Shown here: piece by piece, positions 1 to 64,000 of the stretch | Position numbering within the stretch: the stretch's first letter is position 1 | Layout: every line of letters starts with the position of its first letter | Assembly (NCBI GenBank): GCA_002070105.1 | Contig: MWCQ01000007.1 | Span: 1 to 64,000, forward strand | DNA from: Firmicutes bacterium ADurb.Bin193 | GTDB lineage: Bacteria > Bacillota > Clostridia > Monoglobales > Firm-18 | Reading direction: 5' to 3' | Length of the DNA: 64,000 nt | Made by a program: the position numbers and the translations under genes | Notes under the pieces: model-generated | Database searches by the model: none | What the model saw: only the letters and a program-made list of their open reading frames with translations | What the model was told of the DNA's origin: nothing

Positions 1-2
1 GA

Positions 3-98
3 GTTGACGCAAAGGACTTTATGGTGATAGTCACATCCATAATTACATATTTCTTTGCAAGAAAGGGCGGGGGCATTGTCTTGTTTAACAGCCTTTAA
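3..98 (+). CDS. 3' end of an unidentified gene cut by the window start
   Basis: A frame open from base 3 runs to TAA at 96-98 and encodes about 31 residues. It overlaps the start of the VapE-like gene in another frame. In VapE-type phages the gene in this position is often a primase or other replication gene, but too little remains to identify this one. It could also be chance open frame. Confidence 0.25.
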   Translation, partial: VDAKDFMVIVTSIITYFFARKGGGIVLFNSL

Positions 99-1419
99 TC
101 GGCTTTTGGCTACATACCGCAAGCAAGACAAAATAGAAGAGAATCGTTTCAAAAAAGAAGTCGCCGTTGGCAACTTAGATATACCCCTTAAAATCAGCTC
201 TAAAGGTGTTCCGGAATGTACTATTGACAATTTCTTAATGATTATGCAAAACGACCCGAATTATCAGAACATACGATTCAACGTTCTGCGTAATGCCCCG
301 GAAGTTCACACTGGTAAAACCGTAAGGCTGTGGAACGATACAGACTTAGCAAAAAGTAAACGATACATTGAAAAGAAATATAAACTACACCACGAAACAA
401 AACACGATGATGCCCTGCGTATCTTTTTTGAAAGCCGTGAATACCATCCGATACAGGAGTTAGTCGACAATCTCGAATGGGACGGCGTGGAGCGGATACC
501 GCACTTTCTTACCGAGTGGATGAAAGCGGAGGATAACGAATATACCCGCGAAGTGTCAAGGCTCATTTTTGCAGGTGGAATACATCGGCTGTACTCTCCC
601 GGTTGTAAATTCGATGATGTGCCTGTGCTTATCGGAACAAACCAAGGGGAAGGTAAGTCAACTATCGTTCGTTGGCTTGCAATACATGATGACCACTTTG
701 CAGAGGTAACCGAAATAGACGGTCAAAAAGGAGTTGAGCAGCTTGAGGGCGCGTGGATTTGTGAGATAGCGGAATTGCTTGCATTGACAAAAGCGAAAGA
801 GCAAGAGGCGGTTAAATCTTATATAACAAGGCAAAAAGACAAGTACCGTAAACCGTGGGGAAGGAACACAGACGAGTTACCCAGACGCTGTATTTTTATC
901 GGCACAACCAACAGCGAACAGTTTTTGCGCGACAAGACCGGCAACAGACGATTTTATCCCGTAAAGGTCAATTCATCCGGCTACTGGCTGTACGACCATG
1001 AGCAAGAGTGTAGAGATTATATCTTGCAATGTTGGGCGGAGGCGAAGGTAAAGTATGACCGAAACGAGATGCCGAACTATGCCGATAAGAAACTGATGGA
1101 GCAATACAAAGCCGCACAAGACGAGGCTATGGAGGATGATTGGCGGATTGGTGCAATCGAAGAATATTTAAGCCGACAGCCTGTGGGTTCGCATGTGTGC
1201 ATCAGGCAGTTAAAACATGAGGCGTTATCCCCGAACAAAGACTTTCCGCAAGACCCTACACCGAAAGAGTCGCAAGAAATCGCACAGATTATGAATAAGT
1301 TTGACGAGTGGAAGCGTATTGGGTTAAAGCGTATTCCGGGTTATGGACCACAAAGGTGCTGGGAACGAATCGAACGCAAAGATGAGTTTGTGGAAGTTGA
1401 GGACGAGCCGCCGTTTTAA
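55..1419 (+). CDS. VapE-family (virulence-associated E) replication ATPase
   Basis: A 454-residue P-loop protein of the VapE family found in phages, satellites and plasmids. It is thought to act as a replicative helicase or primase-helicase partner. Visible features are a Walker A motif GTNQGEGKST at about residues 194-203, an acidic strand GAWICEIAEL at about 232-241 that fits Walker B, and a downstream FIGTTN...DKTGNRRF segment typical of the family (sensor and arginine region). The start is uncertain. TTG at 55 has no clear SD, while TTG at 76 lies 8 nt after GAAAGGG (61-67) and may be the true start. It is the first gene of the phage-like element and is followed closely by a small zinc-ribbon-like gene. 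Confidence 0.85.
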   Translation: MQERAGALSCLTAFNRLLATYRKQDKIEENRFKKEVAVGNLDIPLKISSKGVPECTIDNFLMIMQNDPNYQNIRFNVLRNAPEVHTGKTVRLWNDTDLAKSKRYIEKKYKLHHETKHDDALRIFFESREYHPIQELVDNLEWDGVERIPHFLTEWMKAEDNEYTREVSRLIFAGGIHRLYSPGCKFDDVPVLIGTNQGEGKSTIVRWLAIHDDHFAEVTEIDGQKGVEQLEGAWICEIAELLALTKAKEQEAVKSYITRQKDKYRKPWGRNTDELPRRCIFIGTTNSEQFLRDKTGNRRFYPVKVNSSGYWLYDHEQECRDYILQCWAEAKVKYDRNEMPNYADKKLMEQYKAAQDEAMEDDWRIGAIEEYLSRQPVGSHVCIRQLKHEALSPNKDFPQDPTPKESQEIAQIMNKFDEWKRIGLKRIPGYGPQRCWERIERKDEFVEVEDEPPF

Positions 1420-1443
1420 GTCGAAGAAAGGAGGTGGTTTTGC

Positions 1444-1629
1444 ATGGTAACGAAAAGAAAGGCTAAAGAAGTTTTATTGCATATGTTTGACACCGCACAT
1501 TGTTTTTCGTGTGCCTCGAGGGAAACAAAGAAATATTGTAACGAGTGTCACGAGGAAAATATATGTTGGCTTTTATCGGAAGATTATGCCGATAGGGTGG
1601 TGGAAATGATGTTTAGGAAGGAAGATTAA
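1444..1629 (+). CDS. small cysteine-rich phage-type protein
   Basis: A 61-residue protein with a strong SD (AAAGGAGGTGG) just before its ATG, 24 nt after the VapE stop, so probably co-transcribed with it. Four or more cysteines are arranged as CxxC and CxxCxxxxxC-like pairs (CASRETKKYCNEC, then a later C), suggesting a small zinc-binding fold. I do not recognise a family. Small zinc-ribbon proteins next to replication genes are common in phages, but no function can be assigned. Confidence 0.6.
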   Translation: MVTKRKAKEVLLHMFDTAHCFSCASRETKKYCNECHEENICWLLSEDYADRVVEMMFRKED

Positions 1630-1643
1630 ATTTACATTTAATG

Positions 1644-1980
1644 GTGTAACAGGGTATAGACTTTTAAAGATTAAAATGGGTAATGTTAGCATATTTATCC
1701 AAATATTGAGCAGACGCAAACTGGAACAATATTACATAAAAGTAAATTATTGGCGTAACAGGGTAGCAAAAACCAGACCTGTTACACCCCCTGTTACAAA
1801 TCGAGTTACACCCTTTAGCCCTTATATTATCTATGTTTCTTTCTAAAGTGTAACAGGGTAACAGTAAAATAGGGTAAATCTTTTAAAACGATTTTAACAT
1901 AAACCGTTAACGGTTTTTCATAATTTTATATAATAATAGGAAATCCTGTTGCACCTGTTACACCTGTTACACCTGTCCAC
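1644..1980 (+). repeat. iteron-like repeat block in a 423-bp gene-free stretch
   Basis: The region 1630-2052 has no convincing gene. It carries three copies of a 13-mer G(T/C)GTAACAGGGTA at 1644-1656, 1753-1765 and 1848-1860. Inverted-orientation copies occur at 1778-1788, 1789-1798 and 1805-1814. A tandem run of four 9-bp units, CCTGTTGCA, CCTGTTACA, CCTGTTACA and CCTGTCCAC, spans 1945-1980. Between them lies an AT-rich tract (about 1861-1940). Repeats in both orientations plus AT-rich DNA beside a replication ATPase look like an origin with iterons. That role is inferred. Confidence 0.6.
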
Positions 1981-2052
1981 TTGAATGAAATAATTTAGCA
2001 CAGATAAAAACGAAATAAATGGAAATTATAATGCAGAAAGGAATGGTTTAAA

Positions 2053-2298
2053 ATGGCAGTTGAAATTACAAACGGCAAAAGTCAAGATTACATTAACATA
2101 TTAAAAGAGGCAGCAAGAGAAATTGAAATTCGTGCCGAGGAAATAATCGGCGATATTAACGGACAGAAAGGCATTGGTATTTTCATTAGTATACAACCGC
2201 ATGAGATTACAGAAATATCAGTAAATAAAGTATTTGTGAGCGGTTGGAAACAACAAAAAAGCGAGCAGTTTAACGATGCAGAAAGGATTGATACTTAA
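2053..2298 (+). CDS. hypothetical phage-element protein
   Basis: An 81-residue protein preceded by AGAAAGGA, followed at once by the terminase-small-subunit-like gene, whose ATG overlaps the last base of this stop codon (TAATG). I do not recognise a family and see no membrane segment or signal peptide. Translational coupling with the next gene suggests a role in the same phage module. Confidence 0.6.
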   Translation: MAVEITNGKSQDYINILKEAAREIEIRAEEIIGDINGQKGIGIFISIQPHEITEISVNKVFVSGWKQQKSEQFNDAERIDT

Positions 2299-2912
2299 TG
2301 GCGGATATTAAAAAGAAACCTACCAAAGCAAAAGAAACAGAAATCATAGATGAAGTAGTCAAAGATGTGGTTGTCCGTGGGCGTGGAGGAATAAACAACT
2401 TCGGGAACAATAAAAAGGAACTTGTAAAGACAGAAGCACAAAGAATAGTAGCAAGCGGTCTACTTCAAGAAACACTGCGAGCTTACAGGCAACCAAAAGT
2501 CAACAACGACATAGAATTAGCAGAACGCATAGACAAGTATTTTGAAATGTGTGCCAAAACAGGACAAATCCCTACTGTCGAGGAATTATGCCTTTCTACA
2601 GGTTATGCCGAATCGACTATTTGGGATTGGGAAACGGGTAGAAGGGGTGGATTTAGTAGCGACACCGCCGAGATTATTAAAAAAGCGAAGGATTTTCTCA
2701 AGACTTTTGACGCAAAATTAGTGATATCAGGGCAACTTAATTTTCTTACTTATTGTTTTAGAGCGAAGAACTATTACGGCATGGTTGAGAAAACAGAAGT
2801 GGTAGTTACACCGAACAACCCTCTGGGCGACACATCGAATCCAGAAGAATTAGCGCAGAAATACAAGACGGCGTTGCCCGAATCGTTTGTTGAGGGTGAA
2901 ATTAAGAAATAG
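2298..2912 (+). CDS. phage terminase small subunit-like DNA-packaging protein
   Basis: A 204-residue basic protein. The central part (about residues 90-120) looks like a helix-turn-helix (PTVEELCLSTGYAESTIWDW). The C-terminal phrase NYYGMVEKTEVVVTPNNPLG is typical of DNA-packaging proteins of the terminase small subunit class, which recognise phage DNA and load the large subunit. The start overlaps the upstream stop by one base. No large terminase, portal or capsid gene follows: after 2912 comes about 200 bp without a gene and then a convergent FtsK-like gene. The packaging module is therefore incomplete here, as in a decayed prophage or a satellite. Confidence 0.65.
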   Translation: MADIKKKPTKAKETEIIDEVVKDVVVRGRGGINNFGNNKKELVKTEAQRIVASGLLQETLRAYRQPKVNNDIELAERIDKYFEMCAKTGQIPTVEELCLSTGYAESTIWDWETGRRGGFSSDTAEIIKKAKDFLKTFDAKLVISGQLNFLTYCFRAKNYYGMVEKTEVVVTPNNPLGDTSNPEELAQKYKTALPESFVEGEIKK

Positions 2913-3108
2913 TATAGAGTGGCTTATTATAGGATTGAGCAGAAAGGGAAAAGAATATGTATAGGGTGCAGAAAGGGATATTTACCCACTCACGGCATGA
3001 AAAACGAACACAGGACGGACTTTTATATTAAGTTAGGGTAAACAATAGGCGCAATAAAAAACCGCTTAAAACGCAAATAAACGCTTTAAACGGTATAATT
3101 AAAAATAG

Positions 3109-3147
3109 GCAAAACGAAAGCCGAGGCGATTAACCTCGGCGTTTTGC
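3109..3147. terminator. bidirectional hairpin between terminase-like and FtsK-like genes
   Basis: The inner stem is GCCGAGG (3120-3126) with CCTCGGC (3134-3140). The outer arms are GCAAAAC (3109-3115) and GTTTTGC (3141-3147), giving a U-rich tail in both directions. It overlaps the last codons of the minus-strand FtsK-like gene. Confidence 0.6.
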
Positions 3148-3858
3148 TTTATATCTCCAGTAATCAACTACGGCATTAACATCATTATCTGATGTATAGG
3201 CACATTGTAGGCGGACCTCTTGCACTCTATCGGGCAATTTGAGCCATGCATCGCCTCGTCCGAGTAGTTGCTCCGCTCCCTTGTGTCCGAGTATCCTCAC
3301 GCTGTCCGATGTGCTTGCTGTCTGTAATGCTAACTTTGCAGGTATGTTGCCCTGTATCAATCCAGTAATTACGCTCACTACAGGCTTTTGAGTGGCAACA
3401 ATCAAATGTATTCCTGCCGCTCTGCCAAGTTGGGCGATACGGATAATGCTTTGTTCTACCGCTTTTTTACTAACTAACATCAAATCGGCTAACTCGTCAA
3501 TTACAATTACCAGCCAAGGGAATCCTGCATCTGTGCCGCTCTTGGTGCGTTTGCGTGCCATTACTTTATAATGCTTATCCATTGCATCATTTACGGCTTG
3601 CAGGGTGTTCACGGCATCGGTAGCACTCGTTATTATCGGTGTTGCAAGATGTGGCAGACCATTATACGCTGATAACTCAACTTGTTTAGGGTCAATCATT
3701 ACGAATTGTGTCATTGTGGGCGTACAGCAATATAACATACTGCATAATATTGTGTTGATGGCAACTGATTTACCGCTCCCAGTCGCCCCGGCAATAAGCA
3801 GATGCGGCATCTTGGCAAGGTTTATTATTACGGGTTGCCCTGCGTTATCCGTACCCAA
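3130..3858 (-). pseudogene. FtsK/SpoIIIE-like DNA translocase, motor part (after in-frame amber)
   Basis: Encodes the RecA-like motor of an FtsK/SpoIIIE ATPase that pumps DNA. Walker A is GATGSGKS near the start and Walker B is VIVIDELADLM. The stretch from VITGLI to LLGRGDAWL is the conserved FtsK core. There is no C-terminal gamma domain, as expected for mobile-element versions. The frame is continuous upstream with the fragment at 3910-4260 and is interrupted only by TAG at 3910-3912. The TTG at 3858 has no convincing SD, so this half is probably not a separate gene. Either the gene is dead, or reinitiation or suppression makes a partial product. Confidence 0.75.
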
Positions 3859-3909
3859 TGCGGCGGTTGTAGGTGTGCGGTTGCAGTCAAATGCTGTTGT
3901 GCTGATAAT

Positions 3910-4260
3910 CTACCGCAATGTCACAAGCTCACGGTCACGCCTTGCAACTTGCACGGCAAAGTGTGCCTTGTCTGATGGTATTATGGTACATGGTGTTTGT
4001 AGTGCCATAGATAGCCATTTAATAGCCCTGTTTAGCTTGATTGTGTCTTTTGCGTCCGATAAATTAAAATGGTATGTGGTAATCTGTGCGCCGTTAGTGT
4101 GTCCTGCCGTTGTGCTGTGTAGTCCTGCTCGCTCCAATAGCTGTGCGATATACTCAGGGTCGATTATCTCCGTTTGTGCCGTGTTGCCCTGCTCCAAAAT
4201 ATCCGGCTGTGGCGTGTACCAATATTTACGCTTAAACAATCCGCCCCACCGTCCCCGCAA
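3910..4260 (-). pseudogene. FtsK/SpoIIIE-like DNA translocase, N-terminal part (ends at in-frame TAG)
   Basis: A 116-residue N-terminal part of the same FtsK-like gene, ending RELVTLR and then TAG. After the TAG the same frame continues IISTTAFD... into the motor domain. FtsK proteins usually read LRE followed by a hydrophobic residue here, so the amber codon most simply arose by GAG to TAG, a single substitution. The region resembles the FtsK beta/linker domain (TYHFNLSDAKDTIKL...). It begins at TTG 4260 or a nearby TTG and overlaps the small membrane-protein gene at 4232-4375 in another frame. Confidence 0.7.
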
Positions 4261-4375
4261 TTAATATTAGTGTCACAATCAACGCAAGCACCCACGGCAA
4301 CATCCGCCCTTGTATTGTGCCTCTGATTATCATAAATATTTCAATTACAAGCAATATTGCAAATATTTCTTTCAT
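4232..4375 (-). CDS. small single-pass membrane protein
   Basis: A 47-residue ORF starting at ATG 4375 with a strong SD (AAGGAGGGTG, 7 nt upstream). It is almost entirely hydrophobic, with two stretches (about residues 4-18 and 28-44) separated by a short basic loop. It overlaps the start of the FtsK-like gene by about 29 bp, so the two are likely translationally coupled. No family recognised. Confidence 0.5.
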   Translation of the reverse strand: MKEIFAILLVIEIFMIIRGTIQGRMLPWVLALIVTLILIAGTVGRIV

Positions 4376-4399
4376 ATTGCACCCTCCTTAAATGGGCAA

Positions 4400-4417
4400 A
4401 GCCGGATTGCTCCGGCT
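4400..4417 (-). terminator. short hairpin after the 97-residue gene
   Basis: AGCCGGA (4400-4406) pairs with TCCGGCT (4411-4417) across a 4-nt loop, just after the stop of the gene at 4431. The U tract is weak, so termination is uncertain. Confidence 0.3.
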
Positions 4418-4430
4418 CACTCTGCGATTA

Positions 4431-4724
4431 TCAGTTATAGCGCACGAATCGCACGCCGTGAACGTCCATATTCCCCCATACTCGCGTTGTGCCGTGGTCA
4501 ATATCGCTCACGGTGAATCGCGGCTTTCCGTTTTTAAAGCTCGGCCTTTCCAGGACTTCCTCTATGGGCACATTAAATCTTAAATGCCCGAATGGTAAAC
4601 GCTCGACAAATCCATTGAAACGCCACGAATCGCTCGGGGTGACGTTGTTATATCCGTATATCTGGCCTTTTTCGTTTACCTTGTAATGGTTTCCATACGG
4701 CGTGTAAATCTCAAACGGTTTCAT
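4431..4724 (-). CDS. hypothetical element protein, 97 residues
   Basis: The frame is open from 4763, but the ATG at 4724 has the good SD (GGAAGGAATTGAG), so I start there. The product begins MKPFEIYTPYG. It is soluble, mixed charge and rich in aromatic residues. No family recognised. It belongs to a minus-strand run of small genes (4232-5773) typical of accessory genes in gut phages and integrative elements. Confidence 0.5.
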   Translation of the reverse strand: MKPFEIYTPYGNHYKVNEKGQIYGYNNVTPSDSWRFNGFVERLPFGHLRFNVPIEEVLERPSFKNGKPRFTVSDIDHGTTRVWGNMDVHGVRFVRYN

Positions 4725-4775
4725 CTCAATTCCTTCCTTTCTCCCCGCTGCCGGGGCTGTCATGCTGCTATTAAC

Positions 4776-5135
4776 TCAACACTCCGCTTTCCATCGAATA
4801 CCGTTATAATGGCATCCTTCACCATCAGTGCCGGCATAACCAATATGCTCTACTTTCTCAACGGCTCTATCAATTAAAGTTTGAAGTCTCTTTGCGCTAA
4901 GATTTTTTAGATAATCCTGAAAATATCTATCCTTGATCCACTCGTTCTTTTCACTCAATGGGCGATATGCGATGAATGAGTGTATCATTCTCATTGCACT
5001 CAGTTCATGCAAAAGATTAGCATCCTGTTTGCTGGTTGGCTTGTGATATTTACCATTTATCCATCCAACTCCCTTTTCTCTGAGCATTATTTCGGCCTGT
5101 TGAATTTCATCATCTGTTATATAGTATTTTTTCAT
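4776..5135 (-). CDS. hypothetical element protein, 119 residues
   Basis: Starts at ATG 5135 with SD GGAAGGAGCAGGA. The product is soluble, strongly helical by composition and charged, with no signal peptide or membrane segment. I do not recognise it. Same strand and tight spacing as its neighbours, so probably one transcript with the genes on both sides. Confidence 0.55.
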   Translation of the reverse strand: MKKYYITDDEIQQAEIMLREKGVGWINGKYHKPTSKQDANLLHELSAMRMIHSFIAYRPLSEKNEWIKDRYFQDYLKNLSAKRLQTLIDRAVEKVEHIGYAGTDGEGCHYNGIRWKAEC

Positions 5136-5163
5136 TTGTCCTGCTCCTTCCTGCCCTGGTGGG

Positions 5164-5412
5164 CTATTCGTCGTCTTCTTCGTTGCGGTTCATGAGTGCC
5201 TCAAAGTCCTCATAACCTAACCATTCCGCTATGGTGTCATCTTCAAACCAAAAAAAGTCATTTAATTCGGTTTCGTCCATGCCGTCCGGGAATAACTCCT
5301 CAAGATAACTTTCGATAGTTGTTAGTTCTTCGTCTGTTAGGTATTTCGCTGTATCTTTCGCCCCGCTCCAAAATTCAAAATCTGTTAAACTTTCTTCTTT
5401 ATAAATTTTCAT
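5164..5412 (-). CDS. acidic hypothetical protein of gut phage/integrative elements
   Basis: About 82 residues, very acidic. SD GAAAGGGG lies 9 nt before ATG 5412; the ATG at 5418 is too close to the SD. The phrase DFFWFEDDTIAEWLGY is one I associate with small conserved proteins of Firmicute mobile elements, but no function is known to me. The strong acidity could indicate a DNA-mimic or antirestriction-like protein, which is only a guess. Confidence 0.55.
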   Translation of the reverse strand: MKIYKEESLTDFEFWSGAKDTAKYLTDEELTTIESYLEELFPDGMDETELNDFFWFEDDTIAEWLGYEDFEALMNRNEEDDE

Positions 5413-5515
5413 ACTCATTTACCCCTTTCAATTTTGGGGCGACTGTGTTATAATAATCATGCCGCCCGCTTTGGTTTGTTCTGGTGTGGCTTGCCGCCCC
5501 GCTGCCGTTTGTATC

Positions 5516-5773
5516 TTATATAAGGAAATAGTCCTTGTTGCTGTTGAGGTTGTCCGTTTTAACCCATCCGAACCCACTACCCTTATATGCGCCCTCTATG
5601 TATTTGCAAGTATAGGTTTTGGGGTTTACTCGGGTTATCTCGAATTTATGGTTAAATTCCACGTCCTCAAAATATTGTTCTTTTGTTCCCGCTCCGTGTG
5701 AAATTTTGCTAATTTCTGTATAGGCTATAATGTCACCCTTTTTTAATCCCATATTACTTGTGAGTTTTCCCAT
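5516..5773 (-). CDS. small SH3-like hypothetical protein, first gene after the operator promoter
   Basis: The frame is open from 5848, but the SD (GGGAGGAAATGAAA) points to ATG 5773, giving 85 residues. The promoter at 5820-5848 lies inside the longer frame, which also argues for the internal start. The sequence is beta-rich (KKGDIIAYTEISK...YTCKYIEGAYKGSGFGWVKTDNL). No family recognised. It is likely the first gene of the minus-strand run down to 4232. Confidence 0.5.
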   Translation of the reverse strand: MGKLTSNMGLKKGDIIAYTEISKISHGAGTKEQYFEDVEFNHKFEITRVNPKTYTCKYIEGAYKGSGFGWVKTDNLNSNKDYFLI

Positions 5774-5819
5774 TTTCATTTCCTCCCTTATTTTATTGGT
5801 GATTTGCTTTGTTGAGTGT

Positions 5820-5871
5820 ATTATATCACTCATTAGTGTGCTTGTCAAGTCTTTTTTTCACTTTTTAGTGA
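5820..5871 (-). promoter_or_regulatory. consensus sigma-A promoter with two palindromic operators
   Basis: On the minus strand TTGACA (5848-5843), a 17-nt spacer and TATAAT (5825-5820) form a perfect consensus promoter. A palindrome of the form TCACT-N4-AGTG fills the spacer (5826-5838) and a second one, TCACTTTTTAGTGA (5858-5871), lies just upstream of the -35. Their centres are 32 bp apart, about three helical turns. This fits a dimeric repressor binding cooperatively. The regulator gene is not visible in the window. Confidence 0.7.
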
Positions 5872-5877
5872 TTTTTT

Positions 5878-7140
5878 TTAATTCCTTTTAAATTGTCCGT
5901 TTCTTTTAAGTTTTGTAACATTTGCATACTTGTTATTAAAAGTATTTTTGTCACTTTGTTTAATTAAAAGTAAGAATCCCTTATCTTCAAATTCGACTTT
6001 TAGACGATTAAATATTCCTGTATTTGCAACAAAAGTTTTTTCATCAATAGAGTTTTGGGAATTATTAAATGTTACTATATTTCTATATAGCGTTTCTTCA
6101 AATTCATTTTGTCTATTAATTTGCAAAATTTTCAACATAACAAAAGTATCTTTATAATCTTTAGATAACGTAAGTGGATCGACGTTTTTTAATGCTTCAT
6201 AAATAGAATTAACGGTTTGACATCCATTTACTATTTGTGGATTGGTAACATCAAAAGATACATTTATATTATTTCCCCGAGGCTTCGTTTCAGGTTTTGA
6301 CATTGTATCGCAAATTAATGTTATACCATTATTATAATAAAAAAAATTCTTTCTATCTTCTTTGTCCAAAAGAGTTTCATATATTTTCTTGTTAACTCCT
6401 TTGTTTCCTAGATATTCTCGAATATTCATATCAAAGATAGGATAATTTTTTTCTAAAGCATCTCTATAAATTCTAAAAATAGACGTAACAGGTGTAAAAA
6501 CATATTTTGCATCTAATACATTTTCTAGTTTATAGTCATTTGTATTAATATTTAAGATTGTACCGTTGTTAACACTTTCAATTGAAACAGTTAAATTTAC
6601 TTTGTTTTGTTTTATATCACTGTAATACTTTTTTTCAATATCATCAAGATAGTATATTTCAGCACGATATTTTGGATATTCAGTATTAAACTTTTTAATA
6701 TAGTTTTCAGCTTCTTCACAATATAAGTTATTAGTAATATATATTTGCAAATAAACTGTAAAGTCAGAGTGATTGCAATACTTATTGAAAATATTTTGCA
6801 ATTCTTCAGATCTTTTATAAGTTCCATTTTTCAGTGCATTAATTGGGCGTAAAAGAAAGTCGTTTTTAACATATTCTGATGATAATCTAGTATCGTCACT
6901 ATAATATTTGTTTTGAATTAGATAAAGATCCTTTGTATCTTCATAGAATTCATAAGCATCCACGCCCAAGTCACGATAATCAAGAATTTTCTCTTCTATT
7001 AACTCCTCATCTTCGTAAAAAAACTTGTCTAATATCCAATAATTAAAAGCCCACTCAGGTTTATCAATATTATTGATATACGGAAAGCGTCTTTGATATT
7101 CATCAATATCTTGGGATATTTGATTTCTGAAGTCGCTCAT
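5878..7140 (-). CDS. AIPR-family abortive infection protein, short C-terminus
   Basis: A 420-residue protein of the AIPR (abortive phage resistance) family. The N-terminal region has a PD-(D/E)xK-like pattern, D61 followed by LIQ76NK78, as in Mrr-type nucleases. The AIPR signature follows: NIREYLG (about 239-245), YNNGITLICD (269-278), NPQIVNGCQTV (300-310) and NNSQNSIDEKTF (359-370). Family members are usually longer (often above 550 residues). This one stops soon after the signature, directly before the operator promoter, so the C-terminal part may have been lost. Much more AT-rich than the host genes, which suggests transfer. Likely a phage-defence gene carried by the element. Confidence 0.8.
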   Translation of the reverse strand: MSDFRNQISQDIDEYQRRFPYINNIDKPEWAFNYWILDKFFYEDEELIEEKILDYRDLGVDAYEFYEDTKDLYLIQNKYYSDDTRLSSEYVKNDFLLRPINALKNGTYKRSEELQNIFNKYCNHSDFTVYLQIYITNNLYCEEAENYIKKFNTEYPKYRAEIYYLDDIEKKYYSDIKQNKVNLTVSIESVNNGTILNINTNDYKLENVLDAKYVFTPVTSIFRIYRDALEKNYPIFDMNIREYLGNKGVNKKIYETLLDKEDRKNFFYYNNGITLICDTMSKPETKPRGNNINVSFDVTNPQIVNGCQTVNSIYEALKNVDPLTLSKDYKDTFVMLKILQINRQNEFEETLYRNIVTFNNSQNSIDEKTFVANTGIFNRLKVEFEDKGFLLLIKQSDKNTFNNKYANVTKLKRNGQFKRN

Positions 7141-7280
7141 AAAAACATCCTTTCTTATATAGCTACTTTATCGCTGTATTAATGATATATATTAAAGTAT
7201 TATATAGTTAAAACGGTGTCTGTGCATCTTAATTTCTTAGTATTAAATAACAAAAAACTATCTCAATGTTATACCTAATC

Positions 7281-7574
7281 TTATGAAACATCTTCCTCAT
7301 CACTTAAATATGTATCTCTTAAATTTCCTAACAATAGATTTCCTCTAGCTTTATTGCCATTACCATCATAAATCCAAAAATCATACCCGCAGTATTGTTT
7401 TTTTAGCTTATCCTTTAAGAAACTCACATTTGCTGAGTTTTTTGTCATTTTAACACCCTTGTAATTATATGGTAAATCCACATCGCCTCTAAGATTTTTA
7501 CCGTCCTTTACAAAATCCACTTTAATTCCTTCCAATTCGTAAATGGTTTTTTCAATAAAACTAACCTTTGGCAC
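7281..7574 (-). CDS. hypothetical element protein, GTG start
   Basis: A 97-residue protein. GTG 7574 lies 8 nt after AGGAGGG, so the start is well supported. It is soluble, basic in the first half and acidic at the C-terminus. The middle (NYKGVKMTKNSANVSFLKD) suggests a small mixed fold, but I recognise no family. It lies upstream of the AIPR gene on the same strand, separated by about 140 bp, and may belong to the same accessory cargo. Confidence 0.55.
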   Translation of the reverse strand: MPKVSFIEKTIYELEGIKVDFVKDGKNLRGDVDLPYNYKGVKMTKNSANVSFLKDKLKKQYCGYDFWIYDGNGNKARGNLLLGNLRDTYLSDEEDVS

Positions 7575-7707
7575 CTATATGACCCTCCTTATATTAATCT
7601 GTTGCGTTAATATTATTTGCGTTACATTATATACTATATTTTTACAAAGTTCAAGTTTTTTCCCCAAATTTACATCAAAAAAGCTTCAACCCACAAAAAA
7701 GTGCAGT

Positions 7708-7747
7708 GTCAAGGGTATCAAGGGGACGTCAAGGGTATCAATAGGAC
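7708..7747 (+). repeat. two 20-bp tandem repeats in the 7575-7960 intergenic region
   Basis: GTCAAGGGTATCAAGGGGAC (7708-7727) is followed directly by GTCAAGGGTATCAATAGGAC (7728-7747), two mismatches apart. The rest of 7575-7960 holds no gene that I can support. It contains a minus-strand promoter at 7875-7903 and probably the right edge of the element, but I found no clear att site. Confidence 0.7.
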
Positions 7748-7874
7748 GAGGGTTTGACATTCAGGCTTTTAAAACCGATTCCCCTATTTATACCCGTTAA
7801 GTAACAATGCATAACAACGGTTCCGGTTCACGTTGCCTCATATAATAAAGTGGTATAACTCAGAACTCGACTGA

Positions 7875-7903
7875 ATTATACCACCATTTCTATTTTGTGT
7901 CAA
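7875..7903 (-). promoter_or_regulatory. consensus minus-strand promoter
   Basis: TTGACA (7903-7898), 17-nt spacer, TATAAT (7880-7875). It reads towards the gene at 7281-7574 with a leader of about 290 nt. The -10 is part of a hairpin whose arms are GTGGTATAA (7850-7858) and TTATACCAC (7876-7884). The spacer is almost the same as that of the promoter at 9967-9995. Confidence 0.55.
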
Positions 7904-7960
7904 TTATTTTAGTACAGCGGGAACCGTACCCCGCCCTTCCATTTTCAATTTTCAATTATT

Positions 7961-8638
7961 CTAAACTCCAAGCCTTTTCCATATATTTTCATAGTATCTT
8001 CTAAGGCTGTGGTCCTTGACCGATAGCCAGAAAAACAGCCTCGGTGCGCCGACATGGATTCTTATGCCGACATGGCGATAGCCCATAATCCAAAAGGGAA
8101 CCTTTGTTACGGCATCGTTTGAATTCTCCACCCGATAGGTTTTGAAAAGCCTTTTGTTGTACGACTTTGCAAAGGCTCGGTTCCCTACCTTGGGACAGCC
8201 GTACAAAAACACCTCATAGTCTATTTTGTCAAAGTTATACTGAAGGTCAACGGCGCACAAAACCGCCAATGCGGCGCCGTATGAATGACCTGTTACAACA
8301 ATTCTGTGAATGTCGGGGGTTATTAAATTCCAGACCGTATTTCTTACGCAGTCGGATTTGTAGGCGTTTATAAAACCCGTATGTACCCTGATTTTAGAGC
8401 TGTTGTTGTTGTAGGGAATGGTCTGTTTCCAAAACCTCACATCCGTAATCGCGTCCTCTAAAGAGTCCGTGCCGCGAAAGGCAATCATAAGCTCGTCTTG
8501 TTCCGCCTTTACCAAAAGCTGTACCCCGATTTTTCCCGTATCGATAAACAGAAGTTCACAGCCGGGAATATACGGATATTTATTGGAATATGCCAGGGCG
8601 GAGTATTCAAGCCTCTTTAAAAGCTCCTGATTATTCAA
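7961..8638 (-). CDS. lipase class 3-like alpha/beta hydrolase
   Basis: About 225 residues, resembling the fungal lipase (class 3) domain. The nucleophile elbow VTGHSYGAAL carries GxSxG with the catalytic serine, preceded by the typical AFRGTD oxyanion-side motif. Asp and His follow (SNDAVTKVP and the RHVG region). No signal peptide, so probably cytoplasmic. SD GAGGTGA points to TTG 8638; GTG 8647 is an alternative. This is the first gene outside the phage-like block. Confidence 0.75.
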   Translation of the reverse strand: MNNQELLKRLEYSALAYSNKYPYIPGCELLFIDTGKIGVQLLVKAEQDELMIAFRGTDSLEDAITDVRFWKQTIPYNNNSSKIRVHTGFINAYKSDCVRNTVWNLITPDIHRIVVTGHSYGAALAVLCAVDLQYNFDKIDYEVFLYGCPKVGNRAFAKSYNKRLFKTYRVENSNDAVTKVPFWIMGYRHVGIRIHVGAPRLFFWLSVKDHSLRRYYENIWKRLGV

Positions 8639-8781
8639 AGCCGTCACCTCTTGCTATAATTGTATGAACACAAGCCCCGGTTTAGCCCTGTAATCATAAA
8701 GCCTTATTATTCTATTGTACACAGATGAAACCGCTCTTATAGAGCATAAGCATTAGCTCTTTATCACCTTCAAAATTGTGT

Positions 8782-9414
8782 TTATTTATACTTTTGATTG
8801 GACACAAAAAGGTAACTGCCGTCCTTTTCCCGAAGAGTCAGCACCTTATTTCCGTCAGACATAAATGTATCATCATAAAACAGGCGTATAATGTCGCCCT
8901 CCCGCTCGCCTGCGGAAAATGTGATTGCAGGGCGGTAATTGGTATCGCCGTGAAAGTGATAATAAGCATCATATTCAGGCAGATAGGTCATTTTATCCAG
9001 CCCTGTTTTTTCGGTATCCGCAAGCGTAATCCCCATGTATTTAGTCAGTATTTCATCCATTTTGGCGCGGCTGTTCTTTTCGCAGGGACAGTCAGGCATT
9101 GCCGCCCATTCATTATAGTTGACGACGGCAACTTTCTCTTCCTCTGTGGGATAGTTTTCCTCAAGGCCGTTACCGCAGTAAAACAAATGAAACAGGTTAA
9201 TTTTTTCCGGTGCGGAATAGGTAGAACTTAAAAATTGGTTTCGTATATTAAAATCTTCACCATTGAAAAAATCATTGCCGTTAAAGTATGCAAGCTCCTT
9301 GTCGCTTAAGTGCTTTACCTTTTTGTCTATGGGAGAGACACACCCCGCAATAGCAGCAATTACGAACAACACGGTAATACAGGCAAAAAATAGTTTTGAC
9401 TTGTTAATAATCAT
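8782..9414 (-). CDS. lipoprotein of unknown function
   Basis: A 210-residue protein with an N-terminal basic start, a hydrophobic segment and lipobox IAGC with Cys25, so it should be lipidated and held on the outer face of the membrane. SD AAAGGAGG lies before ATG 9414. The mature part has a paired-cysteine motif PDCPC and beta-rich sequence (YHFHGDTNYRPAITFS). No family recognised. Possibly an extracytoplasmic sensor or adaptor, which is a guess. Confidence 0.65.
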   Translation of the reverse strand: MIINKSKLFFACITVLFVIAAIAGCVSPIDKKVKHLSDKELAYFNGNDFFNGEDFNIRNQFLSSTYSAPEKINLFHLFYCGNGLEENYPTEEEKVAVVNYNEWAAMPDCPCEKNSRAKMDEILTKYMGITLADTEKTGLDKMTYLPEYDAYYHFHGDTNYRPAITFSAGEREGDIIRLFYDDTFMSDGNKVLTLREKDGSYLFVSNQKYK

Positions 9415-9499
9415 TATTTATAGCCTCCTTTATAAAAATACCGCAAAACGCATTATTGATTTATGAAAACCGAAAAGATGTATCGGCAAGCACATGAAA

Positions 9500-9528
9500 A
9501 CGGTTAAAAAATGATACATTTTAACCGT
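9500..9528 (-). terminator. hairpin between the small membrane-protein and lipoprotein genes
   Basis: ACGGTTAAAA (9500-9509) pairs with TTTTAACCGT (9519-9528). It is followed by CCGTCCCC repeats (about 9525-9580), including CCCCAA...TTGGGG, that resemble decayed extragenic palindromes. Confidence 0.4.
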
Positions 9529-9593
9529 CCCCAATCTGTCTACCATTTGGGGGTCACCTCAAACCGTCCCCTTGTGTTCACCCTTGTGTTATT

Positions 9594-9941
9594 TTAGCTC
9601 TCATACTTTGAATAACCTATTGCTTTACCAACTTCATCAAATCGAATTTCAAAAATAACAGGATCACCCATGCCATAAGCAATAAAATAAGAAAGCACCT
9701 CATCATTATCCTGATACATTGCATTTGAACCCAACAAAGCTTTTATTTCATGTTTACTCATTCCGATGATTCCATATTGATGAATTAGGGATTCAATCAT
9801 CTTATGCCTATCTTCAACTCTTTGTTCCCATTTGTTAACATCAAAAACTCTTTCGATATCATATTTCCACTTCATTGATAAAATCATAAAGATAATTACT
9901 AATATAGCAACAGTAAAAATTAAAGATTTTCGCTTGCTCAT
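9594..9941 (-). CDS. membrane-anchored SmpA/BamE-like small protein
   Basis: A 115-residue protein with SD AGGGAGTGA before ATG 9941. One membrane helix covers residues 7-24, followed by a small outside domain. The phrase GMSKHEIKALLGSN (about 60-73) followed by YFIAYGMGDPVIFEIRFDEVGKA is like the SmpA/BamE fold (small alpha-beta sandwich) that recurs in Firmicute envelope proteins. Function unknown. It has its own consensus-like promoter at 9967-9995. Confidence 0.55.
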   Translation of the reverse strand: MSKRKSLIFTVAILVIIFMILSMKWKYDIERVFDVNKWEQRVEDRHKMIESLIHQYGIIGMSKHEIKALLGSNAMYQDNDEVLSYFIAYGMGDPVIFEIRFDEVGKAIGYSKYES

Positions 9942-9966
9942 TCAATTCACTCCCTAATGCAGAATA

Positions 9967-9995
9967 ACTATACCACTTATTGTATTTTGTGTCAA
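9967..9995 (-). promoter_or_regulatory. promoter of the SmpA-like gene
   Basis: TTGACA (9995-9990), 17-nt spacer, TATAGT (9972-9967), about 25 bp before the ATG at 9941. The spacer closely matches that of the promoter at 7875-7903. Confidence 0.65.
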
Positions 9996-10002
9996 GTATA
10001 GC

Positions 10003-10052
10003 CGAGCAACAAGAATCTTCCCCGTTTCGAGCAACAAGAATCTTCCCCGTTT
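10003..10052 (+). repeat. exact tandem duplication of a 25-bp unit
   Basis: The unit beginning CGAGCAACAAGAATC occurs twice without a mismatch (10003-10027 and 10028-10052), upstream of the divergent promoters at 9967-9995 and 10086-10114. It may be an extragenic repeat or a regulator site. Confidence 0.75.
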
Positions 10053-10085
10053 TCCACCGTTCCTGGCGGTAATTCAAAAAAATTC

Positions 10086-10114
10086 TTGACATAAAGAATA
10101 AAGCGGCGTATAAT
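10086..10114 (+). promoter_or_regulatory. consensus promoter of the ECF/ior operon
   Basis: TTGACA (10086-10091), 17-nt spacer, TATAAT (10109-10114). Transcription should start near 10121, only a few bases before the first GAG triplet of the leader. Confidence 0.85.
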
Positions 10115-10125
10115 ATATATTAACA

Positions 10126-10173
10126 GAGATGAGAAGAGAATAGGCAGGATGAGATGAGAAGAGATGAGACGAG
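10126..10173 (+). promoter_or_regulatory. TRAP (MtrB)-type RNA-binding site: (G/U)AG repeat leader
   Basis: Nine (G/U)AG triplets begin at 10126, 10131, 10136, 10141, 10151, 10156, 10161, 10166 and 10171, an exact 5-nt period. The tenth slot at 10146 is degenerate (CAG one base early). TRAP, the tryptophan-activated 11-subunit ring, binds RNA with 9-11 such triplets spaced by 2-3 nt in Bacillus trp, trpP and trpG (pabA) leaders. Right after the last triplet, CTGG (10174-10177) and TTAAT (10179-10183) can pair with ATTAA (10191-10195) and CCAG (10198-10201) to form an antiterminator that excludes the terminator at 10194-10226. I infer tryptophan-dependent attenuation. The mtrB gene itself is not in this window. 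Confidence 0.75.
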
Positions 10174-10193
10174 CTGGATTAATCATGTTAATT

Positions 10194-10226
10194 AAGACCA
10201 GACGCTTCATGTCGTGGTCTTTTTTT
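10194..10226 (+). terminator. leader attenuator terminator before the ECF operon
   Basis: AAGACCAGAC (10194-10203) pairs with GTC-G-TGGTCTT (10111-style arm at 10211-10221, one bulged G) across a 7-nt loop, followed by a run of T to 10226. Its 5' arm overlaps the 3' arm of the antiterminator (10191-10201), so only one of the two can form. Confidence 0.75.
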
Positions 10227-10279
10227 AATGGTCTGTCTAACCTTCATTCCTCTGTAATAAAGAAAACGGAGGTATTTTT

Positions 10280-10858
10280 ATGTCAAACACATCGGTAAAA
10301 AGAGAAGTAATCACACAGGCTCAGGGTGGGCTGAAAATCACCGACATCCTATTGATAGCCGTTTTGTTGGCGGCAGGTGCTGTACTCAAAAGTTTTTCCA
10401 ACATTATTGTCGGCTTTTCTCCATTAAAGCCCAATTTTGTAATCGCAATGTACTGTTTAGCGATTATACTGATAAAACCCCGCTTCTATGAATCGGTAAT
10501 AATCGGGTTTTTAGCGGGTGTTTTGTGTCAGTTCCTACCGAATAATACACCCTATGCCAACCTCATAAGCGAGGCGGTCGGCGGTGCGGTTATGGCGCTT
10601 CTTATTATGGTTCCCATGAAGCTGAATATCGGAAGATATTCGTTTAAGCCCGCCGTCACCACCTTTTTAAGCACGCTTTCAAGCGGGTTTACCTTCTTCT
10701 TCGTGCTTAAGCTTATGATACTTTTCGGGGCGAACCTAAACGCAAAGGCGTTTGCAACTTTTATGGTAATCATATTCGGAACCGCAGCGGTTAACGCAAT
10801 TATTGTTCAGATTTTGTATGCTCCGCTAAAGCTTGCACTCGGAAAGAAGGATATCTAA
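10280..10858 (+). CDS. ECF transporter S-component, TrpP-like (probable tryptophan)
   Basis: A 192-residue membrane protein with about five or six helices and SD ACGGAGG before ATG 10280. It is the substrate-binding unit of an energy-coupling factor importer and is followed immediately by both ATPases and EcfT. The pattern KPNFVIAMYCLAIILIKPRF, then IIGFLAGVLC, and a Ser/Gly-rich helix resembles the TrpP family of tryptophan transporters (Bacillus TrpP). The TRAP-like leader supports tryptophan as substrate. The fold is well supported, the exact substrate is inferred. The preceding 9942-10279 region is fully occupied by promoters, repeats and the attenuator. Confidence 0.75.
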   Translation: MSNTSVKREVITQAQGGLKITDILLIAVLLAAGAVLKSFSNIIVGFSPLKPNFVIAMYCLAIILIKPRFYESVIIGFLAGVLCQFLPNNTPYANLISEAVGGAVMALLIMVPMKLNIGRYSFKPAVTTFLSTLSSGFTFFFVLKLMILFGANLNAKAFATFMVIIFGTAAVNAIIVQILYAPLKLALGKKDI

Positions 10859-11707
10859 ATGATTGAAATCGACAACCTGACATTTCAATACAATAATTCC
10901 GACAGGCCTGCCTTAAAGGATATTTGTCTGCATGTAGAAAAGGGTGGCTTTACCGGAATTATAGGACCGTCGGGGGCGGGGAAGTCAACGCTTACCTACT
11001 GCATTAACGGCGTTGTGCCGCATTACCTTACGGGCGACTTTTACGGAAGCGTCAGGGTTTGCGGTCTGGACACCGTCGATAACGGCTGTATGGTTCTTTC
11101 CCGCCATGTCGGAAGTGTGTTTCAAGACCCCGAATCTCAGATTGTAACCTCCGTCGTGGAGGATGAGATTGCGTTCGGGCTTGAAAACTTTAATACTCCC
11201 TATGATGAAATGGAAAAAAGGATTACCGAAAGTCTTGAAATGGCGGATATCTCTCACCTCAGGCACAGAGATACCGCCGGACTTTCGGGCGGGCAGAAGC
11301 AAAGGGTAGCCATTGCGACCGCAATAGCGCTTCGCCCCGAGGTTCTTGTCCTTGACGAGCCTACGAGCGAGCTTGACCCCGAGGGGAGCGCAAGTATATT
11401 CGAAACCCTGAGCCGTCTTAACCACGAGTACGGTATGACAATAGTTATAGTGGAGCAAAAGGTTATGCTTCTTTCAAAGCACAGCAAACGCCTTATCGTT
11501 ATGCAGGACGGAAGGATTGTTCTGGACGGCATGACGAGGGAGGTTCTTCGCCACAGCGAAAAGCTTGTGGAGCTTGGCATAAACTGTCCCAGAGTTGTCG
11601 AGCTTGCGGGGAAGCTTAGCAAAAACGGTCTTTACCAGGGGGACTGCCCCACAGATGTCGATGAGGCGTATACTATGGTAACCGATATATTAAGGAGGCA
11701 GAAATGA
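10859..11707 (+). CDS. ECF transporter ATPase (EcfA1-type)
   Basis: A 282-residue ABC ATPase that begins directly after the S-component stop. It has Walker A GPSGAGKS (36-43), a Q-loop SVFQDPESQ, the signature LSGGQKQR and Walker B VLVLDEPTSELDP, then an H-loop-like region with EQK. It forms a heterodimer with the next ATPase and powers uptake through EcfT and the S-component at the membrane. It overlaps the next gene by 4 bp (ATGA), so they are translationally coupled. Confidence 0.9.
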   Translation: MIEIDNLTFQYNNSDRPALKDICLHVEKGGFTGIIGPSGAGKSTLTYCINGVVPHYLTGDFYGSVRVCGLDTVDNGCMVLSRHVGSVFQDPESQIVTSVVEDEIAFGLENFNTPYDEMEKRITESLEMADISHLRHRDTAGLSGGQKQRVAIATAIALRPEVLVLDEPTSELDPEGSASIFETLSRLNHEYGMTIVIVEQKVMLLSKHSKRLIVMQDGRIVLDGMTREVLRHSEKLVELGINCPRVVELAGKLSKNGLYQGDCPTDVDEAYTMVTDILRRQK

Positions 11708-12516
11708 TACAGGTAGACGGACTTTCGTTTTCATATTCAAAAAAACTGCCCTCCATTCTAAGTGAGGTTAGTTTTAATATACAAAAGGGTGAGTTTGTCG
11801 CACTTATCGGGCAGAACGGGGCGGGGAAAACCACTCTTTTAAAGCAGCTTAACGGGCTCTTGAAGCCGACAAGGGGAAGCGTCAAAATTTGCGGTATGGA
11901 CACAAGAACTCACCGCACAAGCCTTTTGGCAAGACATATAGGATATCTTTTTCAAAATCCCGACCATCAGATTTTTTGTGAAACGGTTGGAAGCGAAATA
12001 GAGTTCGGGCTCAAAAATATACTACAGGATGAGGATATAATAAATGAAAGAATTAAGGAAATATCCGCCCTTTTGTCACTCGGCGACAAGCTTGACAAAA
12101 GCCCGTTTTCACTCAGTCGGGGCGAAAGACAGCGTGTTGCGCTTGCAAGCGTTGTTGCCCTGAAGCCTGATATTCTGGTTCTTGACGAGCCTACGACGGG
12201 GCAGGATTACAGGGAATGTATGGAGATTATGGATATTGTAAAGGGTCTTAACGACAGTGGCACAACAGTAATAATGGTGTCGCATGATATGGAGGTTGTC
12301 GCCGAATATGCGAGGCGAACGATTGTGCTTCGGGGCGGAACCGTCGCCGCGGACGGTGCTACCCCGGATATATTCCGAAAAACCGATATTCTCTCATCCT
12401 CCAATCTTCGCCCTCCGCAGATTGTTGAGCTTGCCTTGAAATTCGAGGACGGGTTTCATACGGTCGTAACCGCGGAGGATATGTACTGTGAAATAGCAAG
12501 GAGGTGCGGGAAATGA
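11704..12516 (+). CDS. ECF transporter ATPase (EcfA2-type)
   Basis: A 270-residue partner ATPase. It has Walker A GQNGAGKT, Q-loop YLFQNPDHQ, a modified signature LSRGERQR instead of LSGGQ, Walker B ILVLDEPTTGQD and H-loop SHD. The LSRGE form is common in one of the two ECF ATPases. It overlaps its neighbours at both ends through ATGA junctions, showing a tightly coupled operon. Confidence 0.9.
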   Translation: MIQVDGLSFSYSKKLPSILSEVSFNIQKGEFVALIGQNGAGKTTLLKQLNGLLKPTRGSVKICGMDTRTHRTSLLARHIGYLFQNPDHQIFCETVGSEIEFGLKNILQDEDIINERIKEISALLSLGDKLDKSPFSLSRGERQRVALASVVALKPDILVLDEPTTGQDYRECMEIMDIVKGLNDSGTTVIMVSHDMEVVAEYARRTIVLRGGTVAADGATPDIFRKTDILSSSNLRPPQIVELALKFEDGFHTVVTAEDMYCEIARRCGK

Positions 12517-13268
12517 AAAGCCTTCTTACCTATGTAAACGGCGAATCGTTTTTTCATCGGCTTCACCCTCTTACAAAGCTTGCATGGGCTGTTGCCGCCT
12601 GTGTGGCGTGCTTTGCGTCGGGGAGCCTGCCGTTTGTTGCGGCGATGGTCATACTTTGTATATTGATTGCGGTATTCGGAGGAATATTCTCCGAGGCGCT
12701 TTCTGTTTTGAAGTTCTTCGGAGTTGTTGCGGCGATATTGTTTGTGCTTCAAATCGTTTTTGTAAGATCGGGCATTGTTGTTATAAGCCTCGGCGGGTTT
12801 TCCGTTACGGACGAGGGTCTTTTGGCGGCGTTTTTTGTGTCGCTTCGCACGGTAGGCTCGCTTGCGCCGCTTTCGCTTATGATTATGTTCACTCCGACAA
12901 CCGCGCTTTCCGCCGCGCTTACCGATAATCTTAGGGTTCCTTACAAATACACCTTTATCGTTACCGCCGCGCTTAGGTTTATCCCCACCTTTACGGATGA
13001 GATGGACCACATCGTTCAGGCGCAAATTTCAAGAGGGCATGCGATTGACGGTAAAAACCCTGTAAAGAGATTTTTCGGGATTTTACCTATGAGTATTCCA
13101 CTTTTGGTGTCATCAGTGAGGAGGATTGACCAAATGGCGATTTCCCTTGAAACGCGGGGGTTCGGCCTGGGTGTTCGCTCAACCTATAAAAAACAAAGCT
13201 TTAAGGCGGGCGATTTTATTGCCCTTGCTTTTGTTGCGCTTATTCTTGTATTGGGTATTGCATTGTAG
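12513..13268 (+). CDS. ECF transporter transmembrane subunit EcfT
   Basis: About 251 residues, starting at ATG 12513 inside the ATGA overlap with the upstream gene, 8 nt after AAGGAGG. A GTG at 12504 is the alternative. N-terminal membrane helices are followed by the cytoplasmic coupling helices carrying the two Arg-Gly motifs (QAQISRGHA and SLETRGFG), which contact the ATPases. This completes a dedicated (group I type) ECF importer. Confidence 0.9.
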   Translation: MKSLLTYVNGESFFHRLHPLTKLAWAVAACVACFASGSLPFVAAMVILCILIAVFGGIFSEALSVLKFFGVVAAILFVLQIVFVRSGIVVISLGGFSVTDEGLLAAFFVSLRTVGSLAPLSLMIMFTPTTALSAALTDNLRVPYKYTFIVTAALRFIPTFTDEMDHIVQAQISRGHAIDGKNPVKRFFGILPMSIPLLVSSVRRIDQMAISLETRGFGLGVRSTYKKQSFKAGDFIALAFVALILVLGIAL

Positions 13269-13317
13269 TATAATAGTCGGGAACGATTATTCAGCGGGGA
13301 GTTGTAAAGAGTATATT

Positions 13318-15111
13318 ATGAAAAAGCTTCTTATGGGAAATGAGGCCATCGCTTTCGGTGCGATTGATGCGGGAGTTAAAATTGTTTCGGGATATCCCGG
13401 AACGCCGTCGACGGAAATTTTGGAAACCGTTGCAAGGGAAAATGACGGTGGTATATATGTCGAATGGTCCGTTAACGAAAAGGTTGCGCTTGAGGTTGCC
13501 GCTGGGGCAAGCTATGCCGGAGCGCGCACCATGGTCACTATGAAGCAGGTCGGGCTTAATGTCGCGGGTGACCCGCTTATGAGCCTTTCGTATATCGGGG
13601 TAAAAGGCGGTATGGTTGTTGTTGTCGCGGACGACCCCGGCCCTTTGTCCTCACAGACGGAGCAGGACACGCGCCACTATGCAAGGTTTTCCAATCTTCC
13701 CGTTTTTGACCCCTCTACGCCGGAGGAGGCTTACGAAATGACGATTGCCGCCTTTGAGCTTTCGGAAAAAATTTGCCTCCCTGTTTTTTTGCGCCCAACC
13801 ACAAGGGTATGCCACGCCTGCGCATCGGTTGAAACGGTGGGAAAGCAAAAGACTTATGAATCGGAGGGCTTTATAAAGGACCCCAAATGGGTTATATTCC
13901 CCCCTCTTACGCTGAAAAAGCATAGGGAGCTTGAGCAAAAGCAGGGCGAAATTGCGAATATGTTTGAGGACAGTCCCTTTAATTACATAAAAGGCAGCGG
14001 CACAATAGGTGTAGCCGCTTCGGGTGCGGCATACACCTATGTTTTGGAGGCACTGAAATATCTTAAAACGGATATACGGCTTTTTAAGGTGGGAACGCCC
14101 TATCCTATGCCACCCGAAATGTCAAAAGCATTTCTTTCGGGTCTTTCAAAGGTTTTGGTGGTTGAGGAGCTTGACCCCGTAATCGAGGAGTCGCTTATTG
14201 AAACCGCATACAAAAACAAATTTGATATAAAGATATTCGGCAAAAAGACCGACAGCCTTCCCTTTGCGGGCGAGTATTCCTTTGATACCGTTGCAAGGGC
14301 GCTTGAGGCCTTTACGGGTGAGAGTATAGATATGCCCCGCGTGCCTCAAGCCGAAAACCTTCCCAACCGCCCGCCCGTTCTTTGTGCGGGCTGTCCGCAC
14401 CGTGCTTCCTTTTACGCCGTAAAGCAGGCTATGAAGGGGAAAAAGGCTGTGTTTACGGGCGACATAGGCTGTTACACCCTCGGGAACGCCAAACCGCTTG
14501 AGATGACCGATACCTGTCTTTGTATGGGTGCGGGAATTACCATAGCGCAGGGACTTCACCGCGCCGAGCCCGATGTGGCGCAGATTGCATTTGTCGGGGA
14601 TTCGACATTTTTTCATACGGGAATACCCGGCATTGTAAATGCGGTGTATAACGGTACTGACATAACCGTTGCGGTGTTGGACAACAGCACCACCGCTATG
14701 ACGGGGCATCAGCCCCACCCCGGAATGGGCAAAACCATGATGGGTGAGGATGTGGGTAAAATAGACATTTACTCCATACTAAAAGCAATCGGGGTCGGAT
14801 ATATAGAAAGAGTAAATCCGTTTGAACGGCAAAAGGCAATCGATTCCGTGAAAAACGCCGTTTCCCACAAGGGCGTTTCGGCGGTAATTTTTGAGGCGCC
14901 GTGTATTGCACTGTTTAAGCCCCAGCGCATCTTTACCGTTAAAGCCGATGCCTGCAGTTTCTGCAAAAAGTGCATCAGAGAGGTCGGCTGTCCCGCAATG
15001 TGTGCGGGAGGCGGTAATAAGGTTTATATTGAGCCGTCGCTCTGCTATGGCTGTGGGCTTTGCGAAGGGCTTTGCCCATGTAGTGCGATTGGAGTAAAAA
15101 GCGTTAACTAA
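13318..15111 (+). CDS. iorA: indolepyruvate:ferredoxin oxidoreductase, alpha subunit
   Basis: About 597 residues starting at ATG 13318 (MKKLLMGNEAIAFG). Longer frames to 13126 overlap ecfT and are not needed. IorA fuses the pyrimidine and thiamine-diphosphate-binding domains of 2-oxoacid oxidoreductases: SGYPGTPSTE near the N-terminus and GDIGCYTLG followed by CLCMGAG for ThDP/Mg2+. The C-terminus binds two [4Fe-4S] clusters (CSFCKKC...C and CYGCGLCEGLCP). The enzyme interconverts arylpyruvates with aryl-acetyl-CoA, CO2 and reduced ferredoxin. It lies 49 bp after ecfT and is probably read from the attenuated promoter. A weak internal promoter near the ecfT stop is possible. Confidence 0.92.
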   Translation: MKKLLMGNEAIAFGAIDAGVKIVSGYPGTPSTEILETVARENDGGIYVEWSVNEKVALEVAAGASYAGARTMVTMKQVGLNVAGDPLMSLSYIGVKGGMVVVVADDPGPLSSQTEQDTRHYARFSNLPVFDPSTPEEAYEMTIAAFELSEKICLPVFLRPTTRVCHACASVETVGKQKTYESEGFIKDPKWVIFPPLTLKKHRELEQKQGEIANMFEDSPFNYIKGSGTIGVAASGAAYTYVLEALKYLKTDIRLFKVGTPYPMPPEMSKAFLSGLSKVLVVEELDPVIEESLIETAYKNKFDIKIFGKKTDSLPFAGEYSFDTVARALEAFTGESIDMPRVPQAENLPNRPPVLCAGCPHRASFYAVKQAMKGKKAVFTGDIGCYTLGNAKPLEMTDTCLCMGAGITIAQGLHRAEPDVAQIAFVGDSTFFHTGIPGIVNAVYNGTDITVAVLDNSTTAMTGHQPHPGMGKTMMGEDVGKIDIYSILKAIGVGYIERVNPFERQKAIDSVKNAVSHKGVSAVIFEAPCIALFKPQRIFTVKADACSFCKKCIREVGCPAMCAGGGNKVYIEPSLCYGCGLCEGLCPCSAIGVKSVN

Positions 15112-15152
15112 AGCTGTCTGTTTTATGGCGGACCGAAGGGAATGATGCTGTT

Positions 15153-15761
15153 ATGAATTATAATATACTTATCGCGGGAGTCGGAGGTCAGGGGACAATT
15201 TTAGCCTCCCGTATTCTTGCCTTATGTGCTATTTCGCAAGGGGCTTTCGCCAGGACGGGTGAGACGATAGGAATGTCCCAAAGAGGCGGCTGTGTCGCAA
15301 GCCATGTCCGAATGGGAAGCGCCGATTTTGCTGCATACATACCGCCCGGCTGTGCCGATCTGCTCCTTAGTTTTGAGCTTTGTGAGGCTGCAAGGTCATT
15401 GCCTTTTTTGCGCCCAGAGGGTGCTTGTATCGTTAATACCGACATTATTAAGCCTGTAACAGTTTCTCTCGGCAGTCAGGAGTATGACAGCGAGAGAATA
15501 ATCGGATATATAAAACAAAACAATAAAAATCCGTTGTTTATTGATGCCTACTCGCTTGCGCAGGAGGCGGGCTCGGTTAAGGCGGTTAATGTGGTACTGC
15601 TCGGCGCGGCGCTCGGTGCGGGCGTTGTTCCGCTTGAAAAAGAGGCTCTAACTGCGGCGGTACTTTGTAATGTTCCCGAAAAATTTGCCGAATTAAACCT
15701 TAAAGCATTTGATATGGGCTTTGATTATGCAAAAAGAGCGGCCGGAAAGGTTATGGTATGA
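15153..15761 (+). CDS. iorB: indolepyruvate:ferredoxin oxidoreductase, beta subunit
   Basis: A 202-residue gamma-domain protein of 2-oxoacid oxidoreductases. The N-terminal AGVGGQGT Rossmann-like motif is followed by GETIGMSQRGGCVASHVRMG, typical of IorB. It pairs with IorA to form the active enzyme. It overlaps the paaK-like gene by 4 bp, so the three genes are co-expressed. Confidence 0.92.
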   Translation: MNYNILIAGVGGQGTILASRILALCAISQGAFARTGETIGMSQRGGCVASHVRMGSADFAAYIPPGCADLLLSFELCEAARSLPFLRPEGACIVNTDIIKPVTVSLGSQEYDSERIIGYIKQNNKNPLFIDAYSLAQEAGSVKAVNVVLLGAALGAGVVPLEKEALTAAVLCNVPEKFAELNLKAFDMGFDYAKRAAGKVMV

Positions 15762-16993
15762 TGAACAAAGAGATATTTGAAAAAATAAAGGAACTTGTTG
15801 CGAGGGTTGAGTGTGACAGCCCGTTTTACAGGGAAAAGTTTAAGTCGGCGGGAATTACCGCTAAAAGCTTAAAGGAATTTTCGGACTTTGAGAAGATACC
15901 CTTTTCCGACAAAGCCGAGCTTCGGGTTGCGTACCCCTTAGGGCTTATGTCTGTCCCGCGAAGCGAGGTTGTTAGGATTCACTCATCGTCCGGCACCACG
16001 GGCTCGCCTGTTATTATTCCCTACACCAAAAAAGATGTCGAGGACTGGACGGCTATGTTCGCGCGCTGTTACGAAACGGCGGGCGTTACATGTGACGATG
16101 TTGTTCAGGTAACGCCGGGATATGGGCTTTGGACTGCGGGAATCGGCTTTCAGGCGGGAGCGGAGCGGGTAGGCGCAATGGTCGTGCCCATGGGCCCCGG
16201 CAACACCGACAAACAGCTTCAAATGATGACAGACCTTGAAAGCACCGTTTTTTGTTCTACCTCGTCATACGCCTTGCTTATAGCCGAGGAGGTTCAGAAA
16301 AGGGGATTAAGGGACAGAATTAAGCTTAAAAAGGGAATTATAGGCTCGGAGCGCTGGGGAGATCTTATGCGCGGGAGGATAGAAAGTGAGCTTGGTATTG
16401 AGCTTTTTGACATTTACGGTCTTACCGAGGTTTACGGCCCCGGGATTGCAATAGACTGCCCCTGTCATTGCGGTATGCATTACTGGGACGATTACCTTTA
16501 TTTTGAGATTATAGATTCTGACGGCATGGTGCTTCCGCACGGGGAAACGGGCGAGCTTGTCATAACCACGCTATGCAAGGAGGGCGCGCCCCTTGTCCGT
16601 TACAGGACGCACGATTTGACAAGGATTATTCCGTCAAAGTGCAAATGCGGAAGTGTTTATCCGATGATTGACAGAATTGTCGGAAGAACAGACGATATGA
16701 TTAAGGTTAAGGGGGTAAACATCTACCCCGCCAACATAGACACGCTCCTCAAAGATGTTGACGGCGCAAGCAGTGAGTATCAGATTATTATTGACCACAA
16801 AAACGGCAGGGACACCGTGCTACTTAAGGTGGAGAAAAAGGACGGTGCGGACAAAAACACGGTAGAGCGCACCGTTTGTGAGCTTTTCAAAAAGCGTATA
16901 GGCATAGCGATTGAGGTTGATGCGCTTTGTATCGGCGAGATACCGCGAAGCGAAAAGAAAAGCCGCAGGGTGTTTGATTACAGGGAATGTTGA
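15758..16993 (+). CDS. phenylacetate-CoA ligase-like (aryl-CoA ligase, PaaK family)
   Basis: A 411-residue ANL-superfamily adenylating enzyme. It has the phosphate loop HSSSGTTGSP, an AMP-binding motif YGLTEVYGPG, the hinge DLTRI and a PaaK-type C-terminal domain (DDMIKVKGVNIYP ... EKKSRRVFDYR). It activates aryl acids such as phenylacetate or indoleacetate to CoA esters with ATP. Placement after iorAB means it shares the aryl-acetyl-CoA intermediate with that enzyme. The actual acid used is not determined by sequence; the TrpP-like transporter and leader favour indoleacetate. Confidence 0.88.
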   Translation: MMNKEIFEKIKELVARVECDSPFYREKFKSAGITAKSLKEFSDFEKIPFSDKAELRVAYPLGLMSVPRSEVVRIHSSSGTTGSPVIIPYTKKDVEDWTAMFARCYETAGVTCDDVVQVTPGYGLWTAGIGFQAGAERVGAMVVPMGPGNTDKQLQMMTDLESTVFCSTSSYALLIAEEVQKRGLRDRIKLKKGIIGSERWGDLMRGRIESELGIELFDIYGLTEVYGPGIAIDCPCHCGMHYWDDYLYFEIIDSDGMVLPHGETGELVITTLCKEGAPLVRYRTHDLTRIIPSKCKCGSVYPMIDRIVGRTDDMIKVKGVNIYPANIDTLLKDVDGASSEYQIIIDHKNGRDTVLLKVEKKDGADKNTVERTVCELFKKRIGIAIEVDALCIGEIPRSEKKSRRVFDYREC

Positions 16994-17111
16994 TTATAAA
17001 GCGTTCGGGCGCGTAGCGCTTTCCCGAATGCAACCGCTTGCCGCGCGAGCATGAGCGAAGGCGAAATTTACTTGCGCCGAAGCGTGAAATTGCATAATTT
17101 CCTATAAATTC

Positions 17112-17148
17112 AAAGCCAAAAGCGTTATATGCCGCCTTTGGCTTTTTT
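17112..17148 (+). terminator. operon terminator after the PaaK-like gene
   Basis: AAAGCCAAA (17112-17120) pairs with TTTGGCTTT (17137-17145) followed by T residues. A second stem upstream, GCGTTCGGG (17001-17009) with CCCGAATGC (17023-17031), may be an extragenic palindrome. Confidence 0.7.
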
Positions 17149-17184
17149 GTTTAATATTTAGATTTATTGTTCTTACGGCTTGTT

Positions 17185-17799
17185 TCATTGCTTTTTTCCG
17201 AAAAGCTCTAATAATCTGAACTTTATTCTTACGGGCATTCCGCCGTTTATGGAACTTGCGATAAGACTGTATTCCTCTTCAGTCAGGACATTTTTAAGCT
17301 TTTGTTTTCCCTCATCGGAAATAGTGCCGCCGGAGGCATTTACAAAGCAAAGCTGCGGAAACAGCACACACCACCAGTTTTGCCCCTCGCCTTCGCCTAT
17401 AATAATGCGGAGTGCGTCATACCGCCCCGCAGGCAGACGGGCATCGCCGTAATGTTTTGTGGGAAAAGCGAAATTGCCAAGCGTAGCTGTTACGCCGAGG
17501 TTGCAACCGTTTTTCCTAAGCTCATCCTTAGCCGCGGCGGCTATACCCTTAAGCTCTTTTTGTATTATCTCCTTGGTTTGCTCGGCGTCTTGGGCGGAAT
17601 CAAGCTTATCCTCAAGATAGCCGATTACCGCATCCTTTACTTTTATTTTCAGGTTTTGGTCATAGTCGCTGTCGCTTGCCGCTATTACATGAAGGCGCAC
17701 GATGCTTTTTTCAATATCCGCCTTAACGCCCGACAAATACTGCATATATATACCCGTAACCGCAAGGCCTATAAAAACAGCAATTCTTAATCTCTTCAT
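17185..17799 (-). CDS. spoIIR: stage II sporulation protein R
   Basis: A 204-residue secreted signalling protein. ATG 17799 follows SD GGAGGGG; a longer frame to 17934 has no support and would include the promoter. The N-terminal signal or anchor is at residues 1-22. The conserved core has VRLHVIAASDSDYDQNLKIKVKDAV, here cited as its first part VRLHVIAASDSD, and a C-terminal WWCVLFPQLCF motif typical of SpoIIR. In sporulation it is made in the forespore under sigma F and triggers SpoIIGA to process pro-sigma E in the mother cell. A sigma-F-like promoter is found upstream. Confidence 0.9.
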   Translation of the reverse strand: MKRLRIAVFIGLAVTGIYMQYLSGVKADIEKSIVRLHVIAASDSDYDQNLKIKVKDAVIGYLEDKLDSAQDAEQTKEIIQKELKGIAAAAKDELRKNGCNLGVTATLGNFAFPTKHYGDARLPAGRYDALRIIIGEGEGQNWWCVLFPQLCFVNASGGTISDEGKQKLKNVLTEEEYSLIASSINGGMPVRIKFRLLELFGKKQ

Positions 17800-17826
17800 A
17801 AAACCCCTCCGCTCCAGATTGATGAA

Positions 17827-17855
17827 ATTATTGACAGCAACGGAAGGTTTTATAC
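17827..17855 (-). promoter_or_regulatory. sigma-F-like promoter of spoIIR
   Basis: On the minus strand GTATA (17855-17851), a 15-nt spacer and GTCAATAAT (17835-17827) match the sigma-F pattern (GywTA, N15, GgnrAnAnT). It ends 27 bp before the spoIIR start. Sigma-F control is what is known for spoIIR in Bacillus. Confidence 0.6.
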
Positions 17856-17878
17856 CGGTAGCAGGGTAAAATTTAAAA

Positions 17879-17905
17879 CGCCCTTCGCAAAATCTGCGAA
17901 GGGCG
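17879..17905 (-). terminator. terminator of rpsU-yqeY
   Basis: CGCCCTTCGCA (17879-17889) and TGCGAAGGGCG (17895-17905) form a perfect 11-bp stem. On the minus strand it is followed by TTTTAAATTTT, and it separates yqeY from spoIIR. Confidence 0.8.
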
Positions 17906-17947
17906 TATTTTTGATATCTGAAATTTTTAGCCACAGCGGGTCGGATT

Positions 17948-18391
17948 TTATGACAGATTTCTCTTTACCGCCTCGTTTACTGCCTTTCCGTCGGCTTTTC
18001 CTTTGGTTTTCGGCATAAGATATGCCATTACCTTTCCGATATCCTTCATGGAGGATGCGCCGGTGCTTGCAATAGCCTCTTTTACAAGCGCTTCAATCTC
18101 TGCCTCGCTCATTTGCTCGGGAAGATATGCCATAAGCACTTCAATTTCACGGTTGAGCGCATCAATAAGCTCCTGCCTGCCGCTTTTTACATAGTCCGGG
18201 AGGACATCCTTGCGTTTTTTTACTTCCTTTGCGATAACCTCGATTACACCGTTGTCGTCAAGAGTAATCTTGTTATCCTTTTCGACCTGAAGAACAGAGG
18301 CCCTTACCATCTGAACGGCATTTTTTCTGTTAACATCTTTATCCTTCATGGCCTGCTTCAAATCTTCCATAAGCTTTTCTTTAAGAGCCAC
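17948..18391 (-). CDS. yqeY: GatB/YqeY domain protein
   Basis: A 147-residue soluble protein homologous to the C-terminal tail domain of GatB, which binds tRNA in the amidotransferase. The precise role of stand-alone YqeY is not known. It is helical and lysine-rich, with the usual MKDIGKVMAYLMPKTKGKADG region. GTG start at 18391. It lies just after rpsU, an arrangement conserved in Firmicutes, and shares its promoter at 18650-18678. Confidence 0.9.
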   Translation of the reverse strand: MALKEKLMEDLKQAMKDKDVNRKNAVQMVRASVLQVEKDNKITLDDNGVIEVIAKEVKKRKDVLPDYVKSGRQELIDALNREIEVLMAYLPEQMSEAEIEALVKEAIASTGASSMKDIGKVMAYLMPKTKGKADGKAVNEAVKRNLS

Positions 18392-18411
18392 TTATAATCA
18401 CTGCTTTCCAA

Positions 18412-18585
18412 TTAAAACTTTCGCTTTCTCGCAGCCTCCGATTTCTTTTTTCTTCTAACGCTTGGCTTTTCATAATGCTCCCTTTTACGGATTTCGGATA
18501 AAACCCCCGATTTTGAGCATTGTCTTTTAAACCGGCGAAGTGCGCTGTCTAATGATTCATTTTCTTTAACTCTTATTTCTGCCAC
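18412..18585 (-). CDS. rpsU: small ribosomal subunit protein bS21
   Basis: 57 residues starting at GTG 18585, 6 nt after GGAGGGA. Longer frames to 18678 overlap the promoter. The sequence [20 protein letters not shown] and the basic tail [14 protein letters not shown] are diagnostic of S21, which binds the 30S platform near the anti-SD. First gene of rpsU-yqeY. Confidence 0.95.
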
Positions 18586-18649
18586 AAACTTCCCTCCCTC
18601 CGCTACGGTAAATGTATGCGGCAATCGGACAAACACCGATACGAAATAT

Positions 18650-18678
18650 ATTATACCTAAAACCGCTTTATGTGTCAA
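18650..18678 (-). promoter_or_regulatory. consensus promoter of rpsU-yqeY
   Basis: TTGACA (18678-18673), 17-nt spacer, TATAAT (18655-18650). Perfect hexamers and spacing fit a strong housekeeping promoter. Confidence 0.85.
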
Positions 18679-18804
18679 GGATTATTTTTCGACACGCGCC
18701 TTTCGGACAAGCCCGCAAAAGCTTTATTGACGGTAAGTAAGGACATGATTTGCCGCTTTCAGGACCATTTGGCAGAAGATACATTCAAAGATATTCAGAT
18801 AATG

Positions 18805-18833
18805 TCATAAATGAACAACCCCTCCAATATAAT
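18805..18833 (+). promoter_or_regulatory. sigma-E-like promoter of spoIVA
   Basis: TCATAAA (18805-18811), 14-nt spacer and AATATAAT (18826-18833) resemble the sigma-E pattern (kmATATT, N14, CATACAmT), about 35 bp before the start. Fits the known mother-cell control of spoIVA, but matches are imperfect. Confidence 0.45.
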
Positions 18834-18868
18834 GTATTGTCCAAAAATTATATAAGGGGGAGTTTTGA

Positions 18869-20344
18869 TTGGATAACAATATATACAGGGATATCGCAGA
18901 GAGAACCGACGGGGATATATATATCGGCGTTGTAGGTCCCGTTCGGACGGGGAAAAGCACATTCATCAAAAAGTTTATGGATAAGCTTGTTATACCCAAC
19001 ATTGAAAACGACAACAAGAGAGAGCGGGCGATTGACGAGCTTCCGCAAAGCGCACAGGGGCGGACAATAATGACGACAGAGCCTAAATTTGTTCCGAATG
19101 AGGCTGTTGAGGTAACCTTAAACGACAATGCTATGTTCAGGGTTCGCATGATTGACTGTGTGGGCTATATAGTCCCCGGCGCCATGGGGCATATTGAGGA
19201 TGATATGCCGAGAATGGTCACAACCCCATGGTTTGAAAATGAGATACCCTTTGAGCAGGCCGCGGAGCTTGGCACAAAAAAGGTTATTGACGAGCACTCC
19301 ACAATCGGTCTTGTGGTAACGACCGACGGCTCTTTTACCGAAATAGGCCGTGAGGATTATGAAATGGCCGAGGAGAGGGTTATAAACGAGCTTAAGGACA
19401 TCAACAAGCCCTTTTTGGTTCTTCTTAACACAACCCGCCCGAAAAGCGAGGCAACCCAAATGCTGAAGAATGAGCTTGAAAACAAGTACGGGGTTTCGGT
19501 TATGCCGATTAATTGCGCCGAAATGGACATAGAGGACATAAACGAGGTAATCGAGCGCGTTTTGTATGAGTTCCCGCTTACGGAGATTACGATTAATATG
19601 CCCTCATGGATGGGCTCGCTTGACAACAGCCACTATCTGAAGTGCGATATATTGAACTGTGTCAAAAAGTCCGTTAAGGATATTTCGAAAATCAGAGAGG
19701 CAAAGGACATTATCAACGCCATGGAGGAAAGCGAAAATGTAAGCCGTGTCAATGTTGACGAAATAAAGCTCGGCGAGGGCTCTATGTCGATAACGATTTA
19801 TGCGGTTGACGGACTGTTCTATAAGGTTATCAGCGAGGCGAGCGGTATCGAAATTGACGATGACGACAAACTTATGGCGCTTATGATCGAGATGGGCAGC
19901 ATGAAGAAGGAATATGATAAAATTGCACCCGCCCTCAAATGTGTTCGTGACAACGGATATGGCATTGTGTATCCCACAATGGATGAGATGACACTTGAGG
20001 ACCCCGAAATCGTAAAACAGGGAAATCGTTACGGCGTCCGCCTTCGTGCGAGTGCACCAAGTATACATTTAATAAGGGCGGATATCGAAACGGAGGTCAG
20101 CCCCATTGTTGGAACCGAGAGGCAGTCTGAGGAGCTTATACACTATCTGTTGAATGAGTTTGACGACGACCCGGTAAGGATTTGGCAGAGCAACATCTTC
20201 GGAAAGTCACTTAACGAGCTTGTCAATGAGGGACTTCACAACAAGCTTGTAAGAATGCCTGAGGATGCTCAGGTAAAGCTTCAGGAAACGCTTCAGCGTA
20301 TCATAAACGAGGGCAGCGGCGGATTGATTTGTATAATACTCTGA
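18869..20344 (+). CDS. spoIVA: stage IV sporulation protein A, spore-coat morphogenetic ATPase
   Basis: 491 residues, the usual SpoIVA length. TTG start at 18869 with SD AGGGGGAG. The N-terminal TRAFAC-like ATPase domain has Walker A GPVRTGKS (23-30). The C-terminus ends in the hydrophobic GLICIIL-type tail used for anchoring to SpoVM at the forespore surface. SpoIVA polymerises with ATP hydrolysis to form the coat basement layer. Monocistronic, in the mother-cell regulon. Confidence 0.95.
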   Translation: MDNNIYRDIAERTDGDIYIGVVGPVRTGKSTFIKKFMDKLVIPNIENDNKRERAIDELPQSAQGRTIMTTEPKFVPNEAVEVTLNDNAMFRVRMIDCVGYIVPGAMGHIEDDMPRMVTTPWFENEIPFEQAAELGTKKVIDEHSTIGLVVTTDGSFTEIGREDYEMAEERVINELKDINKPFLVLLNTTRPKSEATQMLKNELENKYGVSVMPINCAEMDIEDINEVIERVLYEFPLTEITINMPSWMGSLDNSHYLKCDILNCVKKSVKDISKIREAKDIINAMEESENVSRVNVDEIKLGEGSMSITIYAVDGLFYKVISEASGIEIDDDDKLMALMIEMGSMKKEYDKIAPALKCVRDNGYGIVYPTMDEMTLEDPEIVKQGNRYGVRLRASAPSIHLIRADIETEVSPIVGTERQSEELIHYLLNEFDDDPVRIWQSNIFGKSLNELVNEGLHNKLVRMPEDAQVKLQETLQRIINEGSGGLICIIL

Positions 20345-20473
20345 CCCTCTAAGGAACGAGGGGGGAAAACGGCCCCTCTGTGAATTACGGTTCGCAGGGG
20401 GGCTGCTTCGTGCCCTTTTATACCCCCTACCCCTTTATTAGTGAGGAAATAGTTAATTGTAAACAGTAAAGCG

Positions 20474-20548
20474 GTCAAGACCGTTCCCTGCGAGTAGCGG
20501 GAGCAACAACTATCTGCATATTGCGGTTGTGTAGGGAAGGGTCTTGAC
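20474..20548. repeat. long intergenic hairpin (palindromic element)
   Basis: GTCAAGACC-G-TTCCCT (20474-20489) pairs with AGGGAA-G-GGTCTTGAC (20533-20548): 15 pairs around one symmetrical G/G mismatch, enclosing a 43-nt interior that can fold further. It lies in the 509-bp gene-free stretch after spoIVA and looks like a MITE-like or REP-like palindrome. No RNA family recognised. Confidence 0.6.
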
Positions 20549-20592
20549 TCTTTCGAAAAATGCATTTTTACATGTACACAGTTAAAAATGTG

Positions 20593-20798
20593 TTGCGTTA
20601 TGCCAAAAAATATGGTATAATAAACGCAAGCGTTTATTATACGCTCCGCATGGAATTTATCGCGCCGCCGAAATTTTCCTCGCAAAAACCGCTCGGAAAC
20701 GGCGATGCGCAATTATACCATAATTCGCTTCGCTTTTATGGTATAATATATTAATAGAAACACCTGTTTGCAGCGGCGGCGGTTGCCGCCGCTGTTTT
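20593..20798 (+). ncRNA. candidate small RNA unit: promoter to terminator
   Basis: TTGCGT (20593-20598), 17-nt spacer and TATAAT (20616-20621) form a fair promoter. A perfect 10-bp GC stem (20771-20780 with 20785-20794) followed by TTTTAC ATTTT forms a terminator. The transcript of about 170 nt contains no ORF that I would accept. Inside are a hairpin at 20630-20710 (GCGC..CGCCG with CGGCG..GCGC) and the 12-bp palindrome arms 20712-20723 and 20736-20747. The -10 region is itself part of a perfect 13-bp palindrome (20615-20627 with 20630-20642). It may be a small RNA, or simply two extragenic palindromes. Confidence 0.3.
20771..20798 (+). terminator. strong intrinsic terminator upstream of the amino acid ATPase
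   Basis: CAGCGGCGGC (20771-20780), GGTT loop, GCCGCCGCTG (20785-20794), then TTTT. It terminates transcription before the gene at 20854, which therefore needs its own start signal between 20799 and 20853, or readthrough. Confidence 0.75.
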
Positions 20799-20853
20799 AC
20801 ATTTTGTTTAGCTCAGACATTAACCGCAAAATTCGGGGGGAGGCATTAATCGG

Positions 20854-21576
20854 GTGATACATATTGAGAATTTATATAAAAGATTCGGCGATATCGAAGT
20901 TTTGAAGGGGATTACCGAAGAAATCACCCGCGGCGAGGTTGTTGCCATTATTGGGCCTTCGGGCTCCGGCAAGAGTACATTTTTGCGTTGTCTTAACCTT
21001 CTTGAGATGCCCACTTCGGGGACCATAACGGTTGACGGCGAGGTTATAACCGCGAAGGGTACGGACATTAACGCTCTTCGGCGCAAGATGGGAATGGTCT
21101 TTCAGCAGTTTAACCTTTTTCCGCATCTGACGGTAATGCAAAACATAACCTTAGCGCCGATAAAGATTAAAAAAATGCCCCACCCGGATGCAAAAAAACA
21201 GGCGCACCGTCTTTTGGAGCGTGTCGGGCTTACCGACAAGGCGGCTTCCTATCCCGCTCAGCTTTCGGGCGGGCAGAAGCAGAGAATCGCAATCGCGAGA
21301 GCCCTTGCCATGTCGCCTGAGATTATGCTTTTTGACGAGCCTACAAGCTCGCTTGACCCCGAGATGGTCGGGGAGGTTTTGGAGGTTATGAAAAACCTTG
21401 CCAAAGACGGTATGACTATGGCCGTGGTAACACACGAAATGGGCTTTGCCCGTGAAGCGGCCGACAGGGTTGTTTTTATGGACGATGGGATAATCGCCGA
21501 ACGCGGCACTCCCTCCGAGCTGTTTCAAAACCCAAAAAATCCGAGAACAAGGGCCTTTTTAAGTAAGGTTCTGTAA
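20854..21576 (+). CDS. polar amino acid ABC transporter ATPase (GlnQ/HisP-like), orphan
   Basis: 240 residues with all ABC motifs: Walker [10 protein letters not shown]-loop [11 protein letters not shown], signature LSGGQKQR, Walker [14 protein letters not shown] and H-loop THEMG. The whole length and the C-terminal [12 protein letters not shown] tail are typical of polar amino acid importers. GTG start after GGGGAGG. No permease or binding protein is adjacent, so it must pair with subunits encoded elsewhere. Confidence 0.88.
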
Positions 21577-21621
21577 CACAGCCCACCTCGCCTGAATAGT
21601 ATATAGCGAGGTGAGCATACA

Positions 21622-21960
21622 ATGATGAGTGTATTTTTTTCAGCGGTGGTTTGTTTTTTCGCCATATTCGGGGTTATTCAGCTTGCGAAAAACATATACA
21701 ACGAATTCATAAAATCACACAATGACTTTTTTATTGTAATTTCGGTAAAAAACCAACAGGATTATATTGAGGACATCATACGCACGACTGTCTGGAAAAG
21801 CCTTAACAGGCTCGGCGGGCGGGAAGTTCCGCAGATATATGTGGTGGATTTCGGATCAACCGACGATACCCTTTTGATTTTAAAAAGAATTTGTGAGAAT
21901 TATGATTTTGTCACGGTTATGAGCCGCGAGGAATACATAGCATTAATGGAGAAAAAATAA
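21622..21960 (+). CDS. small membrane protein with GT-A-like domain
   Basis: 112 residues: an N-terminal membrane helix (about 3-23) followed by a compact alpha/beta domain. The domain runs FFIVISVKNQQDYIEDIIRTT and then VVDFGSTDDT, which resembles the start of family-2 glycosyltransferases (V.D.gStDdT). It is far too short to be a full glycosyltransferase and lacks the acceptor half. It is adjacent to recD2, with ATG 21963 following the stop by 2 bp. Function unknown. Confidence 0.55.
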   Translation: MMSVFFSAVVCFFAIFGVIQLAKNIYNEFIKSHNDFFIVISVKNQQDYIEDIIRTTVWKSLNRLGGREVPQIYVVDFGSTDDTLLILKRICENYDFVTVMSREEYIALMEKK

Positions 21961-21962
21961 AA

Positions 21963-24182
21963 ATGAGTATTGAGCGTACGGATGAAAAACAAACATTAAA
22001 GGGCGTAGTGGAGGACATTGTTTATTATAACAGCGAAAACTGCTATGCCGTTTGTTATGTTCAAACCGAAACGGAGTATGCCGCCGTTGTGGGCTATTTG
22101 CCATATATTTGCGAGGGCGACAGCATAACCGTAACGGGAAGCTGGACACGCCATGCGGAGTATGGCGAGCAGTTTAAGGCGGAGTTTTACGAAAAAAATA
22201 TGCCTAAACAAAAGGAGGATATTTTAAAATATCTCTCCTCCGGCATCATTAAGGGTATTCGCCGTGCCACCGCGGAAAAGATTGTGGATTGTTTCGGCGA
22301 AAATGCACTTGATGTTATAGCCAATTCTCCTGAGGAGCTTTCCTCCATAAAAGGAATATCCAGGGATAAGGCAATTATGATAGGCGAGTCATACGCCAAA
22401 CAAATCGGCGTTCGGGATACCGTTATTTTTCTTCAAAAGTACGGTCTTCCGCCAAGCCTTGCAGTAAAGGTGTACAAGCATTACGGCGCGGCGGCGACCG
22501 ACGTGATAAAGCAAAACCCGTATCTGCTCTCGCGGGAGGTTTACGGTATCGGCTTCAAAACTGCGGACAAGATTGCTATGAGTATGGGCTTTGAGCCCAA
22601 TTCACAGCTAAGGATACAGGCAGCGGCGGAATATGTTCTCTGGGATGGGGCGCTTTCGGGGCATACCTTTTTGCCGCGGCATGAGCTTGCCGAAAGGACC
22701 TGCCGTCTTATCGGCGTTGAAGGTGAGGAATGTGAGACGGCTATATCTTCCATGCTTTTTTCCAACAACCTGATTGCAGAGAGGCTTGACGAAACCGATG
22801 CGGTTTATCAGCCTTCCCTGCACTATGCGGAGGTACAGACCGCTTTAAGGCTTTGCAAAATCGCACGGGTAAACTTTATTCAGTCGGATATTGATATAGA
22901 TAAAATTATGTCCGAGACGCAGTCCTGCCTCGGAATAACCCTTGCCGAAAATCAGAGGGAGGCGGTGCTTGCCTCGCTGAAAAACGGTGCGCTTGTTATA
23001 ACGGGCGGTCCCGGAACAGGGAAAACCACAATAATCAGGGCAATTATCGATGTAATGGAGCGGCTCGGCAAAAGCGTGGCGCTTACCGCCCCTACCGGCA
23101 GGGCGGCAAAGCGTATGAGTGAAATGTGCGGTATGGAGGCAAAAACCATCCACCGTCTTTTAGAGGTTAATTTTTCGGAGGATGAATATAAAATGAGCTT
23201 CGCCCGCAACGAGGACAACCCCTTGGAGTGTGATGTCGTTATCGTTGACGAGATGAGCATGGTTGACATTATGCTTATGTACTCGCTTTTAAAGGCGGTT
23301 AAAACGGGGACAAGGCTTATTATGGTGGGCGACAGCGACCAGCTTCCCTCAGTCGGTGCGGGCAATGTGCTTCGGGATATAATTACATCTGATAGGGTTT
23401 ATGTTGTTCGTCTTACCGAAATTTTCAGGCAGGCAAAGGAGAGCATGATAGTCGTAAACGCCCACAGAATAAACAGGGGTGAGTATCCCACAGCCAACCG
23501 CAGAGAAAGCGACTTCTTCTTTATGCGCCGTGAGAGCGGACAGGAAATTACCGAAAGCATTGTCGACCTTTGTAAAAACCGTCTTCCGACAGTTTACGGC
23601 TATGATCCGATTGTGCAGATACAGGTTCTGACGCCCACACGAAAAGGGCCGACAGGCGTTATTGCGCTTAACGAAAGGCTGCAAAAGGCGCTTAATCCGC
23701 CAGCCAAATCCAAAAGGGAAAAAATCTATCGGGGCGTGACCTTCCGTGAGGGCGACAAGGTTATGCAGATAAAGAATAATTATGCCACAGAGTGGGAGCG
23801 CACGGACGGGGAAACCGGAAGCGGCGTTTTCAACGGTGATGTCGGGTATATTGAAAAGATAGACCCAAGCGAAGAAACAGTTACGATTGTCTTTGACGAC
23901 AAAAAGGCGGTATATGATTTTTCGGGACTTGAAGAGATTGACCTTGCGTATGCCGTTACCGTGCATAAAAGTCAGGGGAGTGAGTTTGACGCGGTTGTGA
24001 TACCGATGTATCCTGCCGCGCCGATGCTTATGAACAGAAACCTGTTATACACCGCCGTAACAAGAGCTAAAAAGCTTGTCGTTGTTGTGGGTCGGGAATC
24101 GGTTTTGCAGAGTATGGTCAATAATGTAAGCGAGCATAAGCGTTATTCCGGTCTTCAAAGCAGATTGAGGGATTATGTATGA
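21963..24182 (+). CDS. recD2: RecD2-type 5'-3' DNA helicase
   Basis: 739 residues, the normal size of RecD2 in bacteria without RecBC. The N-terminal OB-like and helix-hairpin-helix regions (about 1-200) precede the superfamily-1 helicase core. Walker A is GGPGTGKTT near residue 350, Walker B is VVIVDEMSMVD, and the late motif is YAVTVHKSQGSEF (motif V), followed by TAVTRAKKLVVVVG (motif VI). It acts in DNA repair and replication fork processing. It overlaps comF-like by 4 bp. Confidence 0.92.
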   Translation: MSIERTDEKQTLKGVVEDIVYYNSENCYAVCYVQTETEYAAVVGYLPYICEGDSITVTGSWTRHAEYGEQFKAEFYEKNMPKQKEDILKYLSSGIIKGIRRATAEKIVDCFGENALDVIANSPEELSSIKGISRDKAIMIGESYAKQIGVRDTVIFLQKYGLPPSLAVKVYKHYGAAATDVIKQNPYLLSREVYGIGFKTADKIAMSMGFEPNSQLRIQAAAEYVLWDGALSGHTFLPRHELAERTCRLIGVEGEECETAISSMLFSNNLIAERLDETDAVYQPSLHYAEVQTALRLCKIARVNFIQSDIDIDKIMSETQSCLGITLAENQREAVLASLKNGALVITGGPGTGKTTIIRAIIDVMERLGKSVALTAPTGRAAKRMSEMCGMEAKTIHRLLEVNFSEDEYKMSFARNEDNPLECDVVIVDEMSMVDIMLMYSLLKAVKTGTRLIMVGDSDQLPSVGAGNVLRDIITSDRVYVVRLTEIFRQAKESMIVVNAHRINRGEYPTANRRESDFFFMRRESGQEITESIVDLCKNRLPTVYGYDPIVQIQVLTPTRKGPTGVIALNERLQKALNPPAKSKREKIYRGVTFREGDKVMQIKNNYATEWERTDGETGSGVFNGDVGYIEKIDPSEETVTIVFDDKKAVYDFSGLEEIDLAYAVTVHKSQGSEFDAVVIPMYPAAPMLMNRNLLYTAVTRAKKLVVVVGRESVLQSMVNNVSEHKRYSGLQSRLRDYV

Positions 24183-24907
24183 AATTATTGAGGCTTTTAT
24201 CTAATTTCTTCTCTCCTCCTCTTTGTATTTTTTGCAGAAATCCTCTTGATATTGAATCGGAGGACAATATATGCCCGCGCTGTAAAAAGGACATTCCGCT
24301 AAACAACAAAAAGAGCTGTCGGATATGCGCCACGCCTTTGGATATTTCCTTCGGTGACCTTTACTGCGGCGTTTGCCGCAAGGGGAAAAGGGCTTTTGCA
24401 CAGACCGTTTCGCGCTATGTATTCAAAGACGGTGTTGCGGCCGCGGTAAGATATATGAAGTTCGGCAAGGGGCAAATCTGGATTGCCGACACACTCGGAA
24501 GGCTTGTTGCGAAAACCGTGTTGGAGGAATACCAAGGCATCAAATTCGATATGGTCGTATATGTTCCGATCAGCAAAAAAAGAATGAGGGAAAGAGGCTT
24601 TAATCAATCCGAAATAATTGCCGAGGCGGTATGCAAGGAATTGGGGCTTGCAAAGCCTTCGGGCGTTCTTCAAAAGCTCTATGACACTCCGCGCCAAAGC
24701 GGACTTAAATTAAAAGAGCGCAGGGGAAATGTAAAGGGTGCATTCGGCGTAAAAAACGGCTCTGTTGTAGAGGATAAGACGGTTCTTTTGATTGACGATA
24801 TATGCACTACCGGCGCGACCCTTGACGAGTGCAGCCGTGTTTTGAAAAAGGCGGGCGCGACTGTGGTTTATTGCGCAACCGCCGCCACAACAGCCCTCGG
24901 AAGGTAG
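24179..24907 (+). CDS. comF: ComF-family phosphoribosyltransferase-like protein
   Basis: 242 residues. An N-terminal double zinc finger (CIFC...CPRC, CRIC...CGVC, about residues 15-70) is joined to a PRTase domain with the PRPP loop VLLIDDICTTGATLDEC at about 200-217. ComF family proteins act in DNA uptake in competent bacteria, but many Clostridia keep the gene without known competence. Translationally coupled to recD2. Confidence 0.88.
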   Translation: MKLLRLLSNFFSPPLCIFCRNPLDIESEDNICPRCKKDIPLNNKKSCRICATPLDISFGDLYCGVCRKGKRAFAQTVSRYVFKDGVAAAVRYMKFGKGQIWIADTLGRLVAKTVLEEYQGIKFDMVVYVPISKKRMRERGFNQSEIIAEAVCKELGLAKPSGVLQKLYDTPRQSGLKLKERRGNVKGAFGVKNGSVVEDKTVLLIDDICTTGATLDECSRVLKKAGATVVYCATAATTALGR

Positions 24908-25033
24908 CGGTTTTCGGCTTTGAGGGGATTTGTTTGTACTTTAAGTTGTTCTGCAAAAAAACCTCGTTTTCTGTTAAGTCCCGGTATGAATAATAATTGT
25001 ATTTTTGAACAGAATATTACCGAGGTGATAAAT

Positions 25034-25267
25034 ATGTCCAAAAAATACAGGAAATCACGGCTTTTGGATCCCGAAGCTTATGACGCTCTTAATAAGCTCA
25101 AATTCGAATGTGCGGCCGATTTGGGACTTACGCAGTATTGCAAGGAAAACAACGACCACTATAAGGGAGACCTTACGGCGCGGGAGAACGGAAGTCAGGG
25201 CGGCCCCATAGGCGGAGAAATGGTAAAACGCATGATTGCGACATACGAAAGAAACAGCAGGTTATGA
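25034..25267 (+). CDS. alpha/beta-type small acid-soluble spore protein (SASP)
   Basis: 77 residues starting at ATG 25034, 7 nt after GAGGTG. The longer frame to 24920 is not needed. The C-terminal ARENGSQGG...GGEMVKRMIATYE matches the DNA-binding SASP signature (R-NG-xxGG-x-M/I-x-K/R-x-hydrophobic). SASPs coat spore DNA in the A-like form and are degraded at germination. A strong terminator follows. Confidence 0.85.
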   Translation: MSKKYRKSRLLDPEAYDALNKLKFECAADLGLTQYCKENNDHYKGDLTARENGSQGGPIGGEMVKRMIATYERNSRL

Positions 25268-25321
25268 CATAATAATAGCAAGACTTAACCGCTTGTTGAG
25301 AAACAGCCTTTAAAATTTCAG

Positions 25322-25362
25322 GGCACGCCCTCAAACAGTCAAAAACTGTTTGAGGGCGTGCC
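25322..25362 (+). terminator. strong terminator after the SASP gene
   Basis: Perfect 18-bp arms (25322-25339 and 25345-25362) around a 5-nt loop, followed by TTAATCTT. Confidence 0.8.
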
Positions 25363-25446
25363 TTAATCTTCACTGTTAAAACAAAGGTTTTTCACAAAAA
25401 TTACATATTATAATTAAAATTGGTAAAAATATTCGAGGGTGGTTGT

Positions 25447-27006
25447 ATGTTTAAAGACTTGTTTGACAAAATGAAGGAGAGTAAAAAACCTTCGGATAAG
25501 AATGATAAAAAACAGGCGGAAGAAAACGGCGAAGATAAAAATTCCGACAACGCAAATAAGCTTACCTCGCAAAGCATAATGGGAAAACTCTCGAAAAATG
25601 CGGATGCAATTTTCAGGGAGCTTTTTATATGCGGCAATAAAAACCTTACCGCTACGCTTGTATATATTGACGGGCTCGTAGACAGCAAAACGGTCGGCGA
25701 TGATGTTATCAAGCCCCTTATGGAAGAAAATAAGCTTTGTCACGCAAAAAGCACAAAAGAAGCGATAAGCCTTATTGAGCACGGGTTTGTCCATTTCCCT
25801 TCTCAAAAAACCAGAAAAACAACGGAGGAAACATTGGGGGATATATTAAACGGCGGCTGTGCGATTGTATTTGACGATGAGAATATCGCCCTGACCTTTG
25901 ATACAAAGGGCTTTATGCAGCGTTCCATTACCGAACCGACGGAGGAAAACATTGTTAAGGGTCCGAAGGATGTTTTTGTCGAAAACATAAGGGTTAACAC
26001 CGCAACGCTAAGGCGCAAAATAAAATCGCCCGACCTTGTTGTTGAGCAGGTGACGATCGGAAGGCGTACCATGACCCCCGTTGCGCTTGTGTATATGGAC
26101 GGGATTGTAAATAAAAAGCTTGTTTCGGATGTAAAAGCTAAGCTTGAATCTATTGATGTAGACGGAATTCTGGAGTCGGGCTTTATTGAGGAGTATCTGA
26201 CAGAGCATAAAGGCACCACCTTTCCGCAGGTAGTGGCGACGGAAAGGCCCGATGTTTTTTCGATAAATCTTCTCGAAGGGCATGTAGGTATACTCATTGA
26301 TGGCATTCCTGTTTCATATATCGTACCCGGTCTGCTCTACCAGTATTTAAGAACGCCCGATGATTATTCCCAGAACTATATAATCGTATCGCTGGTAAGG
26401 CTTATGCGATATATCCTGATGGCGGTCACTCTGTTTTTGCCCGCGTTCTATGTAGCGGTTACAACATTTCACCATGAAATGATACCGTCGCGCCTTGCCC
26501 TTTCCATAGCGGCTTCAAAGGAGGGCGTCCCATACCCCGCGTTTATCGAGGTTTTGCTTTTGCTTGTCGCATTTGAAATCCTTTTGGAAAGCGGTCTGAG
26601 GCTTCCGAAAAATATCGGGCAGGCGGTTTCGATAGTCGGTGCGCTTGTTGTGGGTGAAGCGGCGGTAAATGCGAAATTTATTTCTCCCGCCGTCGTGGTG
26701 GTTGTAGCCGCTACGGCAATATCGGGATTTTCCGCACCGAATCAGGCGATTGCCGATTCGCTTAGAATGTGGCGTATTATTATGGTTATTTTAAGCAGTA
26801 CCTTAGGTCTTATCGGAATGATGTTCGGTGCAATAACACTTCTTTTTAACCTTGCAACGCTTGAGCCTTTCGGTATTCCGTATCTTTCGCCTTTTGCAGG
26901 AAACGAGGGGCAGGATTTGGATGACAGTATTATAAGAATACCTCTTAAAATGATGAAAAACCGCCCCCAAAGCTTAAACACAGAGGACAGGCGGCGACAA
27001 AAATAA
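25447..27006 (+). CDS. spore germination protein, GerA family (A subunit)
   Basis: About 519 residues from ATG 25447 (SD GAGGGTGG). A charged, lysine-rich N-terminus is followed by the cytosolic GerA domain (repeated TLVYIDGLVD and ALVYMDGIVN units) and then about five membrane helices (from residue 290), ending with a Pro-rich cytoplasmic tail. GerA-type A subunits form the oligomeric ion channel of the germinant receptor in the spore inner membrane. First gene of a four-gene operon. Confidence 0.92.
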   Translation: MFKDLFDKMKESKKPSDKNDKKQAEENGEDKNSDNANKLTSQSIMGKLSKNADAIFRELFICGNKNLTATLVYIDGLVDSKTVGDDVIKPLMEENKLCHAKSTKEAISLIEHGFVHFPSQKTRKTTEETLGDILNGGCAIVFDDENIALTFDTKGFMQRSITEPTEENIVKGPKDVFVENIRVNTATLRRKIKSPDLVVEQVTIGRRTMTPVALVYMDGIVNKKLVSDVKAKLESIDVDGILESGFIEEYLTEHKGTTFPQVVATERPDVFSINLLEGHVGILIDGIPVSYIVPGLLYQYLRTPDDYSQNYIIVSLVRLMRYILMAVTLFLPAFYVAVTTFHHEMIPSRLALSIAASKEGVPYPAFIEVLLLLVAFEILLESGLRLPKNIGQAVSIVGALVVGEAAVNAKFISPAVVVVVAATAISGFSAPNQAIADSLRMWRIIMVILSSTLGLIGMMFGAITLLFNLATLEPFGIPYLSPFAGNEGQDLDDSIIRIPLKMMKNRPQSLNTEDRRRQK

Positions 27007-27022
27007 GGAGGATAAGAGTATA

Positions 27023-28228
27023 ATGCAAAAAATAGGTTTTTTTATAATATGCCTGGTTTTTTTAGGAGCATATCTTTTAAACTATGACAAGCTTGTTATC
27101 GGAGGAAACGAGCTTGTCAACATATCCTTCCCCGGTGTCGTCGCAATTGATACCGCCCATGATGGCAATAACAAAGTAATGCTTTCGGTCGCCGTCGGGA
27201 AAGTAAGCTCGGCGGGTGGAAACGAAAAGGAGCAAGGCAGCGAAAAGTCCGACGAGGTAATGGCTATTAAAAGTAAAGGTCAGACGGTTTTTGAAGCAAA
27301 CAGACAGTTAACAAGGTATTCACAAAAGGATGTGAATTGGGGGCAAAACGATTATATTATAATCGGCGAGGAAGCGGCAAGGGATAATGTACTCAAATAT
27401 CTTGAATTTTTCATCAGAAACCACGAAAACAGGCTTACTGTCGATGTTGTCGTGGCAAAAGGGTCAACGGGTGAGGAAATAACGGAAGCGGCAAGGTTTA
27501 ATAAGGGTGATTTGGCGGAAAGCTTAAGCAACCTCTTTGACGATGCCGGAGCTCTGTCGATTACAAGGCGCATTGACCTTACCGAATTTATAAATCAGCT
27601 TAACAGCAGGTATTCGGCAGCAATTGCTCCTTCTCTAAAGCTTAACGACAGTGTTGCTAAAAATGCGGATAACGAGCCGCATCCTCTGTTAGAACCCAGC
27701 GGCATGGCGGTGTTTAAAAATGCAAGGCTTATCGGCTTTTTGGACGAAATTCAGTCAAGGGGGCTTAATTATATCACCAACAATATAATGTCAACGGTAA
27801 TTGTTGTTCCTGATATTAATGGCAATTTAGTTTCCTTAGAAGTGTTAAAAGCAAAGGCGAAGTTAAAGACTAAAGTTGAGAGCGACAAAGTAAGCATCAT
27901 TATTGAGCTTTCACTTGCAAGCAATATAGACGGAATAAGCGCCAGCGACGACATTATTAAAAAGGAGTCATTAAAAGACCTTGAAAACAAACAAGCAGAG
28001 GTAGTCAGGCAGGAGATTGAAAGCGTTATAGCCTTTGCAAAGGAGAATAATGCCGATTTTTTAGGCTTCGGAGACACTGTTTTCCATCAGCATCCTGTTA
28101 AATGGGAGAAAACAAAGGAAAAATGGGAGGAAATTTTCCCTCAGACAAGCGTTGAAATAAAAATAAAATCAAAGATTGAAAGGTCATACAATATTTTTAA
28201 GCCTATACGAAGTTGGGAGGAATCATAA
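27023..28228 (+). CDS. spore germination protein, GerC family (C subunit), without lipobox
   Basis: 401 residues of the Ger(x)C family, with ELVNISFPGVVAIDTAHDG near the N-terminus and QNDYIIIGEEAARD as in other C subunits. The subunit normally is a lipoprotein on the outer face of the spore inner membrane. Here the N-terminal hydrophobic segment (about 4-18) has a cysteine only inside the helix and there is no lipobox Cys after it, so it may be anchored by an uncleaved helix instead. It lies 16 bp after the A subunit gene. Confidence 0.88.
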   Translation: MQKIGFFIICLVFLGAYLLNYDKLVIGGNELVNISFPGVVAIDTAHDGNNKVMLSVAVGKVSSAGGNEKEQGSEKSDEVMAIKSKGQTVFEANRQLTRYSQKDVNWGQNDYIIIGEEAARDNVLKYLEFFIRNHENRLTVDVVVAKGSTGEEITEAARFNKGDLAESLSNLFDDAGALSITRRIDLTEFINQLNSRYSAAIAPSLKLNDSVAKNADNEPHPLLEPSGMAVFKNARLIGFLDEIQSRGLNYITNNIMSTVIVVPDINGNLVSLEVLKAKAKLKTKVESDKVSIIIELSLASNIDGISASDDIIKKESLKDLENKQAEVVRQEIESVIAFAKENNADFLGFGDTVFHQHPVKWEKTKEKWEEIFPQTSVEIKIKSKIERSYNIFKPIRSWEES

Positions 28229-28230
28229 AA

Positions 28231-28431
28231 ATGGCAGTACTTGCCGCGCTAATTACTGCATTGGGCTTTTTAGAGATAATCCCGCTTGATAAGAAAGAGT
28301 ACAAAAGGGAAATCGTACTGTTTATATTTTTGGCGGCGATTGCTTTGTCTTTGGGCCTGTTTTATTTAAAAGACCCTTTCCGCACAAGCATCGCAGGACA
28401 TATACTAAAGCTTATCGGAAAAGAAGAATGA
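28231..28431 (+). CDS. small two-helix membrane protein in the germination operon
   Basis: 66 residues from ATG 28231 (SD GGGAGG). The longer frame to 28213 overlaps the gerC stop. Two hydrophobic stretches are separated by a charged loop KKEYKRE. Small D-like subunits (two-helix proteins) are known in some ger operons, for example GerD-like or GerX D proteins. This one sits between C and B and may serve as such a subunit. Confidence 0.6.
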   Translation: MAVLAALITALGFLEIIPLDKKEYKREIVLFIFLAAIALSLGLFYLKDPFRTSIAGHILKLIGKEE

Positions 28432-28444
28432 AAGGGGGCATAAT

Positions 28445-29533
28445 ATGCGAAATTCACAGGATAAAATTACGATCCGGCAGTCAATGTTTGTGTTAACTAC
28501 CATCGTTTTTTCACCCTCGGTAAGATTTTTCCCGAATTATACCGCAAGGATCGCAAAACAAGCGAGCTGGCTTGCGCCCTTTGTTGCGGCATTAATCATG
28601 CTTCCCATGCTTTTTATATCTGTAAGCATAGCTAAAAAGTATAAGGATGCTTCCTTTATAACGGTAATGGACGATATATGCACAAAAGCGGTAAGTAGGG
28701 TTATAACCTTTTTATATATACTCTGGCTGACACTGATTTTGGCGCTTTATGTGCGTTATTATGCCGAGCGCCTTTTAACCACCATACTGCCTAATGTGGA
28801 TATGCTGGTTTTCATAATACCCATGCTGATTCTGTCAGCGGTTGTCGCACGAAAAAACGCGGTTGTTCTGGCAAGAATGAGTGAAATTATACTGCCGGTA
28901 ATTACGGTTTTCTTTGTGCTGTGTGTAATCGGTGTGCTTCCTGAAGTAAAAATCAAAAATTTAACCCCCATAAGCTATCTGGATGCACTTCCCGTACTGT
29001 ACTCAAGCCTGGGAATAATCGCTATTTGGTCGTATATGCCTTTTATTTTTCATTTCAGCAGTATTATTTCGGGTAAGGAAAGTATCAAAAAAATCGGGTT
29101 GCAAACCCTGATAGCGATTTTATTTATCTCCTTTTTTAGTATTGCTACCGCAGTAGGAGTTCTCGGTGACTCAATCATTAGGCTTATACCCATACCTTTT
29201 TTTGCGGTCATCAAGCAGCTTTCTCTGTTTGATTCAATAGAGCGTATAGAAGCGTTTATAGTAAGCGTTTGGCTTTTATCGGACTTTGTACTGATTACAT
29301 TTTTTACTATAATCGCCTTGGATATTATGAAGAATATGTTTAAACTTACGGACCCAAAGCCTCTTGCCGGAATATATACGGTAATAGTATTTTTTATATC
29401 TCTCTATTTGGTCAGAAGCGAATTCGAGCTTAAAGAGCTTTCGGACACGGTCATAGTATATTTAAATATTGCTTTCGGGGTGATTATTCCGGCACTTATA
29501 TTTATCGTCGGAAAAGTAAGAAAAAAGCTGTAA
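28445..29533 (+). CDS. spore germination protein, GerB family (endospore permease-like)
   Basis: 362 residues with about ten membrane helices, APC-superfamily fold. SD AAAGGGGG precedes ATG 28445. The start MRNSQDKITIRQSMFVLTT is typical of GerB, the subunit that binds germinants such as amino acids. Completes an A-C-(small)-B operon that responds to an unknown germinant. Confidence 0.9.
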   Translation: MRNSQDKITIRQSMFVLTTIVFSPSVRFFPNYTARIAKQASWLAPFVAALIMLPMLFISVSIAKKYKDASFITVMDDICTKAVSRVITFLYILWLTLILALYVRYYAERLLTTILPNVDMLVFIIPMLILSAVVARKNAVVLARMSEIILPVITVFFVLCVIGVLPEVKIKNLTPISYLDALPVLYSSLGIIAIWSYMPFIFHFSSIISGKESIKKIGLQTLIAILFISFFSIATAVGVLGDSIIRLIPIPFFAVIKQLSLFDSIERIEAFIVSVWLLSDFVLITFFTIIALDIMKNMFKLTDPKPLAGIYTVIVFFISLYLVRSEFELKELSDTVIVYLNIAFGVIIPALIFIVGKVRKKL

Positions 29534-29575
29534 AGCCTGCGTGCTTCGGCTAAATTATGCAGGCGTCTTTATGTA

Positions 29576-29604
29576 TTGACTTTTTTATATTTTGGTGTTA
29601 AAAT
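29576..29604 (+). promoter_or_regulatory. promoter of first tRNA-Leu
   Basis: TTGACT (29576-29581), 17-nt spacer, TAAAAT (29599-29604), 23 bp before the tRNA. Confidence 0.7.
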
Positions 29605-29627
29605 ACTTATGCTCGCTAAATTTTCCC

Positions 29628-29711
29628 GCACCTGTGGCGGAACTGGCAGACGCGTATGGTTCAGGTCCATATGAGCGCAAGCTCATGGGGGTTCAAGTCC
29701 CTTCAGGTGCA
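29628..29711 (+). tRNA. tRNA-Leu (anticodon CAG), copy 1
   Basis: 84 nt, with acceptor GCACCTG (29628-29634) pairing with CAGGTGC (29704-29710). Anticodon stem TATGG/CCATA encloses loop TTCAGGT, anticodon CAG. The long variable arm TGAGCGCAAGCTCA marks a class II (Leu) tRNA. CCA is not encoded (A then CTA follows). The T-loop TTCAAGT is intact. Nearly identical to copy 2 at 33520. Confidence 0.95.
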
Positions 29712-29713
29712 CT

Positions 29714-29755
29714 AAAATGACAAGCCTGTCGATTCATCGACAGGCTTGTCATTTT
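29714..29755 (+). terminator. terminator after tRNA-Leu copy 1
   Basis: Perfect arms of about 19 bp (29714-29732 and 29737-29755) around TTCA, ending in T residues. The rest of 29760-29887 is AT-rich and shows nothing else. Confidence 0.85.
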
Positions 29756-29887
29756 GTATTCTTCTCTCTTCTTTATTATTTATAAGGCCTTTTGAGGCAA
29801 TAGATTAAAGTTAAAACAGAAAAGTTATTAAAATCGTAATAACATTTACTTCATAATTGTTTTCTAAAATATTCCCTTTTTATCGAA

Positions 29888-31030
29888 TCATCCCTTAAAC
29901 AGTGCAAGCAGAATACCTGCGGCAACGGCCGAGCCTATTACGCCGGCAACATTGGGTCCCATTGCATGCATTAACAAATAGTTTGAGGGGTTTGCTTTTT
30001 GCCCCTCTATCTGAGATACCCTTGCCGCCATCGGAACGGCGGATACGCCCGCAGAGCCGATAAGAGGGTTTATCTTTCCGCCCGAAAGCCAGCACATCAG
30101 CTTTCCTAAAAGCAGACCGCCCACTGTACTGAACATAAACGCCGTAAGCCCTAAAAAGATAATCATCAGTATCTGGGGCTTTAAAAACCTTTCAGCCACC
30201 GCCGTGGCACCGACCGTAACGCCGAGGAATATGGTAACTATGTTTATTAATGCGTTTTGCACGGTTTCCGATAACCTTTCAACAACTCCCGACTCTTTAA
30301 ACAGATTTCCGAGCATCAGCATTCCGATAAGCGGAGCAACCGACGGAAGTAAAAGAACACAGAAAATCGTAACTGCAACCGGGAAGCATATTCTTTCAAG
30401 CCTGGATACATCCCTAAGCTGTTCCATCTTTACTTCTCTTTCCTTTTTTGTCGTTAACAGCCTCATAATAGGGGGCTGAATAAGCGGAATAAGAGCCATA
30501 TATGAATATGCCGCTATAGCTATTGCGGGCAGAAGCTCGGGAGCAAGCCTTGTGGTAAGATATATTGCGGTAGGTCCGTCCGCGCCGCCTATAATACCTA
30601 TTGATGCCGCTTCCTGCGGAGTAAAGCCCATTGCTGTTGCCACAATAAACGCAACGGCTATACCGAATTGTGCGGCGGCACCTAAAAACAGACCCGAGGG
30701 TCTTGCAATAAGCGGGCCGAAATCAGTCATTGCGCCTATTCCCAAAAAGATCAGGGAAGGATAAACTCCCTTTTTAACACCCAAATACAGATAATAGAGC
30801 AATCCGTCAGGTTCTGAAGAGCCGGCCGGCGCCTCATTCATAAGTCCTGCGAGCGGTAGATTCGCAAGGAGTACACCAAAGGCAATGGGCAACAACAACA
30901 GAGGCTCAAATTTTTTGACAATTGCAAGATATATAAGTATACAGGCTATGCTAAGCATGATAAGCTGTTGCAATGTCAGTGCAGCAAAGCCGGAATCTTT
31001 CCAAATAGTCTGTATTGCATCTAAAAACAT
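29888..31030 (-). CDS. sodium-pumping decarboxylase, beta subunit (OadB/GcdB)
   Basis: About 380 residues starting at ATG 31030 after SD GAGGTGA; the frame to 31066 has no SD. About nine to eleven membrane helices. The conserved [14 protein letters not shown] is the family hallmark with the Asp used in Na+ translocation. It decarboxylates carboxybiotin and exports Na+. Last gene of the alpha, gamma, biotin carrier and beta set, so it should drive a sodium gradient during fermentation. Confidence 0.92.
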
Positions 31031-31043
31031 TTTTGTCACCTCA

Positions 31044-31430
31044 CTATTGGATAACAGCAAGAACATCGCCTGTGTTTACAGAGGAACCCTTGCCGACTAA
31101 AATTTGCCCTACTACGCCGTCCGCAGGCGCCATAACCTCATTCTCCATTTTCATTGCTTCAAGAATAAACATTATATCGCCTTCCTTGACCTTTGTCCCT
31201 ACCGCTACCTTGCAGTTTAGAATAACACCCGGCATCGGGGCCTTTACCTGCTCACCGTTCGTCACTGCAGCAGCTGCGGGAAAAGTCGGCTGTGGCTGAA
31301 GCTGGGGTTGAGGCAGGGGGCTTGCGGCAGGTGCAATTTGTACGGCTTCGGTTGTTCTTACTATACTCGCCTGTCCCTCCTCTACCTCCACCTCATAACT
31401 CTTGTCATTTATTGTTACTATATATTTCAT
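31044..31430 (-). CDS. biotin carrier protein of the sodium-pumping decarboxylase
   Basis: 128 residues. An N-terminal region (about 1-30) is followed by a Pro/Ala/Gln-rich flexible linker (about 34-58) and the biotinyl domain with EAMKMEN, where the Lys is biotinylated. It shuttles carboxyl from the alpha subunit to beta. In many species this domain is fused to alpha; here it is a separate gene, 13 bp before oadB. Confidence 0.92.
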
Positions 31431-31460
31431 AATTAACCCTCCGTATGTTGTTAAAAAGAA

Positions 31461-31787
31461 TTATTCGACAACCTTTATTGATTTGAAAATCAAGGACGAC
31501 AGCGGAATTTTGGACTCATGGCTTACAATAGCCATAATTATGGCAGCGGTCTTTTCGTCTGTACCGATAAGCTTTAGTTCACCCGTTGAAAAATTGCTTT
31601 CTTTTGTACTTTCATTCAATTTTGTAACCATGGATACCGAGTTGTCCGCTACTGTCTGTTTACCCTTGTTACCTACGAGCGCCAAAACCTTGGATAGTAT
31701 TATTACCATGGCGCATAGAATCGAAAGCACAACAAACACCAATGCCATCATAAACAAGGATACGACTAAACTTCCGAGCATTGACAT
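31461..31787 (-). CDS. sodium-pumping decarboxylase, gamma subunit (OadG-like)
   Basis: About 108 residues, one N-terminal membrane helix and a soluble polar tail. The start at ATG 31787 follows AAGGG by 8 nt; codons at 31796 and 31793 are alternatives. Family members anchor the alpha and carrier subunits to beta. The C-terminal tail (TDEKTAAIIMAIVSHESKIP) resembles OadG-type tails. Short for a clear call, but the context is decisive. Confidence 0.75.
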   Translation of the reverse strand: MSMLGSLVVSLFMMALVFVVLSILCAMVIILSKVLALVGNKGKQTVADNSVSMVTKLNESTKESNFSTGELKLIGTDEKTAAIIMAIVSHESKIPLSSLIFKSIKVVE

Positions 31788-31799
31788 ATACATCACCCT

Positions 31800-33176
31800 T
31801 TACTTTTTGATTATTGAATATGTTACCTTCATTGCCTTACTTTCCTCTCGATCGCGGAAATACTTTTCGGCAATAGTCGGGAAAAGAATGTATGATAGAA
31901 CATCCTCATCGTTTTTCGCAATACCTTTAAGCTCTTCTTTCGTTTTTTCGAATACCGGCTCTAATGTTTCGGCAAATCTTGTCGTTATCGGCTTTTCATC
32001 ACCCAGCACTTTTTTCATAAGTTCAGCGTCAATCTCACCGGGCGCCCTACCGTATTCACCTTTTAAGTATGATTTTACTTCGTTGGATACGCTCTTGTAA
32101 CGCTCACCCAAAAGCACATTGGCAACCGCCTGAACACCGACCATCTGGCTCATGGGAGTAACCAGCGGGGGATAGCCGAGATCTTTTCTGACCTTGGGTG
32201 TTTCCGCCAAAACCTCATCAAGCTTGTCAATCGAGTTTTGAGCTTTAAGCTGAGCAATAAGATTGGAAAGCATTCCTCCGGGCACCTGATACACAAGAGC
32301 ATCAGTTTCCGTACCCATAACGAAAGCGTCCAAAAGACCTGACGATATATATTCTGTTTTCAGAGGCTTGAAAAAATCGTTTATATCCTTTAGTACTTTT
32401 TCATTAAGCCCTGTTTCTAATCCCATTTGTACCATTGCATAATTAAGCGTTTCTGTGGCGGGCTGAGCCGTTCCGCCCGAGAAACAGGAGATAGCCGTAT
32501 CAATACCGTCACAGCCTGCTTCCGCCGCTTTCATACAGGTAATAGGGCCGAGACCTGTTGTAGAATGTGTGTGAAGAAATACGGGAACCTTTATGGTTTC
32601 TTTAAGCGTTTTTATAAGGTCATATGCTTCCTGCGGACCCATAATTCCCGCCATGTCTTTAATGCAGACGGAGTTTACGCCCATCTCTTCAAGCTGTTTG
32701 CCCATTGCGGCATATTTTTCAAGATTGTGAATAGGGCTTGTTGTGTAGCAAATACATCCCTGTGCGTGGGCGCCCTGTTTTAAGGTTTCGTCCACTGCAA
32801 CATCAATATTGCGAAAATCGTTAAGCGCATCAAATATGCGAAAAATATCCATTCCGTTTTGTACCGAGTGCGCAACAAATTTTCTTACAACATCATCGGG
32901 ATAATGCTTATAGCCGAGAATGTTCTGCCCGCGCAGCAGCATTTGCAGCTTAGTGTTTTTAACCTTTGCTTTGATTTTTCTAAGCCTTTCCCAAGGATCC
33001 TCATTAAGATAACGAAGACATGAATCAAAGGTAGCACCTCCCCAGCATTCAAGCGAGTAATAGCCTGCCTTGTCCAGAGTTTCCAGTATGCCTTCAAAAT
33101 CCGAAAAGGGCATACGGGTGGCAATGAGCGATTGGTTCGCATCGCGCAAAACCGTTTCGGTAAAATTCAGTTTCAT
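31800..33176 (-). CDS. oadA: oxaloacetate decarboxylase-type carboxyltransferase, alpha subunit (OadA/PycB-like)
   Basis: About 458 residues starting at ATG 33176 (SD AAAGGAGTTG). TIM-barrel HMGL-like carboxyltransferase: LRDANQSLIATR at the N-terminus, CIKDMAGIMGP with the catalytic lysine, and metal-binding HTHS. The C-terminal biotinyl domain of classic OadA is absent and is encoded separately. It transfers the carboxyl of oxaloacetate (probable substrate) to biotin. First gene of the operon, with a leader of about 200 nt. Confidence 0.9.
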   Translation of the reverse strand: MKLNFTETVLRDANQSLIATRMPFSDFEGILETLDKAGYYSLECWGGATFDSCLRYLNEDPWERLRKIKAKVKNTKLQMLLRGQNILGYKHYPDDVVRKFVAHSVQNGMDIFRIFDALNDFRNIDVAVDETLKQGAHAQGCICYTTSPIHNLEKYAAMGKQLEEMGVNSVCIKDMAGIMGPQEAYDLIKTLKETIKVPVFLHTHSTTGLGPITCMKAAEAGCDGIDTAISCFSGGTAQPATETLNYAMVQMGLETGLNEKVLKDINDFFKPLKTEYISSGLLDAFVMGTETDALVYQVPGGMLSNLIAQLKAQNSIDKLDEVLAETPKVRKDLGYPPLVTPMSQMVGVQAVANVLLGERYKSVSNEVKSYLKGEYGRAPGEIDAELMKKVLGDEKPITTRFAETLEPVFEKTKEELKGIAKNDEDVLSYILFPTIAEKYFRDREESKAMKVTYSIIKK

Positions 33177-33282
33177 TAATATAACAACTCCTTTAATTAT
33201 AATTATAGTAAAACATAGCGTTAGGGTGCAAAATGCTTTCATCAACACACCTATGCTTTGGACAACAGAGTATTATGATATG

Positions 33283-33315
33283 AAAAGGGGCAGAAATCTT
33301 CAAACGAAGCTCCCC
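33283..33315 (-). promoter_or_regulatory. possible leader hairpin of the decarboxylase operon
   Basis: In the minus-strand leader GGGGAGCTTC (33315-33306) can pair imperfectly with GAAG and CCCC (ending 33287), followed by TTTT (33286-33283). It could be an attenuator or regulatory fold. I match it to no known riboswitch. Confidence 0.3.
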
Positions 33316-33384
33316 ACCCCTAAGCTATAAACTTGAAAGTAGTTGCCTGCCAATCGAAAAAACCGATTTCCATATGTTTTGAAT

Positions 33385-33413
33385 TATTATATATTAATAT
33401 GCGAATAAAGTCA
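33385..33413 (-). promoter_or_regulatory. promoter of the sodium-pump operon
   Basis: TTGACT (33413-33408), 17-nt spacer, TATAAT (33390-33385). Transcription would start near 33378, giving a leader of about 200 nt before the alpha subunit. No gene lies between 33177 and 33519. Confidence 0.75.
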
Positions 33414-33469
33414 ACATATCACTATTGTTTATCGACCCGACTAAATCGTGCGGGCAGCTAAACGATATA

Positions 33470-33497
33470 TCGACTTTTTATGTTTTGATGATAAAAT
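33470..33497 (+). promoter_or_regulatory. promoter of second tRNA-Leu
   Basis: TCGACT (33470-33475), 16-nt spacer, TAAAAT (33492-33497). It is a diverged copy of the promoter before copy 1 (TTGACT, 17 nt), and probably weaker. Confidence 0.55.
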
Positions 33498-33519
33498 ACT
33501 TATGCTTGCTGATTTTCTC

Positions 33520-33606
33520 GCACCTGTGGCGGAACCGGCAGACGCGTATGGTTCAGGTCCATATGAGCGCAAGCTCATGGGGGTTCAAGTTCCTTCAGGT
33601 GCACCA
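33520..33606 (+). tRNA. tRNA-Leu (anticodon CAG), copy 2, CCA encoded
   Basis: Same gene as copy 1 except for two internal differences (GAACCGG in the D-arm; AAGTTCC instead of AAGTCCC in the T-arm). Acceptor 33520-33526 and 33596-33602, discriminator A 33603, and CCA at 33604-33606. The T-stem of this copy has an extra G-U pair. Anticodon CAG. Confidence 0.94.
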
Positions 33607-33649
33607 AAAAGAAACAACAATTTTCGACAGAAAACTGTTGTTTCTTTTT
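33606..33649 (+). terminator. terminator after tRNA-Leu copy 2
   Basis: Arms of 14 bp (33606-33619 and 33636-33649) ending in TTTTT. It is unrelated in sequence to the terminator of copy 1. Confidence 0.75.
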
Positions 33650-33670
33650 GTTTTATCAGATTAACACAAA

Positions 33671-34528
33671 TTAAAACCAAACAGGCGGATGTTCTGATTT
33701 AACTTTTGCCGGAGAGATACCAAAATATTTTTTGAACTGTTTGGAGAATGCGAACTGGTCGCTATAGCCCATATACTCTGCCGCTTCGGAAACTGGGATT
33801 TTATCGGAATTAAGCATAGAATATATCATATTCATTTTAATGCTCATATGATACTCATTCGGGGTAAATCCATATGCTGTTTTAAACAGCTTTTGCAGAT
33901 TTCTTTGCGAGGTCCCGACCTGGTTTGCCACTTGTGAAATGTCAATCTTTTTAAAACCATTGTTTTCGATAATCCTTCGTGCTTCCTTCGCCCTCTTGTC
34001 TAAATCCTTTTCCGCATTTTTATCGGTTAATTTCTGATAAAGGCTGAAAAGAATATAAGAAATGTATGTCGAGCACATAGACTGGCTTATGTTGTCTTTT
34101 TTGTTGTGGAATAAATAGTGAATTCGAGATATAACTTCGCTGTTAAAATGATCATTATACAGATTATAAGTATAAAACGGCTTTACAAAATGGTTTGTCC
34201 GGTTAACATTGTTGTAGTCATATACCCAAAATCGCATACCTGTTACAGTTAAAGGATTATCGGGGCTTACTTCGGCATAGTGCTTTACTCCGTTGCTGAC
34301 GAAAACAAGACTTCCTTGTCTTAAAGGAATGGTTACACCGTCTTCCATCCGGTACTGCCCCTCCCCGCTCCATACATAGAGTATATGCAGGTTCGGATTT
34401 TCATGCTGTTGTGCTTTCCAGCCTGAGTATACAGGTATGTGAAAACAATTATTAAGTCTGAATATATAGTTTCGGGGAACTTCTTCCAATAACCTTCGAA
34501 GCCCCGATTCAATTTCGCAAAAGGACAT
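33671..34528 (-). CDS. AraC-family transcriptional regulator
   Basis: 285 residues. The N-terminal cupin-like domain (about 20-130) should bind a sugar-type ligand. The C-terminal AraC domain has two helix-turn-helix units (IDISQVANQVGTSQRNLQKLF and VSEAAEYMGYSDQFAFSKQF, ending FGISPAKVK). Divergent from the sulfatase and GH78-like genes, so probably their activator. Confidence 0.92.
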   Translation of the reverse strand: MSFCEIESGLRRLLEEVPRNYIFRLNNCFHIPVYSGWKAQQHENPNLHILYVWSGEGQYRMEDGVTIPLRQGSLVFVSNGVKHYAEVSPDNPLTVTGMRFWVYDYNNVNRTNHFVKPFYTYNLYNDHFNSEVISRIHYLFHNKKDNISQSMCSTYISYILFSLYQKLTDKNAEKDLDKRAKEARRIIENNGFKKIDISQVANQVGTSQRNLQKLFKTAYGFTPNEYHMSIKMNMIYSMLNSDKIPVSEAAEYMGYSDQFAFSKQFKKYFGISPAKVKSEHPPVWF

Positions 34529-34577
34529 ATGATTACCCTCCGCAACATTGTGTTTTTTTATAGATGTTGTTATAATT

Positions 34578-34606
34578 ATATTAGCATATTATTCGAAAAA
34601 TTTCAA
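34578..34606 (-). promoter_or_regulatory. promoter of the AraC-family gene
   Basis: TTGAAA (34606-34601), 17-nt spacer, TAATAT (34583-34578), on the minus strand. The divergent sulfatase gene has a TATAAT at 34660-34665 with a weak -35, as expected for an activator-dependent promoter. Confidence 0.5.
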
Positions 34607-34714
34607 CGGAAAGCGCAAAATAACTTGTTAAAGTAAGATACATAAATACGCCTAAAGTTTATAATTTATTGACCGAACAGGATATGTAGTTGTCATGTTA
34701 AAGGTGATGTAAAA

Positions 34715-36103
34715 GTGAAAATAAATAACGAAAACCCGAACATTCTTTTCGTTTTTTCTGACCAACACAGATGGTGCGATATGGGTTGTTACGGAAATAA
34801 AACGGTAAAGACCCCAAACTTTGATAATTTTTCAAAAAAGGCTATAAGGTTTAACAACGGTATATCCAACTCTCCTCTTTGCGTCCCCGCAAGAGGTTCT
34901 TTGCTGACCGGCGTTTTACCGATGAAGCATGGCGCGATTTCCAACGATTTGAGAATTAAAAGTAATGTGCGCAGTGTGGCTCATATACTAAACGATAACG
35001 GTTATCACACCGGCTATATAGGCAAGTGGCATTTAGGCGGAGTTCCGAGAGACCGATACATACCGCAGGGAGATGAACGATTGGGCTTTACCGAGTGGAA
35101 GGTATGCAACTGTTCACATAACTACACAGCATCCTACTATTATGATGAGGATAACAATAAATTCGAAACCGACAGATACGAGCCCGAGGTGCAGACCGAG
35201 CTTGCCTGTGACTTTTTGAGAAGGAACAGGGATAAGACATGGGCATTGTATTTATCATGGGGGCCGCCCCACGACCCATACCATAAGGTGCCTCAAAAAT
35301 ATCTTGATATGTATAAAGACACTGATATTGAATTAAGACAAAATTTCGCTGATACAGCACTTAAAAAATACAACAACAGAATCTATGATAAGAAAGAGGT
35401 TGTTGAGTGGATTAAGGGCTATTACGCCCATATTACGGCATTGGACGACCAGTTTGGGCTTTTAGTAAAGACACTTGAAGAAACAGGACAGATGGATAAC
35501 ACTATTATCGTTTTTACAAGCGACCACGGGAATATGCTCGGAAGTCAGGGATATTGCGATAAGCAGTTGCCCTATGAGGAGTCTGTAAAGGTTCCTCTTC
35601 TGGTATATTGGAAGGGCAGGAATATTGTTACTGCAACTGACGAAATGATTGGGCTTGTTGACCTTCCGAAAAGTTTAATAGGCTGGCTTGGACTTGACTT
35701 TCCCTCGGATGCCGACGGTAGGGATTTAAGCCGTCTTTTCTACGATCCGTCTGCCAAAGGACTTCAGGAGTGTTACATATTCGACTATATTCCCTGTCAT
35801 CAGGCAGAAACGGAAAACCGCACCGAGTGGAGAGGAATTCGCACAACCCGGTATACCTTTGCCAGAACCGCACGGGACGAGGGCTTTTGCCTGTATGATA
35901 ATATATCCGACCCGTTTCAGCTTGTAAATTTAATAAATGATGAAAATTATCAGGATGTAAAAGCAGAACTTCTGGGGCGATTAAACCGTTTGATTGAAAA
36001 ACACGATATTCTGCTTCCGTGGAAGGACTTTATAAGGCATTACGACCTTACAGCGCAATGGAATGAAAGTCAGGCGTATTTTAATCTTCCGACTTTGGAT
36101 TAA
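34715..36103 (+). CDS. sulfatase (arylsulfatase A family), Cys-type
   Basis: 462 residues. The active-site motif CVPARGSLLTG carries Cys56, which would be converted to formylglycine by an anaerobic sulfatase-maturating radical SAM enzyme. That enzyme is not in this window. Metal ligands appear as FSDQH at the N-terminus and TSDHGNMLGS later. No signal peptide, so it acts inside the cell on imported sulfated sugars or short oligosaccharides. GTG start at 34715. Followed 25 bp later by the GH78-like gene. Confidence 0.88.
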   Translation: MKINNENPNILFVFSDQHRWCDMGCYGNKTVKTPNFDNFSKKAIRFNNGISNSPLCVPARGSLLTGVLPMKHGAISNDLRIKSNVRSVAHILNDNGYHTGYIGKWHLGGVPRDRYIPQGDERLGFTEWKVCNCSHNYTASYYYDEDNNKFETDRYEPEVQTELACDFLRRNRDKTWALYLSWGPPHDPYHKVPQKYLDMYKDTDIELRQNFADTALKKYNNRIYDKKEVVEWIKGYYAHITALDDQFGLLVKTLEETGQMDNTIIVFTSDHGNMLGSQGYCDKQLPYEESVKVPLLVYWKGRNIVTATDEMIGLVDLPKSLIGWLGLDFPSDADGRDLSRLFYDPSAKGLQECYIFDYIPCHQAETENRTEWRGIRTTRYTFARTARDEGFCLYDNISDPFQLVNLINDENYQDVKAELLGRLNRLIEKHDILLPWKDFIRHYDLTAQWNESQAYFNLPTLD

Positions 36104-36128
36104 ATAAACAATGAGGAGAGCTTATAAA

Positions 36129-38510
36129 ATGTCCGTAAAAGAAAAACAAAAAAAGGCGTATTTTAAAGCTGCAAAGCCCATATGGTCTTTAGGGCGTGAG
36201 CTTGAGAAGAACATATTGGCAGGCTTCAGAGCTCAATTTTGCATTAACGACGATAACAGTAAAAAAGTCTTATTGAAAATTGCGGCATCTACGCTTTACC
36301 GATGTTATGTGAACGGGAAATTTGTCGGACATGGCCCTGCTGTTTCACCCCACGGATTTTATCGTGTGGATGAGTGGGATATTTCGTCTAAAACAACGGG
36401 AGGCAACAATATTGTTGCAATTGAAGTGGCGGGCTATAATGTAAACAGCTTTTGCCGTGCAGACCAGCCTTCGTTTTTACAAGCCGAAATTGTAGCAGGC
36501 GACAAGGTTTTAGCGGCGACGGGTGATACAGGCTTATTTGAAGCGACAATCCTCAGAGAAAGAATACAGAAGGTTCAAAGATACAGCTATCAGAGAATAT
36601 TTGTCGAGGCTTACCGTCTTTCGCCCGATTATGCCAAGTGGCGTGAAGACAGCAATATAGTGCTTGATACGGCTGAATGCACAGTCACTGACACAAAAAA
36701 CCTTATAGAAAGAAGGGTATCATATCCTAAATTCGCTAAAACAACTCCGACGGAGCATACGCTAAGGGGCAGAATAAAAACAGGAGTTACGCCCGAAACC
36801 TACTGGAAGGACAGAGGGCTTACCGATGTAAGCGACACCTATAAGGGATTTTACGAGGACGAGCTTGAGGTTATCCTCTCAAAAGAATTGCAGGAAATTG
36901 AAACAGTAAAAAGCCAATTAATCGGGAAGCGTTACTCAAATGAAGATATAATTGATTTGGATACGAACGAATTTGAGATTATTGATTTTGGTATGAATCT
37001 TTCGGGCTTTATGGGTGCAGAAGTTACCTGCTCTGAAGATTCAAGGCTAATGCTGATATTTGACGAGATACTTGTTGACGGGGATGTGGATTTCAAAAGA
37101 CTTCTTGCAATCAGCGCAATCAGCTATGAAATGAAAAAAGGGACATATAAAATAGAATCGCTTGAGCCGTATACCCTGCGATACTTAAAGCTCCTCGTTT
37201 TGAAAGGTAAATGCAAGGTAGGCGGTCTATATATCCGCGAATACTGCAACCCCGATACCGACAACGCGAGGTTTGAGTGCAGCGACAATCGCATAAATAC
37301 CGTGTTTAAGGCAGGACTTGAAACATTTAAGCAAAACGCAGTAGAGAATTTTACGGACTGTCCGTCAAGAGAGAGAGCTGGTTGGCTTTGTGACAGCTTT
37401 TTTACCGGCAGGACAGAATATTACTTAACAGGAAGAAGCTTAGTAGAAACCAATTTTATCGAAAATTATATGCTGCCCAATAAATATCCGTGTTTGCCCG
37501 AGGGTATGCTTCCGATGTGTTACCCCGCGGATTTTAATCGGGGAGAGATTTTGCCTAATTGGGCGCTTTGGTTTGTAATACAATTGGAGGAGTATTTATA
37601 CCGTACGGGAAATGCCGAAATGATAGAGGCGTTAAGACCTAAGGTAATTGCGCTGTTTGAGTACTTTGAAGCGTTTAAGAATGAGGATGGATTGCTTGAA
37701 AAGCTTGAGGGTTGGGTATTTGTGGAATGGTCAATGGCAAACAAGCTTGTGCAGGATGTTAATTACCCAACCAATATGCTTTACGCAAAGGCGCTTGAGG
37801 TTGCGGGAAAACTGTATGATTTGCCGAATTATACAGATGAGAGTATAAAAATTCACGAAACCGTCAGGAAGCAATCGTATAACGGAGAATTTTTCGTAGA
37901 CCATGCCGTAAGGGAAGACGGTCGGCTTGTAGTAAAGGATGATACAACAGAGGTATGTCAGTATTACGCCTTCTTTTGCGGAACTGCGGACAAAGAGAGA
38001 TTCCCCTCATTGTGGGAAACGCTTTTGAGGAATTTCGGGCCTAATCGAAAGAAAACGGGAAAATACCCGCATATTCATATTGCAAACGCCTTTATCGGAA
38101 ACTACTTAAGGTTTGAAATTTTGTCAGGATACGGATATGTCAGCCGGATACTTCAAGAAAGTGTTGACTTCTTCCTTTATATGGCGGAAAAAACGGGGAC
38201 ATTGTGGGAGCATATTGACACCAGGGCAAGCTGTAATCACGGTTTTGCTTCTCATATTACATATTCGTATTACAGGGATTTACTTGGCATCTACAAGGTT
38301 GACAAAGGCGCAAAAACAATAAAGCTTCGGTTTAGTGATACAGGTCTGAAATGGTGTAAGGGGATTATTCCTTTGGGGGAAGAAAAAATTGAAGCCCGGT
38401 GGACCTTTGAGAACGGATGTTATAACTACAGCGCTACAATACCTTGCGGTTATAAAATTGAGCTTGAGAAAATTACGGATCTACCGATTAATTTAAGTGT
38501 AAAATACTAA
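36129..38510 (+). CDS. alpha-L-rhamnosidase-like glycosidase (GH78)
   Basis: 793 residues starting at ATG 36129 (SD GAGGAG; ATG 36111 is part of the SD region). N-terminal beta domains precede an (alpha/alpha)6 catalytic domain. The stretch D410-CPSR-E415-RAGWLC-D422 matches the GH78 pattern Asp-(4)-Glu-(6)-Asp of the rhamnosidase catalytic pocket. No signal peptide, so cytoplasmic. Substrate could be rhamnose or a related deoxy-sugar in a sulfated glycan. Confidence 0.8.
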   Translation: MSVKEKQKKAYFKAAKPIWSLGRELEKNILAGFRAQFCINDDNSKKVLLKIAASTLYRCYVNGKFVGHGPAVSPHGFYRVDEWDISSKTTGGNNIVAIEVAGYNVNSFCRADQPSFLQAEIVAGDKVLAATGDTGLFEATILRERIQKVQRYSYQRIFVEAYRLSPDYAKWREDSNIVLDTAECTVTDTKNLIERRVSYPKFAKTTPTEHTLRGRIKTGVTPETYWKDRGLTDVSDTYKGFYEDELEVILSKELQEIETVKSQLIGKRYSNEDIIDLDTNEFEIIDFGMNLSGFMGAEVTCSEDSRLMLIFDEILVDGDVDFKRLLAISAISYEMKKGTYKIESLEPYTLRYLKLLVLKGKCKVGGLYIREYCNPDTDNARFECSDNRINTVFKAGLETFKQNAVENFTDCPSRERAGWLCDSFFTGRTEYYLTGRSLVETNFIENYMLPNKYPCLPEGMLPMCYPADFNRGEILPNWALWFVIQLEEYLYRTGNAEMIEALRPKVIALFEYFEAFKNEDGLLEKLEGWVFVEWSMANKLVQDVNYPTNMLYAKALEVAGKLYDLPNYTDESIKIHETVRKQSYNGEFFVDHAVREDGRLVVKDDTTEVCQYYAFFCGTADKERFPSLWETLLRNFGPNRKKTGKYPHIHIANAFIGNYLRFEILSGYGYVSRILQESVDFFLYMAEKTGTLWEHIDTRASCNHGFASHITYSYYRDLLGIYKVDKGAKTIKLRFSDTGLKWCKGIIPLGEEKIEARWTFENGCYNYSATIPCGYKIELEKITDLPINLSVKY

Positions 38511-38528
38511 AAACAGGAGGAAAAGGTT

Positions 38529-41315
38529 ATGAAAAAAACGGTCTTAAGAAGATTATGCAGCACCGTATTGGCACTTACCATGCTGATGTCAATGCTTGCG
38601 CTGCAATCAGTAACGGTTTCAGCAGCTAATGAGAAAATCGAGTGGCGGCCGATGATCCATCGCTTCCCTGAGGAACTGGGCGCGGACAAGGTTGATTACC
38701 CGGATCTTTACACAAAGGGTAAGTACGGCGGCGAAGGGTTCCAATATATCCATGGCGCGGCAGTCCACGCGGACGGAACCGTGCTTATGGGGCAGGATAT
38801 GGGCTCGGCGCGTGTGAGCACCGATTTCGGCAAGACCTGGTATACACCGCCCAACGAGGGGAATATGCTTATTGGCGGCAACTCCTGCGCCATTGACCCT
38901 GCCGATTCAAATGTAATGTTTATCGCAATGTCGGCAAACAGCTTTATCGGTGCATTCCCTCAGCTGAAGAATTATGAAGGCATCTACCGCTCGACCGACA
39001 AGGGGCAAAGCTGGACACTTGTGCAAAACTTTTCTCAGATTACATATACAAGCGGGTTTAGATATTTCAAGGATAACTTTGCTTGCTATCCTGTTACTGG
39101 CGGCTCGGTAGACACGCGTGTCTGGAGGTTTGCAACATCTGAGCAGGGCGGAGGTCCCGGAGCGTTTTTCACCTCGACGGGCGGGGTAAAATGGACAAAG
39201 GTTACCGATCTGGATTTTGCTGTTTACGGCAGAAAATTCGCATTGGAACAGCACCCCACAGAGGTTGACACACTTTATATGTGTACGGAAAAAGGTCTAT
39301 GGAAAACAACCGACGGCGGAAAAACCTGGGCACAGCCCTTTAAGGCGCAGATTGACGGCTCTGTCCGCGCCCTTTGGATTGACCCCGAAGACGGAAAGCA
39401 CATGATAGTAAGCGTAACAAACAATGATGCTAAAAAACGCGGCATATGGGAAACCAATGACGGCGGAGCCGCATGGAAAAACATTTTAAGCGAAATTAAC
39501 CCCGGACATATAGGTGTAGGCGCAAAAAATGACGAGGGTAAGCGAATGATATATGTGCATAACACCGTTGCCCAAGACCCGCCGCGTATTCGCGGTTTTG
39601 ACGGAAAATGGTTTATTCCCGCGCTTGATACACTTATGCCCTCTGCATGGACACAGGGCAATATGTCAGGTCAGATGCAGGACTGCTTCCTCCCTCACCC
39701 CACCATACCCGATGCGGCAATAGCACACGGTCGTGCTTACTGGTGGCGAAGCGAGGGTAACGGCGGTAAGATCTGGAAAAACAGCTCGACCAATTATTTC
39801 GGCCACGGTATCCATTATATAGGATTCAACGAAAGCAACTGGAAGGAAATGGATGCAAGCGTGCAGGACGCCGGAACGATGTATACGACAAACGGCGGCG
39901 ACTCGTTTATTGCGCATAATATCACGGGCAAGGAAGAGGGCGGACAATGGGCTCGTATGATAGAGCAGGTCGGACAGGAAAATGTTAAGGCACGCTCGGC
40001 AAGGGGTATTGTTATTTTGCCCGACCCGTGGCCTTCCGATGTACCGCCTCCTGTAAGCCCGGATTTACCCGGTCGGCGAGTTCTCGCCCTCGGTGGTACC
40101 TTTAATCACTTTATCTTCACCAAGCAAAAGGGAGACACGGTTTGGAAAGACTGGATAGGGCAAGACCTTAGCGTAGGTGGTGACGGAGTTAACCGAAACA
40201 AAGTTTACTACAGCCATCAAAACCCGAATATCGTCTATGCGGGACCTAATGTTTCAACAGACGGCGCTACGACATGGACGGTTAACAACGGCGCAAAATC
40301 CATATGTGCAATGTCATATGTAAACGGCGATATTGTATATGTGGTTGAAAAAGTAAGTGGAACTGAGTATAATATCTTGAAGTCGGTTGACAGGGGACAA
40401 AACTGGCAGAAAATTTACTCCACGAATTATAACATAAGAGATACAGGCGCTACCGGCATTCTTGCCGTAGACCCAGGCAGTGACCAACGCCTTTATACCC
40501 TTGACGATAAGAAGGATGTAATGATACTGACGGAAAATAACGGAAAGTGGAGCGGTAAAAGCCTTAATCTGCGCGGAGCCTATAAAGGCATGGCAGATAA
40601 AATCCCGTCCTGGTCAGTGGATAAAATAATCGTTGATTACAGCGATTCAAGGCTTATATATGTCCAGACCAATATCTCTGGATATCCGAATGTATGGCGC
40701 GGACGCTTAAACGAAGATTTTACCGCCTGCACCTGGGAGGATATTTCATACAATGCACCTCGTATAGCACAGTCAAGCACTATTATATTAAATCCTGTTA
40801 CGGGTGATTTGATTATGGGTTCCGGTAACGGCAACTTTGTGTTCCCCGCACCGGACGACTGGCAGCATAAAGACCCGGAAAAGCGTCAATATAAGCGCGC
40901 ACTGTGGCTTAATATGCCTCTGCCGATTCCGAACGGAGCGGATGCTTCCGCAAAGCCGGCTGACGATTCGATCAAGGTAATAATAGACGGTACATCATAT
41001 GACTTTGACCCTGCACCTATTCTTGTGAATGACCGCACGATGGTGCCTATGCGTGCGATATTTGAACTTTTGGGCGCAACGGTTTCATGGGATGAAAAAA
41101 GCTCTACGGTAACTGCGGTTAAGGGTGATACGACAGTAATTCTTCAAATTGACAGCACTGATGCAACCGTAAACGGAAACGCTAAGAAGCTTGATGTCGC
41201 TGCAATGCTCTATAAGGACAGGACGATGGTGCCGCTTCGGTTTATCTCCGAGTCGCTTGGCGCTGATGTTCAGTGGATAGAGGCGAGTAATACGGTTTCA
41301 ATAAAGACTAAATAG
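38529..41315 (+). CDS. secreted BNR/sialidase-fold protein with C-terminal stalk domain
   Basis: 928 residues with SD AGGAGG. Signal peptide (basic start, hydrophobic core to about 32, VSAA cleavage). The body is a beta-propeller with Asp-box or BNR repeats (STDFGKTW, STDKGQSW, TTDGGKTW, TNDGGAAW, SVDRGQNW), as in GH74, sialidase-like and Vps10-type proteins. The last 115 residues are a Cu-amine-oxidase N-terminal-like stalk domain with two related halves (ILVNDRTMVPMRAIFELLGA and YKDRTMVPLRFISESLGA), which anchors surface proteins in Clostridia. Probably binds or cleaves an extracellular polysaccharide. Catalytic residues not assigned. Confidence 0.8.
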   Translation: MKKTVLRRLCSTVLALTMLMSMLALQSVTVSAANEKIEWRPMIHRFPEELGADKVDYPDLYTKGKYGGEGFQYIHGAAVHADGTVLMGQDMGSARVSTDFGKTWYTPPNEGNMLIGGNSCAIDPADSNVMFIAMSANSFIGAFPQLKNYEGIYRSTDKGQSWTLVQNFSQITYTSGFRYFKDNFACYPVTGGSVDTRVWRFATSEQGGGPGAFFTSTGGVKWTKVTDLDFAVYGRKFALEQHPTEVDTLYMCTEKGLWKTTDGGKTWAQPFKAQIDGSVRALWIDPEDGKHMIVSVTNNDAKKRGIWETNDGGAAWKNILSEINPGHIGVGAKNDEGKRMIYVHNTVAQDPPRIRGFDGKWFIPALDTLMPSAWTQGNMSGQMQDCFLPHPTIPDAAIAHGRAYWWRSEGNGGKIWKNSSTNYFGHGIHYIGFNESNWKEMDASVQDAGTMYTTNGGDSFIAHNITGKEEGGQWARMIEQVGQENVKARSARGIVILPDPWPSDVPPPVSPDLPGRRVLALGGTFNHFIFTKQKGDTVWKDWIGQDLSVGGDGVNRNKVYYSHQNPNIVYAGPNVSTDGATTWTVNNGAKSICAMSYVNGDIVYVVEKVSGTEYNILKSVDRGQNWQKIYSTNYNIRDTGATGILAVDPGSDQRLYTLDDKKDVMILTENNGKWSGKSLNLRGAYKGMADKIPSWSVDKIIVDYSDSRLIYVQTNISGYPNVWRGRLNEDFTACTWEDISYNAPRIAQSSTIILNPVTGDLIMGSGNGNFVFPAPDDWQHKDPEKRQYKRALWLNMPLPIPNGADASAKPADDSIKVIIDGTSYDFDPAPILVNDRTMVPMRAIFELLGATVSWDEKSSTVTAVKGDTTVILQIDSTDATVNGNAKKLDVAAMLYKDRTMVPLRFISESLGADVQWIEASNTVSIKTK

Positions 41316-41370
41316 CTTACCTCCGCTCCCGCACGGAAAGCTCCGGTATCGCCATAATTTCACAAAACAA

Positions 41371-41416
41371 ATATGCCATGCGATAAAATCAATAAATCGC
41401 ATGGCATATCTTTTTT
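41371..41416. terminator. bidirectional terminator between convergent genes
   Basis: ATATGCCATGCGAT (41371-41384) pairs with ATCGCATGGCATAT (41396-41409), perfect 14-bp arms followed by CTTTTTT. Ends both the secreted protein gene and, on the other strand, the UroD-like gene. Confidence 0.8.
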
Positions 41417-41422
41417 GACCTT

Positions 41423-42607
41423 TTATAAATCGGCGCCGCACTGTTCCATTGCTTCTTTAAGTTTCATAATATAATACCTGTAATCATCAAGCGATGTTGA
41501 AGGGGCGACCTGATGGTCGGTGCACGGTATGTAGCCCCCCTGGCGGATTACGGGCATAATTCTTTCAAATTCTTTGTCGATTGACTGTTTACCCTCCGCG
41601 ATACACAGCTTGTTAAAAGCACCGATAAATTTTAGCCTCGGAAATTCCTCTCTTATGGCCACTATATCCATTCCCGCATTAACATCCATGGGAACAAAGC
41701 CTTCCACGCCCGCTTTGATAAAATTCGGAATGAGCTTTTTAAAATCTCCGTCGGTGTCAACAAGCATATGCCTTATTCCCTTGCTTTTCAGGACTGGTAT
41801 AAGTCTTTTATAATAGCTACCCACAAACTCGTCAAATATGTCGGGCGAAATCATGGGGCCGGTCTTTCCGCTTAAATCCTCGTTAAAATATGCAACATCG
41901 ACAGGCAGCACTTCCAAAACCTTGGTCAGCTTTTCAAGATATATGTTTAATATGTATTCGTTAATATCATGAATCAGCTCGGGGCAATCATAAAAAGCAT
42001 AGAGGTGGGGTTCAATCCCCAAAAGCTCGCGAGGCGTCCAGAAAAAACCCTCGATATTCATTCTGACCGAGTAGTCGCCTCTTTCCTGCCCCTCCCGAAG
42101 TGGTCCGTATGCCCTTACAATATTTTCGTCCGTATAGTACTTTTCAAGCAGCTTTTCGGAATATTCCTTTAGTCTTTCCCAATCCTCCGCACAGATTACC
42201 ACTTCACGGTAATCTTCTACAAGCCCGCTGTTTTTATGTTTTTTCTTTTGCCTGCCAACTTTGTCGATAAAAATAGTATATTCATCGGTTTCTTCAAGCA
42301 CCTTTTCATCAAACACCCTGAACGGAAGCTTAAAGCGTATCCTTCGGACGGCATCAAAGCCCATATATGTTTCAAACTTCATAACCCCTTCGCCCCATGC
42401 GACATTAAGGTATCTCTCGGTATCCAGTACGGGAATGTTAGGGTCGCGGACAGTATCGGATGCCCCGTCGGCAATGCTGTCGGGAAGTCCCTCCTTCCTG
42501 AACCTTTCAATCGTAAGCGGCCACGGGAGAAAAGTTTCCTGAACAGAGCCTCTTATATCCGGCTTTTGAAAAGATAGCGTTGCATTTTCCCTTTCTCTGT
42601 TTGTCAT
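41423..42607 (-). CDS. uroporphyrinogen decarboxylase-family protein (MtaA/CmuA-like), divergent
   Basis: About 394 residues from ATG 42607 (SD AAGAGGTGA); a longer frame to 42724 is not supported. TIM-barrel of the UroD/methyltransferase superfamily. In the position of the usual H-x-C zinc motif it reads IRHMLVDTDGD, with no cysteine, so it may lack methyltransferase chemistry. Not the haem biosynthesis enzyme, which has other conserved residues. Located in the carbohydrate locus. True reaction unknown. Confidence 0.75.
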   Translation of the reverse strand: MTNRERENATLSFQKPDIRGSVQETFLPWPLTIERFRKEGLPDSIADGASDTVRDPNIPVLDTERYLNVAWGEGVMKFETYMGFDAVRRIRFKLPFRVFDEKVLEETDEYTIFIDKVGRQKKKHKNSGLVEDYREVVICAEDWERLKEYSEKLLEKYYTDENIVRAYGPLREGQERGDYSVRMNIEGFFWTPRELLGIEPHLYAFYDCPELIHDINEYILNIYLEKLTKVLEVLPVDVAYFNEDLSGKTGPMISPDIFDEFVGSYYKRLIPVLKSKGIRHMLVDTDGDFKKLIPNFIKAGVEGFVPMDVNAGMDIVAIREEFPRLKFIGAFNKLCIAEGKQSIDKEFERIMPVIRQGGYIPCTDHQVAPSTSLDDYRYYIMKLKEAMEQCGADL

Positions 42608-42819
42608 AAAGGATTTCACCTCTTTGTTCCTATTTATAATACGGTATTCTTTATCAATATTATCACAATTATAAACCCCGGTCAACCAAAAAAGTACATT
42701 TGGTTTGTTTTGAACTAATATCATAAACTTTATCCTAAAAAACAGTTGCTATTTTCGGGTAATAGGTGTATAATTATATATAATACTTCTACTATGATAT
42801 ATGAAAGTGAGGCTGTCGC

Positions 42820-43563
42820 ATGAATAATAGCCCCGCTCCCGCTCTCTCATGCGGGCTTGAAATAATTGAGCTTATATACAAAAGCGGAAATCTTAGCTTT
42901 TCGCAGATTGCCGGACTTACCGGCTTTAATGTAAGCAGTCTTAACAGGTATATTAAGGTGCTTACCGAAGCGGGCTATCTTTATAAAACCGATGAGGGAA
43001 AATACTCTTTAGGCTATAAGCTTTTGTTGCTCGGACGGTCGGATTCCGTCTGGAGCCGCCTGTCGGAAAAAAGCACGCCCATACTTAAGGAAATCAGCAG
43101 AAAATACGGTGTGACCACATTGCTTATCGGCGTGTCTTCGGAAAAGATTGTTGTATTAAATAAAGCCACGCATCCCGATAATGTCGTTATGCAGAAGGTC
43201 GGAAGCGAAATCGAAGGCAACCGCGTTGCGCCGTGGGGAATCCTGCTTTTGACGCAAATAATAAAAAAAGAGGGACAGGATTCCGGCGAAAAATATTTAA
43301 AAGACCATCGGCAAGAATTTAAAATATTGCCGAAAGAAGTTTTGGAGCAATTTATCGGTCAGGCCGAAAAAAACGGATACTGCGATGACAGGGGCAGAAT
43401 ATTAAAGGGTGTCCGTCGGCTTGCGGTGCCGATTTGCGACCACAACGGGAATATTTTTGCCTCAATAGGCGTAGGTACATTTGAATCCTTGCATGACGAA
43501 AAGGGAATAGATGAGATTATTCGGGTTATGAAAATCAAAGCGGATGAGCTTAAGACATTTTAA
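42820..43563 (+). CDS. IclR-family transcriptional regulator
   Basis: 247 residues. N-terminal winged helix (about 10-70, LSFSQIAGLTGFNVSSLNRYIKVL, quoted in part) and a C-terminal GAF-like effector domain with VSSEKIVVLNKATHPDNV and later RRLAVPICDHNGN. Divergent from the UroD-like gene at 41423 and upstream of a second UroD-family gene, so likely to control both. Confidence 0.88.
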   Translation: MNNSPAPALSCGLEIIELIYKSGNLSFSQIAGLTGFNVSSLNRYIKVLTEAGYLYKTDEGKYSLGYKLLLLGRSDSVWSRLSEKSTPILKEISRKYGVTTLLIGVSSEKIVVLNKATHPDNVVMQKVGSEIEGNRVAPWGILLLTQIIKKEGQDSGEKYLKDHRQEFKILPKEVLEQFIGQAEKNGYCDDRGRILKGVRRLAVPICDHNGNIFASIGVGTFESLHDEKGIDEIIRVMKIKADELKTF

Positions 43564-43582
43564 TGGAAGGTGTTTATAAATA

Positions 43583-44674
43583 ATGAATATGACTCCCAAG
43601 GAGAGATGGATGGCGGCAGTTTCGATGAAGCCTGTTGACAGGCTGCCGTTTTGGCCGAAGATATTTGATATTTATGTCAAATCGCAGTCCGCGCCGTTTT
43701 GCGATATGTCACTTAATGATGTTCACAATTATATCGGTAGTGACAAGCACGCAAAAGTAGGCGCCTGCTACAAAATTGTACGGAAAAATGTTTCTGTAGA
43801 GGTTATAAAGGATAACAACACAAACACAACAGTTTATAAAACACCTGTCGGTAGCACCACAGCGATAGACAAGTACACTGCCTCATCAGATTCGTGGCAC
43901 CCTGTTAAACACCCCATTGAAACATTAGAGGATCTGAAAATAATGACGGTGTTTTTCACCAACAGTAAAACAGAGATCGATTATGATAAATTAGAGCTTG
44001 CCAGACAGCGGTATAAGGAGATAGGCGACGATGCGATAACTTCAACCAATATCGGCACATCGGCGCTTATGGAGTTTGTGGAACGGCTTGCGGGGGTTGA
44101 AAACGCCAACTATCTTCTGGCAGATTATCCGGACGAGGTTTCGGAGCTTTTCGAAGAAATACACAAGGATATTTTGCGCCGTGCTGAAATATCCGCGGAA
44201 AACAGCCCCGCAGACATTATAAATATAATGGAAAACACCTCGACAACCCTTATATCGCCGACCCAGTACCGTACTTACTGTTTTGATCATATAAACCAAT
44301 ATGGCTCCATTGTTAAGCAGGCGGGAAAGCCGTTTATGATACATATGTGCGGACATTTAAAGGATCTTTTGCCCGACCTTTCAAAGCTTAATGCCTCTGC
44401 ATTTGAAGCGTTTACCTCGCCGACTTTAGGGAACACAACCCTTTTGGACGGAAGAACGGGCTGTCCCGACAAATGCCTTATCGGCGGAACAAATGCAATC
44501 CTTTGGACGCAGGATTCGGATACTATCATCAAAAAAATTGAAGAGAATCTTGACGCCCTTCCTCACCACAGGGGAATTGTTGTCACATCGGCAGGCGTTA
44601 TGCCGCCCTTTGCAAAGCCCGAAACGATAAAGACGGTTTGCGATTGGGTTAAATCATATAAGATAAGAATGTAA
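43583..44674 (+). CDS. uroporphyrinogen decarboxylase-family protein (MtaA-like) with H-x-C motif
   Basis: 363 residues. The N-terminal MTPKERWMAAVSMKPVDRLPF is typical of UroD-like methyltransferases. The motif MIHMCGHL (H-x-C-G) is the zinc-binding site of the MtaA/CmuA group that transfers methyl from corrinoid proteins to a thiol. No corrinoid protein is in the window, so the substrate stays open. It differs from the neighbouring paralogue at 41423, which lost the cysteine. It is the last gene before the sugar isomerase operon. Confidence 0.8.
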   Translation: MNMTPKERWMAAVSMKPVDRLPFWPKIFDIYVKSQSAPFCDMSLNDVHNYIGSDKHAKVGACYKIVRKNVSVEVIKDNNTNTTVYKTPVGSTTAIDKYTASSDSWHPVKHPIETLEDLKIMTVFFTNSKTEIDYDKLELARQRYKEIGDDAITSTNIGTSALMEFVERLAGVENANYLLADYPDEVSELFEEIHKDILRRAEISAENSPADIINIMENTSTTLISPTQYRTYCFDHINQYGSIVKQAGKPFMIHMCGHLKDLLPDLSKLNASAFEAFTSPTLGNTTLLDGRTGCPDKCLIGGTNAILWTQDSDTIIKKIEENLDALPHHRGIVVTSAGVMPPFAKPETIKTVCDWVKSYKIRM

Positions 44675-44731
44675 AGCCATAACAGATGCAAAAATAATCC
44701 TAACATTTATTGAACAAGTATTTATTTTAGA

Positions 44732-44760
44732 TTGTATTTAGCCTAATACAGGTATATAAT
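44732..44760 (+). promoter_or_regulatory. promoter of the isomerase/dehydrogenase operon
   Basis: TTGTAT (44732-44737), 17-nt spacer, TATAAT (44755-44760), 32 bp before ATG 44793. Confidence 0.65.
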
Positions 44761-44792
44761 TATTGAAAAGCATAAGAAGGAGAGCGGGTAAA

Positions 44793-45566
44793 ATGATCAG
44801 TATCGATTCAATCGGAGCTCAGCTTTATACGGTCAGAGATTTTTGTAAAACCGAGGATGATTTGAAACTGACACTTGAGAAGGTTGCGAAAACAGGCTAC
44901 AAAAGCGTTCAGGTTTCGGGTGTGGCCGTTGATGACGCAAAGTTTATCAAAAAAACCGCCGATGACAACGGATTAAAAATCGTTGCAACGCATTTTAGCT
45001 ATGAAGAAATGGCTGACGGTATAGAAGAAATAATTGAAAAGCATAGGATATACGACTGCAAATATGTCGGAATCTCAAGTATGCCCAAAGAACTTCGCAC
45101 CACCAAGGAGGGGTTTTTAAGCTTTGCAAAGGATGCAAACCGCTTTGGCGAAACATTTAAAAAAGCGGGGTTTAGCTTAGTCTATCACAACCATGCTTTT
45201 GAATTTGCAAAATTCGATAACAAGCGCGGCATTGATATTTTAATTGACGAAACAGACAGAGAGCTTGTGCAGTTTGAGATTGATACCTATTGGGTTCAGG
45301 TCGGAGGCTCAAGCCCCGCCGACTATATTGAAAGGCTTCGCGGCCGCATTGATGTAATCCACTTTAAGGATATGTATCCGAGGGATAATGCACCTGTTAT
45401 GACCGAAATAGGAAATGGAAACATTGATTTCGTTAAAATTCTCGGGATATGCGACAAATCGAATGTAAAACATATTTTGGTTGAGCAGGACCGTTGTGAG
45501 CGTGACCCGTTTGAGAGCCTTAAAATCAGTTATGACTATTTAAAATCGGTTTCGGGAGGTAATTAA
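44793..45566 (+). CDS. sugar phosphate isomerase/epimerase (xylose isomerase-like TIM barrel)
   Basis: About 257 residues starting at ATG 44793 (SD GGAGAG, 8 nt). It has IGAQLYTVRDF at the start and later VYHNHAFEF, QFEIDTYWVQVGG, VIHFKDM and VEQDR, which supply the metal-binding Glu/Asp/His set of this family. Acts on a sugar or inositol-type substrate, probably with the next oxidoreductase. Exact substrate unknown. Confidence 0.85.
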   Translation: MISIDSIGAQLYTVRDFCKTEDDLKLTLEKVAKTGYKSVQVSGVAVDDAKFIKKTADDNGLKIVATHFSYEEMADGIEEIIEKHRIYDCKYVGISSMPKELRTTKEGFLSFAKDANRFGETFKKAGFSLVYHNHAFEFAKFDNKRGIDILIDETDRELVQFEIDTYWVQVGGSSPADYIERLRGRIDVIHFKDMYPRDNAPVMTEIGNGNIDFVKILGICDKSNVKHILVEQDRCERDPFESLKISYDYLKSVSGGN

Positions 45567-45570
45567 CACT

Positions 45571-46698
45571 ATGAAAAAAATAAGAGTCGGTGTTATAGGC
45601 GCGGGAATTATGGGTGCAAAACATATTGCCAATATTGCGGCGAATAAAATCGACGGGATGGAGCTTGCCGCCGTCTGTGATATAAACCGTGACAAACTTG
45701 AAAAAGTACAGAAGCAATATGGCAGTAAAATTACGGTTTTTGAAAATTATATCGAAATGTATAAATCCGGGCTTATTGATATGGTACTCATTGCAGCGCC
45801 ACACTATGACCACCCGAAAATGGCGATTGACGGTTTTGCGCACCGGCTTCATGTTCTGACGGAAAAGCCCGCCGGCGTGTATGTTAAGGAAGTCCGAAAA
45901 ATGAATGAGGCGGCGGAAAAGTCGGATAAGCTTTTTGGGATAATGTATAACCAAAGAACAAATCCCATATACCAAAAGGTTTATGACCTTGTTCGCTCGG
46001 GTGAGCTCGGAGAGATTAAAAGGACGAATTGGATTGTTACCGATTGGTATCGCCCGCAGGCATACCACGATTCGGGAACATGGAGGTCAACATGGGACGG
46101 CGAGGGCGGCGGAGTTCTTATTAATCAGGTTCCGCACCAGCTTGACCTTTGGCAGTGGATTTGCGGTATGCCCGTTAAGGTTACCGCCTTTTGCGGGTTC
46201 GGCAGGTACTATGATATTGATGTTGACGACGATGTAACCGCCTTTGTTACATATAAAAGCGGGGCAACAGGCGTTCTTATCACATCGACAGGCGAGGCGC
46301 CCGGTACAAACCGCTTTGAGATTGCGGGAAGCCGCGGCAGAATTGTTGTCGAAAATAACGAGATTGTTTTTTCCCGCCTGCGCCAGGACGAAAGAGAGTT
46401 TAACAAAACCAACAAAATTGCGTTTAACAGGCCCGAAGCCTGGGAGTGTAAGGTTCCGGCAAGCGGAGAAAATCTTCAGCATGTCGGAATTTTACGCAAT
46501 TTCGCAAACGCCGTGCTAAAGGGCGAAAAACTTATTGCTCCCGGTGTGGAGGGAATTAAAGGGCTTACCATTTCAAACGCCATTCATTTATCCGCATGGA
46601 CGGGGCGCGAGGTCCCCATTCCCTTTGATGAGGATATGCACTATGAGCTTTTAAAGCAGAGAATCGAGAGTTCACGCCAAAAAAGCAAAAATAAATAG
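45571..46698 (+). CDS. Gfo/Idh/MocA-family NAD(P)-dependent oxidoreductase
   Basis: 375 residues. N-terminal Rossmann fold with GVIGAGIMGAKH and the EKP motif LTEKPAG, which carries the catalytic lysine. The C-terminal domain is typical of sugar or inositol dehydrogenases (GEGGGVLINQVPHQLDLWQW, quoted as its first part GEGGGVLINQ). Begins 4 bp after the isomerase stop. Likely oxidises a sugar or cyclitol in the same pathway. Confidence 0.9.
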   Translation: MKKIRVGVIGAGIMGAKHIANIAANKIDGMELAAVCDINRDKLEKVQKQYGSKITVFENYIEMYKSGLIDMVLIAAPHYDHPKMAIDGFAHRLHVLTEKPAGVYVKEVRKMNEAAEKSDKLFGIMYNQRTNPIYQKVYDLVRSGELGEIKRTNWIVTDWYRPQAYHDSGTWRSTWDGEGGGVLINQVPHQLDLWQWICGMPVKVTAFCGFGRYYDIDVDDDVTAFVTYKSGATGVLITSTGEAPGTNRFEIAGSRGRIVVENNEIVFSRLRQDEREFNKTNKIAFNRPEAWECKVPASGENLQHVGILRNFANAVLKGEKLIAPGVEGIKGLTISNAIHLSAWTGREVPIPFDEDMHYELLKQRIESSRQKSKNK

Positions 46699-46719
46699 CG
46701 CGGAAAGGATTTGTGGGAA

Positions 46720-47586
46720 ATGGCAAGGTTCATACTCTCCGCTTTTGCGGATGAAATACATGAAAGTTTGGATATCCAGATAGATAATCTAAAAAAGCAC
46801 GGCATAAAATATATTGAGTTTCGAAGCCTTGAAGGGAAAAATGTTTGCGACCACACAATCGAGGAGATAAAACGGATAAAAACAGAGCTTGACAAAAACG
46901 GAATAAAGGTTTCGGCAATAGGCTCGCCCATCGGAAAGATTAAGATAACAGACGACTTTGCCCCCGAATTAAAACGGTTTTCTCATATTATCGAGATTGC
47001 AAAAATTATGGAAGCTAAATATATACGAATGTTTAGTTTTTATATTGAGGAGGGGCAAAACCCCGACGATTTTAGGGACGAGGTAATAAAAAGGTGGCAA
47101 GAATACATTAGGCTTGCCGAGGGGAAAGGCGTTATACTGCTCCATGAAAATGAAAAGGGTATTTACGGCGACACCTCCGAAAGGTGCCTGGATTTATTAA
47201 AAACGCTTGACTGTGACTATGTAAAATCGGTTTTTGACCCTGCTAATTTCGTCCAGTGTGAAGCTACGGTTTATCCCGAGGCTTTTGAGATTTTAGCGGA
47301 GTATTCGGTGTATTTTCATATCAAGGACGCCTTAGCCGGTGACGGAAGGAATGTGCCCGCAGGTATGGGTGACGGTAAAATCGGGGAAATTTTGTCCGCA
47401 CTGAAAAGCCGCGGGTATGAAGGCTTTTTGTCGTTGGAGCCCCACCTCGGAAACTTTAAGGGCTTTGCGGGTCTGGAGCTTGACAGTCAAAAGCTTGGTG
47501 AGCAGGAAGCCGGACCCGAAACATTTGATATTGCGGTTTCTGCGCTTAAAAAATTACTTGAAAAAATCGGATGTACCGTACAATAA
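46720..47586 (+). CDS. sugar phosphate isomerase/epimerase, second TIM-barrel
   Basis: About 288 residues starting at ATG 46720 (SD GAAAGGA); TTG at 46711 is the other option. Key residues of the family appear as LLHENEKGIYG, SVFDPANFVQC, YFHIKDA and LSLEPHLG. The third gene of the operon, so it may act next to the dehydrogenase (epimerase step). It is distantly similar to the first isomerase but not a close paralogue. Confidence 0.83.
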   Translation: MARFILSAFADEIHESLDIQIDNLKKHGIKYIEFRSLEGKNVCDHTIEEIKRIKTELDKNGIKVSAIGSPIGKIKITDDFAPELKRFSHIIEIAKIMEAKYIRMFSFYIEEGQNPDDFRDEVIKRWQEYIRLAEGKGVILLHENEKGIYGDTSERCLDLLKTLDCDYVKSVFDPANFVQCEATVYPEAFEILAEYSVYFHIKDALAGDGRNVPAGMGDGKIGEILSALKSRGYEGFLSLEPHLGNFKGFAGLELDSQKLGEQEAGPETFDIAVSALKKLLEKIGCTVQ

Positions 47587-47609
47587 AATTATATATTGCA
47601 TCTGCTTTT

Positions 47610-47640
47610 GCAGACGGCTTATGCCGTCTGCTTTTTATTT
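47610..47640 (+). terminator. terminator of the isomerase operon
   Basis: GCAGACGGC (47610-47618), TTAT loop, GCCGTCTGC (47623-47631), then TTTTTATTT. Confidence 0.8.
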
Positions 47641-47716
47641 GCGCTAAATATGCCTTTGAAATTTTTGTGTTTTAAATGTAGAATAAGTTGTAATTATACA
47701 AAGGAGGGTGCTTTTT

Positions 47717-48712
47717 ATGGTATTAATCGTCGGCAGAGAAATGCGAATACCCAAAATTGAAGAGACCGTCGGTTTTGTGGGCGACAACAACACCGAAATC
47801 AGAGAGTTTGAAATAACGGACAGCTCATTATTCGATTTTGATTTTAAGCTTGACCTGAAGGTGAAAGCCAGCATCGGAATTGTTGATCTGGAAAAAATCA
47901 TTGAACCGGAAAGAGTAATTTTAAGGTGGAGAATAGGTAAGGAGCATCTTCCCGAAAAGGGAATGCTTTTTGCACAACTCAGAGCTTTTAAGGATACGGA
48001 CGAGGTCTGGCACAGTGAAAAGGGTCAGTTTTGGATAGACGAGGGCATAAACGCCACGGAGTATTTTCCTTCGCCGCTTCCGAGCGAGTTTGAACAGATG
48101 GAACAGCGGGTCACGGCTTCAAAAAATCAAACGCTTGAAGCCGCACAGCAGGTTTTCGAAAATACGGCGGCAGTAGCCACCAACGCTCAAACCGTAGCCG
48201 AAAAAACCGGGATTGTTGTCCAGAAGGCTTTTGAAGTGGATTTGAATACCCAGGCTGTCGCACAAAACACCATATCGGCCCTTGAGTCCGCAAATACGGC
48301 GTCAAGCTCATTGTCGGACCTTCTTAATATGCTCGGCACCGATGTTGCAACACTGACGGGCGGGAAGCTCACGCCCTCGCAGATACCCGCGCTTTCGATA
48401 AATGATGTGTTTGAGGTGGGAGATACGGACGAAATGCTCACCCTCACGGCACAAAGAGGTGATGTGGCTTTAATCATCCCCGACGATACGGTAACGGACA
48501 GTTATATATTAGCCGCCGATGACGCCTGTGTTTTGGCGAATTGGAAAAAACTCGGTGTATCCTATGTAGCAAACGCGGGACACGCCGTAACAGCCGACAA
48601 CGCAACGGACAGCACTATGATTAACGGTCACAGGGTTGTATATATGACGCAGGAACAGTATGACATAGCGGTTAAAGACCCTGATACCGTTTATATGGTG
48701 GGGGTGGAATGA
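47717..48712 (+). CDS. phage baseplate/tail-fibre-like protein (BppU-like N-terminus)
   Basis: About 331 residues from ATG 47717 (SD AAGGAGGGTG). The N-terminal beta domain (about 1-120) looks like the BppU-type baseplate protein of Gram-positive phages. A helical Ala/Asn/Thr-rich coiled-coil-like section (about 120-200) and a C-terminal part with LTPSQIPALSINDVF and MINGHRVVYMTQEQYD typical of tail-fibre tips follow. No other tail genes lie nearby except the next one, which overlaps by 4 bp. A remnant of a prophage, or a domesticated adhesin. Confidence 0.65.
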   Translation: MVLIVGREMRIPKIEETVGFVGDNNTEIREFEITDSSLFDFDFKLDLKVKASIGIVDLEKIIEPERVILRWRIGKEHLPEKGMLFAQLRAFKDTDEVWHSEKGQFWIDEGINATEYFPSPLPSEFEQMEQRVTASKNQTLEAAQQVFENTAAVATNAQTVAEKTGIVVQKAFEVDLNTQAVAQNTISALESANTASSSLSDLLNMLGTDVATLTGGKLTPSQIPALSINDVFEVGDTDEMLTLTAQRGDVALIIPDDTVTDSYILAADDACVLANWKKLGVSYVANAGHAVTADNATDSTMINGHRVVYMTQEQYDIAVKDPDTVYMVGVE

Positions 48713-49536
48713 GATTGTCTATTTATAAAAACGGTGAGGCGTTAAAGGCGTTTAAGGGGGATTGCAGGCCCGTAAATATTTACAAAGGTAATATAAAAGT
48801 TGTGGGGTGGGAGTATTCGGAATTAAGCGGCGAGAGTTTTTCGGTTGCAAACACATATAATGACAGTGCATACTTAAAGATAAACGGCAAATCCGTGCAA
48901 GACGGAACGCCGTCACCTGACAATCCCATACCGATAAGCTGTGGCGGTAATTTTGATTTGGTGAGCTGTGCGAGAAATTTATTTGACATAGAAAATGTCA
49001 CCGGAAACTATACTACCTACAAGACCGGGTTTATCTTTAAAAAAGGGCACACATACACAATTAGTGCAATACCGTTAACCGATAGTGCGGCTGTTTGGTT
49101 TTTTGCATCGACTCAAGATGCCCTTTATACGGGAACTATACTGTTTAGGGCTACTCCTATAGGCTCTTTGCAGATAGCGAACTACTATGCGACAGAAGAT
49201 ACCTATTTAATGTTGTGTGTGTCCGGAAAGCCCAACGACTGGCAATGGGACCAGTTCAGAAATGAGATGTATTTTAGGGAGATTCAAATATTAGAGGGGA
49301 TTTATACGGCAGAAACATTACCGGATTATAGCCCTTATATCGGAAACAGTATAAATTTCCAATACCCCCTCCGTTCATTGCCCGACGGCACAAAGGATCA
49401 TATCGAGATTGATAATATTGCAAAAACGGCAAATTTGTATCAGACTGTCGGGGAAAAGATACTCGATGGAACGGAAAACTGGAGTTTTAGGGAAGAATTA
49501 TTAGGCGAGTATACGGGATTTTATTTTGCTGAATAG
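48709..49536 (+). pseudogene. phage tail/fibre-like protein, N-terminal part before a frameshift
   Basis: 275 residues, in the frame opened by ATGA overlap with the previous gene. The start MRLSIYKNGEALKAF and the middle TPSPDNPIPISCGG...NLFDI are recurrent in Clostridial phage tail-tip or fibre proteins. The frame ends at TAG 49534-49536, but homology-like sequence goes on in the +1 frame (49526-49831), so one gene appears split by a single-base indel near 49520. Confidence 0.65.
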
Positions 49537-49831
49537 TTTTGAAGACAACGCAAACGGGTTGTGGCTGTCATCAAACGGCACAACACTTCAGGTTAAATTA
49601 TATCCGAGAGGAATTTTAGATATTTCAGAAGCGGACAGCACCGTCACAAAAGTAAGCAAATGGAAGGCGTGGCTTGCTCTTAATCCCGTAACGGTTATAT
49701 ATCCGCTTGCAACTTCTCTGGTAACAAACCTTGAATATGAGGAAATAACGACTTATTACCCGCAGACAAATATTTATACAAACGCAACCGTTCAGCCCAT
49801 GCTGGATGGAAAATTCAGATTTATGGATTAA
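49526..49831 (+). pseudogene. phage tail/fibre-like protein, C-terminal part after the frameshift
   Basis: 101 residues. NPVTVIYPLATSLVTNLEYE followed by TYYPQTNIYTNATVQP is the usual C-terminus of the same kind of phage protein. It has no SD or convincing start of its own. The reading frame is +1 relative to the upstream part. It could be restored by ribosomal frameshifting, but the T-rich junction has no classical slippery heptamer, so decay by indel (or a sequencing error) is more likely. Confidence 0.6.
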
Positions 49832-49840
49832 TACTAAAAG

Positions 49841-49876
49841 GGGCTGTTGCAAAATAGTGCATTTTGCAACAGCTCC
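49841..49876. terminator. bidirectional terminator between phage-tail remnant and EPS cluster
   Basis: GGGCTGTTGCAAAAT (49841-49855) pairs with ATTTTGCAACAGCTCC (49861-49876). Ends the minus-strand polysaccharide operon at the nucleotidyltransferase-fold gene. Confidence 0.75.
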
Positions 49877-49877
49877 T

Positions 49878-51143
49878 TTACATCATATCAAGCTCATGTA
49901 TTAAATCTAATCGTTGCTTAACAATGGGGCTTTCAGCGGGGGTCTTGCCTAAATTAAGGTAGGTATTTATGGATTTTTCTTTTTTTATGAAACTTATAAT
50001 TAGCCTCAAAACCCTGTTAATCCACATAATCGGGTATAAAAACGGATATTTTTTCAGGCAGGGGTACTTTTCCGCCAAATCCTTGATATGCGGAAACAAA
50101 GCTTTGATAATATTCGGCGCCCACCACCTTTTGATGTACGAATTGTAATCTCCGCTCTTAAACTGCTTAAACCTCATTTTTGTGTATTCCAAATAAAACC
50201 CCTTGCGCTCGCTCTCATTTTTTCCGAATGCTCCGCCCCTCTCAATGTCAGACAGTATTTTAGACATAATACCCGCATCGCAGGTGTGATCGGGCAAAGA
50301 TTCCGAGTTAAAATTCAGATAATTTACACCTATACCGAAAATATTATCTATGAATTTTTTAAATTTAAGGTGTTTCATTAGATTATTAAATCTGTCCCAG
50401 TCTATCTCATTGCGGTAGTGCTCACAGTACAAAAGAATATCCATAAGATGCTTAATTCCCACACCTTTTGAAAGAAAATGCTTGGTGCAATGAAGGGCAA
50501 CAAAAATGAGGCCGTCGGTTATGCCGAGTGTTTGAATTTCACCGCCGTCATCTGTTTTTATTCGTATATATTCCTCTTTGTTAAGCGCTTTATTGTCAAA
50601 CCAGACATCCTCGAACAATTCGTCATAAAGACTAAGGTGAAGCTCAACCAATCCCGCAACAGGATGGGTTGCCCTTATATGGTGTGAGGTTGCATTTTGC
50701 GGTTCTATGTCAAAACCACAGCTTTTAAGAGCCCTGAGCGCAGCCTTCTTATCGGCTTTATCAATCAGAATATCCGTATCGCCCGACGACCTTAATCCCG
50801 GATTATGATACAGCTGCGCTAGCACCTCGCCCTTTAAGATGCAGTATTTTATTTGACTTTGTTCAAACGCTTGAATTAAGCTGCGTATTTTCAGCGTTCT
50901 TTTCGCATTTGATGCAACCATATATAAAACCTGATTCTTAAAAGCAGTAAAATTATCAAGGTCAAGCTCAAGTTCGCCATCATTACAGAGCTTTTTCAAT
51001 GACACAAATACGGTTTGCCAAACACCTTGATCTTTAGCATACTTATATATTTCATTTATATTTATCTCATGCCCGATTGAGGGCATAATTCCCTTAGCAC
51101 CGCAGGAAAACAAGTAAATCATATCCTCAAAAGACTGTGTCAT
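49878..51143 (-). CDS. nucleotidyltransferase-fold protein (NTP_transf_5-like)
   Basis: About 421 residues from ATG 51143 (SD GAGGGG, 10 nt). The core resembles uncharacterised nucleotidyltransferases: CILKGEVLAQLYHNPGLRSSGDTDILI contains the G-S-x-x-D-x-D site (cited as GLRSSGDTDILI). Family members occur in capsule and peptide-modification clusters, and their targets are mostly unknown. Last gene of the minus-strand cluster. Confidence 0.7.
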   Translation of the reverse strand: MTQSFEDMIYLFSCGAKGIMPSIGHEININEIYKYAKDQGVWQTVFVSLKKLCNDGELELDLDNFTAFKNQVLYMVASNAKRTLKIRSLIQAFEQSQIKYCILKGEVLAQLYHNPGLRSSGDTDILIDKADKKAALRALKSCGFDIEPQNATSHHIRATHPVAGLVELHLSLYDELFEDVWFDNKALNKEEYIRIKTDDGGEIQTLGITDGLIFVALHCTKHFLSKGVGIKHLMDILLYCEHYRNEIDWDRFNNLMKHLKFKKFIDNIFGIGVNYLNFNSESLPDHTCDAGIMSKILSDIERGGAFGKNESERKGFYLEYTKMRFKQFKSGDYNSYIKRWWAPNIIKALFPHIKDLAEKYPCLKKYPFLYPIMWINRVLRLIISFIKKEKSINTYLNLGKTPAESPIVKQRLDLIHELDMM

Positions 51144-51187
51144 TATACCACCGCCCCTCATAACATTAAAAGATAATCACCGATTTT

Positions 51188-52327
51188 TTAAGGTTTAAGA
51201 ATTTTTCGTAATATGCGCTTTACTTTTACTATTATACTGTCTGCACAGTATTTGCTAACTAATTTATCAAAAGACAGCTTTTCGGAATCTTCAAAAAACT
51301 TTCCCCTTTTCGGATTGTACGCAGAGGATTTTATCGCCGACGAGTTATACACAACCGCGCGATTTATATCTACTTCTGTCTTATTCATTTTATCCGATAT
51401 TTTATTGAAAAAAGCTTCTCCCACCTTACTATTAACGAACACAAGCGATGTGCCTTTATTATCATCAAAATTCGGCAGTATGCTATTTACACCCCAAAAA
51501 TCGCCAAGCGTTAAATCGCTTTGTCTGTTTAAGGTTTTGAATTCGCACTCATAGCACGAGGGACGAAGGCAAATGTTCTTCAAATAGGCTTTCATATACG
51601 GGTCATTACCCACTGTTTCACGATACTCCTTGCCGTTTTCAAAATAAAACGCCAGGGAATAGCCGCTCCATCCTGCATCCTTCCATCTGAAGTTTATATT
51701 TTTAGTTTTTGCACCGGCGATTTTTTCACGGTAGTCAACATATTTTCGCCATATCCTCGGAGATGGCACGCCGTGGCATATATTATCAATACACAGCAGA
51801 TTGTCATATTCCCGACCGAGATAGGATTTTAAGCCGCCGATTTGACACGGAGTTCCTGAAAAAAGCACCTTTACGCCCTTATTCAAATATTCCTTTGCTT
51901 TTTTATATTCATCCCCGATTTTGCTTTGAACATATTTAGAGCCACGAAATTTTTCTAATTCTTCTTTTTTATCCGCTGAGCTATGAATTACATTAAAATC
52001 TCCGTCAAAGCCTGCCCCGAAAACAACGCCGCCGCTATCTATTACCTCCTCCGCAAGCAGAGTAAAAATTCCGCCCGACGAGCTTTCCATTCGGACAGCA
52101 TCATCCTTATTTGTGCAAGCAAATGCCTTAGGCTCATTTTTAACGGTTTTCTTGTTTATAATCGGGCATACCTTAATACACAAGCCACATTTTATACACT
52201 CATTATAATCGACGACGGGATACCAAAACCCCTCGCTGTCGCTGTCCATAGAAATACAGCTTTTTGGGCAGATATTTGAGCAGGCGTGACAGCCCGTACA
52301 ATCCTTTTTGTTATTGATTGTTATCAT
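51188..52327 (-). CDS. FrhB-like [4Fe-4S] protein of polysaccharide clusters (copy 1)
   Basis: 379 residues. Two N-terminal ferredoxin-type motifs (CTGCHACSNICP and CIKCGLCIKVCP) precede a coenzyme F420 hydrogenase/dehydrogenase beta-subunit C-terminal domain (SSSGGIFTLLAEEVI, FSGTPCQIGGL, CIDNICHGVPSP). Such proteins are common beside polysaccharide pyruvyltransferases in gut bacteria. They are probably flavin/Fe-S redox enzymes, but their reaction is not established. F420 itself need not be the cofactor. Confidence 0.82.
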   Translation of the reverse strand: MITINNKKDCTGCHACSNICPKSCISMDSDSEGFWYPVVDYNECIKCGLCIKVCPIINKKTVKNEPKAFACTNKDDAVRMESSSGGIFTLLAEEVIDSGGVVFGAGFDGDFNVIHSSADKKEELEKFRGSKYVQSKIGDEYKKAKEYLNKGVKVLFSGTPCQIGGLKSYLGREYDNLLCIDNICHGVPSPRIWRKYVDYREKIAGAKTKNINFRWKDAGWSGYSLAFYFENGKEYRETVGNDPYMKAYLKNICLRPSCYECEFKTLNRQSDLTLGDFWGVNSILPNFDDNKGTSLVFVNSKVGEAFFNKISDKMNKTEVDINRAVVYNSSAIKSSAYNPKRGKFFEDSEKLSFDKLVSKYCADSIIVKVKRILRKILKP

Positions 52328-52338
52328 AGCTTCCTCCG

Positions 52339-53436
52339 CTAAAATCCAAATAGTGATGATGCCCCTTTTTCACCGAAAACCAGCTTAGCAAGTTTTATGC
52401 TTAACATACAAAGCGAAATTGTTAATACTAATTGAATCAGCTGATAAAGAGGCACAACAGCTTCAACAAACGGAATATATGGCATTATTGCATTATTGAT
52501 AACTAAAAGCCAGAATATATGTATAAAGTATATTCCAAAGGAATTATTGCCTAAAGTTAAAAGCGTTTTTTGTGTTTTTGGTTGCATATATTTTTTTATC
52601 AGCAAAATCAGATTAATAACACAAACAGAATATAATACATTTGAGGCTTTAAGCTGACTTACCAAAAAACTATCGGGCATAGCATAGCTTTTTAACAAAT
52701 AACTCTCAGTAACACTAATTGCAAAAGATATTATCACCAACAAAACGCCTAAAGATAAATCAGTTTTTCCTTTGCTCTTAAAGCCAAACAAATAATCCTT
52801 TCCGCTAACCCTTACATATATACCAAGATAGTAGTAAATAAGCCATGCGGGAAAAAAGTATGCGAATAAAGATGTATACGCAGAACCACTTAAATAATAG
52901 CTTGTGTAATAACTAGCCAAGTACACAAAAGCCAATAACATACATAGAATTTTGAAGTAATTTTTGTTAATTCTTTTTATCAGTATGGGTGTAAGTATTA
53001 TAAGCTGTATAAGAGCCACTATAAAATACAGTCCCGTTGATGATTGCCCTGTAAACAGATTAATAAGTTCCTTAAAAGCATCAAACTTAAAGCCGTTGGC
53101 AGCGATATTTATTATAGTGTAAAAGGTCGACCATATAACAAACGGAATAACAAGCCTTGTAACCCGCTTAAGATAGTAGCCCATTTTTTGCGACTTTACT
53201 TTTTCAATATTGGTGAAATATCCCGCCATAAAAATGAATACAGCTACCGCAAAGTTTATTATCTGGCGCAGTATAAGCCAATAATGGTAATTCCAAATAT
53301 GGTCGGAGTTTTGAAGATACAAAGCGCCTGCTCTGCAATGAATCAGAACAACGCAAATAATACATATACCTCTTATGCTTTGAAAGTAGCTGTCCTTTGT
53401 TTTTGCTGTAAGCTGTGCGACAGTTTTAACGCTCAT
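52339..53436 (-). CDS. acyltransferase 3-family membrane protein (OafA-like)
   Basis: About 365 residues starting at ATG 53436 (GTG 53448 is an alternative). About ten membrane helices. The first helix has SIRGICIICVVLIHC, with the family's conserved His and an Arg. It transfers acyl groups (often acetyl) onto surface sugars at the membrane. It sits in the EPS cluster beside the PP-loop gene. Confidence 0.82.
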   Translation of the reverse strand: MSVKTVAQLTAKTKDSYFQSIRGICIICVVLIHCRAGALYLQNSDHIWNYHYWLILRQIINFAVAVFIFMAGYFTNIEKVKSQKMGYYLKRVTRLVIPFVIWSTFYTIINIAANGFKFDAFKELINLFTGQSSTGLYFIVALIQLIILTPILIKRINKNYFKILCMLLAFVYLASYYTSYYLSGSAYTSLFAYFFPAWLIYYYLGIYVRVSGKDYLFGFKSKGKTDLSLGVLLVIISFAISVTESYLLKSYAMPDSFLVSQLKASNVLYSVCVINLILLIKKYMQPKTQKTLLTLGNNSFGIYFIHIFWLLVINNAIMPYIPFVEAVVPLYQLIQLVLTISLCMLSIKLAKLVFGEKGASSLFGF

Positions 53437-53459
53437 ATCTTCACCCACTTAAAATAGAC

Positions 53460-54662
53460 TTACTTTCTTATAATTTTGCGGATACTGTCCTTTATTCCCT
53501 GCGGAATATTTTTTTTAATAATCCCAATGACCCAATAATTTAATGCATGTAAAACGGAAACAAAGGGAATATGTTTTTTGTTATCCTTAAAGCATTGGTA
53601 TATCTCATCATAAAAATCTTTTTTTCTGTTTACGACAACCCAGCCGATATGACGATTTCTGTTTTTCTGATATTTTTCAAGGTCAAAAACACTTCTGTAT
53701 CTGTCAAGCCTTCCCAATGCGTCAAGGGTTGTAAGGGTTCGAATACATTTACTGCATTCCCCGCAGTTTGTGCTGTCTGTAATACAGACATTCAAAAATT
53801 CATATGAAAGATTATAGTCTGTCAATATTTTAGTTTTTCGAAATCTCGTATATTGTATGATTGTCGAATAAAAGGTTATATTGTTATTTGAAATATATGG
53901 AACAATAGAGTCGTCATAATGACCTGTATCTAAATTCGGGCTTACATAGTTTGTACTGTATTTAACCCCTGCCGACGAGTAATAGTATACCGAAAAAAGC
54001 TTTTGAAACAGCAGTGCCGTTCCGCAATTTCTATATGTATGCGTTAGTGTATGGTCAATTTTCAAAAGCTCGCTTATATTTGAGTCGACCACCAAAAGCT
54101 TTAACCCTGTTCTTTCTGCAAAAGTTTTTGCAAGCTCCACGCGCTTTTGGAATATATCCTCACCACTTTTATCAAGCACACGCTCTCCGTCGGGAAGGTG
54201 GGCAGCACCCGAATTAAAAAATGTCAGGTGGGTAAGCTTATAGCTTTGCGGACAATCCTCCCCTGTATGAAGGTAAATTGTAGAAAGTGAGTCTATACCG
54301 CCTGACATTCCCGTCCCTACTGCATTTTCACTGACAACAGGCTCACATTCAGTAGTGCATTGGATTTGGATATTCTTAAATGAAGGATCCTCCTGATTTA
54401 ACGCATCTATAAGATAGTATTTCATTTGATAGTATATTCGCTCTGAAACGGGAACCTCAAATTCCATATCATGCCCATGCTTCATTGCATAATAAAAAAG
54501 CAATACAAGATAAGCATCCGCTCTTTCAGTCGTCAGATATTTCGCATATTCGCTTGAAACCTTGAACCATAGCTTTTCACATCTGCCGTCAATAATAATA
54601 TCATTTGTAAGCGTTGCGTAATCGTTGTCAAGTGAAATATTCGGAGTTCCGATTTTAATCAT
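53460..54662 (-). CDS. QueC/ExsB-like PP-loop ATP pyrophosphatase in the EPS cluster
   Basis: 400 residues. The central PP-loop motif GTGMSGGIDSLST binds ATP for adenylation of a substrate, as in QueC, asparagine synthetase and similar proteins. A C-terminal NCGECSKCIRT cluster (CxxCxxC) resembles the zinc site of QueC, the preQ0 synthase. Longer than QueC and with a different N-terminal domain, so I do not call it queC. The substrate in a polysaccharide locus is unknown. The stop of this gene and the ATG of the following flippase gene overlap closely (54662). Confidence 0.75.
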   Translation of the reverse strand: MIKIGTPNISLDNDYATLTNDIIIDGRCEKLWFKVSSEYAKYLTTERADAYLVLLFYYAMKHGHDMEFEVPVSERIYYQMKYYLIDALNQEDPSFKNIQIQCTTECEPVVSENAVGTGMSGGIDSLSTIYLHTGEDCPQSYKLTHLTFFNSGAAHLPDGERVLDKSGEDIFQKRVELAKTFAERTGLKLLVVDSNISELLKIDHTLTHTYRNCGTALLFQKLFSVYYYSSAGVKYSTNYVSPNLDTGHYDDSIVPYISNNNITFYSTIIQYTRFRKTKILTDYNLSYEFLNVCITDSTNCGECSKCIRTLTTLDALGRLDRYRSVFDLEKYQKNRNRHIGWVVVNRKKDFYDEIYQCFKDNKKHIPFVSVLHALNYWVIGIIKKNIPQGIKDSIRKIIRK

Positions 54663-56194
54663 TATTTTCTCCTCCGCACAAAGCTGATTATGTGGTTAAC
54701 CTGCTCCTTCTCATAGCTGTTTAGCACAAATAAATAAGTACCTATTATAAACAAAACCGAAAAAGCACAGCCCTTTATAAAAATCTCGGTTATACCCGAG
54801 CCTGTATAGCAAAAATAATCAAATACAAAATAAATAAGTGAGATAGTCATAAATGTGGGTATAAACTTAATAAGCTGTTTCCAAAGTGAAACTACATCAA
54901 GCCCTGCCTTCTTTTGATAATAAATACTCATCACAGTAAAGTTACCAAAAAACATAGCGATAAACGAGGCAATCGCAGGGCCTATTTCTCTGTATAAAAT
55001 GGCGAGCGGAATTGCAATTGTTATATTAAGTACAGCTATACCAATCTGAACAACCGCTCTGAACTTATTAAGATTTCTCGCCTGCAAAACACCTATGCCG
55101 ACATTTTGTGCAATTCCCGTCACAAGCCCGCCCATTATCAAAACCGATATGTAATATGCCATTTCATAGTCATGCCCCGCCCACAGCACAATAAAGCTTT
55201 TACCTATAAAGACAAAACCGAGAAAAATATATGTTGCCATAATAAACTGTATTCTGCTCACCTTTATAAACTCGCTGTTTATCAAATCGTATTCCTTATT
55301 TACCACATGCTTTGTAAGCTTGGGAAGCATCATACTGCTCGCTACCGAAGAAATAGAAACGAACATAATTGTAAGGGTTGAAGCAAGCGAATAAACCGCT
55401 ACCTCCTTAGTCCCGCAGACTGCGCCGAGTATTACCTGATTTGTGCTCCAATATATCCGGTCAACAATAATTGACAAGAATATAAAGAATGAATATGATG
55501 CAATTTCTTTTATCAGTGCTTTGTCAAACCCCCTAAAATTCATACGCACCTTAAGGACCTTAAAGCAGTAAATACAATATATTAAGTTAAAGGCAAGGCT
55601 TATAATAGTTGTAACAACTATCATACCGATGGATTTGTAGCCTAACAATAGAACACCGATGACAAGTAGCGGGTTTAGCATAAGCCGTATAATCTGGATA
55701 AATTGTACAAACACAAACCTTTCGTATGCCCTTATTATTGAAGAAAAAAGGCTAAGAGGAAAGGATATTGCAATATTAAATATTGCAATAAACATTAAGA
55801 TTTTTGCCGTGTGAAGCTCCGTAGCGGTAAGTGTATTTGAAAACAGTGTATTTATGTTAAGTACAAGCAAAAGCCCAAGCACAAAGGACACAATGCCGAT
55901 AAGACTGTATATTACAAGAAACATTCCGTGCATGGATTGCTCTTTTTGCTTATCCCCGTCCGCGCGAAATTTCGCTGTGTACCTTATCATTGCATTGCCA
56001 AGCCCGAAATCAAGAACGGTTAAATATGCTATGGTGGAATTAACAAGCGAAAACAGTCCGAATTCGGACTGCCCCAACATCCGAAGCATAAACGGAGTAT
56101 AAACCAGAGATATTACTGTATTTAAAAAAATCCCCATATAGGACAGTATTGCGCCCATCTTAATCTGATTGACCTGACCCCATTTTCCCTTCAA
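54662..56194 (-). CDS. polysaccharide flippase (Wzx-like, MOP superfamily)
   Basis: 510 residues with 12-14 hydrophobic helices. It has LGQSEFGLFSLVNSTIAYL and LDFGLGNAMIRYTAKFR near the N-terminus, typical of Wzx or oligosaccharide flippases. It moves lipid-linked repeat units across the membrane before polymerisation. No SD problem; adjacent to the pyruvyltransferase gene at 56207. Confidence 0.88.
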   Translation of the reverse strand: MKGKWGQVNQIKMGAILSYMGIFLNTVISLVYTPFMLRMLGQSEFGLFSLVNSTIAYLTVLDFGLGNAMIRYTAKFRADGDKQKEQSMHGMFLVIYSLIGIVSFVLGLLLVLNINTLFSNTLTATELHTAKILMFIAIFNIAISFPLSLFSSIIRAYERFVFVQFIQIIRLMLNPLLVIGVLLLGYKSIGMIVVTTIISLAFNLIYCIYCFKVLKVRMNFRGFDKALIKEIASYSFFIFLSIIVDRIYWSTNQVILGAVCGTKEVAVYSLASTLTIMFVSISSVASSMMLPKLTKHVVNKEYDLINSEFIKVSRIQFIMATYIFLGFVFIGKSFIVLWAGHDYEMAYYISVLIMGGLVTGIAQNVGIGVLQARNLNKFRAVVQIGIAVLNITIAIPLAILYREIGPAIASFIAMFFGNFTVMSIYYQKKAGLDVVSLWKQLIKFIPTFMTISLIYFVFDYFCYTGSGITEIFIKGCAFSVLFIIGTYLFVLNSYEKEQVNHIISFVRRRK

Positions 56195-56206
56195 AGCTAC
56201 ACCCCA

Positions 56207-57253
56207 TCATATTAAAGCTTCCTTCAAAAACTCCACAGACTCTTTTTTCAGTTCCTGTATTTTATTATCTACCGATTCCCACTTAATTTCCTCTGATATT
56301 AATAAATCAATCCTGCTCTCGTCATATTCGCAGATCTGGCGGTTTTCCATACCTACTAATGATAATAATGTAGTAATCCTGTCATTCATGTCTGAGTTTT
56401 CGACGGGAATAACAATAAACGGCGTATGAAAAATCAAAGAAAATACTACACCGTGAAATGAATTTGTCAAAACGAATTCGGCCCCTTTCACGGAGTATAG
56501 CCACTCGAATATGCCCATAGGTCTTTTTTTATAGCTTGGCTCATCCTTAAAATGCTTCCTTTGAATGTACTCCTCGGTTTTCAACACTACGCTTTGATTG
56601 CCATGCAGGATATACGAAAAAAATTTAGTTCGACTTTCTACGGTTATATTTTCAATTAGCTTATCATAATTTCCCCTATTCAAAAGCAGGGTTGGGTCAA
56701 CTACCAGCTTTGCGTTAAAACCCATGTTTTCTATAATGCTTTTGCCTGTCTTTTCCCTTACGCTTATTTTGGCAAATCGACTTAACTGTGGTTTTATCAG
56801 GTCAACAACCCTGTCGGAAAGCACCTCTGTTCCAAAGCTTGCTGCATATGATATTCTTCTCTTATCTTCAGATGTGAAATTCAAAAAGTAGCTAAGTGTC
56901 GGCTTTCCCTCTGCGGATAAGGTAAAGGCTTCGTTCCATATCTGATCGCTTCCGCACACATACACATCATAATTATTACAGTGTTTTGCCAGTGACTTAT
57001 TTGTAAAAAAAGTTTTTTCGGAGAGCGCAAGGCATTGCTTCCTGAATTTATTTATATTATACTCTTTAACAAACCATCTGAAATCAAGCTTGCGAATCAC
57101 ATTGTAAAGCTGCATAATTATTACTCTTAAGGGCAGATAATTTATGATCTTGACATCATAACCGCAACCGATAAGATACGCCTGCAAAGCATAGGCTTGC
57201 AGCACCGCGCCGTAATTTGTCGCCCAATGGAAGGTAATTATACCTATTTTCAT
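56207..57253 (-). CDS. polysaccharide pyruvyl transferase (CsaB/WcaK-like)
   Basis: About 348 residues from ATG 57253 (SD GTGGAGG overlapping the upstream stop). It has a GT-B-like fold with TFHWATNYGAVLQAYALQ at the N-terminus, VCGSDQIWN, SYAASFG, and LTNSFHGVVFSLIFH for the acceptor/PEP site. Adds pyruvyl from PEP to a sugar of the repeat unit. A second member runs off the window at 63797. Confidence 0.88.
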   Translation of the reverse strand: MKIGIITFHWATNYGAVLQAYALQAYLIGCGYDVKIINYLPLRVIIMQLYNVIRKLDFRWFVKEYNINKFRKQCLALSEKTFFTNKSLAKHCNNYDVYVCGSDQIWNEAFTLSAEGKPTLSYFLNFTSEDKRRISYAASFGTEVLSDRVVDLIKPQLSRFAKISVREKTGKSIIENMGFNAKLVVDPTLLLNRGNYDKLIENITVESRTKFFSYILHGNQSVVLKTEEYIQRKHFKDEPSYKKRPMGIFEWLYSVKGAEFVLTNSFHGVVFSLIFHTPFIVIPVENSDMNDRITTLLSLVGMENRQICEYDESRIDLLISEEIKWESVDNKIQELKKESVEFLKEALI

Positions 57254-58377
57254 GACTTCCTCCACACCATTTTGTTGACAATGGCGGTATAGCTCTGAAT
57301 AATCTTTACAACCTTGGTGCTGACATTTTCATCGGTATAGTCGGGCACGCTAACCCCCATATCGCCGTTATTGTTCATAGAAACGGCAATGTCAACCGCT
57401 TGAAGAACCTGGTCGGTTGTGATACTTCCGATAATAAAGTTTCCTTTATCCAAAGCCTCGGGGCGTTCCGTGCTTGTTCTTACGGACACCGCGGGGAATT
57501 TGAAATATGACGATTCCTCGGGTACGGTTCCGCTGTCCGACACAACGCAAAATGCGTTTAGCTGAAGCATATTGTAATCGAAAAAGCCAAAAGGCTTTAA
57601 GCTTCTGACATTGGAATGAAACTTGAATTTTCTCTGCTCTATAAATTTTGCGCTTCGGGGATGGGTGCTGTAAATCACGGGCATATCATAGTCTTCTGCC
57701 ATTGCGTTTACGGCATTCATAAGCGCAAAAAAGTTATCCTCAATATCAATGTTTTCTTCACGGTGCGCAGAAAGCAGTATATATTTCCCCTTTTCAAGCC
57801 CTAATTCCTCAACAACCTTGCTTTTGTTTATCTTGTCAAGATTTGCCGTAAGCACCTCCGCCATAGGCGAGCCGACAACAAAAGTCCTTTCCCTTACAAT
57901 ACCCTCAAAATTCAGATAGCGGCGGGCATGCTCACTATAACAAAGGTTGACATCGCTTGTATGGTCAACAATTCTGCGGTTTATCTCCTCCGGCAGGTTC
58001 TCGTCAAAGCATCTGTTTCCTGCCTCCATATGAAAAATCGGGATTTTCAGCCTTTTGGCGGAGATAACGCAAAGGCAGGAATTTGTATCCCCCAAAACAA
58101 GCAGGGCATCGGGTTTTACCTCTGACATAAGCTCGTAGGATTTTGCTATAACATTCCCCATCGTCTGACCGAGGTTGTCACCGACAACACCGAGAAAATA
58201 ATCCGGCTTTCTAAGACCGAGATCTTTAAAAAACACTTCGTTTAATGTGTAGTCATAATTCTGACCGGTGTGTACCAAAATATGCTCGAAATATTTGTCA
58301 CACTTTTTAATTATTTCGGATAGTTTAATAATCTCCGGACGAGTTCCCACAACTGTCATAACCCTTAATTTACCCAT
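57250..58377 (-). CDS. UDP-N-acetylglucosamine 2-epimerase-like (WecB/CapG/FnlC family)
   Basis: About 375 residues from ATG 58377 (SD AAGGAG). Motifs are VVGTRPEIIKLSE, FHMEAGNRCFDENLPEEINR and VSDSGTVPEES. Non-hydrolysing 2-epimerase family. With the neighbouring dehydratase/5-epimerase and reductase it completes the three-step route from UDP-GlcNAc to an L-sugar such as UDP-L-QuiNAc or UDP-L-FucNAc. Confidence 0.88.
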   Translation of the reverse strand: MGKLRVMTVVGTRPEIIKLSEIIKKCDKYFEHILVHTGQNYDYTLNEVFFKDLGLRKPDYFLGVVGDNLGQTMGNVIAKSYELMSEVKPDALLVLGDTNSCLCVISAKRLKIPIFHMEAGNRCFDENLPEEINRRIVDHTSDVNLCYSEHARRYLNFEGIVRERTFVVGSPMAEVLTANLDKINKSKVVEELGLEKGKYILLSAHREENIDIEDNFFALMNAVNAMAEDYDMPVIYSTHPRSAKFIEQRKFKFHSNVRSLKPFGFFDYNMLQLNAFCVVSDSGTVPEESSYFKFPAVSVRTSTERPEALDKGNFIIGSITTDQVLQAVDIAVSMNNNGDMGVSVPDYTDENVSTKVVKIIQSYTAIVNKMVWRKS

Positions 58378-58396
58378 CTTGTCCATCTCCTTCGGT

Positions 58397-59251
58397 TTAC
58401 CTAAAATAATGCGGGTACAAATTTTTATGCTCTAATATCCAGTCTTTCATCTCAATTACCATCTGCTCATAATCCGGAACCTTAAACGAAAAGTCCGTTC
58501 TTGTGTTGATAAGAGATTTATCCGGCTTAGCCTCATCATTCGGTAAGATAGTTATTCCACCCGCTTTCATATGCTTGTTAAACAAGCCAAGCAGTTCAAA
58601 CTTGCTTATGGGTTTGTTGTTTACAAGATTATAGATTCCAGTCAGGTTTTCGTGTGAAGCTTTTTCCATTGCTTTTGCCAGAGTCAGCGTTGTAACGCCC
58701 GTCCAGATTGCTTTGGTGAATCCGCTAATCCTGTTATTTTGCTTCATAAACCAGTTAAATAATCCAATCCCGTCTTCTTTCATATCGGGCCCTACAATCG
58801 AATTGCGAAAGGTTAAATTTTTGTCGTCATTCACTTCCCCAAGCGCTTTAGTACGGTCATAAAACGTTTCGCCGTCCTTAAAGTCATTTTCACGATAGCT
58901 GCCTGTTTTTCCTGAAAAAACGCAATCCGTACTCATATGTATAAGCTTGGTTTTGGTGTTCTTCAAAGTATCCGCAACAAAATGCGGCAAAAAGCTGTTT
59001 AGATATACTGCTTTGGATTTCTCCCTGTCGCAGCCTTCATTTAGTATGCCTATGCAATTAATTACTATATCATAATCGCCTTTCCGCAAAAGACCGCTTA
59101 AAAACTGCTTGTCCTGTGCATCTCCGATTATGCTTTTACAGTAGGGAAAAGGCTCATTTGAAAAGGCGGTTACATTATGACCTTGTTCGCTTAAATATAA
59201 TGAAATTGTATGACCCGCCATACCGGAGGCGCCCATTACCAGATACTTCAT
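58397..59251 (-). CDS. dTDP-4-dehydrorhamnose reductase-like SDR (WbvR/RmlD-type)
   Basis: About 284 residues from ATG 59251 (SD GGGAGGG). Rossmann motif GASGMAGHT, HMSTDCVFSG with the catalytic Thr/Ser region, and YDRTK (YxxxK). It lacks the C-terminal cupin domain found in CapF, so it is closer to RmlD or WbvR reductases. It should reduce the 4-keto sugar made by the next gene. Overlaps that gene by 4 bp. Confidence 0.85.
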   Translation of the reverse strand: MKYLVMGASGMAGHTISLYLSEQGHNVTAFSNEPFPYCKSIIGDAQDKQFLSGLLRKGDYDIVINCIGILNEGCDREKSKAVYLNSFLPHFVADTLKNTKTKLIHMSTDCVFSGKTGSYRENDFKDGETFYDRTKALGEVNDDKNLTFRNSIVGPDMKEDGIGLFNWFMKQNNRISGFTKAIWTGVTTLTLAKAMEKASHENLTGIYNLVNNKPISKFELLGLFNKHMKAGGITILPNDEAKPDKSLINTRTDFSFKVPDYEQMVIEMKDWILEHKNLYPHYFR

Positions 59252-60273
59252 TTCTTTCCCTCCCATGCTTTTAACTCTTCTTTTATATAGCTTAGAGATA
59301 AAAGCTTTTCTTTAATTTCGTCAACACTTAATCTGTAAGTATTGTCGGAATTGTATTCTTCAACGGTAGACAGCTTTTGGTCCCCATATATAAAATATTT
59401 ATCATAGTTCAAATCCCTGTTATCCGCAGGCACCCTGTAATGTTCTCCCATATCGATGGCTACCGCAAGTTCCTCCCTTGTAAGCAGGGTTTCATACAGC
59501 TTTTCTCCGTGACGGGTTCCGATTATCTTTATTTCATTATCAGCATTAAACAGCTCTTTAACCGCCAAAGCTAAATCTCCTATTGTTGAAACGGGTGACT
59601 TTTGCACCATTATATCGCCCGAATGAGCATTCTCAAATGCAAATAAAACAAGCTCTACCGCTTCTTCGAGGCTCATCAAAAACCTGGTCATATTAGGATC
59701 TGTCACGGTTAATGGTTGTCCGTTTTTTATCTGTTCAATAAACAACGGTATTACCGAGCCTCTTGATGCCATAACATTTCCGTAACGGGTAACGCAGACC
59801 GTCGTCTTGTCGGGCGATACCGTGCGTGATTTGGAAACGACTATCTTCTCCATCATAGCTTTTGATATACCCATTGCGTTAATGGGATATGCCGCTTTAT
59901 CCGTGGAAAGGCATATACACTTTTTAACTCCGTATTCTATTGCGGCGGTAAGAACATTATCTGTTCCGATTATATTCGTTTTTACCGCCTCAAGCGGGAA
60001 AAACTCGCAGGAAGGAACCTGTTTTAATGCGGCGGCATGAAAAATATAGTCAACCCCGTACATTGCATCCTTCACACTGGAAATGTTACGGACATCGCCT
60101 ATAAAGAATTTTATTTTGTCATTTTGGTACTTGCGCCGCATATCGTCCTGTTTTTTTTCATCTCTGGAAAAAATGCGGATTTCACCGATTTCGGTATTCA
60201 AAAAACGGTCAAGCACCGCATTTCCAAAGCTCCCCGTTCCGCCTGTTATTAAAAGTGTCTTATCCTTAAACAT
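59248..60273 (-). CDS. UDP-GlcNAc 4,6-dehydratase/5-epimerase (CapE/FnlA/WbvB-like)
   Basis: 341 residues. Rossmann start GGTGSFGNAVLDRFL, then AAALKQVPSCE, and the catalytic STDKAAYPINAMGISKAM, where Met replaces the usual SDR Tyr ahead of Lys as in the inverting CapE/FlaA1/PseB group. It converts UDP-GlcNAc to a 4-keto-6-deoxy-L-sugar. First enzyme of the three-gene sugar route. Confidence 0.88.
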   Translation of the reverse strand: MFKDKTLLITGGTGSFGNAVLDRFLNTEIGEIRIFSRDEKKQDDMRRKYQNDKIKFFIGDVRNISSVKDAMYGVDYIFHAAALKQVPSCEFFPLEAVKTNIIGTDNVLTAAIEYGVKKCICLSTDKAAYPINAMGISKAMMEKIVVSKSRTVSPDKTTVCVTRYGNVMASRGSVIPLFIEQIKNGQPLTVTDPNMTRFLMSLEEAVELVLFAFENAHSGDIMVQKSPVSTIGDLALAVKELFNADNEIKIIGTRHGEKLYETLLTREELAVAIDMGEHYRVPADNRDLNYDKYFIYGDQKLSTVEEYNSDNTYRLSVDEIKEKLLSLSYIKEELKAWEGKK

Positions 60274-60308
60274 TGTTTATGCCTCCGTAATCCTTATATT
60301 AATTAACA

Positions 60309-61511
60309 TTAACTTTCACTAAGCTCACGATATAGTTTTATATAATTCTCAGCCATTTTTTCGCTTGAATACTTTTCCCCGGCTTTTCGGACAAGTTCCT
60401 TTGTAACCCCGCTTTTTTTATCCAGCCACATCATTACAGCTTTTTCAAGCTCAACAATGTTTCCGTATTCAACAAACTCGCTGTATTCGGGAATTGAGAT
60501 TGTTTCGGGGCCGCCCGCCTTAAAGCCGACAACAGGAGTGCCGCAGCACAGGCTTTCCGCACAGACCATAGAAAAGGTTTCACGCTTGCTTGTAAGCAAT
60601 GTCAAATCAGCCATTGAATAAAACTGCGCCATTTCATCCTTATCCTGGGTATGTTTTATCGGAATAACATTTTTCGGAAGGTCTTTGTTATTTCCGTTAA
60701 AGCCCACAATAACAAATACTGTTTCTTTCATTCGCTCGGCAAGCTTTAAAACGAATTTTCCGCCTTTTATATCGGATAAAAAGTCTGGTGTAGTGTGCAG
60801 AATTATTTTAGTGTCGGGGATATTATACTTTTCCTTCAAATTCTCAAAATTCCTTGGTCTGAATACATCGGTGTTAATTCCGTTGTCGATTATTAGATGT
60901 TTATTATTTTGCATTATAGGGGATTGCTTTGCCCTTTCTGAAAGCCATGGAGAGACAGCTACAATTGTAACAGTATCAAACCCGTCAAATGCTTTTTTCA
61001 TTTTGTCAAAGGCCTCTGCGGTCCTGTTAAATATCTTTGAACCGGTAGCAACCCTGAAATTCACACAGTTCTTACATCCCGTTTTCCACTCTTGGCAATC
61101 ATAAGCATGACCGCACCCTCCGGTATGCATTAATTCCGCATGAAGGGTTAATACAGTATTGATTTTGTTTTTTTTCAAAAAGTCCAATGTCCTGTATGTA
61201 TTCATAAAATTGCAGTTAAGACAATGAAGGTGTACCACATCCGGCTTCTCGGATTTTATTATAGAAATCAGCTTGTTGGTTGCAAAAAAAGAGTGAGAAA
61301 ACTCAAGCCCTTGAATCCTCGTCTGAAGTCCATGTATCTTTGCTTCAAGCTCAGTAGAAATTTTATAGACATTCTCATCATTGGTTTTCGGTCCTCTTCC
61401 GTAGCATACAATCGATTGATGACCTTTCTTAATAATGTATCTATTTAAATCATACACGATTTTCCCGGTACTGCCGCGATTATAAAAATTATTGACCTGT
61501 AATATTTTCAT
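60309..61511 (-). CDS. family-4 glycosyltransferase
   Basis: 400 residues, GT-B fold. N-terminal VNNFYNRGSTGKIVYDLNR, a Cys-rich loop (GGCGHAYDCQEWKTGCKNC, about 145-165), and C-terminal SKRETFSMVCAESLCCGTPVV with the E-x7-E sugar-nucleotide motif. Adds a sugar to the lipid-linked repeat unit. The Cys-rich loop is common in a subgroup of capsule GT4 enzymes. Confidence 0.88.
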   Translation of the reverse strand: MKILQVNNFYNRGSTGKIVYDLNRYIIKKGHQSIVCYGRGPKTNDENVYKISTELEAKIHGLQTRIQGLEFSHSFFATNKLISIIKSEKPDVVHLHCLNCNFMNTYRTLDFLKKNKINTVLTLHAELMHTGGCGHAYDCQEWKTGCKNCVNFRVATGSKIFNRTAEAFDKMKKAFDGFDTVTIVAVSPWLSERAKQSPIMQNNKHLIIDNGINTDVFRPRNFENLKEKYNIPDTKIILHTTPDFLSDIKGGKFVLKLAERMKETVFVIVGFNGNNKDLPKNVIPIKHTQDKDEMAQFYSMADLTLLTSKRETFSMVCAESLCCGTPVVGFKAGGPETISIPEYSEFVEYGNIVELEKAVMMWLDKKSGVTKELVRKAGEKYSSEKMAENYIKLYRELSES

Positions 61512-61514
61512 ATC

Positions 61515-62585
61515 TTATTCACTCCAAAAGAATCTGTATGGATAGAAAAACGGACTGTCCATACTGAAAAACAAATAATATGCAACTAATAGTATCATTA
61601 CGGTCGAATATATGATTGTCTTTAAATTATTATTCTTCCCCGATACTATTGCGTTTGGAACCAAAGCAATATTGGCTATACTGAAATACATACTTACTCT
61701 GAAAAACTGAGAAACAATAGGGGTAAAAGCCTGAAACACCAACCCTAAAAACACCATATTAAACAGCGATATATCCTTGGGCTCTTCCTTTGTTACATTC
61801 TTATAATAAACTAAACAAAATGCCACGATAAATGCCTGTATAATAAATCCCGACAAGGTAATAGTGTCAGTATAGTTCTTATAATGCGAAATCCTCTCCC
61901 AATTAAGCACCTCAAACAAAAAATAATCGACATATGATTTATACATAAACGCAACAATCAATGCCGCCACAACACCGGTAACATGCTTCCAGTTAACTTT
62001 AAGATATGCCAAGGGATAGGCAATAAGGAAAACGATTGAGGTGTTGTGAAACTGATAAGCCAATAAAATCAGCAAAAGAAACCGAATAAGCTTTCTTTCC
62101 CTGACAAATTTATATGAAAACAGGAGTATTGACATTGCCGCCGTTTGGCGCAAGCCTGTCATGCTGAAATACAAATAACCCAATGACAACAGCATTATAA
62201 TACTTAAAAAAGGCTCTTTTGAGTATCTATATATATATACGCATATCGATACTGTAAAAATAAACGCAAAAACCGAAAGAAAAACAGTGTAGTTTGAGGA
62301 TACCATAGATATCAGTTTAACTAAAGCATAATAGCCTTTATCAAACTTTATCGCCAAAACATCACTGAAGCTGCGGTATTCGTACAGCAAAAAAGAGTCA
62401 ACATAGGTAAATGTATCAGACCCTATTGAGAAGTGTCTCAGGGCGGAAAGTAAAAAAGTCGCCACTCCGCAATAAAAGATATATACTGCCCTGAATCTAT
62501 ATGAGAGCTTATCCTTACTGAATGATATGTAAAAAAGAATTGCTCCGACAACAATAGCAGACAGGTATACTATATAAGCGTTCAC
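61515..62585 (-). CDS. EpsG-family membrane protein (Wzy-like polymerase)
   Basis: 356 residues with about ten hydrophobic helices. It contains RHFSIGSDTFTYVDSF and MTGLRQTAAMSILLFSYKFV, as in EpsG-type polysaccharide polymerases. It joins repeat units outside the membrane. Lies between GT4 and the second FrhB-like gene. Confidence 0.82.
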   Translation of the reverse strand: MNAYIVYLSAIVVGAILFYISFSKDKLSYRFRAVYIFYCGVATFLLSALRHFSIGSDTFTYVDSFLLYEYRSFSDVLAIKFDKGYYALVKLISMVSSNYTVFLSVFAFIFTVSICVYIYRYSKEPFLSIIMLLSLGYLYFSMTGLRQTAAMSILLFSYKFVRERKLIRFLLLILLAYQFHNTSIVFLIAYPLAYLKVNWKHVTGVVAALIVAFMYKSYVDYFLFEVLNWERISHYKNYTDTITLSGFIIQAFIVAFCLVYYKNVTKEEPKDISLFNMVFLGLVFQAFTPIVSQFFRVSMYFSIANIALVPNAIVSGKNNNLKTIIYSTVMILLVAYYLFFSMDSPFFYPYRFFWSE

Positions 62586-62624
62586 TGTTTGTCCTCCGTT
62601 TAAGAAAATTTGCTTTAAATAATA

Positions 62625-63791
62625 TCATTTTCGTCTTATTTTAAGAATTATTTTTTTCAGAAAAGGAAACTTAAATATCATATACAAAATAGGATACTTA
62701 AATCTATCCTTCAACAATGCTTTACTTGCTGCTTTATTAAACCCAAGTTTATTATATGACTTTATAAATTCATTTCTTTTTATGTGCGCTTTTGACGGAT
62801 GGTTAAGTTGGGAATTCCCTTTTGCCGCTTCGTCAATTGTTCTTTCAAACAATTCAAGCTTATCTTCACATGAATTTACAAAAGCCTGTCCCTTATCAGT
62901 ATTCGGGATAATCAGAGAAACGCCTCTTTTAACATCATAATCAAAGGCTTCCTCTTTGCCTAATCCCCAAAAATCACCTATTGTAATATCGGAAATCCTT
63001 TCTTTGGAAGCGTATTTGCATTGGTAACAGCTATCCCTGCAAAACAGCGCTTTCTCAAAACCAAGATAATACAAATCATTATAAAAAGGCTTGTCGTATA
63101 TTTTTTTGTTTTTTTCGTACACCTTAAAAGACATTCCAAAACCCAATGTGCTTCTGAATGTAAATCTAAGTCCGCCAAGGTTTTCTTTTTTCAGAACATG
63201 CTTCATATGCTCTCGAAGCAATTTCTGAGGCGGTGTTCCGTGACAGATTAAATCGCATGTAATCAAATTATCATACGGTTTTTGCAGATAGCTCAACAGA
63301 CCTGCAATCTGACAGGGAGTTCCTATAAATAAAACGGGAATATCTTCTTTAAGCTTTTTTTTGGCATTTGTATATGAATATTCGATATGGCTTTGAACAT
63401 ACTTCGAACCCCTGAATCCTTCGCATGATTCAATTGTATCCGCCGCTTTATGTACTATATTACAATGTTCATCAATGGCAGCACCGAAAACAACCCCGCC
63501 GTCCTGAATCATTTTTTTTGAAAAGACCGTTGCCGCCCCTCCCGAAGTACTTGCCACCCTGTCTGTGTCATCCTTGCTCCAGGACGCATAAACATGCCTT
63601 GCGGCATGCTTTGGAATTTTGTTGTTGTTAGGACATACCTTAATGCACAAACCGCAATTAATACAAGCATCATCGTCAACTTTAGGATGAATACAACCAA
63701 ATTCCATCTCGGTCATGGTAATGCATTTTTGAGGGCAAATATTAACGCAGGCAAAGCAACCCGTGCATTGTTCCTTTTCGCATATAATCAC
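62625..63791 (-). CDS. FrhB-like [4Fe-4S] protein of polysaccharide clusters (copy 2)
   Basis: About 388 residues. GTG 63791 lies 8 nt after GGAG (GTG 63800 is too close). It has two cluster motifs (CTGCFACVNICP and CINCGLCIKVCP) and the FrhB-like domain with TSGGAATVFSKKMI, FIGTPCQIAGL and CDLICHGTPP. Diverged paralogue of the gene at 51188. It follows a pyruvyltransferase fragment, so the pairing seen at 51188/56207 recurs. Confidence 0.82.
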   Translation of the reverse strand: MIICEKEQCTGCFACVNICPQKCITMTEMEFGCIHPKVDDDACINCGLCIKVCPNNNKIPKHAARHVYASWSKDDTDRVASTSGGAATVFSKKMIQDGGVVFGAAIDEHCNIVHKAADTIESCEGFRGSKYVQSHIEYSYTNAKKKLKEDIPVLFIGTPCQIAGLLSYLQKPYDNLITCDLICHGTPPQKLLREHMKHVLKKENLGGLRFTFRSTLGFGMSFKVYEKNKKIYDKPFYNDLYYLGFEKALFCRDSCYQCKYASKERISDITIGDFWGLGKEEAFDYDVKRGVSLIIPNTDKGQAFVNSCEDKLELFERTIDEAAKGNSQLNHPSKAHIKRNEFIKSYNKLGFNKAASKALLKDRFKYPILYMIFKFPFLKKIILKIRRK

Positions 63792-63796
63792 TATTT

Positions 63797-64000
63797 TCAC
63801 TCCAAATTCAACGATTTGCGAATAAATCTTAGGCTTCTTTCTCGCTTATCTTCAAGACTGCTTTGAGCCTTACTAAAATCAATGTCATATACATTATCAA
63901 TTTTTTCTTTTAAATTGCTTATATTCAAAGCTCTGTCTTCAAGCCCGACAACACTTAATAATGTAGATATCCTCTTGTCATTCATGCCTCGTATTGCATA
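63797..64000 (-). CDS. polysaccharide pyruvyl transferase, C-terminal part (runs off window)
   Basis: Open to the window end. The visible C-terminal 67 residues (YAIRGMNDKRISTLLSVVG...) align by eye with the end of the pyruvyltransferase at 56207 (MNDRITTLLSLVG). The 5' part lies beyond base 64000. The stop is 6 bp upstream of GTG 63791 and overlaps GTG 63800. Confidence 0.75.
   Translation of the reverse strand, partial: YAIRGMNDKRISTLLSVVGLEDRALNISNLKEKIDNVYDIDFSKAQSSLEDKRERSLRFIRKSLNLE

Follow-up and report, generated by a model that had tools for sequence, protein, structure and literature searches.

An operon joining a TrpP-type ECF transporter to indolepyruvate oxidoreductase and PaaK genes in Firmicutes bacterium ADurb.Bin193 is very probably under the control of TRAP (MtrB), with both the binding and the direction of its effect predicted from the leader sequence. 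Two switches, one transcriptional and one translational, seem to be combined in the leader, and the target genes point to a role for TRAP in tryptophan uptake and salvage.

Promoter, triplet array and MtrB

The window, here the whole 64,000-nt stretch of DNA that was analysed, carries on its forward strand a sigma-A promoter (10086-10114) matching 12/12 consensus bases, with TTGACA at 10086-10091, a 17-nt spacer and TATAAT at 10109-10114, as the initial annotation had proposed. The predicted TRAP-binding array (10126-10173, forward strand) begins about 12 nt 3' of the -10 box and consists of nine GAG or UAG triplets in ten 5-nt slots, starting at 10126, 10131, 10136, 10141, 10151, 10156, 10161, 10166 and 10171 at exact 5-nt spacing with 2-nt spacers; the slot at 10146 is the degenerate AGG. 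This array, too, had been described from the sequence, and its description was upheld by pattern scan and shuffling: a nine-triplet pattern with at most three mismatches matched 0 of 100 dinucleotide-shuffled copies of the 64 kb, while the real sequence gave two matches only, the array site and its own shifted register. A TRAP-regulated leader is expected to carry about 11 such triplets, with spacers of 2-3 nt, close to the start of its transcript. The number of triplets is a counter-point to TRAP control, as nine clean triplets and one degenerate slot compare with 11 in B. subtilis. The Rfam model Trp_leader_2 scored 19 bits on the leader against a gathering score of 100, which is not significant, and a T-box was considered and rejected, no T-box or other Rfam family exceeding its threshold. 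Just 5' of the promoter, at 10003-10052, lies a 24-nt direct repeat in two copies (CGAGCAACAAGAATCTTCCCCGTTT-like).

The genome (G000) contains a single mtrB gene (G000:C10:100914-101111), encoding a 75 aa protein that matches PF02081 at 125 bits and exceeds the cut-off of NF009724 in searches with Pfam and NCBIfam profiles. Its alignment with the solved G. stearothermophilus TRAP (E 1.4e-29) spans nearly the full protein; among the RNA-contacting positions, K37 and K56 are kept and R58 is conservatively replaced by K. The initial annotation had made its reading depend on an mtrB homologue, and one is present; together with the retention of the array in relatives (see below), this supports its view that the layout is the one used by TRAP in Bacillus trp leaders. 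A gene for anti-TRAP (rtpA), which it had also suggested seeking, was not recognisable in the genome by profile search with PF15777, whose matches, below cut-off and lying in 379- and 480-codon frames, were rejected as anti-TRAP.

Operon genes and proposed tryptophan salvage

Profile matches confirmed the earlier assignment of an ECF importer and ior/paaK genes 3' of the leader, all on the forward strand. The importer set is complete at the locus, with a predicted tryptophan-importing S component of the TrpP family (10280-10858), the ATPases EcfA (10859-11707) and EcfA' (11704-12516), both identified by profile matches, and the T component EcfT (12504-13268; PF02361). These genes are followed by the alpha subunit of indolepyruvate:ferredoxin oxidoreductase, IorA (13318-15111; TIGR03336 over cut-off), the beta subunit IorB (15153-15761), which matches PF01558 and scores below the equivalog cut-offs of the IOR_beta models, and a PaaK-type arylacetate:CoA ligase (15758-16993; TIGR02155, E 3e-115, below the equivalog cut-off).

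Orthologues tie the S component to the TrpP family of tryptophan transporters and make tryptophan its predicted substrate: orthologues that are 45-58% identical exceed the PF17099 (TrpP) cut-off (L069, L073, L077, L080, L081), while the window's own protein alone falls below it. Its predicted model (pLDDT 79) has ECF S components or an ECF transporter as its eight best matches in the PDB, at TM 0.45-0.60 with E-values that are not significant, and a profile sequence search with the S component against the PDB gave no match. In the 99.8% complete genome there is no match to PF00218 for trpC (IGPS), the sole biosynthetic gene covered, and the same profile was found in all 14 control genomes.

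Searching the genome for arrays of six triplets with at most two mismatches, as had been proposed, revealed one array besides that of the window: six exact triplets (G000:C2:91518-91545) in the leader of a TrpB2-type gene. Here UAGCAGAG at the 5' end of the array pairs with CUCUGCUA as an antiterminator, and CUCUGCUA shares bases with the 5' arm of the competing terminator, AUUCCUC...GAGGAAU-U6.

As trpC and a recognisable anti-TRAP gene are absent, the role of TRAP in this genome seems to be the control of tryptophan uptake and salvage, not of a trp operon. The operon would import tryptophan through the TrpP-type ECF transporter, whose substrate is the predicted one; the PaaK-type ligase and IorAB, running reductively, would convert indole-acetate to indolepyruvate, from which tryptophan would be formed by transamination, and TrpB2 would convert indole to tryptophan. 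The TrpP-like S component, the precedent of B. subtilis trpP and the lack of trpC and anti-TRAP make a salvage regulon the most economical reading. The initial annotation regarded an ECF importer with indolepyruvate oxidoreductase (IOR) in this position as unusual; the genes stand as named, and the context is explained by the TrpP-like S component and by B. subtilis trpP being itself a TRAP target. That IOR and PaaK work in the salvage (reductive) direction is moderately probable. The wider proposal is about evenly poised: that TRAP has been rewired here from regulating the trp operon to serving as sensor for a tryptophan economy based on salvage alone, made up of the TrpP-ECF transporter, PaaK with reductive IOR, and TrpB2, and working without trpC or anti-TRAP.

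A less probable but serious alternative retains TRAP regulation and takes the substrate to be an arylacetate or another indole compound, or has IOR and PaaK working oxidatively in tryptophan breakdown. IOR is known from amino-acid fermentation, the sequence reveals neither substrate nor direction, and the S component is remote from TrpP, with 48.5 bits against PF17099 in the best tabulated orthologue. However, repression by tryptophan suits uptake and synthesis rather than breakdown, a reductive route would be useful in a genome with no trpC, and the other presumed TRAP target in the same genome is TrpB2; salvage of tryptophan is the preferred reading.

Predicted attenuation and Shine-Dalgarno sequestration

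The intrinsic terminator proposed as the attenuator (10194-10226, forward strand) proved stable, at -11.3 kcal/mol with a z of -3.2 and a U7 tail; it was not flagged by a simple consensus terminator scan, perhaps because its stem is bulged. The proposed antiterminator at 10174-10201 stood in part: the local hairpin exists and is weak (-4.0 kcal/mol, z -1.2), and its limits were not upheld, for in the minimum-energy fold triplets of the array pair with the arm and loop of the terminator, so that the likely competitor overlaps the array. The antiterminator region is accordingly drawn at 10146-10226 (forward strand), taking in both the hairpin and these pairings. For the whole leader, the z-score of the minimum-energy fold was not informative (z = -0.3). 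When the array was blocked in folding calculations, the probability that the terminator pairs rose from 0.585 to 0.928 in the window's leader, from 0.131 to 0.866 in that of the relative L098 and from 0.026 to 0.997 in L102. In L097, L101, L103 and L105 the terminator folds with or without a free array and there was no real change, in static folding, which leaves the order of transcription out of account.

The leader also appears to contain a conserved switch that sequesters the Shine-Dalgarno (SD) sequence, which was missed by the first reading. In the sequestering hairpin (10249-10272, forward strand), supported by folding and by relatives, CCUCUGU (10249-10255) faces ACGGAGG (10266-10272). 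An anti-sequester arm, ACAGAG (10123-10128, forward strand), overlaps the first GAG and is predicted to pair with CUCUGU (10250-10255), which frees the SD sequence GGAGG (10268-10272) from the CCUC that otherwise sequesters it. Blocking the array lowered the probability of an open SD in the window's leader from 0.231 to 0.004, and lowered it or left it unchanged in 17/17 leaders; these probabilities are low in absolute terms even without TRAP, and in control calculations the blocking of other leader stretches sometimes lowered SD opening too. Across 14 distinct leaders the helix between array and anti-SD element was paired in 100% of cells, against 33-52% in slid controls, with double changes at two of its six pairs (GC/AU, and CG/UA with a UG intermediate) that represent only 2-3 independent events.

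On the predicted folds, the SD switch is better conserved than attenuation of transcription, because the folds of some relatives are insensitive to the array and no convincing terminator was found in the Ruminiclostridium leaders. The terminators of relatives were scored on a strict hairpin; automated detection picked over-long hairpins in several. It is possible, if unlikely, that TRAP acts essentially on translation through SD sequestration, the hairpin at 10194-10226 being minor or constitutive: the SD switch is kept in all 15 leaders of one register, the Ruminiclostridium leaders lack a terminator, and several relatives fold theirs whether the array is free or not. Set against this are the strong competition between array and terminator predicted by folding in the window, L098 and L102, and the hairpin and U run kept at the same place in the leaders of the Thermoclostridium group.

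With both switches in operation, plentiful tryptophan would cause TRAP to wrap the leader, as it is being transcribed, along the triplets at 10126-10173. The array could then no longer pair with the terminator region, and transcription would stop at 10226. In transcripts that escape, TRAP would keep the 5' end of the array (10123-10128) off the anti-SD element (10249-10255), which, once freed, would close over the SD sequence (10268-10272) and leave the first gene untranslated. When tryptophan is scarce, the array would pair away both hairpins and the operon would be made.

Arrays and MtrB in related genomes

Within the same order the S component was found in no genome besides Firmicutes bacterium ADurb.Bin193, and the operon was therefore compared at class level, where the component occurs in 14/391 genomes (13 besides this one). 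A triplet array lies in the leader or over the start in 14/14 of these loci (13/13 homologues), the layout of promoter followed by array is common to every aligned leader, and across species the spacer bases vary while the triplets persist. The array sought in relatives is thus present in 13 further genomes, all with mtrB, and the loss of periodicity that the initial annotation had named as a sign against its reading was not seen. The full S-EcfA-EcfA'-EcfT-IorA-IorB-PaaK operon recurs in Thermoclostridium-group genomes and in two that belong to a different family (f26), and the Ruminiclostridium loci hold the transporter genes only, within the stretches covered.

The gene mtrB was found in 28/51 genomes of the order and 89/391 of the class. 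It is present in 14/14 genomes with the S component against 89/391 overall (Fisher p 4e-10), and exact six-triplet arrays occur in 28/89 mtrB-positive against 9/302 mtrB-negative genomes of the class (p 6e-13), both p values overstating independence as the compared genomes are related. Class-wide, the genes 3' of arrays include trpE, trpB, trpG, TrpB2, trpX-type genes and the TrpP-type ECF transporter; within the order, arrays precede TrpB2-type genes (G003, G012, G027), trpE (G009, G026), trpB (G037) and a trpX-like ABC transporter (G004-G007, G023). In a fixed-pattern search, the arrays of mtrB-negative genomes were mostly simple tandem repeats. That the GAG array of the window is itself a chance or low-complexity repeat, or the site of another RNA-binding protein, is highly improbable, for although some mtrB-negative genomes (G130, G157, G182, G264) contain simple tandem repeats made of units like these, the empty shuffles, the triplets that outlast their spacers across species and the tight coupling of arrays to mtrB and tryptophan genes all speak against it.

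Several further loci were recorded. Arrays lie before trpX-like ABC transporter genes in L042-L045 and L051, and in L042-L045 the start codon falls within GAGAUGAGAUGAG, which suggests that TRAP has a further site there, over the region of initiation. Array-bearing leaders occur in G007 (94% complete) and G200 (61%), where mtrB was not found, reflecting either missing contigs or loss of mtrB. In L180 (G158) an array stands before an unnamed gene, 3' of which lies a chorismate-mutase-like frame; this is possibly another TRAP target.

In a scan of named genomes, the S component was also found in Treponema, Synergistaceae and others, with arrays of at least four triplets in 12/80 loci. Among the 43 named genomes covered for mtrB, the gene is present in 12/12 with an array and 4/31 without; in the four genomes with mtrB and no array, the leader resembles a T-box and a weaker GAG-rich run lies at the start codon. 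T-box-like leaders (AAGGTGGTACCGC) 5' of the S gene, with imperfect GAG-rich arrays around its start codon, were observed in L112, L114, L116, L124 and L122 (Synergistaceae and one Clostridiales, mtrB-positive). L075 (reverse strand) has a T-box at 2111-2357 (RF00230, 86.8 bits, slightly short of the gathering score) and, 3' of it, a GAG array over the S start codon, possibly a tandem sensing of uncharged tRNA and free tryptophan.

Comparison with known systems

The mechanism proposed here is already known; what is new in the searchable literature, with subscription journals mostly outside the search, is the target operon, the use of TRAP in a genome that lacks trpC, and the series that the leader designs form. 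A search for TRAP with ECF, Carboxydothermus or trpXYZ found nothing relevant, again with subscription journals outside its range. TRAP has been treated as a Bacilli regulator whose target is the synthesis of tryptophan (PMC3435397, PMC11255114). In the present results it is widely distributed in Clostridia, and present in some Synergistaceae, with another set of targets, although earlier comparative work may exist in subscription journals. The leaders form a natural series, from attenuator with SD switch, to SD switch alone, to a start-codon array behind a T-box, through which the evolution of one RNA-binding mechanism becomes testable. The results also suggest a function for the ECF transporter and link IOR and PaaK to tryptophan supply, which bears on the sharing of indole compounds among anaerobes.

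Among the closest known systems is the leader of B. subtilis trpEDCFBA, which likewise has a (G/U)AG array near its 5' end, an antiterminator competing with a terminator, and an SD-blocking hairpin 3' of the array (PMC3913778, PMC11255114); the two-switch logic of the trpE leader (PMC11255114) is that proposed for the window. The window differs in its predicted target, a TrpP-type ECF transporter and IorAB-PaaK in place of trpEDCFBA, in having ten slots where B. subtilis has eleven, and in that the 5' end of its array also serves as anti-sequester arm. B. subtilis trpP (yhaG) encodes a TRAP-repressed tryptophan transporter (PMC11255114), so that a TrpP-family transporter is a TRAP target in both; in B. 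subtilis, however, TRAP sits directly on the region of translation initiation (PMC11255114), whereas in the window a distant array would act through RNA structure. Arrays lying directly over the start codon occur in relatives such as L075. The tryptophan T-box leaders of Firmicutes are similarly tryptophan-responsive and stand before transport or biosynthesis genes; the window's leader has none, and some mtrB-positive relatives carry a T-box together with an array. In methanogens and rumen bacteria, the route from arylacetates to amino acids consists of IOR and an acyl-CoA ligase. The window shares this pairing of IorAB with an arylacetate CoA ligase and differs in joining it to a tryptophan importer under probable TRAP control.
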